Positions 1-64,000 of a DNA stretch of 64,000 nt are shown piece by piece. Location of the stretch: the NCBI GenBank assembly GCA_002355455.1, contig AP017375.1, positions 4,765,640 to 4,829,639 on the forward strand. Direction: 5' to 3'. The position numbers and the translations under genes were made by a program. Source of the stretch: Stanieria sp. NIES-3757. GTDB taxonomy: Bacteria > Cyanobacteriota > Cyanobacteriia > Cyanobacteriales > Xenococcaceae. Position 1 is the stretch's first letter; every line of letters begins with the position of its first letter. The notes under the pieces are model-generated. The model was not told the DNA's origin and ran no database searches. It saw only the letters and a list, made by a program, of their open reading frames with translations.

Positions 1-213
1 GTAAAATAAATCTGCGGGAGCGACAACTAGCTCATAAAGCCCATTGTATAAAGGAAACAGCCCTCATACCTTTTTGATAATAGGATTGTTTGTGAAGGTA
101 AAAAGAGATCAATTCTTGAAGTACATCCTGGAAAAAGGCAATTGAGCCTAACCAGTTTTGATCATGTAATATAAAATACAAAAAAGAACGCTACAAATAA
201 AAGAGAGGAAATA
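1..213. other. Left flank without recognisable gene
   Basis: No convincing coding frame, RNA gene or repeat is seen before the left end of the IS630 element at 214. The TA at 212-213 is the presumed target dinucleotide copy of that insertion. Confidence 0.5.
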
Positions 214-1165
214 TAGCATTACGCAGTCAGATTAGGACATAATAGACAATGGAAAAAAGTAAAAAACTCAGAAACAAATGCCTTCTCCATACAGTTACGA
301 TTTAAGAGCCAAAGCTATTAACGCAGTTCATAGAGGTGAAAGAAAAACTCAGGTCTGTAACCTATTCAAAATTAGCCGAAATACATTAGATTTATGGCTA
401 AAAAGAGAGCAAGAGACAGGAGATTACAGCGCGAGCGCTGGCTATCAAAAGAGCCAAAATTGTAAGATAAAAGACCTCAATCGATTTAAAGAATTTGTTT
501 TGCAACACAATCAGAAAACACAGAAGCAAATAGCTCGACTCTGGGGCGAGAAAGTGACACAACAAAATGTAAGTAGGGCAATGAAAAAGCTAGGTATAAC
601 TAGAAAAAAAAACTTATGGGTATCGGGAGAGGGATGAAGAGCAAAGAAAACAATTTCTGGCTAAACTCAGTCAAATAGAAGCCAACAGTATTGTCTATGT
701 CGATGAGGCAGGATTTGACAACCGAGATGATTATGCCTATGGTTACAGTGCCAAAGGAGAAAGATGTTACGCACTTAGCTCAGGAAAACGAACCGAAAGA
801 ATTAGTTGGATTGCCGCTTTAAAATCAGGGAAACTTTTTGCTCCTTTAACCTACGAAGGTTGTTGTAATCATTATGTGTTTGAAACCTGGTTAGAACAAA
901 GTTTAATCCCACAATTGAAACCAGGAGATATTATTGTGATTGACAACGCTACCTTTCACAAAGGACAAACTATCAGAGAAGCAGTAGAAGCAGCACAATG
1001 TGAAATTTGGTATTTACCACCTTATTCGCCCGACTTAAATAAAATTGAACGCTGGTGGTCAGTATTGAAGACATGGATGAAACAAAGAATTCAAGACTTT
1101 GAAACTATTAGAGAGTGTGTCGATGCTGCTTTCAAACAATGTCCTAACGTCTATGCGTAACGCTA
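214..1165 (+). mobile_element. IS630-family insertion sequence (952 bp)
   Basis: The element is bounded by 27-bp imperfect inverted repeats at 214-240 and 1139-1165. Both read TAGC, then TTACGCA, then a variable stretch, then TTAGGACAT; about 20 of 27 positions agree. TA lies directly outside each end (212-213 and 1166-1167), as expected for IS630/Tc1-type insertion at TA. It carries one transposase split over two frames, whose stop codon falls inside the right repeat. The ends closely resemble those of a 103-bp MITE at 55043-55145. Confidence 0.85.
278..1160 (+). CDS. IS630-family transposase, two frames joined by +1 shift
   Basis: The first frame (278-637, 119 aa) starts MPSPYSYDLR and carries a helix-turn-helix DNA-binding region. 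The second frame is readable from about 612 to 1160 and holds the DDE catalytic domain: first Asp in YVDEAGFD, second Asp in VIDNATFHKG, and the Glu in LNKIERWWSVLK. Continuity needs a +1 shift near 604-612, where there is a run of nine A residues. Ribosomal or transcriptional slippage (loss of one A) would make the full protein of about 290 aa. A simple inactivating indel cannot be excluded. The rest of the frame is intact, so the element may still be active. Confidence 0.85.
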
Positions 1166-1189
1166 TATATAGATTAAGAAGAGTCGTGA

Positions 1190-1560
1190 GTGGAGTAATT
1201 AAAATAGAAATTTCAGAAACAGTTGATGAATTGAAAGAACTACTCAAATCAACTGAAAATCACTCTTATCAAAGAAAGAATACAGGCATTGTACTGGCTG
1301 AGAAGTGAGCAAGTAAAAACGATAGAAGCGATCTCGCGAAGCGAGGCACTGCACGAGGGGTTCACTCCCTACGGTCGCGATCGCTAATTGAGGAGGAAAA
1401 CATAGGATTACGGAATCAAGATGGTTGAGTAACGATATAACAAAAGGCATAACTGCTTTACTGGCAAAAGGGAAAAGCAGTGGCAAAAAAAGAAACTTAA
1501 TTCCTCGGTGGAAGAAAGTCTCAAGAAAGAATTCTCACTTACTTTTCAACGTTCCCCATC
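1190..1560 (+). pseudogene. Decayed IS630-type transposase N-terminus
   Basis: Pieces of a second transposase can be read in changing frames. They are an IKIEISETVDELKELLK stretch near 1199-1250, IKERIQALYWLRSEQ near 1268-1312, and RITESRWLSN followed by GITALLAKGKSSGKKRN near 1408-1500. These match the N-terminal and helix-turn-helix part of IS630-like transposases. The frame is broken at least twice, and a palindromic repeat sits at 1328-1384 between the second and third pieces. No catalytic domain follows. The alignment is from memory of the family. Confidence 0.65.
1328..1384. repeat. Cyanobacterial GC-rich palindromic repeat
   Basis: A GC-rich element begins GCGATCTCGCGAAGCGAGGC and ends with the HIP1 octamer GCGATCGC. 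It stands out from the AT-rich surroundings and interrupts the decayed transposase. Similar short palindromic repeats occur here at 49240-49290 and 49751-49790. Confidence 0.6.
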
Positions 1561-1670
1561 GCCCCTGCAAAAAATAAATAAAAGGTCAGGATTGATTGGG
1601 TTTCGCTCCAGAATCTAGTCTGACTCACCCCGTTCAATTGGATTGATGGTGTCTTAAAACCCCGAACATC

Positions 1671-2606
1671 TTAATTCTTTGGCGTGGTCAACTGTGGCTT
1701 GTCATTATTAGAATAGAAAAAATCGTTCATTGAGTAGCGAATTAACAATATCAGCCGATCCTGGCTTTCTGGAGCGACTCCCTTATGAAAAATTTTAGGA
1801 TCTTCAGCAAATCCAAAACCGGACTTACCAAATAGGTGGATGAATTTTTCTTTTCCATAAAAGTCGCTCAGGTCACTATCAGTGCGAAAACGCGAGGTGG
1901 CGAGTTTGTCTCGCCATTTTTTATGAGTATGACTTCCTCGAATAATGACGTGGGGGCCGCAAGACTTATCGACATCTGTAAGGTAAAAGAAAAATCTAAG
2001 AGCTCGATAGTCGTCTATGTCATAGTGAAAGACTTGACCAGCACGTTTGAAATCATAGGGAGGAGCATCCGCATGGCTCCACCATAGTCTGGCTCCCATA
2101 TAGATAGGAGTAACCTGCAAATAGTCGGTCGCTATTTTAAGAAGTTTAGGATCGTTAATGATTGCTTGGATAGTTGGACAGTCCTGAAAAGTATTGTCGT
2201 AGCGACTTCGAGAGAATTTATTTGAATAAAACCCATCGACGGAGAGACTGATGCCAGTTTTTATATCTTTCGGTCCGTCATGGTCAGGAAAGCAATCTAC
2301 CTGTTTAATAAAATTGAGTATGTTCTCGACGTTTTGTTGAGATAATTCAATACCAGGAGCAAAGCCGTCTTTACGGAGGCGTTTAACGATTTCATTAGGA
2401 TTAAGGTTTGGAAAGAGGGAATCTTGCTCAGGCTGACTTGCGGGTAAGCTTTTAAAGTTTTTAGATTTGTCCAACAGATATAATGAGATCGCTAGATTGC
2501 TTGTTGTGTTAAATCGAGAGAAGATATACATTAGAAACCATTGGAGATGGTTAAAACGATTGTTACTAAAAACTTTAAACCGAATTAAAGAGAGCATCGT
2601 TGACAT
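1671..2606 (-). CDS. PhyH-family Fe(II)/2-oxoglutarate dioxygenase
   Basis: This 311-aa protein has the facial-triad signature of the phytanoyl-CoA dioxygenase superfamily: H194-Y-D196 (FHYDIDDY) and distal H274 (IFHKGVAP), with a likely 2-oxoglutarate-binding Arg at R284. Such enzymes hydroxylate or otherwise oxidise small molecules, lipids or sugars using O2, Fe(II) and 2-oxoglutarate. The first 50 or so residues are poorly conserved, so the true start could be later. It is the last gene of the minus-strand glycan locus, following the aldo/keto reductase and a second PhyH enzyme, so oxidation of a glycan or lipid carrier is a reasonable guess. The substrate is unknown. Confidence 0.8.
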   Translation of the reverse strand: MSTMLSLIRFKVFSNNRFNHLQWFLMYIFSRFNTTSNLAISLYLLDKSKNFKSLPASQPEQDSLFPNLNPNEIVKRLRKDGFAPGIELSQQNVENILNFIKQVDCFPDHDGPKDIKTGISLSVDGFYSNKFSRSRYDNTFQDCPTIQAIINDPKLLKIATDYLQVTPIYMGARLWWSHADAPPYDFKRAGQVFHYDIDDYRALRFFFYLTDVDKSCGPHVIIRGSHTHKKWRDKLATSRFRTDSDLSDFYGKEKFIHLFGKSGFGFAEDPKIFHKGVAPESQDRLILLIRYSMNDFFYSNNDKPQLTTPKN

Positions 2607-2677
2607 TTAAGGACTAGTGGAATTTAAATATCAGAGTGGTTAGGAAATAAAAAAGAGTGAGTAAATTTTAATTGAAT

Positions 2678-3685
2678 CTATCCTACAAATAGCTTTTTGA
2701 TTTTCCCTATAACCTTCTGTTTGAATTGTGAACGAAACTGAGTTCTCTGGAGTTCTTGACGAACTTTTTCCAAAGCAATATGAGTTTCTCGCTCCAAAGG
2801 ATGTAATTCCAATGCTTGTATTGCATTCTGATATTCTGTGATATCTTTTCCACCAAGCACAATTGAGTGAGTTGTCTCAAAATCAAGGAGATACCGTAGA
2901 GCTAGAGCTACCATTGAAGATGATTCTGGAATGTATTTTTCAAAAACAGCGTATTGCTCAGTTTTTAAATTACTCATTGAAAATCGACGGATATCCTCCT
3001 GAGAAAAAGAGGGTCGGCGATGAAAGTACTTGCCAGAAAGCAGTCCTCCTTGCAATGCTCCTCGGATCAAAGTGCCAAGGTTATGCTCTTTAACCAAATC
3101 AAGAATCTTAGTTGGATAAGCCATTAGAGATTGTGAAAACATCACTACATCCACAGCATTTTTTTCGACTAGTTGTCTTAAAATAGCGTCATTATTAGTC
3201 GAAATTCCATAAAACCGAAGCTTTCCCTCCTGTTTTAAATTTTCCAAAACTTCTCTACCTTCATCAACAAGAGCTTGATTTGGAGGAGTGTGATAAAGAT
3301 AGATATCTACATAATCAGTTTGTAAACGTTTTAAGCTGTCTTCAAGACAAGTTCGGATGACATTAGGATGCGAGTTGACGACACGCTCATTTTGCTCTCC
3401 TCGTCTCAAGCCAAACTTAGTGCTTAATATCCATCGATCTCTTCTGCCCCGAATAGCTTCTCCAATACGACGTTCTCCTTCTCCTGCTCCATAAATTTCT
3501 GCTGAATCTATTAAGTTAATTCCCAAATCTTCACAGGCACGGATTAAATTAATAGCTTTGTCGTATCCTATGTCTGGATAACCGTCGTCTTTTCCATCCA
3601 AAACCAAAGGACCACTTAACTGCCAAGTACCAATTGCGATCGCAGAAACCTTCAGATTAGTTCGTCCCAATAAACGATATTCCAT
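2678..3685 (-). CDS. Aldo/keto reductase
   Basis: This 335-aa NAD(P)H-dependent oxidoreductase has the TIM-barrel AKR catalytic tetrad D60, Y65 (IDSAEIYGAGEGERRIG), K90 (LSTKFG) and H132 (YLYHTPP). The closest type is the AKR11/12-like group found in sugar-modification clusters. It starts 1 nt after the stop codon of the upstream dioxygenase gene (3687-4496), so the two are almost certainly co-translated. It probably reduces a carbonyl, perhaps a keto-sugar, made by the neighbouring oxidases; this is inferred from context only. Confidence 0.85.
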   Translation of the reverse strand: MEYRLLGRTNLKVSAIAIGTWQLSGPLVLDGKDDGYPDIGYDKAINLIRACEDLGINLIDSAEIYGAGEGERRIGEAIRGRRDRWILSTKFGLRRGEQNERVVNSHPNVIRTCLEDSLKRLQTDYVDIYLYHTPPNQALVDEGREVLENLKQEGKLRFYGISTNNDAILRQLVEKNAVDVVMFSQSLMAYPTKILDLVKEHNLGTLIRGALQGGLLSGKYFHRRPSFSQEDIRRFSMSNLKTEQYAVFEKYIPESSSMVALALRYLLDFETTHSIVLGGKDITEYQNAIQALELHPLERETHIALEKVRQELQRTQFRSQFKQKVIGKIKKLFVG

Positions 3686-3686
3686 A

Positions 3687-4496
3687 TTAATAAGTTCCTG
3701 CTGAATTTGATGAACCCTTGATTAATTTACGAGCCCAACGTTTGAGCTTGCCATCTATTCTCATGCTGTACTTTAAACGGTTAGTTAAACTTTTTGAACC
3801 TCGATAGGTTTCGACAAACTCTGGACATGACTTACCATCGCGAGCAACTACAAAGTATGGTGGCTCAAGAAAAGGGTCATAGTAGTCTAAAGACATATAC
3901 TCCAGAACATAAGCCCAGCGTGGGTGCTGTGTTACATTTGGTGTTGTGCTGTGCAATGTAAAAGATGAAAAGATAACCACATCTCCCGGTTCTGCTTCAA
4001 TCAAAACTGGATTTTCTGGAACCCCATCGTAGACCTGCTCGTTCCCAACTTTTTTATGAGGTAAGATTTTTTTGTGGCTTCCTGGTTGTAGATGAAGCCC
4101 ACCATTATCAGCAGTCATCTCAGTGAGAGCAACCCAGAATTGATAATGACCATCTTTTAACTTATTGTAACCATTGTCCTGATGCCAAGGAAAGGTATCT
4201 GCTCCAGGTCCTTTAGCAACTGCTTGATCGTGACGCATCCAAATATCAGGACCGATCAGTTCTTTGAGGATATCGATAATTTTTTGTTGAGAAGCGAACT
4301 TTTGCAATTCTTTACTATATAGAAATACTCTACTGTAAAAAGTCATCGCTCCTTTGGTCAAACGATCTTTATTATTTGGATGGGGAGTAGATTTAATAGT
4401 ATCTAAAAGGATTTCAGCTTCTTGTTGGGAAAAGAACTTTTTAAGAACAATAAAGCCATTTTCATCAAATTCTTGTTTTAAAGTATGCTCAGTCAT
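3687..4496 (-). CDS. PhyH-family Fe(II)/2-oxoglutarate dioxygenase
   Basis: This 269-aa protein is a typical phytanoyl-CoA dioxygenase-like enzyme. The metal triad is H105-Q-D107 (PWHQDNGY) and H182 (TLHSTTPN), with R193 as the probable 2-oxoglutarate ligand. It is more canonical than the PhyH protein at 1671-2606 and only distantly related to it. It lies between a GT4 gene upstream and the aldo/keto reductase downstream with a 1-nt gap, in one transcription unit. The function is likely oxidative tailoring; the substrate is not predictable. Confidence 0.85.
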   Translation of the reverse strand: MTEHTLKQEFDENGFIVLKKFFSQQEAEILLDTIKSTPHPNNKDRLTKGAMTFYSRVFLYSKELQKFASQQKIIDILKELIGPDIWMRHDQAVAKGPGADTFPWHQDNGYNKLKDGHYQFWVALTEMTADNGGLHLQPGSHKKILPHKKVGNEQVYDGVPENPVLIEAEPGDVVIFSSFTLHSTTPNVTQHPRWAYVLEYMSLDYYDPFLEPPYFVVARDGKSCPEFVETYRGSKSLTNRLKYSMRIDGKLKRWARKLIKGSSNSAGTY

Positions 4497-4563
4497 AAAA
4501 AAATTACTTAAGTTATTAGTAAACTGTATGGAATTTTGGATTTTGTTAAAGAAGTTATCTCAA

Positions 4564-5799
4564 CTATGTACTATTGAAGACGATTTCTTGGTAGGTTTGA
4601 GCGAACATGAGAGCTTTTGTTTCCCAAGTATAAAATTGTTTTACATGGTTTTGACCTAACTGCCCCAATTTCATCCGTAAATCTGGGTCTTGTGCTAGGC
4701 GAGTCATTACTTTAGCCATTTCTGTTATGGCTTGCTCAGGTGTCTGAGCAGGTATTTTAAAGCCTGTTTTTTCTGTTACCTGGATTGCGGGTCCTCCCAA
4801 ATCTAGACAGATTACTGGACAACCTGCTGCCATAGACTCTAGACAAATAAAACCACCTGATTCATGTAAACTTGGATGAACCAATGCTAGACAGTTACCG
4901 AGCTTCTGAAGCAGATCAATACGGGGCATCTCGTTTAAAAATTTGACCTGAGAAGTAATTCCTAAATCATTGGCAAGTGATTGGAGTGTCTCTCGTTCGG
5001 CGCCCTTTCCTACAATCCAATATTCGGAATTTGCAGGCAGTGATGCCTGGGCAAACGCTCGTAATCCCAAGTAAAATCCTTTCCAGTGCAGAAAGCGACC
5101 AATGCTGATGAACCGCACAGGTATCTGGTCTAATAGTGGATACTGAGTTAATTGTCTTACTTCCTCTTCTGACAATCCTACCTGAGAGAGAAGTTGAACA
5201 TTTTTGCAGCCTATTGCTGACAATCTTTGAGCAGTTTCTTCAGTAGTTGCATAAGCTATACTACTACGGTAAGCAGTGAGACGAACAAAGACATCTTGTT
5301 CTCCGAAATAGCGTAACCAGTTTCGCAGAGTTTCATAAATTTTGCCACGTAGACCAAAATCTTTCCAAAAAGTTTTAGGTGCTGACTCTCCTCCGCCCAC
5401 CGGTCCCCAAATAAAAGGAATGGGTAACAATGTCAAGAAACTGGGAGATGAATATCTAACGTAAGTAACATGATGAATAAGATCTAACTCAACCTCATTG
5501 TGTAGCTGACGAGCGACAAAATAAGCTTTGATTTGCCAGAGATAATAATGCAAATGTACTGTTTGCAAGTTACGCTTCCACCAATAAGCTCCAGGTAAAT
5601 CAAAGTAAATAAAATTGAGTCCAGTAATAGGATTTTTAGCAAGCTCTGCTTCGATCATTGGGCGATTATCCACTCGCGTAAGCACCCATATTTTGTGATG
5701 CTTTGCCAATTCTCTGGTAAGGTTCCAACCAACTCCAGGTTCGGAACCCATTCCCGGTCTGCAAGAATAAGCAGAGATGAGTACTTTTAGGCATTTCAT
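4564..5799 (-). CDS. GT4 glycosyltransferase (GT-a copy 1)
   Basis: This 411-aa retaining glycosyltransferase has a GT-B fold. The N-terminal domain carries the ISAYSCRPGMGSEPGVGWN loop, and the C-terminal nucleotide-sugar domain carries HPSLHESGGFICLE, a good E-x7-E motif, followed by AAGCPVICLD. It overlaps the upstream gene (5796-6980) by 4 nt (ATGA), indicating translational coupling. It is a clear paralogue of the protein at 24869-26128, alignable over the whole length. It acts at the cytoplasmic membrane face to extend the glycan; donor and acceptor are unknown. Confidence 0.88.
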   Translation of the reverse strand: MKCLKVLISAYSCRPGMGSEPGVGWNLTRELAKHHKIWVLTRVDNRPMIEAELAKNPITGLNFIYFDLPGAYWWKRNLQTVHLHYYLWQIKAYFVARQLHNEVELDLIHHVTYVRYSSPSFLTLLPIPFIWGPVGGGESAPKTFWKDFGLRGKIYETLRNWLRYFGEQDVFVRLTAYRSSIAYATTEETAQRLSAIGCKNVQLLSQVGLSEEEVRQLTQYPLLDQIPVRFISIGRFLHWKGFYLGLRAFAQASLPANSEYWIVGKGAERETLQSLANDLGITSQVKFLNEMPRIDLLQKLGNCLALVHPSLHESGGFICLESMAAGCPVICLDLGGPAIQVTEKTGFKIPAQTPEQAITEMAKVMTRLAQDPDLRMKLGQLGQNHVKQFYTWETKALMFAQTYQEIVFNST

Positions 5800-6980
5800 A
5801 CCACCACCTCATTTGTAGTTCTTTGTTTGATGACAAAAGAGGTAACCTGCTTTAAAAACTGTGCTGCTACTTCTGGTGTATATTGTTCCATCAATTGCTT
5901 TGCTTTATCTCCCATGACATTTGCTAAATCAGGATTTTCTATCAAACAAAACATCAAATCTGCTAATTTTTCAGGTTCATAGGGATCAAAGCTATAGCCA
6001 TTTTCCCCTTCAGTTACTAACTCCGAAGCACCCGCCCATTTAGAACAAAGAACTGGTTTACCCATCACCATTGCTTCGAGTATCACCATACCCCAAGTAT
6101 CTTCTAAGGTAGGAAGAACAAACACATCAGCTTTGGCAAAATAAATACCCAATTTCTCATAGTCTACTTTTCCGAGCCATTGTACCCGCTCGCTTAATCC
6201 TTTTTCCTGAGTATAAGTTTCCAATTCTGCTCGTTGCTCCCCATCTCCAACAATCAGTAACGTATAGCGATCGCATCCACGTTTTTGCAAAATGTTACAA
6301 GCTTCTAAGAGCAAATTTAGACCTTTTCTAGTAGTGATAGTACCAACAAAAAGAAAAATAGGGTGTTGATATTGAGATAAAGGTAGTTGAACTAATTGTT
6401 GTTCTCTTAACATTGAGACAGCATCAGGAACTTCGTAAGGATAAGCAAATACGCAATGCAAATCAGCGTTAAGGATTTTAGTCAGATACTCTTTACCCGC
6501 GTGACTGTTTGTAATACAAGCATCTGAGAACCGAACCATGAGTCGTCGAATAAATAAACGCCAAAAAGAATTACGATAGTCTACTCCAGGTGAGCTGCCT
6601 TCATAGGCAATAACAACTCTCCACTTACCTAAAGGTTTGAACAGCAATGCCAGAATTGTCCAAATCCCAAAAGAATTAGAAAAAATAACGTGAGGTTTAA
6701 AATGAAAAAGTCGATTGACAAGATTTAAAGGTAAGTAGGTAAAGTTAGTGCCATAGCTCTTGGTATCTTTGAAGATTGGTATGATTTTTCTCTTTCCAAC
6801 AATCTCAACTTTAAAAGAATCTTCAAACCCTGGAGCATAACCCTGCCAGTTAGCAGCAAATGCGGTCATTTGTGGAAAAAGTTGTGCCAAGTAGCTGAGA
6901 GTGGGATGCCAGTAATAAAAAGCAGATGTTAACAACCAGGCAATGCGTGTCTCATCTATACGATTGCTTTGTTTCTTCAT
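5796..6980 (-). CDS. GT4 glycosyltransferase (GT-b copy 1)
   Basis: This 394-aa GT-B-fold glycosyltransferase has FVGTITTRKGLNLLLEA at the start of the C-terminal domain and PTLEDTWGMVILEAM as the sugar-nucleotide motif. The first acidic residue of E-x7-E is Asp here, and the same change occurs in its paralogue at 27288-28433. It sits between the beta-helix lipoprotein gene upstream and GT-a downstream (4-nt overlap), repeating the gene set seen around 21.8-28.4 kb. It probably adds a sugar to the lipid-linked glycan. Confidence 0.87.
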   Translation of the reverse strand: MKKQSNRIDETRIAWLLTSAFYYWHPTLSYLAQLFPQMTAFAANWQGYAPGFEDSFKVEIVGKRKIIPIFKDTKSYGTNFTYLPLNLVNRLFHFKPHVIFSNSFGIWTILALLFKPLGKWRVVIAYEGSSPGVDYRNSFWRLFIRRLMVRFSDACITNSHAGKEYLTKILNADLHCVFAYPYEVPDAVSMLREQQLVQLPLSQYQHPIFLFVGTITTRKGLNLLLEACNILQKRGCDRYTLLIVGDGEQRAELETYTQEKGLSERVQWLGKVDYEKLGIYFAKADVFVLPTLEDTWGMVILEAMVMGKPVLCSKWAGASELVTEGENGYSFDPYEPEKLADLMFCLIENPDLANVMGDKAKQLMEQYTPEVAAQFLKQVTSFVIKQRTTNEVVV

Positions 6981-7038
6981 TAAAAGTGAAAATATATTGT
7001 TGTTTTATAATTAATTGGCACTGTCTTGCTCATTTTTA

Positions 7039-8985
7039 TCAGTAACCGAGATAAGGAAACAATCTTCCACCATCTCGTCGATCAGGATTAACCAAGTCGT
7101 TAATCATACCATCTTTAATTTCTCTAACAAAAACTGGGTATACTGTTGCTGTTGGCAAAAAAGAACGAGTTAAAATCGACATTTTGGATTCGTCATTAAT
7201 ATATTGAGCTTGGGGAGGATTTGTATCTGGAATGCTTTGATTAATATAAATAAACCCTCCCAAAACTTCAGTCGAGCTATTATTTTTTGTTTCAATAATT
7301 GTTCCTGGATTTTCAGTTTTTAGCCCTAATATCCATAGCCGACCGCTGTCGTTTAAAATTTTTGCTTCTGAATCTGGAGGAGTAGCTTCAACATTCAGGC
7401 TTCTAGCCCAAGCATTTTGATTATGTATTTTAATTAGCCCCGAAACGATATCTTCAAAAAAGACATCGCCAGTTCCTGCTTTTGTATTGCTGTACGATCT
7501 TAGCTCAGAGTGTGCTATTACAAGAGTACGTTTAGAATTATGCTCAACACTAGCTTTTTCAAAGCGTTCGAGAAAAACAATAGGCTCATCCCCATCCTGT
7601 AAACGAAACATTGGATCTATAGATTCGTCGGAAAAAAAGGCTCTCATTCCGATAATTTGTTTGACACTTCCGCGAATCAAAATTGGTCGGTCTATATGAT
7701 AAGTTCCATTGGGCAAAAAAACTGTTTTTACCCCTGGAGTATCAATTGCAGCCTGAATGTCAGTTCCAGAATTGCCCTTAACGATAGCTACATTATTAAC
7801 ATCGTATTTTAAAGATGGGGTTTCTTGAACTGGTAGGTTCAAAGTTTTTGTTTGTCTTGAAAAACCTCGTAATGCTTGTCCACAATGCCACTCATCTATA
7901 TTGCCTTGCAGAGTTTCAATATCTCCTGTATCACAATTGTAGACTTGAGCCGTATTCTGATAACCCTTCTGTTTGATGTCTGAAAGGAATACATTGATTG
8001 TTTTTTTCTCCCCAGGAGTTGCCCCAATATAATCTCGATATTTGGTTTCAATAGCTGTCATTGGAGTTTCACTATTTGTTCCTTCTAACTCAGCCTCAAT
8101 CAACGCAAGTGTGGCACTATGATCGCGAACTTTAATCGCTGGTACTTTATTGAAGCTTTTTAGATTACGAATCGTAAGAACCTGCATAAATTGCTCGATT
8201 CCTAACTGATTTTGTTCTTTTAATGTAATGTTTTCCATGTGAACAGAGTTGGTTTTACCGCCTCCAACTAAAATTCCTCTATCAAAACCTTGAACATAAA
8301 CATTTTTAATTAGTAAAGGACCAAGTTCTACGGCAGTTAAATCAAGACCATCAGCTCCTTGACCATCACCAGAAATAATAGAAACATTAAATAAACCGCC
8401 TCCATTGTTGGAGTTAAATTTGACTCCAACCGCATTTTTATTTCCTTTACCTGTATTAATTGTTAAATTTTCAATTGTGTTACGAAATGCATTGGCTCTA
8501 TTAAACTTAGTATCAAGAATTGGCTTGCTTTTGCCATTAGAAAAACTGGGAAGATTATCTTTAAGTTTAATAATTGTTTCTTTCTGACTTTGACCCATTA
8601 AAGTCGTACGTTTATAGTATAATCCGGCATGGAAACCTTTAGGCCACTCAATTGTATCACTTACTAAATAAGTTCCTTTAGGGATATAAATAATTTTGCC
8701 TTGGTTAGCTATTTCATCCCTTTCAATTGCTTTTTTAAAAGCCTCGGTATCATCAGTTATTCCGTCACCTTTAGCGCCATAATTTTTAATATTAACAACA
8801 CCTCCTTCTTCTTCTGATAATGACGTAAAAGTTTGATTTTTTGCTGGTGAAGTTGATGAAATTTTGTCGGTAATTTTAGATTTTTCTGTATTAATTAAAG
8901 GCTCTGTTTTTGATATTTCTCCAGTGAGAGCACAGGAAGAAATAATAAATAATCCCCAAAATAATAATATTTTTTGATAAATCAT
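7039..8985 (-). CDS. Beta-helix surface lipoprotein (pectate_lyase_3 type), copy 1
   Basis: This 648-aa protein starts with a hydrophobic signal and a lipobox (LFIISSC, Cys18), so it is a predicted lipoprotein. After a Ser/Thr-rich linker comes the pectate_lyase_3/GH55-like start VVNIKNYGAKGDGITDDTEA, and a second half-repeat near residue 400 has GTDIQAAIDTPGVKTVFLP. These mark a twin right-handed beta-helix fold seen in polysaccharide lyases, glucanases and phage tailspikes. The C-terminus ends in LGY. Its paralogue at 21830-23737 has the same layout and a YVGY end. It likely binds, trims or epimerises the exported polysaccharide; catalytic residues cannot be assigned by eye. Confidence 0.82.
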   Translation of the reverse strand: MIYQKILLFWGLFIISSCALTGEISKTEPLINTEKSKITDKISSTSPAKNQTFTSLSEEEGGVVNIKNYGAKGDGITDDTEAFKKAIERDEIANQGKIIYIPKGTYLVSDTIEWPKGFHAGLYYKRTTLMGQSQKETIIKLKDNLPSFSNGKSKPILDTKFNRANAFRNTIENLTINTGKGNKNAVGVKFNSNNGGGLFNVSIISGDGQGADGLDLTAVELGPLLIKNVYVQGFDRGILVGGGKTNSVHMENITLKEQNQLGIEQFMQVLTIRNLKSFNKVPAIKVRDHSATLALIEAELEGTNSETPMTAIETKYRDYIGATPGEKKTINVFLSDIKQKGYQNTAQVYNCDTGDIETLQGNIDEWHCGQALRGFSRQTKTLNLPVQETPSLKYDVNNVAIVKGNSGTDIQAAIDTPGVKTVFLPNGTYHIDRPILIRGSVKQIIGMRAFFSDESIDPMFRLQDGDEPIVFLERFEKASVEHNSKRTLVIAHSELRSYSNTKAGTGDVFFEDIVSGLIKIHNQNAWARSLNVEATPPDSEAKILNDSGRLWILGLKTENPGTIIETKNNSSTEVLGGFIYINQSIPDTNPPQAQYINDESKMSILTRSFLPTATVYPVFVREIKDGMINDLVNPDRRDGGRLFPYLGY

Positions 8986-9098
8986 CTTCTATTTATTAAT
9001 GCAAAAAAATTATTTTTACTTATGCTATTTTGAACAATGGATTTCATGTCTTACCAATTAATAAACAGAAACTAAATCTCATAAGTTAATTGAGCTTT

Positions 9099-9986
9099 TT
9101 ACTTTGTTCCTATGATCGTTATTCCTCTAAATGTCATCATTATTGATAATTTTCGACGCAGTGAAAATGGTAGTTTACTTAGAAAGCTTTCGATAGAATT
9201 GATAACAATAGCCGAAGCCCTATTTAATGGCAAAGCTGAATGAACAACCCCACGACTTTTGTAGTAATCAATCTTGGAAAAGTCAGCAGCCCGAAAAAGC
9301 TTGTACAACTCGAATACTGTATATTCTTTCAAATGCCAACCTGTAGCGATCTCATCAAAGTATGCTGAAGTATCATGAGGACCTGACAGACGATTAGGAG
9401 TAATACAAATATAAATACCCCCAGGTGCTAGTGCATGATAAACATTTTGAAGTTGTTGAAAAGCATCATCAGGATGCAAATGTTCCATTAGTTGATGAGA
9501 GTAAACCACATCGACGCTATTTTCAGGGACTGGAATACTTACCCCGTCAGAAATAATTAACTCAAAATTTTCAGGAATTTCTAATCCTGCTGTTATCTGC
9601 GTTGAAACATCTGCTGCATAAACCTTTTTGACATACTTAGCGACTTCTAATGATAGACTGCAATCTCCAGGTCCTATCTCCAGAAATGTAATATCAGTGT
9701 TCAAAAAATGATTCAGAAGTTGCATCCGTTGTTCTACAACCCAAGCTATGGCTTCAGGATTAGCCTTTCGTAAAATCATCGGGTGATCGGGAATCTTCTC
9801 AAAGTAGGCATCATAGGCTGATGTATAAAGTTTAAGTCTTTCTGCTTGTGTAGCATTCATCAACTTTCTGTTTAATTCTTTTTCTGCTTCATAGGTTTTT
9901 TTGAGTTGCTCAAATGTTCTATGGTATTTATCTTCTCGAATATCAACAGACATTGAATTTTCCTTTTGTAATAGTATTTGGCTCAA
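9099..9986 (-). CDS. Class I SAM-dependent methyltransferase
   Basis: This 295-aa protein has SAM-binding motif I LEIGPGDCSLSLEVA, motif II-like VYAADVS, and the VDVVYSHQLMEHLHP stretch of Methyltransf_11/23 enzymes. An N-terminal helical segment of about 90 residues precedes the domain, as in methyltransferases from O-antigen and exopolysaccharide clusters. It probably methylates a sugar of the glycan. It is transcribed with the locus, between the 1098-aa membrane protein and the beta-helix lipoprotein. ATG at 9986 is accepted, although a Met at residue 12 is an alternative. Confidence 0.85.
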   Translation of the reverse strand: MSQILLQKENSMSVDIREDKYHRTFEQLKKTYEAEKELNRKLMNATQAERLKLYTSAYDAYFEKIPDHPMILRKANPEAIAWVVEQRMQLLNHFLNTDITFLEIGPGDCSLSLEVAKYVKKVYAADVSTQITAGLEIPENFELIISDGVSIPVPENSVDVVYSHQLMEHLHPDDAFQQLQNVYHALAPGGIYICITPNRLSGPHDTSAYFDEIATGWHLKEYTVFELYKLFRAADFSKIDYYKSRGVVHSALPLNRASAIVINSIESFLSKLPFSLRRKLSIMMTFRGITIIGTK

Positions 9987-10114
9987 TATTCAGTAAAAAA
10001 AAATTATAAGTATCTATGCCAACAAAATTACAGACAAAACTACTTTAAAAGCTCATCAAGTAATGTGGAAGTGTAAAATTAATTTTACGCAGTTACTTAA
10101 ATAAAGTTTTACTT

Positions 10115-13100
10115 TTAAATACTTTTTAAAGCTTTTGTTTTTGGCAAAATTTTGATATTTACCGGTGTTTCAGTAGGAAAGACAGAGCCAACCTTAACAT
10201 TCATTGTTTCACCTTGAATTTCCACGTTTACTTGCTTGCCATCCCAAGTCCAATTTATTAAATTGCCCTCAACTAATTGTTCTTTAACACTAATAGGTTG
10301 CTCGAGCCATTCTGAGGGCATGCCTGCGCCAATGATTAAGGTTGGAGAAGTTGCAGAATGATCGACATAAGTCAACATATCCAACTGAAGAAGTAACATT
10401 TCAGCAGATGTCCAGTAATGAGGTGTAAGGGAAGACGGGTTAAGCCATCCCCGAAACCGATGCCATTTGGAGAAACTTTTGGGTATTGGATTTTCATTAG
10501 GCTGATTGAGATGATCACCCCAAGTATATAATCCTGGAGAAGCTTGATTTTGCCAAAACCATTTGAGTGTTGCCCATACTCGTTCTGGTCGTTCGAGCAT
10601 TAACCACTGATGGGCTTCAGCGATCGCAGTATTCAACGACTGTGGAGCTTGAAGAAATGCTCCTTTACTATCTCGCGATTCCTCCCAACTTTGCTGGAGT
10701 GCTTGAGTTATCAAAGAAGGTTCAGAATCATCAATCCAACTAGACCATAAACCTTTAGGAAAAGAAGAAAAATCCCTTTTTTTTGCCTCTTGCCAGGCAG
10801 TTTTTAATTGCTCGGCTTGTGATCGCCAATGTTGAGCGTCATCGATTTGTTTCAGACGTTCAGCTAGTGTTGCTGCGTCATTTAAAGCACGATAACTCAT
10901 GACACTTGCAGCAGGATTAAGACTAATCAAATAAGGTGTATTATCACTCTTGAGCTTGCCTGCCGTCAAATCGACTCTCATAAAGTCGGGAGATTCAGAA
11001 AAGGGAAATTTTGTCCCTGTCAAGACTGGGTAACCTGGTCGATTGCTCGACAACATATTTTCGATTAATTCAGCTTTACGGCGAATATGAGGCCAAAGCC
11101 ATTGATCGTAGTCAGGCTCCTGAAGAGCGATCGCAACTTCTTCCAATGCCCAAATTCCCACTGCTGGGATATCAGCTTCTGGTACTGTACTGTTGAACCA
11201 ATCATTTTCGGCAAAGTAAGTAGATAACTTTTTAGCGATATCAAGTTGTCCTGCACGAGTCAGTGCAACCATCTGGTAAGCACCATCTCTATATCGTGTT
11301 AAGGGATAACTAATTGGATCGCTGGGATGAGTACGAGTTCCGACAAGTCCCATTAAGAGATGGGCAACTTGAGCTTCAAGACTCTGTGTAAATTGTTGGT
11401 CTGGTAAATCTAAGACTAAACTAGATGCAATTTTAGTAGAATCCAGATTGGGTTCCGAAATAGATTGATTATCTTCAATTACTAAGTTCCAACTATCTTG
11501 GCGGTCTAGTTCAAGCCGAGCATAACTCCATCCATAGGGATCGTTCCAGTGAGAACGGTTAGCTCTCTCTCGTTGCCAGTCTTTGGTGTTTTCACTGCCG
11601 AGATAAACTTTTGCTGTTTTGGAAAGACCTGTAACTTTCCAGCGATCGCTAATTAAAAGTCTTTGTCCATCCCAATCAAGAGAAGGAATTGCACCTCCTG
11701 CCGGACCAACACTGCGAATAACTACAATCAATTTATTCTCATTGGTTATTGGTCGGAGATTAAGCTTCCAACTCCCTACCTTTGGCGATGACCAAGAGGT
11801 TTCGTAATAGGCTGTTTTGGTCAAAATTCCTGGGGTTTTCTCAGCAGAAAGGTCGATCAGTTGCTGTTGAATCTCACTGAGAGGAATATTATCACTGGTG
11901 GCTTTTAAATTGCCCCGACTGTCAACCACCCAAACCGAAACGCCAAAACTACCTGGCTGTGGGCTAAAACTACCACCTGGTTCGTGAAAGGCTTTATTTT
12001 CTAATAAGCTTCCTGGACTTGCTAAGATTACATGACCAGTACTACGTGGCCAGAGGTCGGCAGGACGTAGTTTCATTTGTGCTTCTACTTGTTGATGTGG
12101 AGTACCATAATTCCACAGCGAAGAAGCGATCGCGTTAAACTGGGTTTTATTGGTTATTCCTGCACTAAAGATGAGGATAATTGCTAAGACTAGACTTAGT
12201 GGACGTAGCGGTGTGAATAGACTGAATACAGTTAAAGTTAGTAACAGTGGTATAAAGTGAAGAGAATAGATAAATGTTTCTTCAGCACCATAAACACTAT
12301 GTATTAAGAGTTGACCAACCAAAGTTAATCCTAAAACAATTCGGAGTTTAGGGTGTTTTTTGGTAGAAAAGAAACCCCATATTCCCAAACACAGCAATCC
12401 TGTCCAGGTAAGAATGGCAACAGTTCCCCAAGAGCTTCCTGAGCCAGGAGCTAAGGTGTCGACATTGAACTTTACCCAATCAGGACGAATGGGAGAGTCA
12501 ACTAATCGGGTAGCTGGCATTACCATTGTTTGATAAAAGAAAGAACTTATGACTGCCAGAATGCTTTTACTGCTAGGTGCAGACATAAACTTCTTTTCAC
12601 CAATAAAAGTGCCAGGTTGGAAGGGAAACCCAGAATTTGTAAAAACAATTCTTTGTATAATCCATAGCCCAGTTGCTAGCAATAGAGAAACAATCAAAAT
12701 CTGAAATATTTTTTTCCAGCGATGATTCACAACTGTTGCTAGAATTCCAACCATCCAATTGGTGATAGTAATGCTAACCGTCATAATGTTAACGGCAAGA
12801 TACCAAACAGAAGAAAATGGACGATATTGGCTTAAAACAACGAAAGCTAAACCTAAAATAATAGTTAAAGAACCGAACGAAAATGACTCAGGAATAACTA
12901 GCCAAAAAATTGAGGCTGCACTGACTGCACCCAGAAGACTAAATAAAGTTGCATCAAGTCGATAGCAACCCATAAGTCTAAATAGGAAATATAGTGAACA
13001 AATCCAGAGAATGGCAACGCAGATAATAACAACTCTAACGGCGGAGAGAGAATCGAGTTGCAGAAGTTTAGCGATCGCGAAAACTAAAGGAAAGACAAAT

Positions 13101-13411
13101 AGAGGAAAGAGGGGATGCTTGTTATTGCGACCAAAATCACTATTGAAGCTTGTGATGTTACCAAATACGGTTGGAATATCACTGCCAAACCAGACATCTT
13201 GGACATAAATATCAGTAAAAATAGGATCGGGAATTTGATAAGTACCAAAATAAGTAGCAATCGCGATCGCAATTGCTAAAGCCAATCCAATCAAAATATC
13301 TATTCGGTAATCAAAGACTTTTTTTGACGGTAATTTAATCGTATTTAAACTGAATATTTTGCCTTGTTTAAGCCAGTTAGTATACATTTTTTTAATAGCT
13401 AAATCAATCAA
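10115..13411 (-). CDS. Large membrane protein, GT-C-like plus six-hairpin-like domain
   Basis: This 1098-aa protein starts with a cytoplasmic tail and about 10-12 membrane segments within the first 430 residues, resembling a GT-C (PMT/ArnT-like) glycosyltransferase with a luminal loop after the first membrane helix. The remaining 650 or so residues are soluble and should be periplasmic. They include a beta-rich part and then a helical (residues 690-1030) Trp/Tyr-rich region like the (alpha/alpha)6 barrel of glycosidases. It could transfer polyprenyl-phosphate-linked sugars and also process the glycan. No named family was recognised over the full length. A Met at residue 9 is an alternative start. 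Confidence 0.6.
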   Translation of the reverse strand: MIDLAIKKMYTNWLKQGKIFSLNTIKLPSKKVFDYRIDILIGLALAIAIAIATYFGTYQIPDPIFTDIYVQDVWFGSDIPTVFGNITSFNSDFGRNNKHPLFPLFVFPLVFAIAKLLQLDSLSAVRVVIICVAILWICSLYFLFRLMGCYRLDATLFSLLGAVSAASIFWLVIPESFSFGSLTIILGLAFVVLSQYRPFSSVWYLAVNIMTVSITITNWMVGILATVVNHRWKKIFQILIVSLLLATGLWIIQRIVFTNSGFPFQPGTFIGEKKFMSAPSSKSILAVISSFFYQTMVMPATRLVDSPIRPDWVKFNVDTLAPGSGSSWGTVAILTWTGLLCLGIWGFFSTKKHPKLRIVLGLTLVGQLLIHSVYGAEETFIYSLHFIPLLLTLTVFSLFTPLRPLSLVLAIILIFSAGITNKTQFNAIASSLWNYGTPHQQVEAQMKLRPADLWPRSTGHVILASPGSLLENKAFHEPGGSFSPQPGSFGVSVWVVDSRGNLKATSDNIPLSEIQQQLIDLSAEKTPGILTKTAYYETSWSSPKVGSWKLNLRPITNENKLIVVIRSVGPAGGAIPSLDWDGQRLLISDRWKVTGLSKTAKVYLGSENTKDWQRERANRSHWNDPYGWSYARLELDRQDSWNLVIEDNQSISEPNLDSTKIASSLVLDLPDQQFTQSLEAQVAHLLMGLVGTRTHPSDPISYPLTRYRDGAYQMVALTRAGQLDIAKKLSTYFAENDWFNSTVPEADIPAVGIWALEEVAIALQEPDYDQWLWPHIRRKAELIENMLSSNRPGYPVLTGTKFPFSESPDFMRVDLTAGKLKSDNTPYLISLNPAASVMSYRALNDAATLAERLKQIDDAQHWRSQAEQLKTAWQEAKKRDFSSFPKGLWSSWIDDSEPSLITQALQQSWEESRDSKGAFLQAPQSLNTAIAEAHQWLMLERPERVWATLKWFWQNQASPGLYTWGDHLNQPNENPIPKSFSKWHRFRGWLNPSSLTPHYWTSAEMLLLQLDMLTYVDHSATSPTLIIGAGMPSEWLEQPISVKEQLVEGNLINWTWDGKQVNVEIQGETMNVKVGSVFPTETPVNIKILPKTKALKSI

Positions 13412-13491
13412 ATAAAATTTAAAGATAATAATTTAAATATTGAAATTTTTATTGCAGAATTGATTAATTGTTAATTTATGATCTTGGATTT

Positions 13492-14097
13492 TTATTGCCT
13501 CATCCCAATTTTGTTGGCTGGTACTCCAACAACAATAGAATAGGGTTCTATACTTTTAGTTACCACCGCTCCTGCTCCAATTACCGAACCTTTTCCAATC
13601 GTACAACCATCTAAAATAGTAGCTCCTGCACCAATCCAGACATCATCTTCAAAAATAATTCCTTTTAGGCTTGGCGTTTGCAAACGAAATGGAGTGTTAC
13701 GGTCTTTAAAACCATAATTAACTGGGACAATTGTGACTTGAGGCCCGATTAAACAACCATTGCCGATAATTAAATTTCCATGTCCATAAATGGCTGTAAA
13801 TGAGTTAATAAAACAGTCATTGCCGATTTGAATAGTTCCACCATAGGTTCTTAAAATAGCAAAGGAACTAATCAGAGTGCGATCGCCAATAATAATCTTT
13901 GATCTATCAGTTTCGGTAGGATCGACTTCTAAGGCTGCATATTTACAAATAGTGATATCTTTCCCTAAAAAAATCCGTTTTTTGTCACCACGTAGATCTG
14001 CAAAAATACTAACATTTGAATTACTGCTGATTGCACCTAACCTAGTTTTTTGATATTGCCAAATTACATGTTTCAAAAGCAACTGAGGTTTCATCAA
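13492..14097 (-). CDS. Hexapeptide-repeat acyltransferase (left-handed beta-helix)
   Basis: This 201-aa protein is built of hexapeptide repeats typical of the LbH acyltransferase fold. Its C-terminal block WIGAGATILDGCTIGKGSVI followed by GVPANKI is typical of sugar O-acetyltransferases (CapG/WcaF/NodL-like). It uses acetyl-CoA to acetylate a sugar hydroxyl in the cytoplasm. The catalytic His usually found in the loop before the last coils may be absent or shifted: VPVNYGFKDRN stands where VPxxH is common. It lies 31 nt below the acyltransferase-3 gene at 14129-15340. Confidence 0.82.
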   Translation of the reverse strand: MMKPQLLLKHVIWQYQKTRLGAISSNSNVSIFADLRGDKKRIFLGKDITICKYAALEVDPTETDRSKIIIGDRTLISSFAILRTYGGTIQIGNDCFINSFTAIYGHGNLIIGNGCLIGPQVTIVPVNYGFKDRNTPFRLQTPSLKGIIFEDDVWIGAGATILDGCTIGKGSVIGAGAVVTKSIEPYSIVVGVPANKIGMRQ

Positions 14098-14128
14098 TTA
14101 TCACAAAACGAGCTACATTTTAGTTTTA

Positions 14129-15340
14129 CTAAACACTTACAAATCTTCTTAACCATTTAATTTTTCTAAAAAGTAAAGTTAATCCGATAGAACCAAGTAA
14201 AGTCACTACAAAAGCAGCAATAATTTCTAATACTGGAAGCGATTGAAAAATACTGCCCAAAAAAGGAATACTCCCCAAAGGAAGTGGTTTTTTAAACGTA
14301 AAGAAAACATGAAATCCGTAAATTCCCAAAGAGCATTGCGAGATAAATTGAATAATTGCAGGAACTTGGCGTTTTGAGAACAAAGCAAGATACAGCAAAA
14401 GCCAAGAACCAAAAACGAGAGAAAGCCTCATATAATGATCTAAAAAACCTTGATCAACCTGAATTAACAAACCTTTGCTGGTCAAAGTCCATTCAAGGAT
14501 AAAAAATGCTGATGCTAAGAAAAGTAAAAAATATAGTTTTAGTTTAAGCCACTTAGTTATTCCTTCTAATTTTCCCTCTCGATATTCCTGAGCAGTAATC
14601 GCTGTTGTAAAAACATAGGGTAAAAAGTTAAAAGGAGTATAGTCCCATCTGGTAATGTTATTGAGAAAATTCAGCCAAGATATTTGAACTCCTGTGTTAT
14701 TAATGATGGGATCGATAAGAGAACAAACAAATATCAGAATCGAGGAAGTAAAAAGCAAAAAATAACTCATCCTAATTTTTATAGATGTTTTTTTGATTCT
14801 GCTAGTTACCAAAACTAAAATCTCGGCAAGTACGGTTACAAAAATGAGAGAGAAAAAGAAAAAATACGGTGTATTATTTCCACTAACTATAAACTCAACC
14901 AAGCTTTTCGGCGATGAAGTTGCAATTTTTATAGATTCAAAATTTCCTACAAAAAAGATATCGAATAAAGTTATCAAGCCAACCCAAAACAGATAGAGAG
15001 ATATTAATCGAGGAAGCCGTTTTTTGATAAAGTAACTTAACCCTGTCTTTTCATTTTTGTAATAAAAAAGAAAAAGAGACATTTGCAAAAAAACTGGAAC
15101 TGCCATAGCGCCGAGCATTCCACTCAAGATATAAGCTAAATTACTTAATCCTAGAATTGCTGCTATGTCAAATATTTTAGTTTTATAGGCTACTATTGCA
15201 ATAGAAAAAATAGTTCTCAGAAAATCGAATCCTTCAAATTTTTTCTGTTTAGAGGAATTACGAGAGCTTGTAAGTAATAAAGAGTTCATATCTACAATTT
15301 TTTTCTCAAATAAAGGACAGATTTTCACTCTATTTCGCAC
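14129..15340 (-). CDS. Acyltransferase-3 family membrane protein lacking the motif His
   Basis: This 403-aa, roughly 10-helix integral membrane protein belongs to the acyltransferase-3 family (OafA/OacA/WecH relatives), which moves acyl groups onto surface sugars. Family members keep an R-x10-H motif in the first membrane helix. Here Arg42 is followed by Lys53 (FDFLRTIFSIAIVAYK), so the essential His is missing, while its tandem paralogue at 15409-16632 keeps R39-x10-H50. The copy may be inactive, regulatory or changed in mechanism. The true start may be the Met at residue 18. Confidence 0.82.
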   Translation of the reverse strand: MRNRVKICPLFEKKIVDMNSLLLTSSRNSSKQKKFEGFDFLRTIFSIAIVAYKTKIFDIAAILGLSNLAYILSGMLGAMAVPVFLQMSLFLFYYKNEKTGLSYFIKKRLPRLISLYLFWVGLITLFDIFFVGNFESIKIATSSPKSLVEFIVSGNNTPYFFFFSLIFVTVLAEILVLVTSRIKKTSIKIRMSYFLLFTSSILIFVCSLIDPIINNTGVQISWLNFLNNITRWDYTPFNFLPYVFTTAITAQEYREGKLEGITKWLKLKLYFLLFLASAFFILEWTLTSKGLLIQVDQGFLDHYMRLSLVFGSWLLLYLALFSKRQVPAIIQFISQCSLGIYGFHVFFTFKKPLPLGSIPFLGSIFQSLPVLEIIAAFVVTLLGSIGLTLLFRKIKWLRRFVSV

Positions 15341-15408
15341 TTAGCTTTTTGATTAGACTGCTAAAAACTATAATTATTTAAATTGATTTACTGAAAAGTA
15401 ACAAATTA

Positions 15409-16632
15409 TTAAACAAAATTTTTGAGCTGATTATTTATTTTAAAAATCAAGGTTAAAGTAATAGAGCAAATTAAAGCTAAAATAAATCTCGCCACAATAT
15501 CCAAACTTGCAACTGTTTGAAAAACCGTACTTGAAAACTGAATTTTATCAAAAGTAAGTGAATTGTTAAAAATAAAAAACCTTTCAAAGGTGAAAAAAAC
15601 GTGAAATCCATAAATTCCTAAAGAGCATTGCGAGATGAACTGAATAATTTCAGGAACTTGGCGTTTTGTCAACAAAGCAAGATACAACAGAAGCCAAGAC
15701 CCAAAAATAAGAGAAAGCCTCATATAATGCTCTAAAGGTTTTTGATCTATTTGAATTAGAAAACCTTTATTGGTCAAAGTCCATTCAAGGATAAAAAATG
15801 CTGATGCTAAGAAAAGTAAAAAATATAGCTTTAGTTTAAGCCACTTAGTTATTCGTTCTAATTTTCCTTCTTTGTATTCTTGGAATGTAATAACTGTCGT
15901 AAAAACATAGGGTAAAAAATTGAGAGGATTATAAACCCAGTGAGTAATGTTATTGAGAAAGTTAAACCAAGATATTTTAATAGTCGTATATTTAATAATG
16001 GAGTCAAAAAGAGAACAAGTAAATATCAAAATCAAGGAAATAAACAGAAAAACATAGCTTATTTTTGTTCTTATTGATCGCTTTTTTATTATTTTGAATA
16101 TCAAAATTAAAATTTCAGCTACAATGGTTACAAAAATCAAGGAAAAGAAGAAGTAATAGGGTGTACTGTTACCACTAACTATAAACTCAACTAAGCTTTT
16201 CAAAGATGAAGTTGCTACACTTATCGATTTAAATCCTTCATTAAAATTAAATAAAAGCTCAAAAACTGTTGCCAAACCAACCCAAAATAAATAAAGTGAA
16301 ATTAGCTTAGGAAGTCGTTTTTGCCAAAAGTATCGCACTCCCGTTTTTTCGCGCTTAAGATAAAATAAAAAAAGAGAAACTTGAAAAAAAACTGGTACCG
16401 CACAATATCCAACATTCATAATCAAAATATTTGATATTAAAGACCATCCAAATAACTCTGGAAAAATTATAAATAAATTAGAATGAAGTGCGACTACAGC
16501 TATAGAAAAGATGGCACGTAAAAAATCAAATCCCTCGAACTTTTGGTTTTTTTTTAAAGATTCATTGGAATTTTTCCTGGTGTTAGAGTTATCTGAAGCT
16601 AGGGAATGCTGCATAATAATTAACTTTAACAA
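15409..16632 (-). CDS. Acyltransferase-3 family membrane O-acyltransferase
   Basis: This 407-aa polytopic membrane protein has an intact R39-x10-H50 motif (FDFLRAIFSIAVVALH). It is a tandem duplicate of 14129-15340, with long near-identical stretches such as LKLYFLLFLASAFFILEWTL and QFISQCSLGIYGFHVFFTF. It likely transfers an acyl group to the growing glycan at the membrane. It is very AT-rich compared with the GT genes at 23.7-26.1 kb. Confidence 0.86.
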   Translation of the reverse strand: MLKLIIMQHSLASDNSNTRKNSNESLKKNQKFEGFDFLRAIFSIAVVALHSNLFIIFPELFGWSLISNILIMNVGYCAVPVFFQVSLFLFYLKREKTGVRYFWQKRLPKLISLYLFWVGLATVFELLFNFNEGFKSISVATSSLKSLVEFIVSGNSTPYYFFFSLIFVTIVAEILILIFKIIKKRSIRTKISYVFLFISLILIFTCSLFDSIIKYTTIKISWFNFLNNITHWVYNPLNFLPYVFTTVITFQEYKEGKLERITKWLKLKLYFLLFLASAFFILEWTLTNKGFLIQIDQKPLEHYMRLSLIFGSWLLLYLALLTKRQVPEIIQFISQCSLGIYGFHVFFTFERFFIFNNSLTFDKIQFSSTVFQTVASLDIVARFILALICSITLTLIFKINNQLKNFV

Positions 16633-16724
16633 AAATTAATTGATGTCTATAGAAACAGAATTATTAACAATTTGTAAATAAATTTTCTCCTCAATTTTTT
16701 TAAGCTTTATAATTTGATATTAGT

Positions 16725-17894
16725 CTAAACTTGCTTCATTTGCCGAGTTTTTATAAGTTTGAAGAAACTCAATTTAACTCTAAGGTAGAAAAAGGTAACT
16801 AATAATGTGAAAATAATGTTAAACACAAGAAAAATAACATAAGTACTAGGGACAGAGAACCGATTTAATAAAAAATCAGTAAAGTATAAAGGAATAGAAC
16901 ACACTACACCTTGAAAGATAAAAATAAAATATGAATTTTTACCACACCACTCAAGAAATGAAAGAGCTTTAGCTTTATACCTATCTTTTGAATTGGGATA
17001 GTGCCATATACGTTGAAAGATTATTAATACATGGATCAGCAAAAGACTATAAGCAAGATATTTAAATGATGGTGGAAATTTTTCGGCATGGAGTGAGATT
17101 ATGCGATTATCTAGTACAAAGTAGATAAAAAGGCAAACCAGTATATTGATTAAAAATGAAAGTTTGAAATAGTGAGTACGGATTAAATGACCATCTAATC
17201 TATATGCCATTCCTAATAAGTAAATAAATGCATAAAAGTATATATAAACAGCTTCAGTAAGTAAAAAATCAAAATTCCAACTAAACTGTATAGAAAAATG
17301 CAAAAGTAACAGTAAAGAAAAGAGAACCACCACTCTCAATTTGCGAGATTGAAAGCAGGAAATGAAAAAAGGCAGAGCAAATAGTAATGACAAATAAACC
17401 CATAAATACCAAGCACTACCTCTGTAAACAGGAATAACACCCCACACATCACCAGGTGCTTCTAACTTCAAAACAGACATCATAAAAATTATCGCTTGTT
17501 GTAAATCAGGAACAAGCTTTTTTCTAAGAAAATAACCTAGGGAGAGAGCTGGAAGAAGTAACAGGCTGATGGTAATATAATTTAAATAAAGATTTTTAAA
17601 CTGTTTAAAAGCACGTTTGAAAGAATCAATCAAGCCAGCAGGTTTTGTTAAATAACCTGAAATAAAGAAGAAAGTTGTTACATCAATAAGTAAGCTTGCT
17701 TCACGAAATGGGTCTGATATGTATGCTCTACCAGACCAAAATACTGTATGGATATGGATGACCCATAAAATCAACAATCCCTTAAAGAAATCAATGTAAC
17801 CATCACGTTTAGTACTAATCTTGGATACTTGGTTAATTTTCTCTTGATTTAAATTTTTCATATTCTCTTTAATAGGGGACATTTCTATTTCCAA
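16725..17894 (-). CDS. Acyltransferase-3 / fucose 4-O-acetylase-like membrane protein
   Basis: This 389-aa multi-helix membrane protein has the IDFFKGLLILWVIHIH signature (K38-x10-H49) typical of the fucose 4-O-acetylase-like branch of acyltransferase-3, which has Lys in the place of Arg. It overlaps the upstream paralogue (17869-18969) by 26 nt, so the two are translationally coupled and probably arose by tandem duplication; both share LPPSFKYLAYSLLLIHV-like and LLIDV-FFFISGYLTK segments. Predicted role: O-acetylation of a surface glycan. Confidence 0.83.
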   Translation of the reverse strand: MEIEMSPIKENMKNLNQEKINQVSKISTKRDGYIDFFKGLLILWVIHIHTVFWSGRAYISDPFREASLLIDVTTFFFISGYLTKPAGLIDSFKRAFKQFKNLYLNYITISLLLLPALSLGYFLRKKLVPDLQQAIIFMMSVLKLEAPGDVWGVIPVYRGSAWYLWVYLSLLFALPFFISCFQSRKLRVVVLFSLLLLLHFSIQFSWNFDFLLTEAVYIYFYAFIYLLGMAYRLDGHLIRTHYFKLSFLINILVCLFIYFVLDNRIISLHAEKFPPSFKYLAYSLLLIHVLIIFQRIWHYPNSKDRYKAKALSFLEWCGKNSYFIFIFQGVVCSIPLYFTDFLLNRFSVPSTYVIFLVFNIIFTLLVTFFYLRVKLSFFKLIKTRQMKQV

Positions 17895-18969
17895 TATTTT
17901 TCACAATTAAGTTTGAAAAATTTGTTTTTACTTTTAAATACAAAAAAGTGAATACAACAGTGATGCAGATATTTAATATAAGAACAATTAAGTACAATAT
18001 AAAAACGGACACATGATTCTTGATAAGAGAAACCAAAAAACCTGTTAGAGAACAGGCTACACCTTGAAAAAGATAAATAAAGTAAACATTTATTCCACAC
18101 CATTCTAATAACTGAAAAGCTTTATTGGTTAAGTTTTGTGTGGGATAATGCCAAATTCGTTTAGCAATAGCTATCACATGAATAAGTATAAGGCTGTAAG
18201 TGAGATATTCAAACGATGGTGGAAATTTATAACTTCGTAATTGAATCGCACTATGGTCAACATAAAAAAAAATAACTATACATAAAGTTAGATTTAGAAA
18301 AAATGTTAATTTCAAATGATCAATACGAATATTTTTTTCATCTATTCTATAGGCTACTCCTAGCATATAAATAAAAAGATAAAAGAAAATGTAAGAAGTT
18401 TGAGTAAGCAAAAAATCATAATTGAACTTTAAATATCTAGAACAAACAAAGAATAAAAAGATCAAAATAAGAACGATAGTTCTAGACTTTTGAGTGGCAA
18501 ATAAACTAATCGCCAAAGGAACAAATAATAGTATTGAAAGGTACACAGCAAGATACCAAAGACTTCCTTGATATGCAGGAAAATTATCCCAAACATTACC
18601 TGTTTGATTCACCTTCAACATAGAAGTAATAGCCAGTTGGAGATCGGAAAAATTTCTAGCTTTAAAAAGCTCAAATAAGTACAATGGCACTAGAAGTAAG
18701 CAACTAAGAAACAAATAGTTAGAATACAAATACCAAAATTGCTTGGCACATTTTTTAACACTTGTATTACAATCTACAACCTTTGTTAAATAACCAGAAA
18801 TAAAAAAGAATGCAGGAACATCTATCAGAAGAGACCACTGGCGAATATTATCTGAAATATAGCCCCAGCCAGAAAAATAAACTGTATGAAGATGTATGAC
18901 CCACAAAATGAGGAATCCTTTACAGAAATCAATAAATCTGTCACGTTTAACTGTCATTTTATTGTGCAA
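17869..18969 (-). CDS. Acyltransferase-3 / fucose 4-O-acetylase-like membrane protein
   Basis: This 366-aa polytopic membrane protein is paralogous to 16725-17894, with K17-x10-H28 (IDFCKGFLILWVIHLH) and SLLIDVPAFFFISGYLTK. Its 3' end overlaps the start of that gene by 26 nt. It likely acetylates a sugar of the same glycan, perhaps at another position. It follows the GT87 gene within the minus-strand unit. Confidence 0.83.
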   Translation of the reverse strand: MHNKMTVKRDRFIDFCKGFLILWVIHLHTVYFSGWGYISDNIRQWSLLIDVPAFFFISGYLTKVVDCNTSVKKCAKQFWYLYSNYLFLSCLLLVPLYLFELFKARNFSDLQLAITSMLKVNQTGNVWDNFPAYQGSLWYLAVYLSILLFVPLAISLFATQKSRTIVLILIFLFFVCSRYLKFNYDFLLTQTSYIFFYLFIYMLGVAYRIDEKNIRIDHLKLTFFLNLTLCIVIFFYVDHSAIQLRSYKFPPSFEYLTYSLILIHVIAIAKRIWHYPTQNLTNKAFQLLEWCGINVYFIYLFQGVACSLTGFLVSLIKNHVSVFILYLIVLILNICITVVFTFLYLKVKTNFSNLIVKNIGNRNVPY

Positions 18970-19011
18970 TCTTGTAAGAAGTGGGATTAATTTCTGATGT
19001 TTTATATCATT

Positions 19012-20496
19012 CTAGGATTGCAAAAAACTATGTTTTGGTTTAGGCATAAAATTAAAGAAAGAATCTCGAATATACTCAGGGTTTGTTGTATAAATAAGAA
19101 TTAGTAATCCAATCAGTCTGTGAAAAGATAGAGGAAAGATTTCAAAAGTAGGAACACAAAACATAAGAAATGCTCCTAGAAAAGTTAGCCAAAATTCATT
19201 TGCTCTGTAGTTGGCTATTGCCCAGATAGCGAGAGGAATAGCGAGAACATAATGATGTTCCCAGACAGAAGGAGAAATCAAGAGACTAAAAGCGATCGCA
19301 TCAATCGAATGTCCATATAGCCTAAAGCTATAGAGCCAAGAATTTCTTTGACCCTCACCAGATGTTTTAATTAGCTTAGAATAAATCTGCTCCCTTTTGA
19401 GCAATCGTAGAATCAACCAAGCAAGAATTAAAAAATTTAATCCAACCACAACAATAGGAACAAAACCAAACAAAACATTTGTTCCTAGAAAAGTATTAGG
19501 AATTTTAGCAAAATTATAAATTAAACTCCAGATGCCATTATTTCTGTAATTACTTGGTTTTTCAGGACTTTTAAAGTAAGAAAGAAATTGCTGCCACAAA
19601 GTCCAGTCGTGGAATCCATTGGTCTGAATTATGGCAATGGCTACTAGTCCTATAACCACCCCGCAGATGGCTTTCCATCTTCTTGTATAACTCCAAGGAA
19701 GAAGTAGTACCAGAGTATAGATTTTGATATGAGCACCTAATGCAACCGCCAAACCAGCAAAAAATGGATAACGCTTAAGTAAAAGAATACCTAATAAAAA
19801 AGAGTTAAGAAGCCATAAGTTTACTTGATCAAAAGTTAGGGTTCTGATGAGGGGGTAATTAAAAAGGAAAAGACTTCCTACAAGCAGCGAGGCTGGCAAC
19901 GTTTTGATTTTGAGTTGCTTTGCCAAAAGAGCAGTCAAATAATAAGCTAAGATGACTTGTAAAAATTGACCGCATTGATAAAAATAGGTTACAACTGTCC
20001 AGGCTTTATCTTCATCTGTAAATGCAAATAAAGGATTGTAAGTTGCTATTTGATGTAGAAAGACAAGAACCTGAGCTAATAAAGGTGGATATAAATAACA
20101 GGGTGGATTTCCAGTATAAGGATTTACACCAGCAATGATTGCTCTAGCAGCGTTTTCGTAGCACATATAATCGCTACTTCTTACATGAAAAGTTTCAACT
20201 TGGACAAACAATAAATTTAAACAGACCAACAAAGGTAAAATAACTGGGATCGCCTTGATTAAGGTTTTTTTAGGCTGCTGGGAAATTTGGTGCCAAGTAT
20301 TACCCACAAGCACAATTGTGATAAATAAACCAAACAACTCAAAAGGCTGACTTTCAAGGTGTCCAGGGACACTACCATCAAAGGTAGACTGAACAATTGG
20401 TAGATTTAATCTCCAAATTATAAGTGGCAAGAAAATTGCTCCTATCAACGATAGGGAGTAAAACAATAAAAAAGCTATAGACTTACCTTGACGCAT
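19012..20496 (-). CDS. GT87-family (DUF2029) polyprenyl-phosphate-sugar glycosyltransferase
   Basis: This 494-aa protein has about 11-12 membrane helices. The first external loop has SSDYMCYENAARAIIAGVNPYTG followed by YLYPPLLAQVL (shown here in two pieces: SSDYMCYENAARAI, then AGVNPYTG). This Asp-containing loop and YPP motif are typical of GT87 enzymes such as mycobacterial PimE, GT-C-fold enzymes that use polyprenyl-phosphate sugars on the outer face of the membrane. The next gene downstream in the region, a decaprenyl-phosphate phosphoribosyltransferase, could supply a lipid-linked pentose, though the donor is not proven. Confidence 0.8.
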   Translation of the reverse strand: MRQGKSIAFLLFYSLSLIGAIFLPLIIWRLNLPIVQSTFDGSVPGHLESQPFELFGLFITIVLVGNTWHQISQQPKKTLIKAIPVILPLLVCLNLLFVQVETFHVRSSDYMCYENAARAIIAGVNPYTGNPPCYLYPPLLAQVLVFLHQIATYNPLFAFTDEDKAWTVVTYFYQCGQFLQVILAYYLTALLAKQLKIKTLPASLLVGSLFLFNYPLIRTLTFDQVNLWLLNSFLLGILLLKRYPFFAGLAVALGAHIKIYTLVLLLPWSYTRRWKAICGVVIGLVAIAIIQTNGFHDWTLWQQFLSYFKSPEKPSNYRNNGIWSLIYNFAKIPNTFLGTNVLFGFVPIVVVGLNFLILAWLILRLLKREQIYSKLIKTSGEGQRNSWLYSFRLYGHSIDAIAFSLLISPSVWEHHYVLAIPLAIWAIANYRANEFWLTFLGAFLMFCVPTFEIFPLSFHRLIGLLILIYTTNPEYIRDSFFNFMPKPKHSFLQS

Positions 20497-20638
20497 AAAA
20501 TTTTGAAAAAATTAATATATCTTGTAAACATTCAGCTAACTTTGCTAACTGCGATCGCCTAAATTCTCGATTAATTTCACTGAAATATTTTTAAAAATAA
20601 AGATAATTAAGAATTGTTATAGTTAAATATTGTGTAAA

Positions 20639-21691
20639 TTAATGAATTAAGCCCTGATTTTTAAGTAGTAGGATTACAAATGTTATCCCTAGCCAACCGA
20701 TTACTGTAAATAACAGAGGTTTGTCTCCTAACAACATCTCTTCAGGTCGTTCGGTTTGACCCCCTTGTTCTAAACTGAGGTTCTTTCTTCTAATTTCCTG
20801 GGGGTCACTCAACAATTGATAGCGAAAAATGCCATATAGAACAAAAGGTAATGTCAACATCATCCAGGGTGTTGAGGCTCCCTTTACAGCTGGTCCCGAA
20901 CTCCAAAGAGCATAAGTGAGAATTGTTCCATTGGTAACAATGCCCTCCATTCTGCTTAACAAAGGGAGAGAATATCGATGTAAGACTCTACGAGATTTAC
21001 TTCCTTTGATTTCTGAAAGCCTTAACTCTGCTTTACGTTTTTCAATTGCTAAAAATAATGCCAGCATAGCTGTACATAACAAAAACCAATGAGATAAAAC
21101 AATTCCTGTTGCAGTAGCTCCTCCCAATGCCCGCAAAATAAATCCTGTTGCGATCGCAACTACATCTATAATAACTTGATGTTTCAGTTGTAAGTTATAC
21201 GCCACCTGTAAAAAGGCATATCCTAAAATAGCTGCTCCTAAACCTGGTGATCTCGACCATCCAACTATTAAGGCAGTCCCAAGCAAGATAACAGCCATTG
21301 CAATAGAAGCAGGAATACTGACTAATCCTGCTGCTATTGGTCGCTGACACTTTACTGGATGACGGCGGTCTGACTCTACGTCAATAATGTCATTTATCAA
21401 GTAAAAACTACTAGAAGAAAAGCAGAATAAAATAAAGGCCAGAAGACTTCCTAAAATAGAAGAAATAGTAATATTAAAAGCAAATAAAGGAGCAGCAAAA
21501 ACAATTAAGTTTTTAGTCCATTGCCTAGGGCGCAATGCTTTAAAATAAGCTAAAAATTTAGATTTTTTAGTGTTAATAGGAATTGATTCAGAAAATAACA
21601 CTTTTTGAGAAGCAGTGAGTCGCTTCTTACTATTTTTAAATAGGGTCATGCCATGAATTTCTCCGTAATCTGTTAATAATTGGCTCTTCAA
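20639..21691 (-). CDS. Decaprenyl-phosphate phosphoribosyltransferase-like (UbiA family)
   Basis: This 350-aa integral membrane prenyltransferase-fold protein has the first Asp motif N100-D101-x2-D104-x3-D108 (LINDIIDVESDRRHP) and LRPRQWTKNLIVFAAPLF, both characteristic of the DPPR synthase branch (Rv3806c-like). That branch makes decaprenyl-phosphoryl-5-phosphoribose from PRPP and a polyprenyl phosphate. The product can be turned into a lipid-linked ribo- or arabinofuranose donor. The first 14 residues lack conservation, so Met15 may be the start. DprE1/DprE2 partners are not seen in the cluster. Confidence 0.82.
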   Translation of the reverse strand: MKSQLLTDYGEIHGMTLFKNSKKRLTASQKVLFSESIPINTKKSKFLAYFKALRPRQWTKNLIVFAAPLFAFNITISSILGSLLAFILFCFSSSSFYLINDIIDVESDRRHPVKCQRPIAAGLVSIPASIAMAVILLGTALIVGWSRSPGLGAAILGYAFLQVAYNLQLKHQVIIDVVAIATGFILRALGGATATGIVLSHWFLLCTAMLALFLAIEKRKAELRLSEIKGSKSRRVLHRYSLPLLSRMEGIVTNGTILTYALWSSGPAVKGASTPWMMLTLPFVLYGIFRYQLLSDPQEIRRKNLSLEQGGQTERPEEMLLGDKPLLFTVIGWLGITFVILLLKNQGLIH

Positions 21692-21829
21692 AGCTAAGCT
21701 AGCGTGTTAGTTGACCTTAAGTAAGTGTCATTCTATTTTCAGATGGATTAAAGCCATTGCTTGGAATGAAAGACTGCCCACCTGACGTAGCGACTGCTCG
21801 ACAGCGACCAAATCCAAAACAATGGGAAA

Positions 21830-23737
21830 CTAGTACCCAACGTAAAGTGGAATATGTTTACCACCTCCTACATAGATGGGAAGCTTGCTGGCAGGAAGAT
21901 CGCGGGTAACCCCTCCCCTTGTTTCTCTAATGTATGTAGTATAGTTTGGACCTCCACCATAGTTAATTTCTCCCACCGTGATGGAGATTGAAGATTCATG
22001 ATTAATAAACATAGGCTCTTTCTGTGTTCCATCAGGAGCAGCCGTTGTAGTGTAAGCAAAACCACCCAGTAATTCTGTTTTTCCACCCCTTCTCGTGTCA
22101 ATTAAAGTGCCACCCCGTTCTGTCTTTAGACCCAAAATCCACAAATTACCACCATTATTGGTTATGTGAGTACCTTGATTCTCCACATTGAATTGGCGCG
22201 CCCAAACATTTTGACCATTAAACGTCCAATTTTGCCAGGGATTGGAGACAACATTTTCCAGAAATACATCTCCCTTCCCAGTCATGTAACCAGATACATT
22301 AGTAGCATCACGAATAACTAATGTTCTCGAAGAAGCATTGTCGATGGTAGGAGTTGAAAAGTACCCACTCCCAATACGTTCAAACACAACAACAGGACTA
22401 GTACCATCTACAACCTTAAAGCCTGGATTGACCGTGTCAGGTACTATAACCCAAGCTTCGGTACCAATGATTCGACGCACATTATTACGGATCAAAACTG
22501 TTCTTTGAAGGTTATAAGTACCAACTGGTAAATAGACAGTGGTATTGCCAGAATTGATCGCAGCCTGAATCGCGGCTGTATCATCCTGCTCATCGTTCGG
22601 AATAGCCCCATAGGAAACTACATTTGCCCAGGGAGTTGTGTTTGGATCGTCCCAAGGAACATCGGGTGTTTCTTTAATAGGCAGATTCAGTGTTTGTAAC
22701 GAGGTTGGAAACTGACTAACGGTTGAACCGGAGACAAATTCTGAGATATTGGGTCCTACCAAAGTTGTATCTGCATCCTCGATTGCCCATTGATAGCCCG
22801 AAGTCTTAATATTACGAACCAGCAGACTCAACGGATAATCGCTCTTGATGGCAGGACGGCTGGACGCTTTACCAGTACCCTTCAAGGTTGAGTCAATCAC
22901 TGTCATTCGTCCACCTGCATTATAAATAGCTGTACCAGCATTGGTACTAGTTAATCCACGAATATTAATGACCTGTCCGGTGTTGTAAAATCCGTAAACA
23001 CTTTGATTCAGAAGGGTAATATTTTCAAGTGTTTGGCTGTTGACAGTAAAACCTGTGCGAATGCCGTACTGAAACCCTTTGACAGTTACTTCTTTCACTA
23101 AGAGTGGGCCAATTTCATCGGTAAAGTTCATGTCTAGTCCGTTAACACCCTGTCCGTCACCGGACTGAATTGTTACCTGACGCATAGAACCCTGGTTACT
23201 GGCATTAAACTGGATACCAATTGCCCCTGAATTACCAATTCCCGTATCAACAGTCAAATTTCGGATTGAATTCCCAAATCGCTGGGCAGGGGCAGGGCCT
23301 GTAAAAATCATTGCTTTCGGGGCATTCACATCTGTATAGCCTGTAGCTTTATCTTTCAGCTTAATAATTGCCTTCTGCTCACTCTGTCCTTGCAGAATTG
23401 TATACTTGTAATCATTGCCTGTACCCGGAGTTCCAGCAGGCCAGGATAGGGTTTCAGAAATTAGATAGGTGCCATTGGGCAAATAAATAATGCGTTTACC
23501 ATTTGGATAAGCATTCAGTGCAGCCTGAATTGCCTTCGTGTCATCCGTAACTCCATCTCCCTTGGCATTAAATTCCTTGACGTTGAGGACACCAGCATCA
23601 GTTGGAAAAACAATATTTTCTTGAATGTCTGTAGTGGAATTGGATAGTACTTTAGGCAAATGGTTGACATTTTTTAGGAATACTACACATAGCACTCCTA
23701 AGAGCAAAAGTAACATTTTTTTTACCGCACTTTTCAT
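21830..23737 (-). CDS. Beta-helix surface protein (pectate_lyase_3 type), copy 2
   Basis: This 635-aa protein has an N-terminal signal peptide or anchor (KKMLLLLLGVLCVVFL). The first beta-helix start VLNVKEFNAKGDGVTDDTKA is near residue 50, and a second half-repeat VVSYGAIPNDEQDDTAAIQA is near residue 370, giving the twin pectate_lyase_3 layout. It has no lipobox Cys, unlike its paralogue at 7039-8985. It overlaps the upstream GT4 gene by 4 nt. It is likely exported and acts on or holds the polysaccharide; whether it is a lyase, hydrolase or binding protein cannot be told. Confidence 0.82.
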   Translation of the reverse strand: MKSAVKKMLLLLLGVLCVVFLKNVNHLPKVLSNSTTDIQENIVFPTDAGVLNVKEFNAKGDGVTDDTKAIQAALNAYPNGKRIIYLPNGTYLISETLSWPAGTPGTGNDYKYTILQGQSEQKAIIKLKDKATGYTDVNAPKAMIFTGPAPAQRFGNSIRNLTVDTGIGNSGAIGIQFNASNQGSMRQVTIQSGDGQGVNGLDMNFTDEIGPLLVKEVTVKGFQYGIRTGFTVNSQTLENITLLNQSVYGFYNTGQVINIRGLTSTNAGTAIYNAGGRMTVIDSTLKGTGKASSRPAIKSDYPLSLLVRNIKTSGYQWAIEDADTTLVGPNISEFVSGSTVSQFPTSLQTLNLPIKETPDVPWDDPNTTPWANVVSYGAIPNDEQDDTAAIQAAINSGNTTVYLPVGTYNLQRTVLIRNNVRRIIGTEAWVIVPDTVNPGFKVVDGTSPVVVFERIGSGYFSTPTIDNASSRTLVIRDATNVSGYMTGKGDVFLENVVSNPWQNWTFNGQNVWARQFNVENQGTHITNNGGNLWILGLKTERGGTLIDTRRGGKTELLGGFAYTTTAAPDGTQKEPMFINHESSISITVGEINYGGGPNYTTYIRETRGGVTRDLPASKLPIYVGGGKHIPLYVGY

Positions 23738-24891
23738 AAAACGCTTTGATATATCTCCATCAGCCGTTTGTAATTTTCAGAGGCAGTATATTTTGCCTCA
23801 AATTCAGCGCGTGCCTCCTGTCGCATTTGTCTCAACTTTTGGGGACGTGCCAACAACCAATTGATCTGGGTCGCCAGGTCTGTGGGATCGCTAGGTCGAA
23901 AAAGTAGCCCAGTGCGTTCATGGTCTATAAGTTCAGCGATCGCTCCAAGATTAGAACCAACAACAGGAGTACCTTTGGCAAAGGCTTCAATCGCCACCAT
24001 TCCAAAAGTCTCATACCACTCAGAAGGAAAAATTAAAAATGCTGCATCACCAACCACTTCATATACTTCTTCTAGGGAGCGACGTCCTAGCCATTCAATT
24101 TCTGGCATTTCCTGCATTGCTTCAGTGACTAGTCCTGACATAGGCCCATCGCCCAGAATTTTAAGCGGAATCTTTCCCCCCAGTTGCCGCCAGGCATCTA
24201 GCATGACCCCTAATCCCTTCTCAACGGACAACCGCCCGACAAATAAGGCATAGCCACCTTTCCCTTCTCCAGGTAAAGGGGCAGGATGCAAAAAGTTGGT
24301 TTTAAAGGCGAGTTTGTCCAATGGCAAGCCCCCTTGAATAAACTTGTCCATGGCAAACTGACTGTAAACAATGAACCGATCAACCGCCTTACTCCAAGTG
24401 CCAAACCAAGAGTGAAAGCTAATCATTGACGCCACCATTGCGCTGGCACCGCGGGAACCGCGATAGCAACCGTGGATGATTCCCGGCAAGGGTAAAGGTT
24501 TGTCGAGACAATCTTGGCAGATCCTCCCATTTCGGAAAAACAGAGCGTTGGGGCAGAGTAAGCGATAGTTATGCAGGGTTTGCACAACCGGTATGCCTTC
24601 ATCTTTGAGAGCATAGTAAGCGGCTGGAGAGATTAGTGGAAAGGTATTGTGGAAATGGGCTAGATCAGGTTTTTCCTGGCGGACAAGCGCTCGCAATTGT
24701 TGATAAACCTCACCATTCCATAGAGTACGTTTTGTCAATTCTAGTAGGTTTATTTTCCTAATCTGGTCATTGTTCAGGGTATAGCACCAAACCTCGTGTC
24801 CCCGAGAATGGAGTAGATTTACTTCAGTGTTAAAGATTTGTTCCTCGCCACCGGATTGTTGGTAGTAGTTATGAATTGTCAAAATTCGCAT
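23734..24891 (-). CDS. GT4 glycosyltransferase
   Basis: This 385-aa GT-B enzyme starts MRILTIHNYYQQSGGEEQIF. The C-terminal domain has FVGRLSVEKGLGVMLDAW and PSEWYETFGMVAIEAFAKG (E-x7-E). The Cys-containing block LCPNALFFRNGRICQDC is common in this GT4 subgroup. Its start overlaps the 3' end of the GT-a copy 2 gene by 23 nt, and its stop overlaps the beta-helix gene by 4 nt, forming a tightly coupled set. G+C is visibly higher than in the acyltransferase genes downstream, suggesting a separate origin. Confidence 0.87.
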   Translation of the reverse strand: MRILTIHNYYQQSGGEEQIFNTEVNLLHSRGHEVWCYTLNNDQIRKINLLELTKRTLWNGEVYQQLRALVRQEKPDLAHFHNTFPLISPAAYYALKDEGIPVVQTLHNYRLLCPNALFFRNGRICQDCLDKPLPLPGIIHGCYRGSRGASAMVASMISFHSWFGTWSKAVDRFIVYSQFAMDKFIQGGLPLDKLAFKTNFLHPAPLPGEGKGGYALFVGRLSVEKGLGVMLDAWRQLGGKIPLKILGDGPMSGLVTEAMQEMPEIEWLGRRSLEEVYEVVGDAAFLIFPSEWYETFGMVAIEAFAKGTPVVGSNLGAIAELIDHERTGLLFRPSDPTDLATQINWLLARPQKLRQMRQEARAEFEAKYTASENYKRLMEIYQSVL

Positions 24892-26128
24892 TTGTTGCTC
24901 CCTGTGGCGAGCGCAGTGTTTTGTAGACTTGACTCAGAAATCGACCTTTTGTAGACCAGTTAAAGCATTCATTCACTCGTTGTCGTCCTGCGGTGCCCAA
25001 GCGAGATCTTAATTCTGGTTCTGTTGCTAGTCGGGTCATTGCTGCTGACAGTTCTGAGACTGCCTGATTGGGATTTTTTGCCGAAATTTTAAAGCCCGTT
25101 GCCTCAGTCACCTGAACCGATGGTCCCCCTAAATCTAAACAAATCACCGGACAACCTGCTGCCATAGCTTCCAAACAAACAAATGCTCCAGAATCGTGCA
25201 AGCTTGGGTGCACCAGTGCTAGACAGGTACCCAATTTATTCATAAGGTCAGTACGGGACATTTCATTAAAAAATTTCACTTGAGAGGCTATCCCCAAATT
25301 GGTCGCAAGTGTCCGTAAGGCTTTTTCCTCTGGCCCTTTGCCCACAATCCAGTACTCAGCTTCAGGTGGTAAATTTGCTTGAGAAAAAGCTTGTAACCCT
25401 AAATGAAAGCCTTTCCAGTGAAGAAATCGTCCAATGCTGATAAACCGAAGAGGTACTGGAGCGGACAGGGAAAATTGTCCCAGTTGTTCTACTTCTTCGG
25501 GCAACAACCCTAATTGAGACAGCACTTGAACATTTTTGCCACCCATAGCCTTCAACCGTTTGGCTGTATCTTCTGTAGTTGCCCATATTAATGCACTACG
25601 GCGTACTGTTATATAGGTAAATAGATCTGTCTCTCCCAGCCAGCGAACCAAATCTCTTAAAAACTCATAGAGTTTAGCTTTCAGACTAAAATCTCGGTAA
25701 AACGGCTTTGGGGCAACTTCGCCACCGCCAACAGGTCCAAAAATAAATGGAATGGGTAATAGAGACAAGAAGCTTGGTGTTGAGTATTTGACAAAGGTAA
25801 CGTGATGAACTATGTCAAACCCAATCTCACGGTGGAGCTTGCGAGCAACAAAATAGGCTTCGATTTGCCAGAGATAGTAATGAATTTGAAATGCTCCCAG
25901 TCCCCACTTCCAGCCAGCTCCCCCAATAGGCAAAGTAAAATAGACGAAGTGCAGGTTGGGAACTGGATTTTGTGCCAGTTCTGCTTCGATTGCCTCCCGT
26001 CCATCATCGGGTCTGGTCAGCACCCAAACTTTGTGGTATCGGGCAACTTCACGCACCGTATTCCAACCAACTCCCAGTTCAGTGCCTCGTCCGGGTTCAC
26101 AAGCATAGGCAGAGAGCAGTATTTTCAT
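24869..26128 (-). CDS. GT4 glycosyltransferase (GT-a copy 2)
   Basis: This 419-aa paralogue of 4564-5799 shares LSAYACEPGRGTELGVGWN, LPIPFIFGPVGGGEVAPK and HPSLHDSGAFVCLEAMAAG, where the first acidic residue of E-x7-E is Asp. It ends 23 nt inside the next GT4 gene. Together with GT-b copy 2 and the second beta-helix gene it repeats the gene set at 4.5-9.0 kb, with two additional GT4 genes interspersed. Likely role: addition of one sugar to a lipid-linked oligosaccharide. Confidence 0.87.
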   Translation of the reverse strand: MKILLSAYACEPGRGTELGVGWNTVREVARYHKVWVLTRPDDGREAIEAELAQNPVPNLHFVYFTLPIGGAGWKWGLGAFQIHYYLWQIEAYFVARKLHREIGFDIVHHVTFVKYSTPSFLSLLPIPFIFGPVGGGEVAPKPFYRDFSLKAKLYEFLRDLVRWLGETDLFTYITVRRSALIWATTEDTAKRLKAMGGKNVQVLSQLGLLPEEVEQLGQFSLSAPVPLRFISIGRFLHWKGFHLGLQAFSQANLPPEAEYWIVGKGPEEKALRTLATNLGIASQVKFFNEMSRTDLMNKLGTCLALVHPSLHDSGAFVCLEAMAAGCPVICLDLGGPSVQVTEATGFKISAKNPNQAVSELSAAMTRLATEPELRSRLGTAGRQRVNECFNWSTKGRFLSQVYKTLRSPQGATNANFDNS

Positions 26129-26134
26129 TTGTTT

Positions 26135-27286
26135 CTAAAGCTGTTGTAGAAATGAAAACCATTCTTGGGCAATTTTTCTCGGTTCAAAATCTCTACATCT
26201 TTCCGCGCTAGCAGTAATGAGCTGAGCACGTAAATCTGGTAAAGTTAGCACTTTAATAATTGCATCAGCTAAGGCATTAACATCTTTGTTGGCAATTAAT
26301 AGCCCATACCGATTATCATTTATAATACTTCTTGGACCACCAGCTATAGCATCAGTAGCTATTACAGGCAAACCACAAGCCATTGCCTCTACTAAAACTA
26401 AACCAAAAGCCTCTTCTTGTGAAGGCAATACAAAAAGGTCTGCTTTCGACATATATTTCCATGGGTTTTGACATTCTCCCGGAAAACTAACTTTATTTTC
26501 CAAATCTAATTCTCGAGTTAATTTCTCAAGAGATTTTCTCTCAGAACCCTCTCCTAAAATAATCAACTTTGCATCTATATGAGTTAGAACCAATGAAAAT
26601 GCATTTAACAGTAATGGGAAATTTTTTTGCTTCGCTAATCTAGCCACGCTTATAATAACTGGTTTAATTTTTCTCTTGAGCCAGGGGTGATCCACCGTAG
26701 CTTGAGCCTTATGAACAATCAACTGACAATTTACGGGATTAGGAATTGCTGCGATTCGTTTTTGGGGAAGTGAAATTTTAACTTGCTTAACGAGTTCTAC
26801 GAGCAAGGTTTGACTTGTGGAAACTAATCCGCTAGACATGGAATATAAGAATGGCGCAAGCCAAAGTTCAGCCTGAGGCAAAAACTTTCGTTTATGTTCA
26901 ACATGGGCTTTATAAATTAATGAGTGTTGCTGACTAACAATCAGCTTGGCAAACTTCCTGTTTGTATACAGCCAGCCAAGAATTGCTGGAATATTTAAGA
27001 AAGCTAAGGATATTAAAAAGTCAGGCTTATATGACTTTAGGAAATGAGCGATGGGGATAGGAGATTCTCTAGCTCGATAAACTCCGAGATGAATAAATTC
27101 TACTCCCTTTGGAAAGTTTATATTCTCTTCAGGAGAACCATTGAGATAGAGAATATAAATTCGCTTTACTCCTAACTGCGAGAAACCTTCAGCTAAAGCC
27201 GCTGCGCAATTAGTGATTGCATCACTTGAAAGCCCCCAAACAAAAAAAGCAATTGATAAGTTTTGTTTATAGGAATCTTTAACCAT
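26135..27286 (-). CDS. GT4 glycosyltransferase
   Basis: This 383-aa GT-B protein has VARLAKQKNFPLLLNAF and PSQEEAFGLVLVEAMACGLP (E-x7-E), plus a phosphate-binding TDAIAGGPRSII loop, resembling WbnH/PglJ-like GalNAc/Gal transferases by pattern. It lies 6 nt upstream of GT-a copy 2 and 1 nt downstream of the GT-b copy 2 stop, so it belongs to the same operon. It has no equivalent in the 4.5-9.0 kb gene set. Confidence 0.86.
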   Translation of the reverse strand: MVKDSYKQNLSIAFFVWGLSSDAITNCAAALAEGFSQLGVKRIYILYLNGSPEENINFPKGVEFIHLGVYRARESPIPIAHFLKSYKPDFLISLAFLNIPAILGWLYTNRKFAKLIVSQQHSLIYKAHVEHKRKFLPQAELWLAPFLYSMSSGLVSTSQTLLVELVKQVKISLPQKRIAAIPNPVNCQLIVHKAQATVDHPWLKRKIKPVIISVARLAKQKNFPLLLNAFSLVLTHIDAKLIILGEGSERKSLEKLTRELDLENKVSFPGECQNPWKYMSKADLFVLPSQEEAFGLVLVEAMACGLPVIATDAIAGGPRSIINDNRYGLLIANKDVNALADAIIKVLTLPDLRAQLITASAERCRDFEPRKIAQEWFSFLQQL

Positions 27287-27287
27287 T

Positions 27288-28433
27288 TTAAGTAGTCACT
27301 AGGCTCACTATTCTAGCCATACACTGTGCTGCTTCCTGCGGCGTAAATTGCATCATAATTTTCTGGGACTGCTCACCCATAATGCTAATTAAATTTGGAT
27401 TGTCTAAAAACTCCTGCATTAGGTTAGCTAACTCATTTTCATTATTAGGTGAAAATACATAACCATTTTCACCATGATGCACCAATTCTGAAGTGCCTGC
27501 TCCTTTAGAACAAATAATTGGCTTACCTAGTAACATTGCTTCTAAACTCACAACACCCCAAGTATCTTCCAAAGTTGGAAATATAAAGATATCGGCATCC
27601 TTAAAATAACTCCCAATTTGATCGTAGCTAACACTACCTACCCAGTTCACGCGATCGCTCAATTGATGTTCCCAACAAAATGTTTCCAGTTCTTTCCGTT
27701 GGAAACCATCGCCTACTACAAGCAAAGTGTAATTTTCGTATCCTCGATCTTTTAACACAGCACAGGCCTTCAAGAGCGACTGTAACCCCTTGCGAGGAAC
27801 TACCTGTCCAACAAACAGAAACATAGGTCTTGGCAGCCAAGAAATACTCTCTTCAATTCCTTGAGAACTTGCAGGAAGTGTTTTCTCATCTGGAATTTCA
27901 TAAGGTTGAAGAAAAACCCGCTCTGGCTTGGCATTTAAAACATCAATCAAGTAAGCTCTCCCCGCCCAACTGTTGGTAATGCAGGCATCTGTCAGCCAAA
28001 CCATTGCCCGTCGTACAAACAAACGCAATGCTGAATGACGGTAGTCTACCCCAGGCGAACTCCCTTCATAAGCAATGATCGCTCGCCACCCCATAAGCGG
28101 CTTCAACATTAATACCAGGATTGTCCAGACACCAAAAGAACTAGAAAAGATCACTTGTGGTCTTAACTTGAATAGATGCCACAAAATACTCGGTGAAAGA
28201 TAAGTAAAGTTATCACCATAACTGCTGTCGTCTCGGTTCACTTCAATCACTCGAAACTTTCCCACGACTTCAATCTGAAGTGTTCCTTCTAAGCCTTGAG
28301 CAAATCCGGGAAACAGCCCCGTAAATACAGTTGTATTGGGAAAAAGACGCGCAAACTCACTTAAAGAGGGCTGCCAGTAGAACCAAGCAACTGGTAAAAG
28401 CCAAGCAACTCGAATACTCAAAAAACTTTGCAT
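27288..28433 (-). CDS. GT4 glycosyltransferase (GT-b copy 2)
   Basis: This 381-aa paralogue of 5796-6980 shares RVAWLLPVAWFYWQPSLSEF, IAYEGSSPGVDYRHS and PTLEDTWGVVSLEAM; both copies have Asp at the first E-x7-E position. The consistent substitution suggests a subgroup feature rather than damage. The ABC exporter gene lies 141 nt upstream, a gap that could hold an internal promoter. Confidence 0.87.
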   Translation of the reverse strand: MQSFLSIRVAWLLPVAWFYWQPSLSEFARLFPNTTVFTGLFPGFAQGLEGTLQIEVVGKFRVIEVNRDDSSYGDNFTYLSPSILWHLFKLRPQVIFSSSFGVWTILVLMLKPLMGWRAIIAYEGSSPGVDYRHSALRLFVRRAMVWLTDACITNSWAGRAYLIDVLNAKPERVFLQPYEIPDEKTLPASSQGIEESISWLPRPMFLFVGQVVPRKGLQSLLKACAVLKDRGYENYTLLVVGDGFQRKELETFCWEHQLSDRVNWVGSVSYDQIGSYFKDADIFIFPTLEDTWGVVSLEAMLLGKPIICSKGAGTSELVHHGENGYVFSPNNENELANLMQEFLDNPNLISIMGEQSQKIMMQFTPQEAAQCMARIVSLVTT

Positions 28434-28574
28434 TTTGAAATAATCTTAAAAATTAGTAATCAGTAAAGTTTTGGCAACTGTTCTTTTTAGTGAGGCAGCT
28501 AGTAGATCGATTTTAACTTTTAACAATTTTTGAATTGCTATCCCAAAAAGAGATAGAAAAAATTTGGCATTTTT

Positions 28575-30416
28575 CTAAACACTCTTGAAGTTGTTATTAA
28601 TCTGTTTTGGGGAAACAATTTCTTGATAAGTCCCACATCTTATTACTTTCCCATTATTAATTTCGTAAATGCGATCGCATTTTTCTACAGTTGTTAAACG
28701 ATGGGCAATAATAATCATCGTTTTTATCCCACTTAATTTTTGTAATGCTTCACTAATTAAACTTTCTGTTTCATTGTCTAAAGCAGAAGTTGCTTCATCC
28801 AGTACTAAAATTTCCCTTTCATGATAAAGAGCACGAGCAATACCAATTCTTTGGCGTTGTCCTCCAGATAAACAGACTCCATTTTCTCCGACAAATGTTT
28901 GAAGTCCATTTGGCAATTGTTTGACTATATCTGCAAGTTGAGCAAAGTCGATGGCACGTTCTAGCTTTTGTCTATCTATTTGATTGTCCGCAACACCAAA
29001 CGCAATATTTCTTTCAACGGTGTCATCCATTAAAAAGATAGACTGAGGAATATAGGCAATTAAGCTTTGCCAAGAAGTTAGGTCTTTGTAGATTGACCAA
29101 CCATCTACCTGGATATCTCCCTCTTGCGGTCTTAATAGTCCTAAAAAAACATCTGCCAGAGTTGTCTTTCCCGATCCTGATTTACCGATTAAAGCAATGG
29201 ATTCTCCTTTGCGAATCGTTAGAGAAACATCATTTAAAGCTTTTGAAGCAGCTTCAGGGTAACTATATTGGATTTTATCGATAACGATTTTATCTGTAAA
29301 AACTAGAGGTTTCTGTTTCGAGGCTTTAAAGCTATTCAAATCTTTATGTTTAAAAGTACCTGAAATTGTATTTTGAGACATTTTTAAATAATTAATAGCC
29401 TCTGGTTTTTCTAGTTCTTTTAGATCCAGGTAGATTTTATCAAGGCTAGGTTTAGCATTCCGAAGTGTCGCCATAGACGATAAGAGTTGACTTGCTGATG
29501 GTATGATTCTGACTGAAGCGATCGCAAAAATTCCTAAAACTGAAGCGAGACTATCTGAACGTTCTACCACAATTAAAGATAGAGATACCAGCCCTACCAC
29601 AAAAGTAATTAATAAGGCTTCCATAACAATTCGTGGAAGTTGTCCAAAAATGTGAAAAAGACTTGCTGCTCTGGCGTACCTGTTAGTTTGGAAAAGCAAT
29701 TGACTTTCAAAAAAATCTTCGCACCCTAATAATTTAGTTTCCTTTAGACTTCCAATTCCATGATTAATAATCCGAATTGTTTCTGTTAGAGCTTCAACCC
29801 CCTCTTTTCCCCAAGCAGCAACTTTATGTCTAAGATAATGGAATGGAATAAAAGCAACTATCAAAAGTCCTAAAATACCAACTGTTGCCAGTAAATCGGT
29901 TTTTGCCAATAATAATAAAAGAACCACTAAAACAAAACTATTAGCAATTGAATTCAAAAGTGGAATTGCAATTGAGTAGGTAAATTTTTCTGATTCTCCA
30001 ATAATAATTTGAATAATGTGTGCTGAATTAGTTTTTAGATAAAACGTATAAGGTAAAGAAAGATAAGTATGCATCAATCTGTGGCGCAGTTTGACTTGCT
30101 GTGCATAGCAAAACTTTAATACATAGTTTTGAATTTGGTAGTATAAAAATGATTTAAAGTAAAAAATTACTATAATTATTAATCCTAATGAGGCAATAAA
30201 TTGACTGGTATTGCTTAATCCTGAATATTCATAAAAGCTAGATAACCAAACATTCTGCTGGATTTGCTCTGGATTTACTGCTAAACCAATAAATGGGCCG
30301 ATCAACCCAATTCCCAAAGCATCTAATAAAGAAATTACAAGAAAAAAAAATACCAGTAATAGAAGTTCAATTTTTTTTGCTGTAATAACATATAAAAATT
30401 GCGATAAATATCTCAT
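28575..30416 (-). CDS. ABC exporter (MsbA/PglK type), fused TMD-NBD
   Basis: This 613-aa half-transporter has a six-helix exporter domain (residues 1-330) and a nucleotide-binding domain with Walker A GKSGSGKTT (from 411), signature LSGGQRQR (516-523), Walker B ILVLDEATS (536-544) and H-loop H572. All catalytic residues are present. It works as a homodimer. Lone ABCB-type exporters inside glycan loci commonly flip lipid-linked oligosaccharides, as PglK does, or export lipids, as MsbA does. It is the only transporter in the locus, so it is the best candidate for moving the glycan across the cytoplasmic membrane. Confidence 0.88.
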   Translation of the reverse strand: MRYLSQFLYVITAKKIELLLLVFFFLVISLLDALGIGLIGPFIGLAVNPEQIQQNVWLSSFYEYSGLSNTSQFIASLGLIIIVIFYFKSFLYYQIQNYVLKFCYAQQVKLRHRLMHTYLSLPYTFYLKTNSAHIIQIIIGESEKFTYSIAIPLLNSIANSFVLVVLLLLLAKTDLLATVGILGLLIVAFIPFHYLRHKVAAWGKEGVEALTETIRIINHGIGSLKETKLLGCEDFFESQLLFQTNRYARAASLFHIFGQLPRIVMEALLITFVVGLVSLSLIVVERSDSLASVLGIFAIASVRIIPSASQLLSSMATLRNAKPSLDKIYLDLKELEKPEAINYLKMSQNTISGTFKHKDLNSFKASKQKPLVFTDKIVIDKIQYSYPEAASKALNDVSLTIRKGESIALIGKSGSGKTTLADVFLGLLRPQEGDIQVDGWSIYKDLTSWQSLIAYIPQSIFLMDDTVERNIAFGVADNQIDRQKLERAIDFAQLADIVKQLPNGLQTFVGENGVCLSGGQRQRIGIARALYHEREILVLDEATSALDNETESLISEALQKLSGIKTMIIIAHRLTTVEKCDRIYEINNGKVIRCGTYQEIVSPKQINNNFKSV

Positions 30417-30474
30417 TATTTATTCTTGGGATACATTTATAGATAATTTTTTATAAGTAAAAACATTTGTGCTT

Positions 30475-31710
30475 TTATTGCTTTAAAATTTCTTTGTATA
30501 AGGATAGGTAACGATTTGCTTGAATTTTAGAAGAATACTCTCGTAAGCTCTTTTCACGAGCATAATAACAAAGTTTTTGATGTTGTTCATCGTCTGTAAG
30601 AACCCAAGCAATTCCTTTAGCTAAATCTTCGCTTTCAAAGGGTTCTGCTAGATAACCATTCTTTTGATGCTCCACAATATCTTTTAAGCCAGTTGTATTA
30701 AAAGCAACCACAGGAGTACCGCAAGATAGCGCCTCAGAAGCTGTTTGACCAAAGGCTTCTTGAGTTGAAGGAACAACCATCACATCTGCTGCTGAATAGA
30801 TTGATGCTAATGAAATATCATCATGAAAGTGACCAAGATAATGAATCTTAAATCCTAATTCGATTGGGTTTTGAGGTGCTAAGGAACCAAAAACAACCAG
30901 CTCTAAAGAATTGTCCCAACCAGCCTTACTCAGTTGTTCCAAAGCAGGTAATAAAAGGTGAAAACCTTTTCTTGGATTTATATTAGCACCAAGCGCGCCG
31001 AAAAGAACTAGCTGCTTGTCTGGGGGAAGATTGAGCAACTCACGAGCAAACTGACGATTAATTGGTTTGTATTTTTCAGTATCCAAACCTAAAGGAATTA
31101 CTTTTACTCGTTTATTGCTGAACAAAGAACTGTTTTTTGCACAATCAGCCATCCAGGTAGAAGTCGCCACAACAGTTAGATTAAGATTTTGCCAAGATTT
31201 TGCTTTGCGCTGCCAAACCCAACGAGAAAGATCCCATGAACTACTACTTTTTAGTTGTGGGCAGGTACCACAAGAGTCTTTGTAGCGATCGCAATCTTGG
31301 ATATAATGACAGCCTCCAGTAAAAGTCCACATATCGTGAAGCGTCCAAACCAAGGGCTTTTTAAATTTAGGCAGCGTTTCGATTTGGAGATAACCATTAC
31401 AAATCCAGTGCAGGTTAATAATATCTGGGTTGATTTGAGTGGCTCTCGAGGCGATCGCATCGGGAAACCACTGCGTTGAGAACATTTCAGAGTTGCGCTT
31501 AGGGTAAAGCCTCATTGGAATACCCGATACAGGTGGACCAAGTTTGGTTAACACAGATTTTTCTGCTGTAACCGTTTCATCAGCACTAAACTTCGCCCGT
31601 ACCAACATCTGGGAATCGCATCCAATCGACTGCAATCCTTGATGTAAACGATATGCTGCCCGTGCGCCCCCATTATCGATATCAGAGGTACTAAGGTGCA
31701 AAATTTTCAT
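30475..31710 (-). CDS. GT4 glycosyltransferase, WcaC-like
   Basis: This 411-aa GT-B enzyme starts MKILHLSTSDIDNGGARAAY. It has the four-Cys block GGCHYIQDCDRYKDSCGTC found in colanic-acid WcaC-like GT4 proteins and a C-terminal PSTQEAFGQTASEALSCG (E-x7-E). The Cys block may bind a metal or stabilise the N-terminal domain. The gene sits 5 nt downstream of the epimerase gene (31716-32843) and upstream of the ABC exporter. Confidence 0.86.
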   Translation of the reverse strand: MKILHLSTSDIDNGGARAAYRLHQGLQSIGCDSQMLVRAKFSADETVTAEKSVLTKLGPPVSGIPMRLYPKRNSEMFSTQWFPDAIASRATQINPDIINLHWICNGYLQIETLPKFKKPLVWTLHDMWTFTGGCHYIQDCDRYKDSCGTCPQLKSSSSWDLSRWVWQRKAKSWQNLNLTVVATSTWMADCAKNSSLFSNKRVKVIPLGLDTEKYKPINRQFARELLNLPPDKQLVLFGALGANINPRKGFHLLLPALEQLSKAGWDNSLELVVFGSLAPQNPIELGFKIHYLGHFHDDISLASIYSAADVMVVPSTQEAFGQTASEALSCGTPVVAFNTTGLKDIVEHQKNGYLAEPFESEDLAKGIAWVLTDDEQHQKLCYYAREKSLREYSSKIQANRYLSLYKEILKQ

Positions 31711-31715
31711 CTAAA

Positions 31716-32843
31716 TTAAGTATGTTTCGACAATAACAAACCTGTTTGCTCCATTTCTTTAAAAGATGCTTGGAGAGCGGACTGACTAAGGGGTTCTTGC
31801 TTTAGATACCATTCCAAGTATTGAGCCAACCCATCTGTAAGGGAAGTAGGCTGCCATTTTCCTAACAGGGTTTCATAGTGACTCATGTCGGCGATCGCGT
31901 GACGGATATCCCCCACTCGAAACCGTCCCGATATAGTGTAGTTGACGGGTTTATTTACCAATTGTGCGATCGCTTCTACCACTTCTAATAGAGTGACTGC
32001 TTTTCCAATACCAACATTAATCGTAGAAGAAAGTGGTTGTTCGTATAGCGCGCATTTGATCACTGCCTCAACTACATCACCAACAAAGACAAAATCTCTT
32101 GTCATCTGACCGTCTTCAAAGATTTCCAGTGGATTGCCTTGGACGATCGCATTGGTGAAAATGCCAATAATTCCAGTGTAAGGGTTTCCAAGTTCCTGCT
32201 TGGGTCCATAAACATTTTGAAAGCGTAGTGTAACCAGATCTATCTTTTGACTTTCACAATAGTTTTGTAACAGTTGCTCTTGCCAGAGTTTAGTTAATCC
32301 GTAAACAGAAGTAGGCTTGGTGAGATGGTTTTCCTGCATTGGCAGAGCTGTTAGCGGTTCGCCCTGCTCTGTGTAAATCTCCCACCTTCCCTTCTGTAAG
32401 TCTTCTAAGCTTCGTCCTTTAGGATAGTAAGTTGTTTTGCCATCTGTGTATGCACCATCCCCATAAACGGCTCGACTTGATGAGAGAATAATTCGACGGG
32501 GTTTATGCTCTAACTGAGAAATTAGCTCTAAAAGTTTTGCTGTACCATTGGCATTTTGCTGAACATATCGACTCATTTCATACATTGACTGCCCAGTACC
32601 TGTTTGAGATGCCAGATGTATCACAACATCTATTCCTTTTAAAGCCTCTCGATGAATTTCAATATCTTGAACATCTGCTCGAATACACTTGGCACGAACC
32701 TTTAGCTCAGGCGCAAAATCTTGGCAGGTTCGATGCACCTGTGCATCTAGAGAATCAATTACAATTATTTCGGCATCGGCAGGTAACTTATCGATTAACC
32801 ACTTACCAATAAAACCAGCTCCACCAGTAACTAAAAATTTCAT
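31716..32843 (-). CDS. NAD-dependent nucleotide-sugar epimerase/dehydratase
   Basis: This 375-aa extended short-chain dehydrogenase has the Rossmann motif GGAGFIGKWL, a catalytic Ser in ILSSSRAVYGDG, and YGLTK as YxxxK. It resembles UDP-glucose 4-epimerase/GDP-mannose 4,6-dehydratase relatives and has the QNVYGPKQELGNPYTG segment typical of that family. It likely makes an activated sugar for the locus. The exact sugar cannot be read from sequence. Confidence 0.86.
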   Translation of the reverse strand: MKFLVTGGAGFIGKWLIDKLPADAEIIVIDSLDAQVHRTCQDFAPELKVRAKCIRADVQDIEIHREALKGIDVVIHLASQTGTGQSMYEMSRYVQQNANGTAKLLELISQLEHKPRRIILSSSRAVYGDGAYTDGKTTYYPKGRSLEDLQKGRWEIYTEQGEPLTALPMQENHLTKPTSVYGLTKLWQEQLLQNYCESQKIDLVTLRFQNVYGPKQELGNPYTGIIGIFTNAIVQGNPLEIFEDGQMTRDFVFVGDVVEAVIKCALYEQPLSSTINVGIGKAVTLLEVVEAIAQLVNKPVNYTISGRFRVGDIRHAIADMSHYETLLGKWQPTSLTDGLAQYLEWYLKQEPLSQSALQASFKEMEQTGLLLSKHT

Positions 32844-32880
32844 TAATATTAATTCCTAGTATTTAATAATTCTTATTAGC

Positions 32881-33756
32881 TTAGTAATTTTTAATAGCAA
32901 AACGACTCATCCCAAGTTCATCAAGTTGATTATGCTTGATTCTGAGAAACACTTTTCTAAAGAAATAGTAGGGAAAAAGGAGAGATATTTTCGCTTGCTC
33001 CAGTAAAAATGGAATGGTTCTCTCTTTATCATCAGGAGCTTGTGTCTGAATTGAAAATTCATTGAGAATTTTACTCGTTGGCACTCTAAAACCCCGACGG
33101 TAAACATTCATGTAGTTAGAGCCATGAACAACTTCAATCCAAACTGGTTTGCAGAGAATTTTTTGAGCCGAACGACAAACTTCGTAAATCTCTTTATGAG
33201 GTCTACAAAGGCAGGTATTAAATGAAGTCGGATTGTATCGCTCGATCAAACTGATAAAGTGATTAGCCAATTCAAAATCAAAGTAAAGTTTGCCATTACA
33301 TAACTGATAACCAAAGATGAAGTTGAGCGTTTCACTTTCTTGGCAAGCGAAATTATCTTGAATCATCTGCACGTAATCTCGATGTATGGCATCATCGTTA
33401 TCTAGCCAGGTTGTAATAAGATATTCGCAATCAGATGGAATGTACTGGCGGACGACTGCTCTAACTTCGTCAGGAAATTGACCGTAGGGTAGGGGGCAAT
33501 CTAAATAAACAGGAACAAAATTTTGCCATTGCTTGGTATAGTTCGCAATCTTTTGTTTGAATGTTTGGGGCATATCAACATCAAAAAATACTAACCACTT
33601 AAAGTTTTGATTCGATTGGTTTTGGATAGACGGAAAGCAAAACTGGTCAAACAATTGAAACCTTTGTTCAAGCCAATCAGGTTCACAGCCTGGTCTAAGC
33701 TCTGGAAAGGCTCTGACATTAAACTTGGTGAGAAAAAAATGGTTAAACTGGCTCAT
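32881..33756 (-). CDS. Putative rhamnosyltransferase (PF11316-like)
   Basis: This 291-aa protein has NHFFLTKFNVR at the N-terminus, QNFKWLVFFDVDMPQ and WLDNDDAIHRDYV. The DxD-like DNDD stretch and the overall layout match the Rhamno_transf family seen in bacterial exopolysaccharide and LPS clusters. It should be a GT-A-type cytoplasmic glycosyltransferase. It lies between the two NAD-dependent sugar enzymes, 10 nt from the upstream stop codon. Confidence 0.8.
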   Translation of the reverse strand: MSQFNHFFLTKFNVRAFPELRPGCEPDWLEQRFQLFDQFCFPSIQNQSNQNFKWLVFFDVDMPQTFKQKIANYTKQWQNFVPVYLDCPLPYGQFPDEVRAVVRQYIPSDCEYLITTWLDNDDAIHRDYVQMIQDNFACQESETLNFIFGYQLCNGKLYFDFELANHFISLIERYNPTSFNTCLCRPHKEIYEVCRSAQKILCKPVWIEVVHGSNYMNVYRRGFRVPTSKILNEFSIQTQAPDDKERTIPFLLEQAKISLLFPYYFFRKVFLRIKHNQLDELGMSRFAIKNY

Positions 33757-33766
33757 TACTTTATTT

Positions 33767-34876
33767 CTACTTGGTAGTCTGATTAGTCAGAATTGGGAAG
33801 TTGTGATCGCAAGCCATTAACCACTCAAGTGAACGGTGACAACCCTCGTTAAAAGTAACAATAGGTTTATAGCCTAATAGCTTTTCAGCTTTATCAAAAG
33901 GCAGCTTGTACTGAGACTGTTGCAAAATTGCCATCATCTCACTGACAACTGGTTGCGGTTTAGTAACTTCCCAATCGTTCTGAGTCGATTTATACATCGG
34001 TTTTGGGATGGTACGTTTAATTGTTTGTTTCAAGTCATCAGAAATCAACGCTAAAGCTCTTTGTGAGATTTCTGAGTTCCAAACAGAATCGATAAGTTGT
34101 TGCTTCCAGCTATGGTTAAACTCAGGAACAGTTAACTGGGTAATTTGAGCGGAATCAATACTCAAGGCTTCGGCAAAAAAGCGATAAAAATCAACCCAAG
34201 TTACACGCTCGCGATCGCCTACAAAAAATGCTTCTCCATCTGCTTTTTCTGCCGTCATTGCCAAGCGAATGGCATGAATGAGATTATCGACATAAACCGT
34301 ATTGCAAATGCCTGTACCGCCATTAATCAAGTAAGCGTTTCCTTGGGAAAGTTGCGCTGCTAGGTCAGCAATCCAACGCGATCGCGGTCCAAACACAATA
34401 CCCGGTCTGAATATGACAGTTTCAACCGCTCCCTTCTCTCTCAAGCGCAGCAACTTTTGCTCTGCATCAATCTTGGCAACGTGAGTGGGAAAATGAGGTT
34501 GATTTTTAACAGGCGGGCTAGCTTCTGTCGTACCAATCACAGGGGCCGACGTATGAACGATCATTGAACTTAAATAGATTAACCGACGCACCCCCGCTCT
34601 TTGAGCAGCATGATAGGCAGGCGCAACGCTACCTCTAATTAAGCCAGGACTTCCTAAAACCGAGTGAATAACGACATCACATCCTCGAAATGCTTTTTCT
34701 AAAGTAGCCGAATCAAAGGCATTGGCAACATAGCCATTTAAATTCATCGCTGCAAAACGCTCCAGACGGTCGAAGTTGCGTACGATGGGACGAACAGTCA
34801 TTCCTTCTTGGTGCAGCATTTCAATGGCTCGATTGCCTATAAAGCCACTAGCTCCTACAACGCCAATTGTTAGCAT
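33767..34876 (-). CDS. NAD-dependent epimerase/dehydratase-like protein, atypical active site
   Basis: This 369-aa SDR-fold protein has GVVGASGFIGNRAIE (NAD site) and IYLSSMIVH (catalytic Ser region). At the usual YxxxK position it reads THVAK (T131 to K135), so the catalytic Tyr appears to be replaced by Thr. A C-terminal segment (KPIVTFNEGCHRSLEWL) is typical of SDR enzymes acting on sugars or sterol-like substrates. It sits next to the GMC oxidoreductase gene. It may be an altered or non-catalytic SDR, or use another residue; the substrate is unknown. Confidence 0.78.
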   Translation of the reverse strand: MLTIGVVGASGFIGNRAIEMLHQEGMTVRPIVRNFDRLERFAAMNLNGYVANAFDSATLEKAFRGCDVVIHSVLGSPGLIRGSVAPAYHAAQRAGVRRLIYLSSMIVHTSAPVIGTTEASPPVKNQPHFPTHVAKIDAEQKLLRLREKGAVETVIFRPGIVFGPRSRWIADLAAQLSQGNAYLINGGTGICNTVYVDNLIHAIRLAMTAEKADGEAFFVGDRERVTWVDFYRFFAEALSIDSAQITQLTVPEFNHSWKQQLIDSVWNSEISQRALALISDDLKQTIKRTIPKPMYKSTQNDWEVTKPQPVVSEMMAILQQSQYKLPFDKAEKLLGYKPIVTFNEGCHRSLEWLMACDHNFPILTNQTTK

Positions 34877-34883
34877 CTTTACT

Positions 34884-36530
34884 TTAATTTATTAATGTTT
34901 TGATATGATCTGCTAATCGTAGGGACAAAGCAATAATCGTGAGTGTGGGATTGGCATAACCAGCAGTTGGAAAAACTGAACTTCCTGCTATAAAAAGATT
35001 AGAAATTCCATGCACCTGGCAGTTAGCGTCAACAACTCCTTGCTTAGGATCGTTATGCATCCGAGTTGTCCCCATGTGGTGATGCATTGCCAGTTTTTCA
35101 AATTTCCAATCTTCACGTTTTCGAGCAAACTGCAATTCACCCAATCCTGCTTTGTGGAATTCCTCTGCCCAAATCTCTTGTACTCGAATGGCATTTTGAA
35201 TATCAATCGGATTTAATCGCCAGTGAAGCTCAACTTTGTTTTGTCCAAAAATATCTCGTTCTGAACTTAACATTACTCGATTATTAGGGTCTGGTGCTTG
35301 CTCAATTTGATAAAAGATTTCAAAATTTGAAAACCGCCTTTTTTCGTAGGGGAGATAAGACCAATCACCACGTCGTAGTGCCGGCAACTGTCTGATTGCT
35401 GCCCACAATCCTGCGACAATAATGTAGTCGCTACCGCGCAGCATCATACTAAGATGCTTAGGCAAATCCTGAAGCGACTGCCAATTTTTAATTGAAGAGA
35501 CCAGAGAACGCAGAGCTAGGGCAGCTTCTCGTTGACGTTTCAATGGTCTGGGGAATAATTGAGCTCCATTGTTAAGTAAGTGTTCGCGACGCATTACTGC
35601 TTCGGTAAGATGAACCCTAGCCATAATAGGAACTTCTTTTGTCCGATAAATATCGTACAGAGCAGTTTGATCGAATAGTTTTTTGCTGTAAGGAACTAGT
35701 GTAGAGCTTAGGATTGGGCGATCCATGAAAAATCGACCTACCAGATCGTTCTGATTACCTAACCCTTTTGGTTGCTGTTGATTAGATGCTAGAAGCAAAC
35801 GCGCATTTTCTAATCCCCCAGTTGCCAAAATAAATACTTTCGCTGCTAACCAGAACTGTCTATTTTGCGATGATGCAATACGAACTCGAGTAATCTTGTT
35901 AGTTGTTTCATCAGTCAACAATTCAATCACATTAGCGTAAAGGATGGTGGTAACGTTTGGTAATTGTCTAATCTCTTCGCGATACTCTTTAGTAAAAGGG
36001 TATCGGGGTGCATATTGACTGATTGATGTAGTAACGCGATCGCTCTTAAAAGGTAATTGTCTTGCTCGTTTGTCTTCCCAGGCTTCAACGTTGTAAGCAT
36101 AAGAACCAATTTGGCAAACTTGCTGTGCCCGCTCGTAAAAAGGAGCTAGGTGCGCTTTGCTAAAAGGCCAACCACTATATGGTAACCAGTCCCTTTTCTC
36201 AAAGTCAATTTCATCGAGGGGAAGACAGCGAAAGCCATATTTTTTGTAGTCGTTCTGTCCTTCCCAAGCATGAGAAGTGCCACCGAATTGACGAAGGCGA
36301 CCACTAGTCAATTCGGGATAAGCATCGCCAATTATAGTTCCATCATTTAGGGATTGGCTTTCTGGATCAAATTCAAATCCACCACTTTCGAGTAAGCAAA
36401 CCTGGACATTTTGGTTGGCAAACTCACGGGCTAACGTAATGCCCGCTGGTCCAGCACCGACAAGACAAATATTCGTTTCTAGAATTTTGTCTTGTGGTAG
36501 TGATCGAGCATCAATAATCATTTCACTCAA
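34884..36530 (-). CDS. GMC-family FAD oxidoreductase
   Basis: This 548-aa flavoprotein has an FAD-binding GAGPAGITLAREF motif near residue 25 and the GMC C-terminal block with HHHMGTTRMHNDP, then LFIAGSSVFPTAGYANPTLT. The His near the start of the C-terminal block is the probable catalytic base. GMC enzymes oxidise alcohols, including sugars, to aldehydes, ketones or lactones. It is the second gene of the locus, 14 nt downstream of the GT26 gene and 7 nt upstream of the atypical epimerase. With the PhyH and AKR genes at the far end, it suggests oxidation of a sugar or lipid. Confidence 0.85.
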   Translation of the reverse strand: MSEMIIDARSLPQDKILETNICLVGAGPAGITLAREFANQNVQVCLLESGGFEFDPESQSLNDGTIIGDAYPELTSGRLRQFGGTSHAWEGQNDYKKYGFRCLPLDEIDFEKRDWLPYSGWPFSKAHLAPFYERAQQVCQIGSYAYNVEAWEDKRARQLPFKSDRVTTSISQYAPRYPFTKEYREEIRQLPNVTTILYANVIELLTDETTNKITRVRIASSQNRQFWLAAKVFILATGGLENARLLLASNQQQPKGLGNQNDLVGRFFMDRPILSSTLVPYSKKLFDQTALYDIYRTKEVPIMARVHLTEAVMRREHLLNNGAQLFPRPLKRQREAALALRSLVSSIKNWQSLQDLPKHLSMMLRGSDYIIVAGLWAAIRQLPALRRGDWSYLPYEKRRFSNFEIFYQIEQAPDPNNRVMLSSERDIFGQNKVELHWRLNPIDIQNAIRVQEIWAEEFHKAGLGELQFARKREDWKFEKLAMHHHMGTTRMHNDPKQGVVDANCQVHGISNLFIAGSSVFPTAGYANPTLTIIALSLRLADHIKTLIN

Positions 36531-36544
36531 TATTTTAGATAGTT

Positions 36545-37771
36545 TTATACAGCAATAAGACTATAATTTTGCTTAATATTTAACCACCAGCCGTTTTTTC
36601 GCAAATCTTGTTCTATTAATAATAATTGAAGCTGCTCAACAGAGATAAGATTTGATTCTAGCATGATTTCTCCAAGCTTTTTATTAGTGTTATCTTGTAA
36701 TTGTAGATAAAGAAGTTGTTCTAATTTGTTAGAGGAAATTATTTTTTTATCTAATAAAATTTCTCCTAATTTAATTTTTTGATTTTTAAGATGATACTTT
36801 AATTCCGGCAAAGAAATATATCCTTTTTGAACTAAAATTTCTCCTAATTTACAGTCATTCAGTTTTTTTTGTTCTTGTAAAGCTATTACTAAAGACTGCT
36901 CAGTTAACAAATTTTGTCTGATTAGAATTTGACCTATTTTACTTGAGTGGATTTTGAAATTTTGAATATTTAATTCTCTATTATACTGTTTTTTTATGTT
37001 TGTTGGACAGTTAGACTTAATTTGTGTTAGGAGTTGCTTAATAGCTAAGTAAACAAAAGGAGGAATGGTTTTACGATAACGACGCCAAAGTCGACGAGGT
37101 TCTTGGAAAAATCTATATAACCATTCCAACCCACTATCACGGATATAAGAAGGAGCTCTTTTATAAATATCAGCATAAACAGGAAAGACTGCACCTACTC
37201 CAATCATTACTGCCTGAATTTTGTTTTGATGCTGAGATATCCATATCTCTTGCTTTGGACAACCCAAGCAAACAAATATTAGTCCTGCTTGACTTTGATT
37301 AACCTTCTCAACTAAAGCTTCATCTTCTTGTTTACTTAAAGGTCTAAAAGGCAAATCTTCCATCCCAGCAATTTGTAAAACAGGAAATTCTCGCTCTAAT
37401 TTTTGTTTGATTTTTTCAAGTATTTTTTTTTGAGAACCCAGAAAAAAAACCTTTACTTGACTTTGTTGAGCTAGCTCGCATAATCGCAAAAAAACATCCA
37501 TCCCTGCAATTCGATCTTGATTATAAATTCCCAATTTTCTCAGCATCCAAACTAAAGGCATTCCATCGGAACTGACAAGATCTCCACTTTTTAAAACTGC
37601 TGCAAAATCTTTATTCCAGTAAGCTTCCATCAGCATATGGACATTAGCTAAAAATACACTTCTGCTTTCTCTAGCTCTTGCCCATCTCATAATTAGAAAC
37701 ATTTGTTCTTCAAATTTCAAACTGCTTACTGGAGAATTGAGTAAATATGTTATGGGTATAGAAGATTTCAT
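36545..37771 (-). CDS. WecG/TagA/CpsF (GT26) glycosyltransferase fused to four MshEN-like repeats
   Basis: Residues 1-245 form a GT26 domain with LANVHMLMEAYWNKDFAAVL, SSDGMPLVWMLRKLG, FVCLGCPKQEIWI and GVGAVFPVYA, the usual signatures of enzymes that add the second sugar to an undecaprenyl-PP-linked glycan. Residues 278-388 hold four 24-residue repeats starting KIGQIL (278), KLGEIL (308), KLGEIL (334) and KLGEIM (365), each ending in Gln at position 24. This is the pattern of the MshEN/GspE N-terminal domain, known to bind cyclic di-GMP in other proteins. It is the first gene of the minus-strand locus, so it may set flux under second-messenger control. Confidence 0.83.
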   Translation of the reverse strand: MKSSIPITYLLNSPVSSLKFEEQMFLIMRWARARESRSVFLANVHMLMEAYWNKDFAAVLKSGDLVSSDGMPLVWMLRKLGIYNQDRIAGMDVFLRLCELAQQSQVKVFFLGSQKKILEKIKQKLEREFPVLQIAGMEDLPFRPLSKQEDEALVEKVNQSQAGLIFVCLGCPKQEIWISQHQNKIQAVMIGVGAVFPVYADIYKRAPSYIRDSGLEWLYRFFQEPRRLWRRYRKTIPPFVYLAIKQLLTQIKSNCPTNIKKQYNRELNIQNFKIHSSKIGQILIRQNLLTEQSLVIALQEQKKLNDCKLGEILVQKGYISLPELKYHLKNQKIKLGEILLDKKIISSNKLEQLLYLQLQDNTNKKLGEIMLESNLISVEQLQLLLIEQDLRKNGWWLNIKQNYSLIAV

Positions 37772-38763
37772 AACAACAAAAATGTTTGATTTGACAAAAG
37801 TTTAAAAAAGTAATCGTTAAAATAAATGTTAATTAATGCCAAAAAAGAAATTTAATTTAATTTAAATTTCTTTTTAATAGCTAGTTAAATTTATACATAA
37901 TAATGCATAATGCTAAAATAAATAGCATATAAAAGAACAAGCTTATTCATGGTGTCATTGAAGTAAAAAATATTTTAAACCTCTTGAATCTTTATACAGT
38001 ATTTAGTAAAATACTATTCTTGTTTATTTTTGATTAAAGTATAGACTGGAGCGGAGCTAGTTTTATAATTATTCAATCTAGTTTATTGATTTTGACAAGA
38101 AAAATATTTTGAAAAATTTAAGACTGTTAGACTTTTTGTCTGAAAAATATAATTATAATTAAATTCTTTATTAAATTATTAGGATTTAATAATTTAGCAC
38201 CTTTTGACACAATTAACCCTAATAATCATTACCCAGTGGAATAGAGAATATTTTGTACTTAAGGCACCACAATCTACTCTACTAAAAAATGTTAAAGTGC
38301 ACTCTCGGTGTCTTCTCTAACATATTTCTTTCTGGTTCTAGAACTTAAATTTAACTGTACTCGACAGAGAATTATTTGGTTGTTCTTTGTGTAATTTACC
38401 TAGATGATAATACTGAAATTGTTCTTCAAAAGTCAATACCAAAACGGTAACTTCACACAAATGAGACAAAGTTCACTTGAGAAATTTACAAGAATAATTA
38501 ATTAAGGTTGAGGCGTAATACAACTCAGTATAAATTACTTTTTTTTATGCCAAGATAATCAATTTGTCATAAAAATTAACAAATCTTGAGTTTTAATGTA
38601 TTATAAGAAAGTATAGAAAATCTGATTTGTAAAAAAGCGATCGCTCTACTGCTAATTTTTCTTTAGAGACAAAAATAAATCCGTCTTAAATTCAAGTTGA
38701 TTCGACGAGGAGCAGATTATCTTAAAGAAGAGATACTTTTTTGAGAAAGATCTGTGAATCACT
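37772..38763. promoter_or_regulatory. 992-bp divergent intergenic region between the glycan locus and aas
   Basis: This AT-rich region separates the start of the long minus-strand locus from the plus-strand aas gene and must contain both promoters. No credible ORF or RNA gene is seen. It includes an AT-rich perfect 14-bp hairpin (37842-37875) and a HIP1 site near 38637. No confident -35/-10 pair could be chosen for either gene because A/T matches are too common. Confidence 0.5.
37842..37875. repeat. Perfect 14-bp inverted repeat in the locus leader
   Basis: The arms at 37842-37855 and 37862-37875 are perfectly complementary with a 6-nt loop. On the minus strand the right part ends in a run of T before the GT26 gene, so it could act as a leader hairpin or weak attenuator about 70 nt upstream of the start codon. 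The stem is nearly all A/T, which limits its strength. Confidence 0.45.
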
Positions 38764-40686
38764 ATGAATAAATTATTTTTAGACTATACTTCAATTCAAT
38801 CTCTTCCTGAAATTTGGGCGATCGCAGCAACAAAGTTTGGTAATACAGTTGCTTTAGACGATCCTCATGCCAAATCTGAAGTAAAAATAACCTATCGAGA
38901 GTTATCGGCAAAAATTAATCAATTTGCTGCTGGTTTACAAGCATTAGGAGTTAAATCTGCTGCCAAAGTTGCCCTGTTTGCTGATAATAGTCCTCGTTGG
39001 TTTATTGCCGATCAAGGAATTATGATGGCAGGGGCTGCTAATGTAGTACGTTCTGCTAATGCGGAGCAACAAGAATTACTTTATATTCTCGAACATAGTG
39101 ATAGTAGTGCTTTAGTTGTAGAAAATCTTAAAACTTTAAATAAATTAGGTTCTCGTGTTGCAGATTTACCGATTGAATTAATTGTGTTACTGAGTGATGA
39201 AACTCCCGAAAGCGATTTAGCCATTAAGATAGTTAATTTTCAGCAATTAATGGCAACGGGTTCAAATAACACTCTTCAAGCAATACCACAAAAGAAAGAA
39301 AACCTAGCTACTCTAATATATACTTCTGGGACAACAGGCAAACCTAAAGGTGCAATGCTTACCCACGGTAATTTGTTACATCAGGTCAATAATCTCACTT
39401 CAATTATTAAAGCAGATGTAGGCGATCGCGTTTTAAGTATCCTTCCTAGTTGGCACGCTTACGAACGTAGTGCGGAATATTTTCTGTTTGCTCAAGGCTG
39501 TACTTTGTATTATACTAACCTGCGATCGCTAAAAAACGATCTGCAAAAATATCAACCTCATTATATGGTTGCTGTTCCGCGTTTGTGGGAATCAATCTAT
39601 GAAGGAGTCCAAAAACAATTCCGAGAACAACCACCGAATAAGCAAAAATTAATCAACTTCTTCTTTGAAATTTCGCAAGAATATATTGAAGCACGACGAA
39701 TTGCTCAGAAAATGAGTTTAGAACATCTTAATCCTTCTGCTAGCGAAAGATTACTAGCTCAAACTAAAGCCAGTTTGTTATCACCCCTCTACAATTTGGC
39801 AGATAAAATTGTCTTTAAAAAAGTTCGCCAAGCAGTAGGCAGTAATGTCAAAACCTTAGTGAATGGTGGTGGTTCTTTAGCTAAACATTTAGATGACTTT
39901 TATGAAATAGTTAAAATACCCCTTCTGGTTGGTTATGGACTTACAGAAACTTCTCCCGTGACTAACGCCCGAACCTTAAAACATAATTTTCGAGGCACAG
40001 CCGGAAAACCCATTCCTCAAACAGAAATTAAAATAGTCGATCCGCAAAGCCGTCAAACTCTTCCTCAAGGAGAACAAGGATTAGTCTTAATTCGGGGACC
40101 TCAAGTAATGCAAGGATACTATAAAAATCCTGAAGCAACTCAAAAAGCGATCGATCCTGAAGGTTGGTTTGACAGTGGGGATCTCGGTTGGGTAACCCCA
40201 GATAACGATCTAATTTTAACAGGAAGGGCAAAAGATACGATTGTCTTAAGTAATGGCGAAAATATCGAACCACAACCAATTGAAGATGCTTGTGTTCGTA
40301 GTCCTTATATCGATCAAATCATGCTAGTTGGACAGGATCAGCGTGCTTTAGGAGCTTTAATTGTTCCTAATCTAGATGCGCTACAACAATGGGCAACTAA
40401 TCAAAAACTTAATCTGAATCTACCTAATCCTAATGCTTCTTTAGCAGAAATTAGCCAAAGTGACTTATACAGCAAACCCGTTCAAAACTTATTTCGCCAA
40501 GAATTAAATTCCCAAGTTCAAAATCGTCCTGGTTATCGTGCTGATGACCGCATAGGATCATTTAGGTTGATTTTAGAGCCTTTTTCTCAAGAAAATGGGA
40601 TGATGACCCAAACTCTTAAAATCAAACGTCCTGTAGTCCAACAACGTTATCAACAACTTATAGATAGTATGTTTGCAGATAAATAA
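38764..40686 (+). CDS. aas: Acyl-ACP synthetase / long-chain acyl-CoA synthetase
   Basis: This 640-aa ANL-superfamily ligase has the AMP-binding motif YTSGTTGKPKGA (186-197), the GYGLTETSP motif and the late ILTGRAKDTIVLSNGENIEP core. The N-terminal half (FAAGLQALGV, NSPRWFIADQG, NVVRSANAEQQELLYILEH) closely follows cyanobacterial Aas, which re-activates free fatty acids as acyl-ACP at the membrane. Length is close to other Aas proteins. It is followed after 57 nt by ylqD, and the pair ends at a terminator near 41213-41240. The symbol rests on remembered similarity. Confidence 0.87.
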   Translation: MNKLFLDYTSIQSLPEIWAIAATKFGNTVALDDPHAKSEVKITYRELSAKINQFAAGLQALGVKSAAKVALFADNSPRWFIADQGIMMAGAANVVRSANAEQQELLYILEHSDSSALVVENLKTLNKLGSRVADLPIELIVLLSDETPESDLAIKIVNFQQLMATGSNNTLQAIPQKKENLATLIYTSGTTGKPKGAMLTHGNLLHQVNNLTSIIKADVGDRVLSILPSWHAYERSAEYFLFAQGCTLYYTNLRSLKNDLQKYQPHYMVAVPRLWESIYEGVQKQFREQPPNKQKLINFFFEISQEYIEARRIAQKMSLEHLNPSASERLLAQTKASLLSPLYNLADKIVFKKVRQAVGSNVKTLVNGGGSLAKHLDDFYEIVKIPLLVGYGLTETSPVTNARTLKHNFRGTAGKPIPQTEIKIVDPQSRQTLPQGEQGLVLIRGPQVMQGYYKNPEATQKAIDPEGWFDSGDLGWVTPDNDLILTGRAKDTIVLSNGENIEPQPIEDACVRSPYIDQIMLVGQDQRALGALIVPNLDALQQWATNQKLNLNLPNPNASLAEISQSDLYSKPVQNLFRQELNSQVQNRPGYRADDRIGSFRLILEPFSQENGMMTQTLKIKRPVVQQRYQQLIDSMFADK

Positions 40687-40743
40687 AATCAGCAAATCGA
40701 AAAATTGAGGTTATAACGTATAAGGTATTGAGGAGTAAAAATT

Positions 40744-41187
40744 ATGGATTATGTAAGCTCTAGTTTAATGCTTAAAAGACCTGTGACGGTCAAAGCCATT
40801 GTCACTACCCGTTGGAAAGAAGAGGTACAAGTTCAACTGCAAAGTCAAATTCAACAGCTTGACGAACAGATGCAGCAATTGGAAATGCAAGGACAAAGAA
40901 CCATTGAAGAAATTCAGAAAAAAAGTGCTAATAACCCTCAAGCACTTAAACAAGTTGAAAATATTCAGTCTCAAGTTAATCAGAAAAAAAGTGAATTGCT
41001 CAATAAAAAAAATCAATTGCTACAACAACTACAACAAGTGCAGTTACTAGAATTAGACCAAGAAGTTGTTCAAGCGCAGATGGAAAGTTTCTTTAGAATT
41101 GAAAAAGGAGACAATCTTGTTAGAAAACTCAATGTTGAAGTAGTGTTAAGAGATGGCGTAGTTGAAGAAATTCGCGGAGAACTCTAG
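40744..41187 (+). CDS. YlqD family protein
   Basis: This 147-aa protein begins MDYVSSSLMLKRPVTVKAIV and then has a long, Gln/Glu/Lys-rich coiled coil (residues 30-105) before a small C-terminal beta segment (VRKLNVEVVLRDGVVEEI). This is the arrangement of the YlqD family (PF11068), conserved in cyanobacteria and Firmicutes, with no firmly established function. It follows aas closely and is probably co-transcribed with it. Confidence 0.85.
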   Translation: MDYVSSSLMLKRPVTVKAIVTTRWKEEVQVQLQSQIQQLDEQMQQLEMQGQRTIEEIQKKSANNPQALKQVENIQSQVNQKKSELLNKKNQLLQQLQQVQLLELDQEVVQAQMESFFRIEKGDNLVRKLNVEVVLRDGVVEEIRGEL

Positions 41188-41212
41188 ACTACTGAGATCA
41201 ATACATTTAAAG

Positions 41213-41240
41213 AGAAGGAATAATTTTGCCTTCTTTTTTT
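41213..41240 (+). terminator. Rho-independent terminator after ylqD
   Basis: The stem AGAAGG (41213-41218) pairs with CCTTCT (41229-41234) across a 10-nt loop and is followed by a T run (41234-41240). It lies 26 nt after the ylqD stop codon and should end the aas-ylqD transcript. Confidence 0.75.
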
Positions 41241-41300
41241 ATGTTTGTTGTTTGCTCTAAACTGTAATCTAAAAAAAGTAAGTAAGATGCAACAACTGCC

Positions 41301-42293
41301 GTGACCAATCATCGCCATACTCGCGTTATCTGTTTGGGAGAAATCTTATTTGATTGTCTAGCTGACCAAATTGGACTTTCTTTACCAGAAGTTATTTCTT
41401 GGACAGCTTATCCAGGAGGCGCACCTGCCAATGTCGCTTGTGCTTTAGTTAAATTAGGTATTCCTGCTGCTTTTATTGGTTGTGTGGGGAAAGACCAAGC
41501 AGGAGAAGAATTAATCCAACTTTTAGATTCAGTTGGGGTAAATAGAACAGGCGTACAACGTCATGAAACCGAGCCGACTAGACAAGTTTACGTGTTACGT
41601 TCCTCTACAGGAGATCGTCAATTTGCTGGATTTGGAGATCATCCAGTAGATGGTTTTGCCGATGCTTATCTTGAAGCTGACGAATTACCGATAGAACTTT
41701 TTGTTGAAGCAGAATATTTAGTGATCGGTACTCTAGAGTTGGCTTATCCTGAAACTAGAGTTGCTGTTTTTCGCGCTTTAGAATTAGCCGATCGCTATCA
41801 TCTCAAAATAATTTTGGATGTTAATTGGCGACCAATGTTTTGGCAAGATGAACAAGAGGCTTTACCTTTGATTCAAAAAATTTGGCAATACGTTGATTTT
41901 GTTAAATTGGCAGAAGAAGAAGCTCAGTGGTTGTTTCAGACAACGGATGCAGCAGCGATCGCTCATAAACTTAATTCAGTCGAAGGAGTTTTAGTGAGTG
42001 GAGGTGATGCGGAAGTGAGTTATTGCCTCAGCGATAATGCAGGTAAAGTAACTCCTTTTGTTGTTGAGGTTCAAGATACTACAGGAGCAGGGGATGCGTT
42101 TCTAGCTGGATTTATTTATAAGTTGTGTCAACACAAACTTAGTAGTCTAAGTGATCCTAATGTTGCCCGCGAAATTGTTACTTATGCTTGCGCGGTTGGT
42201 GGTTTAACTACTACTAAACCAGGCGCGATCGCGGCTCAACCTACAGCTATGGAAGTAGAAACTTTCCTTCAGAAACAAAAAAATTCTTTGTAG
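41301..42293 (+). CDS. PfkB-family carbohydrate kinase (fructokinase-like)
   Basis: This 330-aa ribokinase-fold sugar kinase has the N-terminal GG motif YPGGAPANVACALVKLG and the C-terminal active-site motif DTTGAGDAFLAGF, whose Asp is the catalytic base. The sequence is close to bacterial fructokinases, which phosphorylate fructose released from sucrose. Translation appears to start at GTG 41301; the ATG at 41287 is in another frame and meets a stop after five codons. It lies downstream of the ylqD terminator, so it has its own promoter. Confidence 0.87.
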   Translation: MTNHRHTRVICLGEILFDCLADQIGLSLPEVISWTAYPGGAPANVACALVKLGIPAAFIGCVGKDQAGEELIQLLDSVGVNRTGVQRHETEPTRQVYVLRSSTGDRQFAGFGDHPVDGFADAYLEADELPIELFVEAEYLVIGTLELAYPETRVAVFRALELADRYHLKIILDVNWRPMFWQDEQEALPLIQKIWQYVDFVKLAEEEAQWLFQTTDAAAIAHKLNSVEGVLVSGGDAEVSYCLSDNAGKVTPFVVEVQDTTGAGDAFLAGFIYKLCQHKLSSLSDPNVAREIVTYACAVGGLTTTKPGAIAAQPTAMEVETFLQKQKNSL

Positions 42294-42299
42294 TTGATG

Positions 42300-42347
42300 A
42301 AAACAGAAAGAGAGCCGACGACTTGCCGTGTTTCGTCTCGACTCTCT
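42300..42347 (-). terminator. Strong intrinsic terminator of the sRNA candidate
   Basis: On the minus strand AGAGAG pairs with CTCTCT, continuing through a T-G wobble, CGA/TCG, a bulge and three more pairs (stem 42309-42347, 12-nt loop GAAACACGGCAA). It is followed by TTCTGTTT. On the plus strand no T run follows, so it acts on the minus strand. Confidence 0.7.
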
Positions 42348-42368
42348 AACTGGTTCGCTCCTCACACG
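42300..42368 (-). ncRNA. Small RNA candidate, about 69 nt
   Basis: An independent minus-strand transcription unit lies between the fructokinase gene and the DALR-protein gene. A promoter TTGACA-N17-TAGTAT (42403 to 42375) predicts a start near 42368, and the transcript would end at the strong hairpin plus T-run at 42300-42347. No ORF with a start codon fits. The predicted 5' end carries GTGTGAGGAGC, which is complementary over 10 of 11 positions to the conserved single-stranded motif of the cyanobacterial sRNA Yfr1. The family is not recognised with certainty. Confidence 0.6.
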
Positions 42369-42374
42369 CTTGCT

Positions 42375-42403
42375 ATACTAAATAAGCTTTGTCTATTTGT
42401 CAA
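42375..42403 (-). promoter_or_regulatory. Sigma-70-type promoter for the sRNA candidate
   Basis: Minus strand: a perfect -35 box TTGACA (42403-42398), a 17-nt spacer and a -10 box TAGTAT (42380-42375, 4 of 6 consensus positions). It is the best-formed promoter noticed in the window and points straight at the terminator hairpin 30 to 75 nt downstream. Confidence 0.65.
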
Positions 42404-42524
42404 CCAAATTCAAGTTTTTTTGTGTAAAGTTTTTTTTTGCTTTAAGTAAAGATTAACTAAGCTGATTTGTGGTTAATTTGGCTCAATTCTAAAGTTCGAG
42501 TTTGAACTACTTTCACGGGACTCG

Positions 42525-43484
42525 TTATAGTTCACTTAAAGGGATTGCGCCTAATTGTTGTATTAACAAAGCCAAAAAATATTGTCCTAATGCTACTAAG
42601 CCCAACCTTGCTTGGGCTAATTGGGGGCTAATTTCCCCAAAAATACGGCAATTGACTTCAAAATCGATTATTGCTTGACTTAAATTTTCTGCTAATTTTA
42701 AACCATTAAAAGATTCAGCACTAGCAAAAACATCAACCAGATTGACTAGTTCAAGAATCAAAGCGCGATCGCTCTCATCGTTGAGTAAAAAATCTCCTTG
42801 GCTATTTAACCAAGAAAAAGAACAGGGAGTAAGCAAATTCCAACTACCAACAGCAAAATTACTAGCTTTCAATTTAATTAAACCTTCTCGTTCTCCTAAA
42901 CGTAACAAAGAACAACAACGTGCATGAACGTATTGTAGGGAAAACAAATTATTATGATTACATAAATGATTATTTTCATGAAGTCGAAGCAGATTCTGTC
43001 CTTGCAGGGCGGTGTACCGCGTGACTGTGGCGGTTGTCTTCAGAAATGTAATCAGTTGATCTAACCAATTTATCAAACCTGATTGTTTCAAAGAGAAATC
43101 AATCCAACCTGAAGCCATTAATTCAAGCTCAAACTCCAGACTGGTTTCTTGAGAAGAATTTTGAATGCTTGAAAAAATGTGAATTAACTCTTTTGCCAAT
43201 ACGAGAGGTGACAATTGCCACTGACTAGCTAGAGGAAAACAAATGGCACAACGATACTTAATCTGATCCGATTTAATTGTTTGGGATCGAGATAAAATAA
43301 TTTTTTCTGGAATTAAGGTAACTAAAGATTGTGATAAAACATAAAAATTATGTTCTTGTTGGTATGACTCGATCGCATACCAAAGCTGTTGTTGCAGAAA
43401 ATTTTTAATAGCAATGGAATCAAACTCCCGATGTAGTTTAAAAAACTTATCGAAAAAGGTATTTTTTGATACATTGTTATCCAT
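42525..43484 (-). CDS. DALR anticodon-binding domain protein (stand-alone)
   Basis: This 319-aa protein without an aminoacyl-tRNA synthetase catalytic core has no HIGH or KMSKS motif. The C-terminal half has LQYVHARCCSLLRLGE and ends in FLALLIQQLGAIPL, matching the DALR-type anticodon-binding helical domain of arginyl- and cysteinyl-tRNA synthetases. The N-terminal part may correspond to an ArgRS-like Add1 region. Such orphan proteins occur in cyanobacteria; the role is unknown, possibly tRNA binding. It is divergent from the Crp/Fnr gene with only 45 nt between start codons. Confidence 0.7.
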   Translation of the reverse strand: MDNNVSKNTFFDKFFKLHREFDSIAIKNFLQQQLWYAIESYQQEHNFYVLSQSLVTLIPEKIILSRSQTIKSDQIKYRCAICFPLASQWQLSPLVLAKELIHIFSSIQNSSQETSLEFELELMASGWIDFSLKQSGLINWLDQLITFLKTTATVTRYTALQGQNLLRLHENNHLCNHNNLFSLQYVHARCCSLLRLGEREGLIKLKASNFAVGSWNLLTPCSFSWLNSQGDFLLNDESDRALILELVNLVDVFASAESFNGLKLAENLSQAIIDFEVNCRIFGEISPQLAQARLGLVALGQYFLALLIQQLGAIPLSEL

Positions 43485-43529
43485 GTAGAATCAATATATG
43501 CATCGATATAATCAATTTGCCTCCTCACT

Positions 43530-44240
43530 ATGCACTTCTCCGACAATTCCGCAGAGGCATCCCGCCCATTTTTAACTTGGCAGAGGATCATCGATTGGGG
43601 TCATACCCATTACCGCGATCGCATTTTTAGAAAAGATGAACGTGTTCCGGCACGTCCTGGATTACTATATCTAGTAAACAAGGGTGCTATTCGTCTAGTA
43701 GGTGCTGCCCAAAGTAGCATAGTTCACTTTGATGACGGCGAATCCTCCGAACCTCCATCTGATTTACCAGAAGAAGCTTTTTTAGGATTTGTCGATGCCG
43801 GTCAACCTTTTGAAATTGTGGCACAATCTCCTTTTAATCTCCAAGCTTATGCTCACGTAGACCGAACTGAAGTAGTTTGGATGTACTGGCATGACTTAGA
43901 TAATTGGCCTCATTTTCGTAAAGAGGTTTATGAATCATTTCGTTATCAACATCAGCGTAAATTGTTGTGGCTCAGTGCTTTAGGGCAAAGACGAACTATT
44001 GAACGACTGATGAATTTTCTGACTTTGTTAATCGAAGAATATGGTGAACCCTGTGAAAATGGCTATTGTCTACCTTATCTTTTGACTCATGCCCAAATTG
44101 GCAGTGCGATCGGTTCAACCAGAGTAACGGTTACTCGTTTAATGGGAAAACTGCGTCGTCAAGGTTTGATTTTAATTCAAGATGATAACTTGATTTGTAT
44201 GCCCCATTTGGAAACAGCGAAAAATTATAAGGAAAAGTAG
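43530..44240 (+). CDS. Crp/Fnr-family transcriptional regulator
   Basis: This 236-aa protein has an N-terminal cyclic-nucleotide-binding-like jelly roll (residues 25-150) and a C-terminal winged helix-turn-helix with AQIGSAIGSTRVTVTRLMGKL (in two parts: AQIGSAIGSTRV, then TVTRLMGKL). No Cys cluster for an Fe-S centre is seen, so it is not FNR proper. It resembles cyanobacterial Crp/NtcA relatives without clear cAMP-binding residues. It shares a 45-bp divergent promoter region with the DALR gene, and its 3' end overlaps the convergent histidine kinase gene by 16 nt. Confidence 0.83.
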   Translation: MHFSDNSAEASRPFLTWQRIIDWGHTHYRDRIFRKDERVPARPGLLYLVNKGAIRLVGAAQSSIVHFDDGESSEPPSDLPEEAFLGFVDAGQPFEIVAQSPFNLQAYAHVDRTEVVWMYWHDLDNWPHFRKEVYESFRYQHQRKLLWLSALGQRRTIERLMNFLTLLIEEYGEPCENGYCLPYLLTHAQIGSAIGSTRVTVTRLMGKLRRQGLILIQDDNLICMPHLETAKNYKEK

Positions 44241-46885
44241 AACTTTGCCCCGCCATTAGGATTGGCTTGCGCCCAAACGTTACCCCCGTGACGATAAATT
44301 ATCCGTCCCACAGTAGCTAAACCAATCCCTGTACCTGGAAATTGTGTTTCTGAATGGAGTCTTTGAAAAGGAATAAACAGCTTATCAACTAGATGAGATT
44401 CAAAGCCAGCCCCATTATCTTGAATGCAGTAGGCTAAACTACCGTCTTTTTGAGGAATAGCTTTAAACTCAATTTTGGCTTTAGCTTGATGAGCGGTATA
44501 TTTCCAGGCATTATCTAATAGGTTATTCAATACAATTCGTAATAATCGGGGGTCACCTTTTACTACTAAATTTGGTTCAACGATCGCTTCTAAATGACGA
44601 TGAGATTGACGGGCTTTTAGTTCAGCAATAATTTCTGTCGCGATCGCGCTAAGATCTACACTAACCCAATTCATTTGAAAACGAGTAACGCGGGATAATT
44701 GTAATAAAGCTTCGATTAATTCCCCCATTCTTTGACTATTAGCTCTAATTCTTTGCAAATAGTGTTTACCTCGATCGTCTAATTGTTCTTGATAACGTTC
44801 CCACATTACTTGACTAAAACCACTAATAGCTCTTAAAGGTGCTTGTAAGTCGTGAGAGACGGAGTAAGAAAAAGATTCTAATTCTCGATTAGCAGCCCCG
44901 AGTTGTATGGTACGTTCTGATAAAGCTTGTTTGACAGAAATTAAGTCGGGTAAGTCACAAGCAAGATAGAGAAGAGCATAGACTTCTCCTGTTGGTTTGG
45001 CTAAAGGAATTTTATAAGTATCAAATTGATAGAATTCTTCACATAAAATTCTACTTTCTAGTTGATGGATGATTTTACCTGTGCGAAAAACTTGCTCGCT
45101 TTCTTGAAGAAACTGTTCGCGATAGTCTGAAGGAAAAGATTCTTCAATCTTTTTACCTAACAATTGTTCGGGAGAATCATAACCAAGAATACGAGCAAAC
45201 ATTGGATTGCAATAAGATATCCTTAAATTATCACGATTCATCACCAACAAATAATAAGGTAAAGCATTAAAAATAGTTTTTAATTCATCAAGAGATTGAA
45301 CTAAATCTTGTTCGCGATAGTGGTCTAATTGCTGAACTTGAGTTTCAATTTGTTTGACTTTAGTAATATCAATTACTACACCAATCATTGCTACTACTCG
45401 ATTAGCCAGATCTTTTACTGGTTTGGCAACAGTTTTTACCCAACGAATATTGTGGTTAGACTCCACGATGCGATATTCTATTTCTAAATCGCGTTGAGCT
45501 TTGACTGCTTTAATCGCAGCTAAATCGATTGATTGTCTTTCATTATGATGAATAGTTTGCAAAAAACTAGCATAACTACCATCAAAATTATGCTGAGATA
45601 AAGACAAAATAGTTAAGGCGCGAGAGTCGAGTTTGACTAAATTAGTTTGAAGATTCCAATGCCAAATTCCGCTTTGACTAGCTCCTAAAACCAATTCTAA
45701 TTGTCTATTTGTTTCAACCAGTTCGGTTTCGGTAATAATTAAATTAGTAATATCTTTTGCCATCGAAATCATTAACTCAGTTCCATCATTTAGCTGCGCT
45801 ATAGGAGCAGAAAATAACTCCCAAAAACGTTTTTCTCCCTGGCGAGTAGTTACCGTAACTTCACTGCGAGTACTAACAGTAATTTCTTCTAATTCAGGAT
45901 TAAGATCGATGGTGTCGGGTAGATTGAGTAAAGAATTAACTACTCGTTGAAAAGTAGTTTCATGATCGAGATTGGAATTAAGCGATCGCACTATCTCTTG
46001 ATGTTTGAGATTGGCTCTTCTAATCCATTCAGTAAGAGTAGGAATTTCTTCTAATCCATAGCCTGTGGTTTCTTGCCAACTTTTATTAATATGCAAAACT
46101 TTGCCATCAGAGCGATAAATCATCATCGGAAACGGCGCATTAGTAAAGCAGAGACGAAATCTTTCTTGACAAAGATTAGTCTGGAGGGGAGATTCTTTGA
46201 AAAAATGAGGATTAAGCTTAGTTGGTTCTAAAGTATTAACAAAAACAGTTTGATTAGGCTGAAAATATTCTGCAAGTTCGATTTCTTCTAATAATAATGG
46301 AGCTAAATGTAATTGAGCGCGTCGATCTGTTTCATAGGAAATTTGGGGATGAGATTCTACCCACTGATGAATAAACTTAATATAACTAAGTAAGGCAGTC
46401 AGATAGTTGTACATTCCCATGCCCAAAAATTGACGCACGTTTTGACGACAAGTTTTTGCTTGAGATGATTGGACAAAAAGTAAGACGGCACAACGCAACA
46501 AACTGGTTTCGATTTCTGAGTTGGTTTGCCAAGTGCAACCTTGATTAGCTGGTTGAATTAAATGTTCAAAATCTTCGCTTAAATCAGCTTCATTTTCAGG
46601 CACAGCAGAACGATTGAGTGTCAAGATTTCCTGGGCTGTCACGCCCAAACAACGCAAGCTACAACTATGACAAATGATAAAATAAGGAACCGAACAATAA
46701 CGTCCCAGATAAACGAACAGTTTTTCTTTAAATAAATTTGGTAAAGGATTTTGATAATAGGCTGACAAAGTTTGCTGCCACAAGCTAGCTAGTATTGATG
46801 GTGTAGCCATAGCTGGCTCTAAAAAAGTAGGAAAAAACCCTAATTTTTTCACAATTTCTGCTTTAATTTGACTGTTTGTGAGCAT
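44225..46885 (-). CDS. PAS-domain sensor histidine kinase with AhpD-like N-terminus
   Basis: In this 886-aa protein, residues 1-200 look like an AhpD/carboxymuconolactone-decarboxylase fold, with RYCSVPYFIICHSCSLRCLG keeping the His and Cys positions of that motif. Three PAS domains follow (about 240-380, 395-510 and 535-650), the second with a PAC segment. HisKA has phospho-acceptor His in SYSVSHDLQAPLRAISGF, and HATPase has NLLDNAWKY, DNGAGF and GTGIGLATV. No membrane segment is seen, so it is cytoplasmic. A redox or peroxide input is a guess. Its response regulator is not adjacent. It overlaps the Crp gene tail-to-tail by 16 nt. Confidence 0.83.
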   Translation of the reverse strand: MLTNSQIKAEIVKKLGFFPTFLEPAMATPSILASLWQQTLSAYYQNPLPNLFKEKLFVYLGRYCSVPYFIICHSCSLRCLGVTAQEILTLNRSAVPENEADLSEDFEHLIQPANQGCTWQTNSEIETSLLRCAVLLFVQSSQAKTCRQNVRQFLGMGMYNYLTALLSYIKFIHQWVESHPQISYETDRRAQLHLAPLLLEEIELAEYFQPNQTVFVNTLEPTKLNPHFFKESPLQTNLCQERFRLCFTNAPFPMMIYRSDGKVLHINKSWQETTGYGLEEIPTLTEWIRRANLKHQEIVRSLNSNLDHETTFQRVVNSLLNLPDTIDLNPELEEITVSTRSEVTVTTRQGEKRFWELFSAPIAQLNDGTELMISMAKDITNLIITETELVETNRQLELVLGASQSGIWHWNLQTNLVKLDSRALTILSLSQHNFDGSYASFLQTIHHNERQSIDLAAIKAVKAQRDLEIEYRIVESNHNIRWVKTVAKPVKDLANRVVAMIGVVIDITKVKQIETQVQQLDHYREQDLVQSLDELKTIFNALPYYLLVMNRDNLRISYCNPMFARILGYDSPEQLLGKKIEESFPSDYREQFLQESEQVFRTGKIIHQLESRILCEEFYQFDTYKIPLAKPTGEVYALLYLACDLPDLISVKQALSERTIQLGAANRELESFSYSVSHDLQAPLRAISGFSQVMWERYQEQLDDRGKHYLQRIRANSQRMGELIEALLQLSRVTRFQMNWVSVDLSAIATEIIAELKARQSHRHLEAIVEPNLVVKGDPRLLRIVLNNLLDNAWKYTAHQAKAKIEFKAIPQKDGSLAYCIQDNGAGFESHLVDKLFIPFQRLHSETQFPGTGIGLATVGRIIYRHGGNVWAQANPNGGAKFYFSL

Positions 46886-47089
46886 AATTTCAGGTTGATT
46901 CCTAAAAATGAAAAAATAAAGTACGCATCATCAAATTGAGTTCTCCCTACTAGAGCAAGGAAAAACTTAAACATCATCTTGGTGAGCAATAATTTAGATT
47001 TTTTTAACAATAGACCTGTTCAGAAATTAATTTGAAACTATTATTTCAATGTCTTAAATTTAATTATCGAACAAGTTGAATAGTTAGAT

Positions 47090-48436
47090 TCAATTCCTAA
47101 GATTTAATTTACTAAAACCGCTCATCTTACCTGGATTTAATAATCCACAAGGATCTATTTTTTGCTTAAATTTTACTTTCTTAGTATCTATAGTTTTGTC
47201 CCCTCCAGCTTCGATAGTGTAGACATGGGGATTAGCAATAAAAGCACCGTTAGCTTCGTGATATTCGATAATTTCATTGAGTCTGGTTGCTGTGGTATAA
47301 CGAACTAATTGCAAACCTGCGGGAACAGCTTTACCACCAGCTTTCAAAAACTCTAGATGAATTGCCACTTCATCGCCAAAATAATAATACATTTGTTCGA
47401 CTCGCTCAAGAGTGAAATAAAAAGTTTGCAGATAAGTTAAATTAGGGTCAATACTGCGGGCATGAAGCGTAGTATGATTCCAAGCAAATTCTACTAAACT
47501 CGTACCTGAAATTTCCTTTGCCTTTTTACAATAAGTGATTTCTCCTTGAAATTCTGCTACTAAAGCTTCCAAAGCTACCAAATCATATTCGGAGATCATT
47601 AGTAAGGCGCAGTGCTTTCCTGAAGGTAAATAATTTTGCAAGGCTGTAAAGTATGAAGGAATTGGTGCAGCATGAATACTAACTAATTTTTTGACAATTC
47701 CATCACTATCACTTAAAGCTTGTCCAAATCTAGCTGCACTCATGAATTCATCAAAAATTACAATGACTTCTGCCCAAGGATAAGCAGGTGCGAGGGAAAT
47801 TTCTAATTGAGTAATAATACCTGTAGTCCCATAACCGTGAATGACTTGTTGGACTTCATCTCCTGATAATTCGATGATTTCTGGTGTTTCAGTCATAGTT
47901 ACCAACCGCACACGCTGTAAATTACCTCGTTCTTTGAGTTGTCCGTAAGTAATTGAACCCATCCCAACACTACCACCGCCAATAAAACCACCAATAGTAG
48001 CAGTACGATAGGTAGAAGGTGCCATTCTCAGTTCCCAACCTATTTCTCTAGCCTGTTTATCAAAAGCTGCCATTTTAACTCCTGGTTCAACCGCAGCTAT
48101 TCCTGGTTTTAGCCAGTGAATTTGATTCATTTTAGTTGTGTCAAGAATAATGCCACCTTCTAGGGGAATACATTGTCCATAGTTACCCGTTCCTGCACCT
48201 CGAACTGTCAGCGGAACTTGATGGCGATAGCACAATTTAACTATTTCAATGACTTCGGCTTCATTGCTAGGGCGAACAACTAAGTCTGCTCGTTTATCTT
48301 TGAGTTGTTCGTAAAGAATTGGGCTAAAGTGATAATAATCTAGGGATAACTTGGTAATTTGATTAGATTCGGTAATAATTTCAATACCTTGAAGTTCTTT
48401 TGCGATCACTTGATAAGGATTTAGATCGGTAGTCAT
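47090..48436 (-). CDS. FAD-binding oxidoreductase (GlcD/FAD-linked oxidase type)
   Basis: This 448-aa protein has a PCMH-type FAD domain: RPSNEAEVIEIVKLCYRHQV, then TVRGAGTGNYGQ, then GGGSVGMGSITYGQL. The C-terminal part ends in DPCGLLNPGKM, the common end of FAD-linked oxidases such as glycolate and lactate dehydrogenases. No Fe-S motif is present. The substrate is probably a 2-hydroxy acid or an alcohol. Similarity to DprE1 was considered, but the motifs fit the GlcD group better. A perfect 24-bp palindrome lies 29 bp upstream of the start. Confidence 0.82.
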   Translation of the reverse strand: MTTDLNPYQVIAKELQGIEIITESNQITKLSLDYYHFSPILYEQLKDKRADLVVRPSNEAEVIEIVKLCYRHQVPLTVRGAGTGNYGQCIPLEGGIILDTTKMNQIHWLKPGIAAVEPGVKMAAFDKQAREIGWELRMAPSTYRTATIGGFIGGGSVGMGSITYGQLKERGNLQRVRLVTMTETPEIIELSGDEVQQVIHGYGTTGIITQLEISLAPAYPWAEVIVIFDEFMSAARFGQALSDSDGIVKKLVSIHAAPIPSYFTALQNYLPSGKHCALLMISEYDLVALEALVAEFQGEITYCKKAKEISGTSLVEFAWNHTTLHARSIDPNLTYLQTFYFTLERVEQMYYYFGDEVAIHLEFLKAGGKAVPAGLQLVRYTTATRLNEIIEYHEANGAFIANPHVYTIEAGGDKTIDTKKVKFKQKIDPCGLLNPGKMSGFSKLNLRN

Positions 48437-48464
48437 TAGTTGTTTGTCTTTGGTCTTTTTGATT

Positions 48465-48488
48465 GATTTTATTAATATTAATAAAATC
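48465..48488. promoter_or_regulatory. Perfect 24-bp palindrome upstream of the FAD oxidoreductase gene
   Basis: GATTTTATTAAT is followed directly by its exact reverse complement ATTAATAAAATC, 29 bp upstream of the start codon at 48436. It could be an operator for a dimeric regulator or a hairpin in the leader. Because it is A/T-only apart from the ends, chance is not excluded. Confidence 0.45.
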
Positions 48489-48597
48489 TCTTCAGATTTC
48501 TGACTCTAGATCTAACCATTTTCCATGAGTAAAGCGATCGCTCTAACTCAACCAAGTGTAATCAAAGAAATCAAAAGCAATTAAATCGGATTATGAT

Positions 48598-48675
48598 TTA
48601 AATTTCTGGCAATACTGAATAATCGTGAGCCGTTTCGTAGACTCGCATCTTGATATCTAATTCATCAAACTGCAT
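48598..48675 (-). pseudogene. 5' remnant of a Thg1-like tRNA(His) guanylyltransferase gene
   Basis: An ATG at 48675, inside the end of the kinase gene (11-nt overlap), opens a 25-codon frame: MQFDELDIKMRVYETAHDYS, then VLPEI and a stop. This matches the conserved N-terminus of bacterial Thg1-like proteins, which normally continue with a YMVARIDGR-type stretch. The homology stops exactly at Ile25, so the rest of the gene has been deleted. The identification is by recalled family pattern. Confidence 0.6.
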
Positions 48676-49114
48676 CTTGCCATTCTTTAATAATAAATAA
48701 ATTATTGCGAGATATTTTGACATAATATAACCGATCAAATCCTTCTTGGTAACTGGGTAGCTCTAATTTTTTATAAGTAGCGAAAATACCAATTAACGGA
48801 ATTTTTTGTTTTCCGTTTCGCTGACTATTTCTCTGCTGACATTGTTCTAAATCAGATTTAAAATAATAACCAACAATTGTAAATCCTTTAGCTTTTGCAG
48901 GTTTTATATAACGACTTCGATCTGCGATGGCAGGATTAGTATTATCGATCACTAAGGGTTGTTTTGCTTCTAAACAAGCATTAAATAATATCTTCTCTCG
49001 ATGACGAGTTTTGAGCATATCTAAATTAATCCGAATATGAGTATCGATAAACTTAGCTCGATAAAAAGAAGATTTTCCAGCAGCTTGTAACCCTATAAAA
49101 ATAATTGCTTCCAT
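48665..49114 (-). CDS. AAA/P-loop polynucleotide kinase-like protein
   Basis: This 149-aa P-loop NTPase has Walker A GLQAAGKSS (8-16), an early RINLDMLKTRHREKILFN segment, and VIDNTNP as the acidic motif. It resembles the kinase domain of PNKP/zeta-toxin-like proteins that phosphorylate nucleic-acid 5' ends or small substrates. It overlaps the ATG of a truncated Thg1-like gene, suggesting an original kinase-Thg1 operon for RNA end repair. It looks intact and keeps a full frame to its stop. Confidence 0.78.
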   Translation of the reverse strand: MEAIIFIGLQAAGKSSFYRAKFIDTHIRINLDMLKTRHREKILFNACLEAKQPLVIDNTNPAIADRSRYIKPAKAKGFTIVGYYFKSDLEQCQQRNSQRNGKQKIPLIGIFATYKKLELPSYQEGFDRLYYVKISRNNLFIIKEWQDAV

Positions 49115-49239
49115 TCTTAAGGCAAATTATTATTTGAAACTAAGATAAATTTCTTTTAAGTCTTTCTATTATTTTGTTAGTTTTAATCACAATTAAAATA
49201 TTACATTCATCGCTTTAATTACGAGCAGATCAAATTCAA

Positions 49240-49290
49240 GCGCATCCGAGACGCATAGCGGTCAGCTTCGCTGGCTGCGGAGCAGATCGC
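49240..49290. repeat. GC-rich palindromic repeat
   Basis: A GC-rich block containing GAGACGCATAGCGGTCAGC and GCTGGCTGCGGAGCAGATCGC-type arms (AGCTTCGCTGGCT forms a hairpin). It is of the dispersed cyanobacterial repeat type also seen at 1328-1384. Confidence 0.55.
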
Positions 49291-49580
49291 TTTTTCTACT
49301 TCTACAATTAATCAATTAGGACAAATACAATCAACTTCTGTTGTTAAACGATTTCAATCTTATAGTAGCCATTGACTAAATTTTAAAGAAATTTGTTGAC
49401 GAATAGAAGGTAAATTATTAACAGAAAACTTTGATTCATCAGCTTAATTCTTGATAGTTAATTATTAAGTAATTTTACTCAGATATAACTAACATTTTCT
49501 CTAGCTATCGCCAAATAAGTTAATTCAAAGTTAGGATTGTATCTTCTTTACTCAAGTCAGAGATTACACTACCAAGAACA

Positions 49581-49742
49581 ATGCCAAGTTTTTCCGCAAT
49601 TACACCAAAACTACTCACTATTTTCCTGTTAATTCTTACTTTAAAAATTGATTTAGGTTTCTCTGACAAAACTAGTAATTTATCAAAAAATCAATGGTTA
49701 GAACAAATACAGACAGGAAAAGTAGTAAAAAGTCAATTTTAA
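49581..49742 (+). CDS. Possible small membrane or secreted peptide (53 aa)
   Basis: The ATG at 49581 opens 53 codons with a hydrophobic N-terminal segment LLTIFLLILTLKIDLGF and a polar tail ending in VVKSQF. This looks like a signal peptide or single membrane helix. No clear ribosome-binding site is seen, and the gene lies in a degraded region, so it may be a remnant. No family was recognised. Confidence 0.3.
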   Translation: MPSFSAITPKLLTIFLLILTLKIDLGFSDKTSNLSKNQWLEQIQTGKVVKSQF

Positions 49743-49750
49743 ACTAAAAA

Positions 49751-49790
49751 GCGATCGCTCTTGTACGAGCGAACCTCTCGCTTTGCTCAT
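49751..49790. repeat. HIP1-containing palindromic repeat
   Basis: The HIP1 octamer GCGATCGC is followed by CTTGTACGAGCGAACCTCTC and GCTTTGCTC, a small GC-rich dispersed repeat of the same general type as the elements at 1328-1384 and 49240-49290. Confidence 0.45.
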
Positions 49791-49951
49791 TATTTTGTAC
49801 CTAGTGCAATAGTTACTATTGCTTAAATGAATTCTTTTTTTTTAATTCTGTTGATCGCAATCATCATTGAATATACTGGTTGTCAAATCAAGGAACATTA
49901 TTTATTTAGCTGCGACTCTAAGTGTAACTAATAGCAATATAAAAGGTATCT

Positions 49952-50353
49952 ATGTCAAAAGTTATTTTTTACGAAAAACCAGGTTGTATTAATAATGCTA
50001 AACAAAAAGCTCTACTTTGGGCTGCTCAACATCAAGTAGAAGCTCATAATTTGCTTAAAACTCCTTGGACAGTAGCAACCTTACGTCCTTTCTTTGGCAA
50101 GTTACCTGTAGCTGATTGGTTTAATTCTACTGCACCGAGAATTATATCAGGAGAAATCGTACCAGAAAATTTAGATGAAGTGACAGCCTTAGAGTTAATG
50201 ATTGCCGATCCAATTTTAATTCGTTTTCCTTTGATTCAAGTGGGAGATGTTTACCAAGTCGGATTTAATCACGAAACGATTGATGCTTGGATTGGTTTAA
50301 AACAGCCAACTCTAGTTTTTGAAAAATTAGATGCTTTTCTCAGTAGAAGATAA
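49952..50353 (+). CDS. ArsC/Spx-like protein (nitrogenase-associated protein family)
   Basis: This 133-aa thioredoxin-fold protein starts SKVIFYEKPGCINNAKQKAL, where the single Cys follows the first strand as in ArsC/Spx. The second Cys of CxxC is Asn. WTVATLRPFFGKLPVADWFN is typical of the nitrogenase-associated/NifO-like subgroup. No nif genes lie nearby, so a role in nitrogen fixation is not supported here; a general redox or regulatory role is equally possible. AAAGGT precedes the ATG as a ribosome-binding site. Confidence 0.8.
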   Translation: MSKVIFYEKPGCINNAKQKALLWAAQHQVEAHNLLKTPWTVATLRPFFGKLPVADWFNSTAPRIISGEIVPENLDEVTALELMIADPILIRFPLIQVGDVYQVGFNHETIDAWIGLKQPTLVFEKLDAFLSRR

Positions 50354-50531
50354 AAACGTTGTTGAGTCGATCAATATTCTGTTAAAACTTCAACTATTTT
50401 GAGTGGGTAATTATTTGTGTCTAATTGATGAAACGTTCTAGATTATTTACGAAGAATTTAAATCTTTCCTCTAGTTAGACAAAATAGAAGTGATAATATT
50501 GTAGGCATCTTCAATAGTCCTTCATAAATTT

Positions 50532-51581
50532 ATGAAATCGTCTATTAAAACTCCCGCATCTCTTCGTTATCTGAAAGCTCGTTTAAGACCTTTTAGTAGA
50601 CCGATATTTTGGGGGTCTTTGAGTATAGTTTTTATCTTTGGTTTAGTAATTTATCAATATTGGCAAAATCCTGAATTGTTACAAACAACTTCAACCGATG
50701 TTGATACTCAACCCAATTCTAGAGAAACTGATAATTCTCCAACTCGTTCTCAATTATCTTCGGAAGACTTAGCAGTTGGCGCAGATTTAGACAATGTTGA
50801 TTTTCTGTTGCAAGAATTTGAATCACAACCAAGAATTCCCTTAAATTTATCTCCCAAAAAAAATATCTCTTCAAACGGAAAAAATCAAAAAACAGTTTTT
50901 AATCAATTCAAAGAACAGCAGAAAGCAAAGTTAAATAATTCTTCTGGTTTTGAGTCTCTTTCTAATAATTCTAGTAACAATTTACCCATCAATAAATTAT
51001 CGAATCAAGTTCCTCTTAATTCATCTAGTTTTAATAGTATTAGTCCATTAACGAATTATCAGGGGAATAAAAATAATCAAATTTTAGAAAATGTCATACC
51101 AAATCCTGTAGGAAAATTATATTTATCTAATCGAAATCAAAGCCTAAATAAAAACAATTTATCCCGGACAAAAATTATCAACTCCAATGATAACTTAGAA
51201 GATTATAACAATCTTAATAATTCAGGAAGAGTAATAACTCCAGGTAAGAATTTACAATCCGTTGAATCAAAGAATTCATTTAATATCAATTCACCTTCAC
51301 CAATTCAACCTCTGCTGAACTATTCATCTAATTCCACAGGTACTAATAATACTACTTCCTCTAATAATTTAACTTCTCCAAAACCGACCGAAAATAATTT
51401 AATTAATTATCAATTACCTTTAGTAAATTATAGTAATAATCAATCATCTCCAGCTAATAATTATCAAGTTCAAAATCCAAATATCAAACAATTTAATCAA
51501 ATTGACAATAATTCAACCAACCAAAATTTACCTTCAACTGGTTCATTACAACCTAGTTCCTTAAATAAACCTGATTTTTAA
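50532..51581 (+). CDS. Asn/Ser-rich membrane-anchored protein of unknown function
   Basis: This 349-aa protein has a basic N-terminus (LRYLKARLRPFSRP), one membrane helix (IFWGSLSIVFIFGLVIYQYW, residues 30-49) and a short acidic region with DLAVGADLDNVDFLLQEFE. After that comes about 240 residues of low-complexity Asn/Ser/Pro/Leu-rich sequence. The short acidic region looks conserved and may be the functional part. The low-complexity tail is probably disordered and outside the cytoplasm or facing the thylakoid lumen. It sits alone, with gaps of 178 and 281 bp to its neighbours. Confidence 0.7.
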   Translation: MKSSIKTPASLRYLKARLRPFSRPIFWGSLSIVFIFGLVIYQYWQNPELLQTTSTDVDTQPNSRETDNSPTRSQLSSEDLAVGADLDNVDFLLQEFESQPRIPLNLSPKKNISSNGKNQKTVFNQFKEQQKAKLNNSSGFESLSNNSSNNLPINKLSNQVPLNSSSFNSISPLTNYQGNKNNQILENVIPNPVGKLYLSNRNQSLNKNNLSRTKIINSNDNLEDYNNLNNSGRVITPGKNLQSVESKNSFNINSPSPIQPLLNYSSNSTGTNNTTSSNNLTSPKPTENNLINYQLPLVNYSNNQSSPANNYQVQNPNIKQFNQIDNNSTNQNLPSTGSLQPSSLNKPDF

Positions 51582-51802
51582 TTTAACGTTTGTCACTGCA
51601 ATCAAAGTCAGTTTAATCCCTTGATTTTTGTTAATTTTTGATAGACTTCAAACAAATTCAGAAGTGAGTAGAAACGTAATATATTACATTAGTATAGAAG
51701 TCAGTTTTTACCTATTATTTTTTATCTCACGATTAAATCAAATTGGTATTAATCTGAAATAAAAAAAAGAATGTGACAAATAGTTTGATTGTAGATGAAA
51801 TT

Positions 51803-51823
51803 TAGCTAATAGCTAACAGCTAA
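51803..51823. repeat. Three tandem heptanucleotides
   Basis: TAGCTAA, TAGCTAA and CAGCTAA follow one another between the convergent Asn-rich protein gene and GTPase gene. Heptanucleotide tandem repeats of this type (STRR) are typical of cyanobacterial intergenic DNA. Confidence 0.6.
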
Positions 51824-51862
51824 AAAAGCTCCCAACCGTAGCAGACAGTTAAGCATTTCATA

Positions 51863-53227
51863 TTACATTAATAATTCCTGTCGCAATCGATAAATAATTG
51901 TTTTGGAGTCGACTTGAGAAAGAATATCAGCGATTAAAGTCGAAGCACCTAAAGCTCCCCAAGTACAGCCTTGTTGTAGATAGATTTGAGCAATTTTACC
52001 GATCGCATAAGAGCCATAACCTGCGATCGCACCTTGTAAGCTAGCAGTAGTAGCAAAAGCAGCAAAAGCACCAGGACTTTCAAACGCACTGGTAAGAGCA
52101 AAACCACTTTTCCCGACACCTAAAATTAAATTACTTCCTATCTCTCCTAATAATAAAGCCCCAGAACTAGCAATAATTTTGCGCCAAATATTACCAGCTT
52201 CATAACTAGTAATTGGCAATCCGTATAATCTCGCCAAAGCACGAATTAAAGCCAAATCTGCTACAAATCCACCGAAAATATCTAATAAGACAATTGGATT
52301 AACCGCAACTACTAAAGCTTTGTACTTAGCGTATTGCCAGATAATAGCTTCCGCTTCTTCCTGTCTAATTTCTACGGTTTTCTTAGCAATCTTTAACTGA
52401 GCATCGCGAGCTTGCACTAAAGCATTCAAAGCCAAAAGCGATCGCCCTTCCCGATTGAGTATCCTTAAAATTGTTTCTTTTAATTCATCAATTTGGGGAG
52501 GAGGAGTTTCCCACTGAGTAGTAATACTACCATCGGCCGCTTCGATTCTGACTTGGATTGGTTGGGGTTTAGCTGCTACCATCACAATCTCATCAGTAGA
52601 GATCAGGTGTTCTATCGCTTCTCCGCGATTAACTGCATTTTGTTGTTGTAGTTGTTGATAAATTTCTTCTCTGTCTTTTTGTGGATAAAGATCGACCTTA
52701 TTAAAAACAAGAATTAAAGGTTTTTGACTACGACGTAATTGACATAAAGCCTTGTATTCCGTACGAGTTATGTCTCCAGCTACCACAAATAAAATTAAAT
52801 CAGATCTTTGGGCTACTTCCTCAGCCATTTGAGTTCGTTGTTCGCCTTCAATTTCATCCAAACCAGGAGTATCAATAAACTCAACCTGTACTTTCCCACT
52901 AGGAGGAGTCCAGCGCAAAGATTTAGGCCAAGTAGTTACACCGTGAATGGGTCCAGTTTCCAGGATTTCTTGTCCTAACAAAGCATTAATAACTGAAGAC
53001 TTGCCACAACTTACTAAACCAAAAGCCGAAATCCGAATTACTGTTTGATCGAGTCGATCTAATGCTCCTTTTAAAGACTGTAAATCCTTTCTAACGGCTG
53101 CTTGTAATTCTGGATTGGGGGGATAGTTCCAATGACGGCGAAAGCTAGTATACCAAGAAATAGCTTGTTGTAAGCTAGCACGGGCTTGATTAAAGTGGGT
53201 TTCTTGAGCGGAAGAAGTTTTAGTCAT
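51863..53227 (-). CDS. Era/YcjF-like GTPase with DUF697 domain
   Basis: This 454-aa protein has a GTPase domain (60-290) with G1 GLVSCGKSSVINALLG, G3 DTPGLDE, and G4 NKVD. The C-terminal half (300-440) is hydrophobic and Gly/Ala-rich, matching DUF697, a membrane-associated helical domain. It has an N-terminal helical segment of 55 residues. Proteins of this layout are common in cyanobacteria and may act in membrane or stress functions; the exact role is unknown. All G-motifs are intact. Confidence 0.83.
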   Translation of the reverse strand: MTKTSSAQETHFNQARASLQQAISWYTSFRRHWNYPPNPELQAAVRKDLQSLKGALDRLDQTVIRISAFGLVSCGKSSVINALLGQEILETGPIHGVTTWPKSLRWTPPSGKVQVEFIDTPGLDEIEGEQRTQMAEEVAQRSDLILFVVAGDITRTEYKALCQLRRSQKPLILVFNKVDLYPQKDREEIYQQLQQQNAVNRGEAIEHLISTDEIVMVAAKPQPIQVRIEAADGSITTQWETPPPQIDELKETILRILNREGRSLLALNALVQARDAQLKIAKKTVEIRQEEAEAIIWQYAKYKALVVAVNPIVLLDIFGGFVADLALIRALARLYGLPITSYEAGNIWRKIIASSGALLLGEIGSNLILGVGKSGFALTSAFESPGAFAAFATTASLQGAIAGYGSYAIGKIAQIYLQQGCTWGALGASTLIADILSQVDSKTIIYRLRQELLM

Positions 53228-53373
53228 CTAGGATGATAGATAATTTTCTGTAGACACAGTTTAAACAAACTTCGATGAAAATTTCCAGAAGAAAAATATT
53301 GAGAAGATACTATTGATCGAGCTTCCCTACTTTTATTGGTTGATAATTTTATTTTGAGTCAAATCTTCTGAAA

Positions 53374-54018
53374 TTAGGGTGATAATCTTTCTATCTGCCA
53401 AACACCTTCTGGTTGAAGACTATACCTTAAGCGGTCATGAAGACGATTAGGACGACCTTGCCAAAATTCGATTGTTTCTGGTATGACTCGAAAACCGCCC
53501 CAGTGAGGAGGACGAGGAATAGGTTGTTCTTGATATTGTTCAGCTAGATCGGCTAATTTGCGATCAAGTACTTGACGAGTTGGGATTACTTGACTTTGAT
53601 CGGAAGCCCAAGCACCTAGTCGGGAATCGGCGGGACGACTGTGAAAATAAGCATCAGATTCTTCGGGACTTACCTTTTCTACCCTTCCTTCAATTCTAAC
53701 TTGTCGTTCCAATTCGCCCCACCAAAATACCAAAGCAGCCCAATTATTTGTCGTTAATTCTCTACCTTTATGACTCTGATAATTCGTATAAAACACAAAA
53801 CCCCTTTCATCAAAACCTTTAAGTAAAACAATCCGTGCCGAAGGTTTCCCATCAGGAGTAGCTGTAGCTAGAGTCATAGCATTAGGTTCGAGTAGTTGTG
53901 CTTCTACTGCTTGTTTAAACCAAACTGAGAACTGTGCGATCGCATTAGGATCAATATCGCTTTGATCTAGTCCTGCAAGAGTATAATTTTGACGCAAATC
54001 AGCAACAGACAAATTCAT
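53374..54018 (-). CDS. pdxH: Pyridoxamine 5'-phosphate oxidase
   Basis: This 214-aa FMN enzyme converts pyridoxamine or pyridoxine phosphate to pyridoxal phosphate. Signatures are [20 protein letters not shown], the FMN-binding [21 protein letters not shown]-like region (YTNYQSHKG), [20 protein letters not shown], and the C-terminal block [14 protein letters not shown]. Length and motifs match E. coli PdxH closely. It is monocistronic by position. Confidence 0.92.
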
Positions 54019-54217
54019 AGAGTTTTATTCCGCCATTAAAATCGAACAAGCTCTAATTCAAGAGCCAGCTTTATTTTATTAGGCTAGGATTCAATTTATA
54101 GCTTTTTCACTCTATCTAATTTAGTTGGGCGAAAGTATTGTTGCTGATTTTTTAGCAATTGACAAACTTTTTAAACAGCAAAGCTTGGCTGAGAACTAAG
54201 CATCACTCAGCTAGATA

Positions 54218-54427
54218 TTAGATAATATAGTCTGTTTCTAACCAATCATAAATGCGGTCTAATTCTTCCAGAGTTACTAAACCATATTGCCACAAAATCA
54301 TTGGTAACGGGCCGAGATTTTGCTGGGCAGTTTTTTGGACAGTTTGAATAGAATCAGAGGATAAAGCTAATTCTTCTTTAAGAAATTTAATAAATCTGTT
54401 GTAGATGGCAGGTGTCATATTTTTCAC
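54218..54427 (-). CDS. DUF2949 family protein
   Basis: This 69-aa protein has YNRFIKFLKEELALSSDSI and PLPMILWQYGLVTLEELDRI, the pattern of the small cyanobacterial DUF2949 family, whose function is unknown. It starts at ATG 54427 with GGAGGTG (from minus strand CACCTCC at 54426-54432) as a strong ribosome-binding site. It lies alone, with an 827-bp gap upstream. Confidence 0.8.
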   Translation of the reverse strand: MKNMTPAIYNRFIKFLKEELALSSDSIQTVQKTAQQNLGPLPMILWQYGLVTLEELDRIYDWLETDYII

Positions 54428-55254
54428 CTCCTAAATTCATAAAAGTTAACTTAATTACATTTCTGTTGAAGCAACAGTTTTAAATTTAATTTTCTTATTG
54501 TTGATGTTAAAAGATAATTTGCCAGTGCTGCTAATCACAAAGAGACAAATTTTAAATAGTTTTCATATAAGATACTAATAATTTAAAGATTGGGCTTCTA
54601 TCGAAAGTCATCAAAAAAACATTGACTATGTTGGGCTTAAGATAGATGTGAACGCTTTTATCATGCCATTAATGGGGTAAATTTTTCCATTATTCACCTT
54701 TTCAATGTCGCTTAATTGATGGTTGGTTTTAGTCGCCTATCCTCTTAGGCTAAAAATTTAATTAACAAACACAAAAAAAAGTTTGATCATTGAGTCTAAT
54801 TTGAATCATAAAAAATAAGACCTCGGTGACTAGAATGTTTTGTGAACAAAATTTTAGTCGAGGACTTAAATTCAATGGCTAAATTCCAGATTAGTCAATT
54901 TTTGCCCAATAATTCAGGAAGGCTATCGAAGAATATTTAGGTAATTTTAAAGCATAATCTGATAATTTGCACAAATTTTTTAGACAATTTTTTAAGATTT
55001 TAATGAGGAACAAAAAAATTAAACCTTTTATTTCTTGAACTATAGCACTACGGGAAAATATTAGGACATTATGTTTTTGCCTTGTTCCTGTTCCCTATTC
55101 CCTTTCAATCAATATCTTTTGTCCTAATCAAAAAGCGTACTGCTATAGTTTTTCTGATTATCTATTTTTTAAGCAATTAAAGCTGAAATTTTGCCTGAAA
55201 AAAAGTTTTTATATTCAATTAACTCAGGTTCTTAACTTGATTTCATCCTGATTA
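54428..55254. other. 827-bp intergenic region containing a MITE
   Basis: AT-rich DNA with no convincing ORF or RNA gene. It holds the 103-bp IS630-like MITE (55043-55145). The rest includes scattered short A/T hairpins only. Confidence 0.5.
55043..55145. mobile_element. 103-bp MITE with IS630-type ends
   Basis: The terminal inverted repeats (55043-55069 and 55119-55145) both follow TAGCA, then TACG, then a variable stretch, then TTAGGACA. They match the ends of the IS630 element at 214-1165 position for position in the conserved blocks. TA flanks the element on both sides (55041-55042 and 55146-55147). The interior is a heptanucleotide-like TTGTTCC/TGTTCCC/TATTCCC tract. It has no coding capacity and would need an IS630 transposase in trans to move. 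Confidence 0.75.
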
Positions 55255-56148
55255 CTATGGTGTAGGTAACTTCTGCAAATAATCAAGAAAAGCTAATAAT
55301 TCCTCATCATTAAGATGGAGACGCGATTTTTTGCCATAATGGGCTTTGAGAAATTCTTTACCAATTTCTTTTGTCCAACCTAAACGCTTCATTTCTCGGT
55401 CAGTTTGATCGATGATTTCATTAAAGGTAATTTCTACTACTTCTGAATCATTGTCAGAAGATACGGGTGCAATTTGTTGCTCAAAATCATTATCTGCTGG
55501 TAAGTCATCATCAATGGTTGGTTCAAATTCAATTGCCGTTTCTTCAGTTGAACTGGTGTCAAACAAAGATGGAATACTGGGAGAAGATATTATAGTTTCA
55601 GAGTTTGGTAAGGACTCTTCAATTGGAAGGTTGATTGGATCGTAATCTTCTTGAAAATTTGTTGGCTCTTGAACTTCAATAACTGAATCAAAGGATTGAT
55701 AACCATTTTTTTGAGTTGGAGAAATATTTACTGAAGAGTTGACTTCGTTAGAGGCATCTTGAAGGCTGGCTTCTGACTCAACCGAAAAGGATGTTTGAGA
55801 TTTTTGTGGAGGAACTGCTTCAACTTCAACAGTTGCTTGTGGTTGATTGAATTGTTTTTCTAATTTTGCTTCAGTCTGAGAAGAAGTTACAGGTGGCTGA
55901 CTTTCTAATTGTAATTTTTGATTGTTAGTTTTTGTCGCTACATTTTTTTCCATCATTAAAGTAGCTAAAGCTCTTTCTCTAGCTCGATCCTCTGCCATTT
56001 CTACTGTTTGGGCAGCAGCTAGTCCAGTTGCTACAGTTTTTCCTGCTACTTTGACTGAAACTTTAACAATATAATTACCGTGGTCTATGGTTAATAATTT
56101 ACTAATCAAACTACCGTCGGGATAAAGATGGCGAAATTGGATTAACAT
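55255..56148 (-). CDS. Conserved protein with dsRBD/Rad52-like N-terminus and acidic linker
   Basis: In this 297-aa protein, residues 1-68 have YIVKVSVKVAGKTVATGLAA followed by AEDRARERALATLM, resembling a dsRBD- or Rad52/DdrA-like nucleic-acid-binding fold. Residues 70-230 are an acidic, Ser/Gln/Thr-rich, probably disordered linker. Residues 235-297 form a conserved helical tail with RLGWTKEIGKEFLKAHYGKK and LNDEELLAFLDYLQ, seen in other cyanobacterial proteins. A role in nucleic-acid handling is likely but unproven. It is divergent from the Zam-like gene across 720 bp. Confidence 0.6.
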   Translation of the reverse strand: MLIQFRHLYPDGSLISKLLTIDHGNYIVKVSVKVAGKTVATGLAAAQTVEMAEDRARERALATLMMEKNVATKTNNQKLQLESQPPVTSSQTEAKLEKQFNQPQATVEVEAVPPQKSQTSFSVESEASLQDASNEVNSSVNISPTQKNGYQSFDSVIEVQEPTNFQEDYDPINLPIEESLPNSETIISSPSIPSLFDTSSTEETAIEFEPTIDDDLPADNDFEQQIAPVSSDNDSEVVEITFNEIIDQTDREMKRLGWTKEIGKEFLKAHYGKKSRLHLNDEELLAFLDYLQKLPTP

Positions 56149-56344
56149 CAGCTTGTTTTAATCAATCTTATTGGTACTAATTTACTATTAAACTCTTAAT
56201 TTTTAAAACAAATTTGCCAATAGACAGAGAAAATTTAAAATATATACAGGCTAGTTACAAGCTAACTCACTATTTTTGTTACTAGCATCTTCAAGAACTT
56301 AATTTCTCGTTAAGAGAAACCGTGAGTTAGATAGCTACAGCGAA

Positions 56345-56860
56345 CAACTAAACTGGATAAGTTGACTTGATGCACACTCTGAGATAAACCACTCTTGTAT
56401 TTTAGCTGCGACTTCGCGCTACAGCTAAATTTGATTAAGAGAATTATCATCAGTGTTATCCAGCAAAGTTGTAAGTCCTGTCAGCCGATTAACCAAGTGA
56501 ACTTAGTTCCGTCGTAAAAGGCTGGGTACTGTTCACTAACGGTCACCGTAGAAGCGTTAAATGTAAAGAGTCGTCTCTGTCTTTCAACGCTGGAAATGGC
56601 TTTATGGGACTATTTCCTTGTTAGAGCCACAGCCTTTCGGCTGATCAACTTCGTAACCTCTTGAGGGGCTGTCCCTGCTGTCGCACTACGTGTTTGTAAC
56701 TACAACACAGATCGGCATAGCAGAGTTGCATCTCAAGACGAAAGGTAGGAAACCTATCTGATGACCGTTAAACAGAGTAGCACAGCCGTGCCAGCACTGA
56801 AACTATTGGTGCTTTTCTCTTTACATCTTAGTGGAATCAACAACTTCAACTGAAAAGGAA
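56345..56860 (+). ncRNA. Highly structured leader RNA candidate upstream of the Zam-like gene
   Basis: The 720-bp gap before the Zam-like start codon holds unusually dense complementary segments: 56353-56360 with 56456-56463, 56401-56408 with 56422-56429, 56496-56502 with 56531-56537, 56537-56545 with 56762-56770 (9 bp), 56553-56558 with 56586-56591, 56592-56597 with 56612-56617, 56630-56634 with 56639-56643, 56659-56665 with 56732-56738, 56744-56749 with 56753-56758, and 56793-56797 with 56809-56813. A further perfect 10-bp match (56561-56570 with 56817-56826) crosses the 9-bp stem, forming a pseudoknot or an alternative fold. The G+C content is higher than in other gaps. No known family (RNase P, tmRNA, 6S, group I/II intron, common riboswitch) was recognised. 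Confidence 0.65.
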
Positions 56861-56868
56861 CACTATAC

Positions 56869-59121
56869 ATGGATTTTTCAATCGCTACAATTCTGGCTCA
56901 ATTTGTAGATGACAAATTAGTCGCAGCAAAGAATCTAGAAAAAAAACTAGGTTGTGAGGATGACGAAAGTATTCAAAAATTACAAATTGCTTTGGATGCT
57001 TTAGAAAAAATTGGTATTTTGACCAAAGAAAGGGGGAAATATCGTCGGTTATACGAAAATGATGTAGTAGAAGCTAAACTACGTTGTTCGAGTAAAGGAT
57101 TTTGTTTTGCCATTCAAGATGAAGAAAATGCGGATGATATCTATGTCAGGGAAAGTCATCTAAGTAATGCTTGGAATGGCGATCGCGTCTTGATTAAAAT
57201 TATTAAGGAGGGTAGTCGTCGTCGCTCTCCTGAAGGAGAAGTAAAATTAATTTTAGAAAGAGCTAATCCTTCTTTACTAGCTACAGTTAATGCCGTTGAC
57301 AGTGGTTATCGTGCGACACCCCTTGACGATCGCTTATTATTTGAATTAGACCTGAAGCAAAATGGACAAAATTTGGCTGAAGCTGTTGAACATCTAGTTC
57401 ATGTCTCAGTTTTGCGTTATCCGATCGGGCAATATCCTCCTTTAGGAAAAGTTACCAAAATTTTAGGTAGTGATGCGGAGGAAGCTTCAGATGTTGATAT
57501 TGTTTCTTGTAAACATGATTTAGTGCAAAATTTTGCCGAGTCAGCACTCAAAGCAGCAGCATCTTTACCAAGCAGAGTTCCTGCTGCTGAAATCAAAAAA
57601 AGATTAGATTTACGAGATAAATTAACCATTGCGATCGAACCAGAAACGGAAGAGGAAAATCCTTGGATTGAAAATGCTTTAACTTTAGAAAAAACGGAAA
57701 ATGATAATTGGCAATTAGGAATTCATATTGCTGATGTTGCTCATTATATCGACCAGGATTCTCCTTTAGACCGCGCAGGGAAAAAACGGGTTACGGCAAT
57801 TAACCTACGGAAAAAGATCTTACCCATGCTTCCCGAACAGGTAGCTAAAATATGTTCTTTAATCCCAGGAAAAGATCGTTTAACTATTTCTGTTTTAATT
57901 GAAATTAATCGCCAGGGGGAAATAGTCGAATTTTCGATTAAACCTTCAGTAGTTAAAGTTGACCATAAATTTACTTATAGTCAGGTACAGTCGTTCTTAG
58001 CAGAAAAAGCTGAAGATGATGAAAAATCAGCAGCTTTAGGCAATCTTCTCAACGAACTATTTTTTAATGTCAGTCCTTTAGTTAAAGCACAACGATTACA
58101 AAGAGGAGGGTTTGAAATTGCCACTCCTGAAATTCACAATTTATATAAAGATGAAGGCAGATTAGGAGTAATCTTAAATTCTTCTACTTTACCTGTTCGT
58201 TCTTTATTTACGGAATTAATGGTGTTGGTAGGTAGATTAGTTGCTCAACATCTCCAAGCTTTACAAGTACCAGCTATTTATTGTAGTCAACCAGAACCAG
58301 ATGTGGATGAGTTGGAAGATTTACTAAAACTAGGCAGCAATTTGCAACTACGCTTGGATTTAGATGCGGAAGGAGATGTCACGCCCCAAGATTATCAAGC
58401 TTTAACTCAAGAATTTAGTAAGTCTCCCGAAGCAATGGTACTCAACTACATTCTGCAAGGAACATTTAAACCAGTTAAATATAGTACCAAACCTGCTGCT
58501 CATTTTGGTCTGGCTTATAGTGATGGTTATACTCACTGCATTTCTCCTGGACAAAGATATGTGGATCTGTTGATCCAAAGAATTCTCAAAATTGTTTTTG
58601 AATACGGACGCGATCGCCGTCATAGTCGGGCTAAAACTGGTGTAGATTTATTTAGCAGCAGCAGCCATGGTGAAATCAACTGGAATGTTTTACCACCTCA
58701 GATGCAGGAAGAAATGGAAACTGAATTACACGCCGTAATTCCCCATCTCAATGACCGCGAAAAACTAGCTGAAGATGCAGAAAAAGACTTAGACGGTTTG
58801 AAAAAAGCCGAAAAAATGAAAGAACGGACTGGTAAGATTTTTGAAGGATTAATTACGGGCGTACAATCCTACGGCTTTTTTGTGGAAATCGAAGATTTAT
58901 TAGTAGAAGGATTAGTTCACGTTAGTTCCCTCAAAGATGATTGGTACGAATATCGTTCTCGTCACAGTTGTTTAGTCGGCAGAAAAAACCGCATTGCTTA
59001 TCGTTTAGGCGATCGCGTAGAAGTAGAGGTGAAAAGTGTTGATTATTATCGTCAGCAAATCGATTTAGTTACTGTTGGTGGTGGTTCAACTGCCAGTAAT
59101 GCCGATTTGGAAGAAGAATAA
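56869..59121 (+). CDS. RNase II/R-family (RNB) protein, Zam-like, probable pseudo-exonuclease
   Basis: This 750-aa protein has an N-terminal winged-helix/cold-shock region (1-130), an RNB domain (about 245-600) and a C-terminal S1 domain (657-735). The fold markers LGIHIADVAHYIDQDSPLDR and YTHCISPGQRYVDL are present. The catalytic Asp cluster DxxxxxDxDD is replaced by IEPETEEENPWIENALTLE (255-274), and the RNA-contacting SPIRRY motif is SPGQRY (559-564). The enzyme is probably inactive, as suspected for cyanobacterial Zam-type proteins; RNA binding may remain. It starts at ATG 56869 after AAAAGGAA. Confidence 0.8.
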   Translation: MDFSIATILAQFVDDKLVAAKNLEKKLGCEDDESIQKLQIALDALEKIGILTKERGKYRRLYENDVVEAKLRCSSKGFCFAIQDEENADDIYVRESHLSNAWNGDRVLIKIIKEGSRRRSPEGEVKLILERANPSLLATVNAVDSGYRATPLDDRLLFELDLKQNGQNLAEAVEHLVHVSVLRYPIGQYPPLGKVTKILGSDAEEASDVDIVSCKHDLVQNFAESALKAAASLPSRVPAAEIKKRLDLRDKLTIAIEPETEEENPWIENALTLEKTENDNWQLGIHIADVAHYIDQDSPLDRAGKKRVTAINLRKKILPMLPEQVAKICSLIPGKDRLTISVLIEINRQGEIVEFSIKPSVVKVDHKFTYSQVQSFLAEKAEDDEKSAALGNLLNELFFNVSPLVKAQRLQRGGFEIATPEIHNLYKDEGRLGVILNSSTLPVRSLFTELMVLVGRLVAQHLQALQVPAIYCSQPEPDVDELEDLLKLGSNLQLRLDLDAEGDVTPQDYQALTQEFSKSPEAMVLNYILQGTFKPVKYSTKPAAHFGLAYSDGYTHCISPGQRYVDLLIQRILKIVFEYGRDRRHSRAKTGVDLFSSSSHGEINWNVLPPQMQEEMETELHAVIPHLNDREKLAEDAEKDLDGLKKAEKMKERTGKIFEGLITGVQSYGFFVEIEDLLVEGLVHVSSLKDDWYEYRSRHSCLVGRKNRIAYRLGDRVEVEVKSVDYYRQQIDLVTVGGGSTASNADLEEE

Positions 59122-59276
59122 TTGCTACTTTAAAGATTAGGGGGATACTGAAATGGATCTCTTTGGCAAGTAAATCAAATTCGACTAAGGTGTCCTTTTC
59201 AGTATCAATCCCCGACAGCTTGACACCTAATCATGGTATTAGTCCAAAAGCAACATCAGTCAGCCAAATAAACAAC

Positions 59277-60581
59277 ATGACCCAACCAATTCTAGAACAA
59301 GTAATCGATCTAGCCAAACAAAAAGGTATCGTAGCAGAAGCTTATTATCGTGCCAGTCAAGATACACCAATTGAATTTGCTAATAATCGTTTAAAATCAC
59401 TCTCTACCAAAGCTTCAGAAGGAATTGCCCTCAGAATTATTGCTGATGGACGTTTAGGTTTTGCTAGTTCAACCGATTTAACTAGACTAGAAGAATTAAT
59501 TGATGCAGCGATCGCAACAGCTACCATTGGCGATCCGATTGAATTTGCTTTTGCCGAAAATTTTCATCTCACCAGTCCCGACAGTCATTATCAACCACCA
59601 ACCACAGCAAGTTTAGTGGAAGTGGGAGAAAATTTAATTGAAAAAGTCCATCAATACAATCCCGAAATTTTAGTAGATGTTAACTTTGGGATTCGTTCTA
59701 GTCAAACTAAACTTGCTACAACTACCGATGTGTATACCGAACGTAGTAATCATGTAGTCAGTGCCAGTCTATCAGGTAACTTAGTTCGAGGCGAAGACTT
59801 TTTACAAGCTTACTCCTATGATGTGACACGCGATCGTGAACCAGATTACAATCAAATTCTGGACAAATTATTACAAAAATATCAACGAGCCGAACAAACA
59901 GCGACCATGAGTAGTGGTAGTTTTCCCGTGATCTTTACACCGATGGCTGCTGCTTTTACGATGGGAAGATTATTTGAAACTATCTTTTCTGGTCAAGTCA
60001 TAGCTCAAAAATCCTCTCCTTTAGTAGATAAACTAGGAGAAAAATTATTTGACGAACGTTTAACACTGATCGAAGATCCTACCATTGGTGTTTCTGCTTG
60101 TGCATTTGATGATGAAGGCACACCGACTAGTAAAAAAGTTTTGATCGCAGCAGGAGAAGTTAAACAATTCTATTGGGATCGTCTTTGGGCTGCTCGCGCT
60201 GGGTTACAATCTACTGGCAATGGTTTTCGTGGCGGATTATCTCGTCCTAATCCCGATTTAGTCAATCTCTGTTTTACTCCTGGTACAACTTCTTGTGAAG
60301 ATCTGATTGCAGGAATAGAAGAAGGAATTATTATCGATCAAGTTCTAGGGGCAGGACAATCTAATGTATTAGCAGGAGAATTTTCTGTCAACCTCGATCT
60401 AGGCTACAAAGTAGAAAAAGGAGAAATTGTTGGTCGAATTAAAAATACCATGGTAGCAGGAAATATTTTTGAAGCTTTTAATCATTTAATTGATTTGAGT
60501 AGTGAAACAGAATTAGTTGGTGGTGGTTCAACTGTCCCTTATCTTGCCTTTTCTAAGTTAGGTGTCGCCTCGAAACAGTAA
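59277..60581 (+). CDS. TldE/PmbA family protein
   Basis: This 434-aa protein from ATG 59277 (MTQPILEQVIDLAKQKGIVA) is preferred over the longer frame from TTG 59163, because the extra 38 residues do not look like the family. It has ASEGIALRIIADGRLGFAS and the C-terminal VAGNIFEAFNHLIDLSSETE region of TldD/TldE proteins. No HExxxH zinc motif is present, so it is the TldE/PmbA-type non-catalytic subunit that pairs with TldD in processing of peptides such as microcins and in CcdA turnover. TldD is not in the window. Confidence 0.85.
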   Translation: MTQPILEQVIDLAKQKGIVAEAYYRASQDTPIEFANNRLKSLSTKASEGIALRIIADGRLGFASSTDLTRLEELIDAAIATATIGDPIEFAFAENFHLTSPDSHYQPPTTASLVEVGENLIEKVHQYNPEILVDVNFGIRSSQTKLATTTDVYTERSNHVVSASLSGNLVRGEDFLQAYSYDVTRDREPDYNQILDKLLQKYQRAEQTATMSSGSFPVIFTPMAAAFTMGRLFETIFSGQVIAQKSSPLVDKLGEKLFDERLTLIEDPTIGVSACAFDDEGTPTSKKVLIAAGEVKQFYWDRLWAARAGLQSTGNGFRGGLSRPNPDLVNLCFTPGTTSCEDLIAGIEEGIIIDQVLGAGQSNVLAGEFSVNLDLGYKVEKGEIVGRIKNTMVAGNIFEAFNHLIDLSSETELVGGGSTVPYLAFSKLGVASKQ

Positions 60582-60704
60582 TCAGTTATGAATGATGAAT
60601 AATTAACAATTAACTATCAAAAAAAACACTACCAACCGATAACTCCATCTGCGTTCATCAGTGTTCATCAGTGGACAAACAATTAACTATTATCAGTAAT
60701 CAGT
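60576..60704. repeat. Cluster of short direct repeats after the tldE-like gene
   Basis: CAGTAATCAGT occurs at 60576-60586 and 60694-60704, CAATTAACTAT at 60607-60617 and 60680-60690, and GTTCATCAGT in tandem at 60653-60672. The nested arrangement looks like slippage-derived cyanobacterial intergenic DNA. The first repeat covers the tldE-like stop codon. Confidence 0.55.
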
Positions 60705-60716
60705 CAGGAGGTTTGA

Positions 60717-61490
60717 ATGAAGACAATTAAACAACGAAAACATTCTTTAGTATTCTTTTTACCTTTAATTTTTTGTCTTTTAACTTTCCTGACTGGTTGT
60801 GTTCGTTATGATGTCGGAATAAATTTCGATCATCCTCAAAAAGGTAGTATTGTTCAACATATTAAAATTGGCGAACAACTAAGTAGTTTAAGTCAAGCAG
60901 AAGCTAAACAATGGTTAAATAGTATTGAAGACCGCGCTCGTCAATTAAAAGGGAAAGTAACTAAAATCAATGCCCAAGAAGTTATGGTTACTATTCCTTT
61001 TGGTAACGGCAAAGAATTAACCAAAAAATTTAATCAGTTTTTTTATACTCCTAATAGTAACATCAATAACTCGACACAATCTGATAGTTTGGATTTAGTT
61101 AAACTTAATTCTTTATTAACTTTAAAACAAAGGAATTTTGTGTTTTTCGAGCGAGTTAATTTCAATCTTACTGTTGATTTACGTGCTTTAGGAGTGCTTT
61201 CTAATCAAGGCAAAATTATTGTTAGTCCTGGTTCTTTAATCGATTTACAATTCCAACTCAATACACCTTTATTTGCTCGTAGTATAACTAGAAACAATTT
61301 ACTTGAGCCAATTAATAATAGCCAAGGAAAACAATTAATTTGGCAATTACAACCAGGTCAAATTAATAATATTGAAGCTATTGTTTGGTTACCTAGTCCG
61401 ATAGGCATTGGTTCGTTAATTATTGCTTTATTAGCTTTAGGTGGTTTTTATTTAAAATATAAACGTTTACCTGGAGTAGTTAAGGTTTAA
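60717..61490 (+). CDS. DUF3153 lipoprotein
   Basis: This 257-aa protein has a signal peptide ending in a lipobox (LTFLTGC, Cys28), YDVGINFDHPQKGSIVQHIK and IEDRARQLKG near the N-terminus, and one C-terminal membrane helix (GIGSLIIALLALGGFYL) with a short basic tail. This matches DUF3153, a cyanobacterial and plastid family of unknown function, probably in the thylakoid or plasma membrane. AGGAGGT lies 6 nt before the ATG as a strong ribosome-binding site. Confidence 0.83.
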   Translation: MKTIKQRKHSLVFFLPLIFCLLTFLTGCVRYDVGINFDHPQKGSIVQHIKIGEQLSSLSQAEAKQWLNSIEDRARQLKGKVTKINAQEVMVTIPFGNGKELTKKFNQFFYTPNSNINNSTQSDSLDLVKLNSLLTLKQRNFVFFERVNFNLTVDLRALGVLSNQGKIIVSPGSLIDLQFQLNTPLFARSITRNNLLEPINNSQGKQLIWQLQPGQINNIEAIVWLPSPIGIGSLIIALLALGGFYLKYKRLPGVVKV

Positions 61491-61879
61491 TTAGGTAATA
61501 GGTAATAAATTGTGACTGGTAAATAATGAAGGTTACAAACATTATTTCAGTTATCATACCAATTCTCAAAAGTAACTGGAGACTTAGTTGAGTTAAATTT
61601 TTGATATATCTTTATTTTAGGCTTTTTATCTATCTAGCGACTTTTGAGAAACGATATCAGTTACCATTTTTAAATGTGTTCTGTTACCTATTTTGATGAT
61701 AGAAGGCAAAACTACAAAACTAATTAACTATGTTTTATTGAAATGAAAATTTCTGTAATTACAAAATAATTCTATTTGTTCCTTAATTCTACTCAGGACA
61801 AGGTTAATTTGTGTTTGTCGATGAACTTATTTTTTATTGCTTATTTTGAAAGTGTATTTAACAAACATTTTTAAGAAAA
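61491..61879. other. 389-bp gap between convergent genes with an inverted repeat
   Basis: The stretch contains short tandem AGGTAAT units after the stop codon (about 61492-61508) and an inverted repeat described separately (61552-61659). No ORF or RNA gene was seen, and no clear terminator for either gene. Confidence 0.5.
61552..61659. repeat. Inverted repeat, possible small transposon-like element
   Basis: TTCTCAAAAGT (61563-61573) and ACTTTTGAGAA (61640-61650) are perfect inverted copies 66 bp apart, with partial complementarity extending about 8 more positions outward. The size (about 108 bp) is MITE-like, but no target duplication is obvious. It could also be a bidirectional terminator remnant. 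Confidence 0.4.
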
Positions 61880-62365
61880 TTAAAAATCAATTAGTTCTAA
61901 ACGCATTTCATTACTAGCAACAAAGCCTAACTTTTCATAGACTGGTTTGCCATGAGGTGAAGCATGAAGAATTGCTCGTGTACAACCAAGAGATTTTAAA
62001 TAATTAATATTTTCATTGGTTAGTTTAGTGGCAATTCCCTGACTACGATAAGCAGATTCAACATACACATTCCAAATATACCCATACTGACGATATTCAA
62101 GTTTAAAAGGGAAAGGATACAAACCAGCAAAAAGCTGACAGCTAGCAGAAGCAATTATTTTTCCTTCTATTTCTGCAACAAAAGCTTGAAACGATAATTC
62201 TTGACGTGCTTGAAGAATAAACTGTAGCGTTACTTCTAACCAATCATCTCGGATCGAGTCTGGAGACACTTCATTATCTAACCAGAGTTGATAAAAATGT
62301 TGTGCAATCACCAAATCTTCTTGATTTGTCGCTTTTCTAAACACCAAATTATTGTTGACGAGCAT
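61880..62365 (-). CDS. GNAT-family N-acetyltransferase
   Basis: This 161-aa protein has the GNAT fold, with acetyl-CoA-binding motif YVESAYRSQGIATKLTNENI and the C-terminal GCTRAILHASPHGKPVYEKLGF. The substrate is not predictable; relatives act on small amines or on protein N-termini. It is convergent with the DUF3153 gene and divergent from the GT-C gene. Confidence 0.85.
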   Translation of the reverse strand: MLVNNNLVFRKATNQEDLVIAQHFYQLWLDNEVSPDSIRDDWLEVTLQFILQARQELSFQAFVAEIEGKIIASASCQLFAGLYPFPFKLEYRQYGYIWNVYVESAYRSQGIATKLTNENINYLKSLGCTRAILHASPHGKPVYEKLGFVASNEMRLELIDF

Positions 62366-62477
62366 TTTTTTTCTGTCTTACTATTCTTTTGCTTAATTCT
62401 AGATGGGTATGAAAAATCAGCAAAATATACCAAAATAAGTAGAATAAAAAACTATATTTTACTTTTTATTAACTATT

Positions 62478-63947
62478 GTGAAAAATATATTGGTTAAACT
62501 TGGCGATAAATACGGCAGTTTTTTAATTATTTTCTTCCTAATCGCGATCAATTTATTTTTGTTTGCCCTGCCTCTTTTACAAATAGGGATTACTATACCA
62601 AAAAATTATAATGAGGGATGGAATGCATATCAGGCAGCCCATGCTTTTAGTAATGAGCCTCTCTACCCAGATCTTAAAGCATTATTTTCTAACAACTATC
62701 CTCCTCTATCTTTCTATATTGTAGGAAGTTTGGGTTTACTCATCGATGATAATATAGTTGCTGGACGCATTATTGCCCTAATTAGTCTTTTGATTGTCGC
62801 TACTACCATAGGACTAATTACCCGTAAACTTTCTGATTCTAGCTTTATTGCTCTTTTCAGCAGTCTTTTTTTTCTCGCTTATGTAGGTGGAAACCATTAT
62901 GAAATGGTAGCCATGAACGATCCTCAAATTTTGGCTCATGCTTTTCAGATGATTGGTTTCTTGATTTTTTTGTTCAGTAATCAAAAAGGCAAACCCTTAA
63001 TTTTTTCTCTTTTACTTATTTTTATTGGTGGTTTCATTAAACATAATTTGCTGGCACTACCCATAGCTATTACTATCTGGCTATTTTTTAATAAACGTCG
63101 CAGCTTTTACGTTTGGGTTATTGCTTCTGTAATTTTATTTTTGGTTTCTTTAGTAGGGTTAGAGCTAATGTATGGTTCTAATTTCTTCACCAGTCTTTTG
63201 GCTGCACCTCGCCACTATTGGATAGGAAATGTTGCTTCTAAGTTACAGCTATGGTTTACTCCTATTTTGCTGTTGCTAGCTTTTGGTTTAGTCTTGTTCT
63301 TGAGTAATTATGGTAATCGGCAAGTACAATTAATTGCGATTTACGTTTTCTTGGCTGGTTTCTGGGGTGTTTATGTTTGGGGTGGTGACGGAACAGGACC
63401 TAATGCTATTTTCGATCTAATTATAGGTTTGACACTGGCTAGTGCTTTGGCAATTTATAATCTCGGAAAATTATCTGCACTCAGCAAAGTTTATCGTCGC
63501 ACTTTATTTAAGCCTAATTTTCTTCAGATCATTGCCATGTTGATTTTGTTGCTTTCAGTCTTGGTTATCATACCTCAAAGAGGAATAGAGCTTTTAACTT
63601 ATCTGGTTAAGTCAGAGGCGCGAACAATAATTGCAGAAGATATTGATTTTATTGCTGCACACAAAGGAAAAGCTATCTGCGAAAGTCTTGCTCTTTGTTA
63701 TTGGGCAGGAAAACCTTTTACGGTTGATTTGTTTAACTTGGGTCAGAAACTAGGAGAGAATACTGTACCAGAGGAAGAATTTACAAAATTGATCAAAAAT
63801 CACGATTTTGCTGTGATTCAATTCGATAATCCTAACGGTACAACTCGCATCCCAGAAAGTGTTAACCAGCAAATTTTTGCTAATTACAAAATTGAACGTG
63901 TGAGTCCTCAAAGTGGTGTTTTTTTATTACCCAAAGTCAAAAAATAA
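62478..63947 (+). CDS. GT-C membrane glycosyltransferase (PMT/ArnT-like)
   Basis: This 489-aa protein starts at GTG 62478, with 11 or so membrane helices. The first external loop has NEGWNAYQAAHAFSNEPLYP, followed by NNYPPLSFYIVGSLG, where the acidic residue after the first helix and the YPP motif are typical of GT-C enzymes using polyprenyl-phosphate sugars. The C-terminus is a small soluble domain (about 380-489). It lies 24 kb from the glycan locus, so a link to it is only a possibility. The exact family (GT39/GT83-like) is uncertain. Confidence 0.75.
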   Translation: MKNILVKLGDKYGSFLIIFFLIAINLFLFALPLLQIGITIPKNYNEGWNAYQAAHAFSNEPLYPDLKALFSNNYPPLSFYIVGSLGLLIDDNIVAGRIIALISLLIVATTIGLITRKLSDSSFIALFSSLFFLAYVGGNHYEMVAMNDPQILAHAFQMIGFLIFLFSNQKGKPLIFSLLLIFIGGFIKHNLLALPIAITIWLFFNKRRSFYVWVIASVILFLVSLVGLELMYGSNFFTSLLAAPRHYWIGNVASKLQLWFTPILLLLAFGLVLFLSNYGNRQVQLIAIYVFLAGFWGVYVWGGDGTGPNAIFDLIIGLTLASALAIYNLGKLSALSKVYRRTLFKPNFLQIIAMLILLLSVLVIIPQRGIELLTYLVKSEARTIIAEDIDFIAAHKGKAICESLALCYWAGKPFTVDLFNLGQKLGENTVPEEEFTKLIKNHDFAVIQFDNPNGTTRIPESVNQQIFANYKIERVSPQSGVFLLPKVKK

Positions 63948-64000
63948 ATTTATACCAAATAGAGAAAATAATGCGATACATCTTGTAAGGGACGGGGCTT

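Follow-up and report, generated by a model that had tools for sequence, protein, structure and literature searches.

The zam locus and its predicted leader

The window analyzed here is a 64,000-nt stretch of the genome of Stanieria sp. NIES-3757 (two contigs, 5.46 Mb in all). The part of interest contains a gene for an slr1353 family protein and, divergent from it, a gene whose product has OB_RNB, CSD2, RNB, and S1 domains (Table 1). Because of this domain set, and because its scores reached the curated cut-off of neither RNase R nor the 3'-5' exoribonuclease superfamily, the gene at 56869 to 59121 fits an identification as zam. Each of 100 relatives had a match to the product, as did all 27 genomes of the family to which the strain belongs. 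The available text of PMC9145284 and PMC10989914 proposes Zam as an RNase E partner and links it to photosynthesis; the former also reports the product as redox regulated. According to the accessible part of the review PMC10989914, the Anabaena protein (Alr1240) binds RNase E and enhances RNase E cleavage. The same review credits Alr1240 also with RNase II-like degradation, whereas PMC9145284, in the text available, says that Zam proteins lack a canonical active site, so the nuclease status of Zam is disputed between these two sources.

Table 1 Features of the zam locus in the window (positions are those of the window).
Feature	Position	Strand	Basis or remark
slr1353 family protein, divergent neighbor of zam	55255-56148	-	NCBIfam NF058667, 161.9 bits (cut-off, 100)
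Sigma-70 type promoter, TTGCCA-16-TAAAAT	56214-56241	+	Motif scan; predicted transcript start near 56248
Predicted zam 5' leader, ~620 nt	56249-56868	+	Span between promoter and ATG at 56869
Outer 5' stem, 5' arm TAGTTA	56252-56257	+	Pairs with 56332-56337; duplex prediction, alignment columns
P1, 5' arm CTAACTCAC	56262-56270	+	Pairs with 56322-56330; arm coevolution, pair counts, model matches
Small hairpin within P1, TTTCTC/GAGAAA	56303-56319	+	In both species of the genus; consensus fold
P1, 3' arm GTGAGTTAG	56322-56330	+	As for P1 5' arm
Outer 5' stem, 3' arm TAGCTA	56332-56337	+	Duplex prediction
P3, 5' arm CTGGATAA	56353-56360	+	Pairs with 56456-56463; sister species keeps 7 of 8 pairs
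P4 hairpin, TAGCTGCGA (TTTAGCTG/CAGCTAAA)	56401-56429	+	Motif TAGCTGYRA
P3, 3' arm TTATCCAG	56456-56463	+	As for P3 5' arm
Genus-specific 9-bp stem, 5' arm	56537-56545	+	Pairs with 56762-56770
Claimed pseudoknot, 5' arm ATGTAAAGAG	56561-56570	+	Within hairpin 56554-56590; exact pairing, crossing unsupported
Genus-specific hairpin, CAGCC/GGCTG	56630-56643	+	Consensus fold; sister alignment
Genus-specific 9-bp stem, 3' arm	56762-56770	+	Exact stem list; sister alignment
Terminator-like hairpin, then TTTCTCTTTA (U-rich)	56793-56813	+	Tail overlaps pseudoknot 3' arm
Claimed pseudoknot, 3' arm CTCTTTACAT	56817-56826	+	Sister species: four of ten bases deleted, one changed
zam	56869-59121	+	OB_RNB, CSD2, RNB, S1 domains; 750 aa; Pfam

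A promoter motif was found at -655 relative to zam. It recurs in 23 of the 27 family genomes as TTGCCA (21 genomes) or TTGCTA (2 genomes) followed by TAAAAT or TACAAT, with a spacing of exactly 16 nt in all 23, at 290 to 788 nt before zam. Families f24 and f12 have a conserved block containing TAAAATA ~490 to 845 nt upstream of zam, and blocks at similar distal places occur in f15 and f21, where they were chosen by eye out of several candidates. Given these promoter-like blocks in further families, the long zam leader is probably old. With the motif at 56214 to 56241, a zam transcript start downstream of 56800 is unlikely, and the region at 56345 to 56860, which the initial annotation had described as a structured regulatory leader or a separate noncoding RNA, is most likely the larger part of a predicted, untranslated leader of ~620 nt. 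The description of a long structured leader ahead of a Zam-type RNB gene is supported. The leader is present in one copy in its own genome, on which ground a repeat or mobile element was rejected as its identity.

The lengths of zam leaders vary widely among relatives. For three genomes (G017, G022, and G023) the leader start was set with a looser anchor, and one (G013) was excluded because the promoter was not found and a group II intron lies in the leader, leaving 26 of 27 leaders for analysis. The intron of G013 (L019:1031-1108; Rfam RF00029, 55 bits) is preceded by an open reading frame of ~245 aa. Of the frames of at least 12 aa whose stop lies in the leader, both species of the genus have a TTG frame at leader position 146 in common (40 and 28 aa); it has no clear ribosome site.

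Conservation and coevolution of the 5' stem

The conserved core of the leader is a 5'-terminal stem at 56252 to 56337, all of which lies upstream of 56345 to 56860, and the best conserved helix is P1. We examined coevolution of this stem by pairing segment 3 to 32 of the predicted transcript with segment 58 to 102 and exchanging arms among leaders. In 10 leaders chosen from 14 leaders outside genus g8, the pairing sum was -152.1 with own partners versus -97.5 (standard deviation, 11.2) for exchanged arms, a value reached in 0 of 20,000 permutations. With one leader per genus (7 genera), own arms again paired better (P = 0.00015). The own arm beat all exchanges in G014, G004, G006, and G011; in G010, G002, and G012, its pairing was only slightly better than that of exchanged arms. 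A reversed-arm control also gave low values (P = 0.007 and 0.003), and base composition therefore contributes to the stem signal. Among 11 leaders of other families, order-wide arm permutation gave P values of 0.012, 0.010, and 0.23, a weak signal that varies with the segment chosen, and three leaders (G049, G086, and G062) paired worse with their own arms than with those of others.

Segments of the 5' stem showed no coevolution in genus g8 (9 of 12 leaders tested; P = 0.31). In 13 g8 leaders, strong conservation marks the final ~60 nt ahead of zam, which include a pyrimidine-rich element resembling TTCTTCGC, whereas no 5' stem was detected.

Alignments of the stem gave a similar picture. The 5' stem was first chosen by eye in three families. 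Trimming and selection of the seed alignments were also done by eye, a procedure that favors the structure. Alignment A7 (10 sequences from three families) leaves out G002, in which the stem was unclear, and G086, G037, and G009, which aligned poorly or in the wrong register; the seed has no members of families f24, f18, or f33. In A7, 83.6% of cells were paired, compared to 28 to 45% when the arms were slid and 80.1% in shuffles, 1 of 500 of which was as high. Cells with two-sided change numbered 8 versus 3.1 in shuffles (0 of 500), and 4 pairs had two-sided change versus 2.4, a count reached in 45 of 500 shuffles, although related sequences may exceed shuffles in tests of this kind without any structure. 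Further pair types in A7 (7 versus 8.2) were not in excess over shuffles. A model-fitted alignment, A9 (15 sequences, without G009), had 83.4% of cells paired and 10 two-sided cells versus 4.0; a further alignment, A10, omits G255, which carries an insertion. When f15 and f21 were taken alone (9 sequences), the pairs persisted (81% versus 24 to 50% when slid), and covariation was no higher than in shuffles (0.174 versus 0.177). Judged by these comparisons, the leader appears to have a conserved secondary structure that is backed by coordinated change in the 5' stem only, and this support fails in f15 plus f21 alone and in g8.

We then searched 388 genomes of the order with covariance models. 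Search R1 matched 19 genomes at E values up to 0.05, 16 of them before zam (the exceptions being G304, G373, and G043). Ten of the 19 belong to its own seed and two others (G009 and G016) are closely related to the seed; G166, G190, G211, and G237, from outside both, have the match in the gap between slr1353 and zam. Search R2 matched 26 genomes at E values up to 0.1, and 17 matches stand before zam: the best 16 (E values up to 7.9e-7) and that in G255. Fourteen of these 17 are seed members and G009 is near-identical to one; G005, also in the seed, was missed. Only G251 and G255 were new, both in the slr1353-zam gap. The nine weaker R2 matches away from zam (G019, G033, G043, G044, G091, G210, G257, G304, and G373), the best of which is in G304 (E = 9e-5), were taken as false. 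Thus, all six genomes beyond the hand-made seed and its near relatives (the four from R1 and the two from R2) have the element before zam, and all are of family f15; as the seed already contained this family, the models did not extend the range of families. In its own genome the element gave one match (E = 5.9e-11), the next standing at E = 4.5. R1 found little beyond its own seed and near relatives in sets of 90 and 43 loci, and of the three genomes that R2 matched among 388 sampled from the class, two were in its seed and the third match was false. At G304:C173:3369-3540 (L186 and L192), two R1 matches adjoin each other (E = 0.005 each), one of which is the match that reaches 9e-5 with R2, and no zam gene is nearby. 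What genome comparison shows is the promoter motif and how far it lies from zam, together with a conserved 5' stem and its position ahead of zam.

A conserved part at the 5' end of a transcript whose remainder changes fast would also be expected of a small RNA, either separate or derived from the 5' untranslated region, whose 5' domain, freed when transcription terminates early or the RNA is cleaved, acts in trans, with zam expressed by read-through. Premature ends are described for the Synechocystis rne leader in the accessible portion of PMC10989929. However, all strong matches, i.e., those in the 16 best R2 genomes, stand before zam, a placement unnecessary for a free RNA (seed members make up most of these genomes), and no terminator was found right after the 5' domain; the sole candidate on the + strand, at 56793, is not kept in the sister species. 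We regard such a small RNA as unlikely. We hold it similarly improbable that the region is an ordinary spacer, that is, a long divergent intergenic region in which the stems are functionless inverted repeats and selection acts only on the promoters and the ribosome site. The fast turnover of the middle, the large differences in leader length, the lack of a conserved stem in g8, and the folding of both strands better than shuffles (mean z, -2.3 for the + strand and -1.8 for the - strand in the 26 leaders) are all in keeping with a spacer. Against it, the 5' stem coevolves while seven other segment pairs of the leader gave P values of 0.12 to 0.87 in both sets, the model matches outside the seed stand before zam, and the P4 motif occurs on one strand only: of 113 stretches upstream of zam, 16 carry TAGCTGYRA on the coding strand, where the search covered 900 nt before zam, and 0 carry it on the other strand, where the whole stretches were covered (a few genomes are represented twice). 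A contig titled Candidatus Gracilibacteria (L090) likewise carries a cyanobacterial zam gene with this motif upstream; the assembly is probably mislabeled or mixed.

The remainder of the leader and the crossing pairing

What can be recognized from genus to genus is limited to the promoter, the first ~100 nt, the TAGCTGYRA hairpin, and the last ~60 nt of the leader. The two species of the genus share 71% identical leader columns, with identity poorest in the middle, and much of 56465 to 56815 is specific to the genus. In the sister species, the 9-bp stem at 56537 to 56545 and 56762 to 56770 pairs at 8 of 9 positions, two of them as G-U, and the hairpin at 56630 to 56643 reads CAACT/GGTTG, so that one G-C pair has become A-U through changes on both sides and one C-G pair has become U-G. 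Two terminator-like hairpins were found on both strands together, versus 0.4 expected. The stem of the one in Table 1 ends ~55 nt before zam, and the hairpin lies mostly within a 20-nt stretch that is missing from the sister species.

Perfect Watson-Crick stems of at least 7 bp between 56248 and 56868 numbered 16, compared to a shuffle mean of 12.4 (8 of 60 shuffles reached 16). The counts were 9 versus 3.3 for stems of at least 8 bp and 4 versus 0.9 for those of at least 9 bp, each reached in 0 of 60 shuffles. The stretch is therefore richer in stems of at least 8 bp than expected, but the interval delimited by the initial annotation misses the best conserved helix, which lies before 56345. 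Its nested layout of ten stems was not confirmed; some of the 16 stems overlap in their bases and are mutually exclusive. Folding of 56345 to 56868 gave z = -2.9 on the + strand (1 of 100 shuffles as good) and z = -3.5 on the - strand (0 of 100), so the folding z names no strand.

For consensus folding, energies were compared with those of 60 shuffled alignments in which dinucleotides were not kept. On the + strand, groups g5 and g3 gave -6.1 and -5.6, and their coding controls gave -0.8 and 0.2. A two-member g3 subset gave -3.8, g5 plus g2 gave -3.6, and six further groups ranged from -0.6 to -2.8; values for the - strand ran from -0.2 to -3.8. Three of ten coding controls were near or below -2.3, the lowest (-3.6) being that of the window's own genus, for which the leaders of the two species gave -2.6 and the other strand gave -3.8. 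Since folding in this genus was no better than that of its coding control, the evidence for structure in the middle, 56465 to 56815, is weak.

The exact complementarity of 56561 to 56570 with 56817 to 56826, which crosses the likewise exact 9-bp stem at 56537 to 56545 and 56762 to 56770, was confirmed. It had been read as a pseudoknot that sets up two exclusive folds; in such a two-state switch, the pairing would change access to the start codon. The hairpin at 56554 to 56590, which bears the 5' arm, is identical in the sister species. The 3' arm in that species, however, has lost four bases and has one changed, a pairing of at least 10 bp occurs in 12 of 60 shuffles and is thus not notable, and, in 20 leaders, coevolution was not seen between the element next to the start codon and the remaining leader sequence (P = 0.29). 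Of the covariation looked for in relatives, that in the 5' stem was found, while the crossing pairing is not kept. We reject the pseudoknot as a conserved feature; the pairing looks like chance, although it could form in this one strain, and a switch built on it is very improbable.

We recovered no match at gathering thresholds when the whole window was searched against Rfam 15, and none up to an E value of 5 for 56150 to 56900, in agreement with the statement that no known RNA class was recognized; on the loci of 20 relatives, the same search returned only a tRNA (L088) and the group II intron (L019) and nothing for the leader. A metabolite- or redox-sensing riboswitch controlling zam would suit a long leader ahead of a gene with a reportedly redox-regulated product (PMC9145284, in the part available), but the leaders showed no compact unpaired core of high conservation, the loops differ between families, and Rfam gave no match, making this reading highly unlikely as well.

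A possible role in zam mRNA stability

We therefore return to a leader that acts in cis on zam, which we consider probable. Transcription from the conserved promoter would yield the ~620-nt leader, whose first ~100 nt would form a closed stem, with no more than a few bases ahead of it. Such a terminal position is compatible with protection from 5'-end-dependent decay: the stem might limit attack of this kind by RNase E (and RNase J) and so set the life of zam mRNA, while the variable, partly single-stranded remainder of the leader might offer RNase E sites. If the leader does act in cis, we give such a stability mechanism an even chance. Zam might in turn act back negatively on its own mRNA through RNase E, an idea drawn by analogy from the reported properties of the Anabaena orthologue; this feedback by Zam and RNase E is tentative, and we lean against it. 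The explanation as a whole, comprising a cis-acting leader whose 5' stem governs zam mRNA stability with feedback through RNase E, seems to us about equally likely to be right or wrong. More speculatively, the element may define an unnamed Cyanobacteriales RNA family, spanning at least three families, that sits at the 5' end of zam mRNA and reads RNase E/Zam capacity, such that the decay machine would set the level of its own cofactor; we think this improbable.

Precedents exist for the parts of this proposal. The E. coli ompA mRNA has a 5'-terminal stabilizing stem-loop whose function has been measured. As in ompA, the stem of the zam leader is close to the mRNA 5' end; unlike that of ompA, it is known here from position and conservation alone. 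The enterobacterial rne 5' leader (Rfam rne5) is structured and is used for autoregulation of an RNase gene, and the zam region differs from it in giving no Rfam match. Among cyanobacteria, the closest parallel is the rne 5' untranslated region of Synechocystis PCC 6803, which RNase E cleaves, according to the available text of PMC10989929. It is likewise a long leader of an RNA decay gene with proposed RNase E feedback, but it belongs to another gene, and a U-rich cleavage site matters there (PMC10989929, same text), whereas the conserved part of the zam leader, compared by description, is a 5'-terminal stem.

In the literature, to the extent that its text was available, we found no description of a zam leader or of the control of zam itself, and the main text of PMC9145284 contains no word beginning with "UTR." With a leader element kept across genera, there is a search model and a specific site at which the question of feedback control of RNA decay in cyanobacteria can be addressed. 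In Nostoc PCC 7120, a nitrogen-regulated antisense unit, TU00785, lies opposite alr1240-alr1241-alr1242, i.e., the zam transcript unit, as given in the accessible part of PMC10287535.
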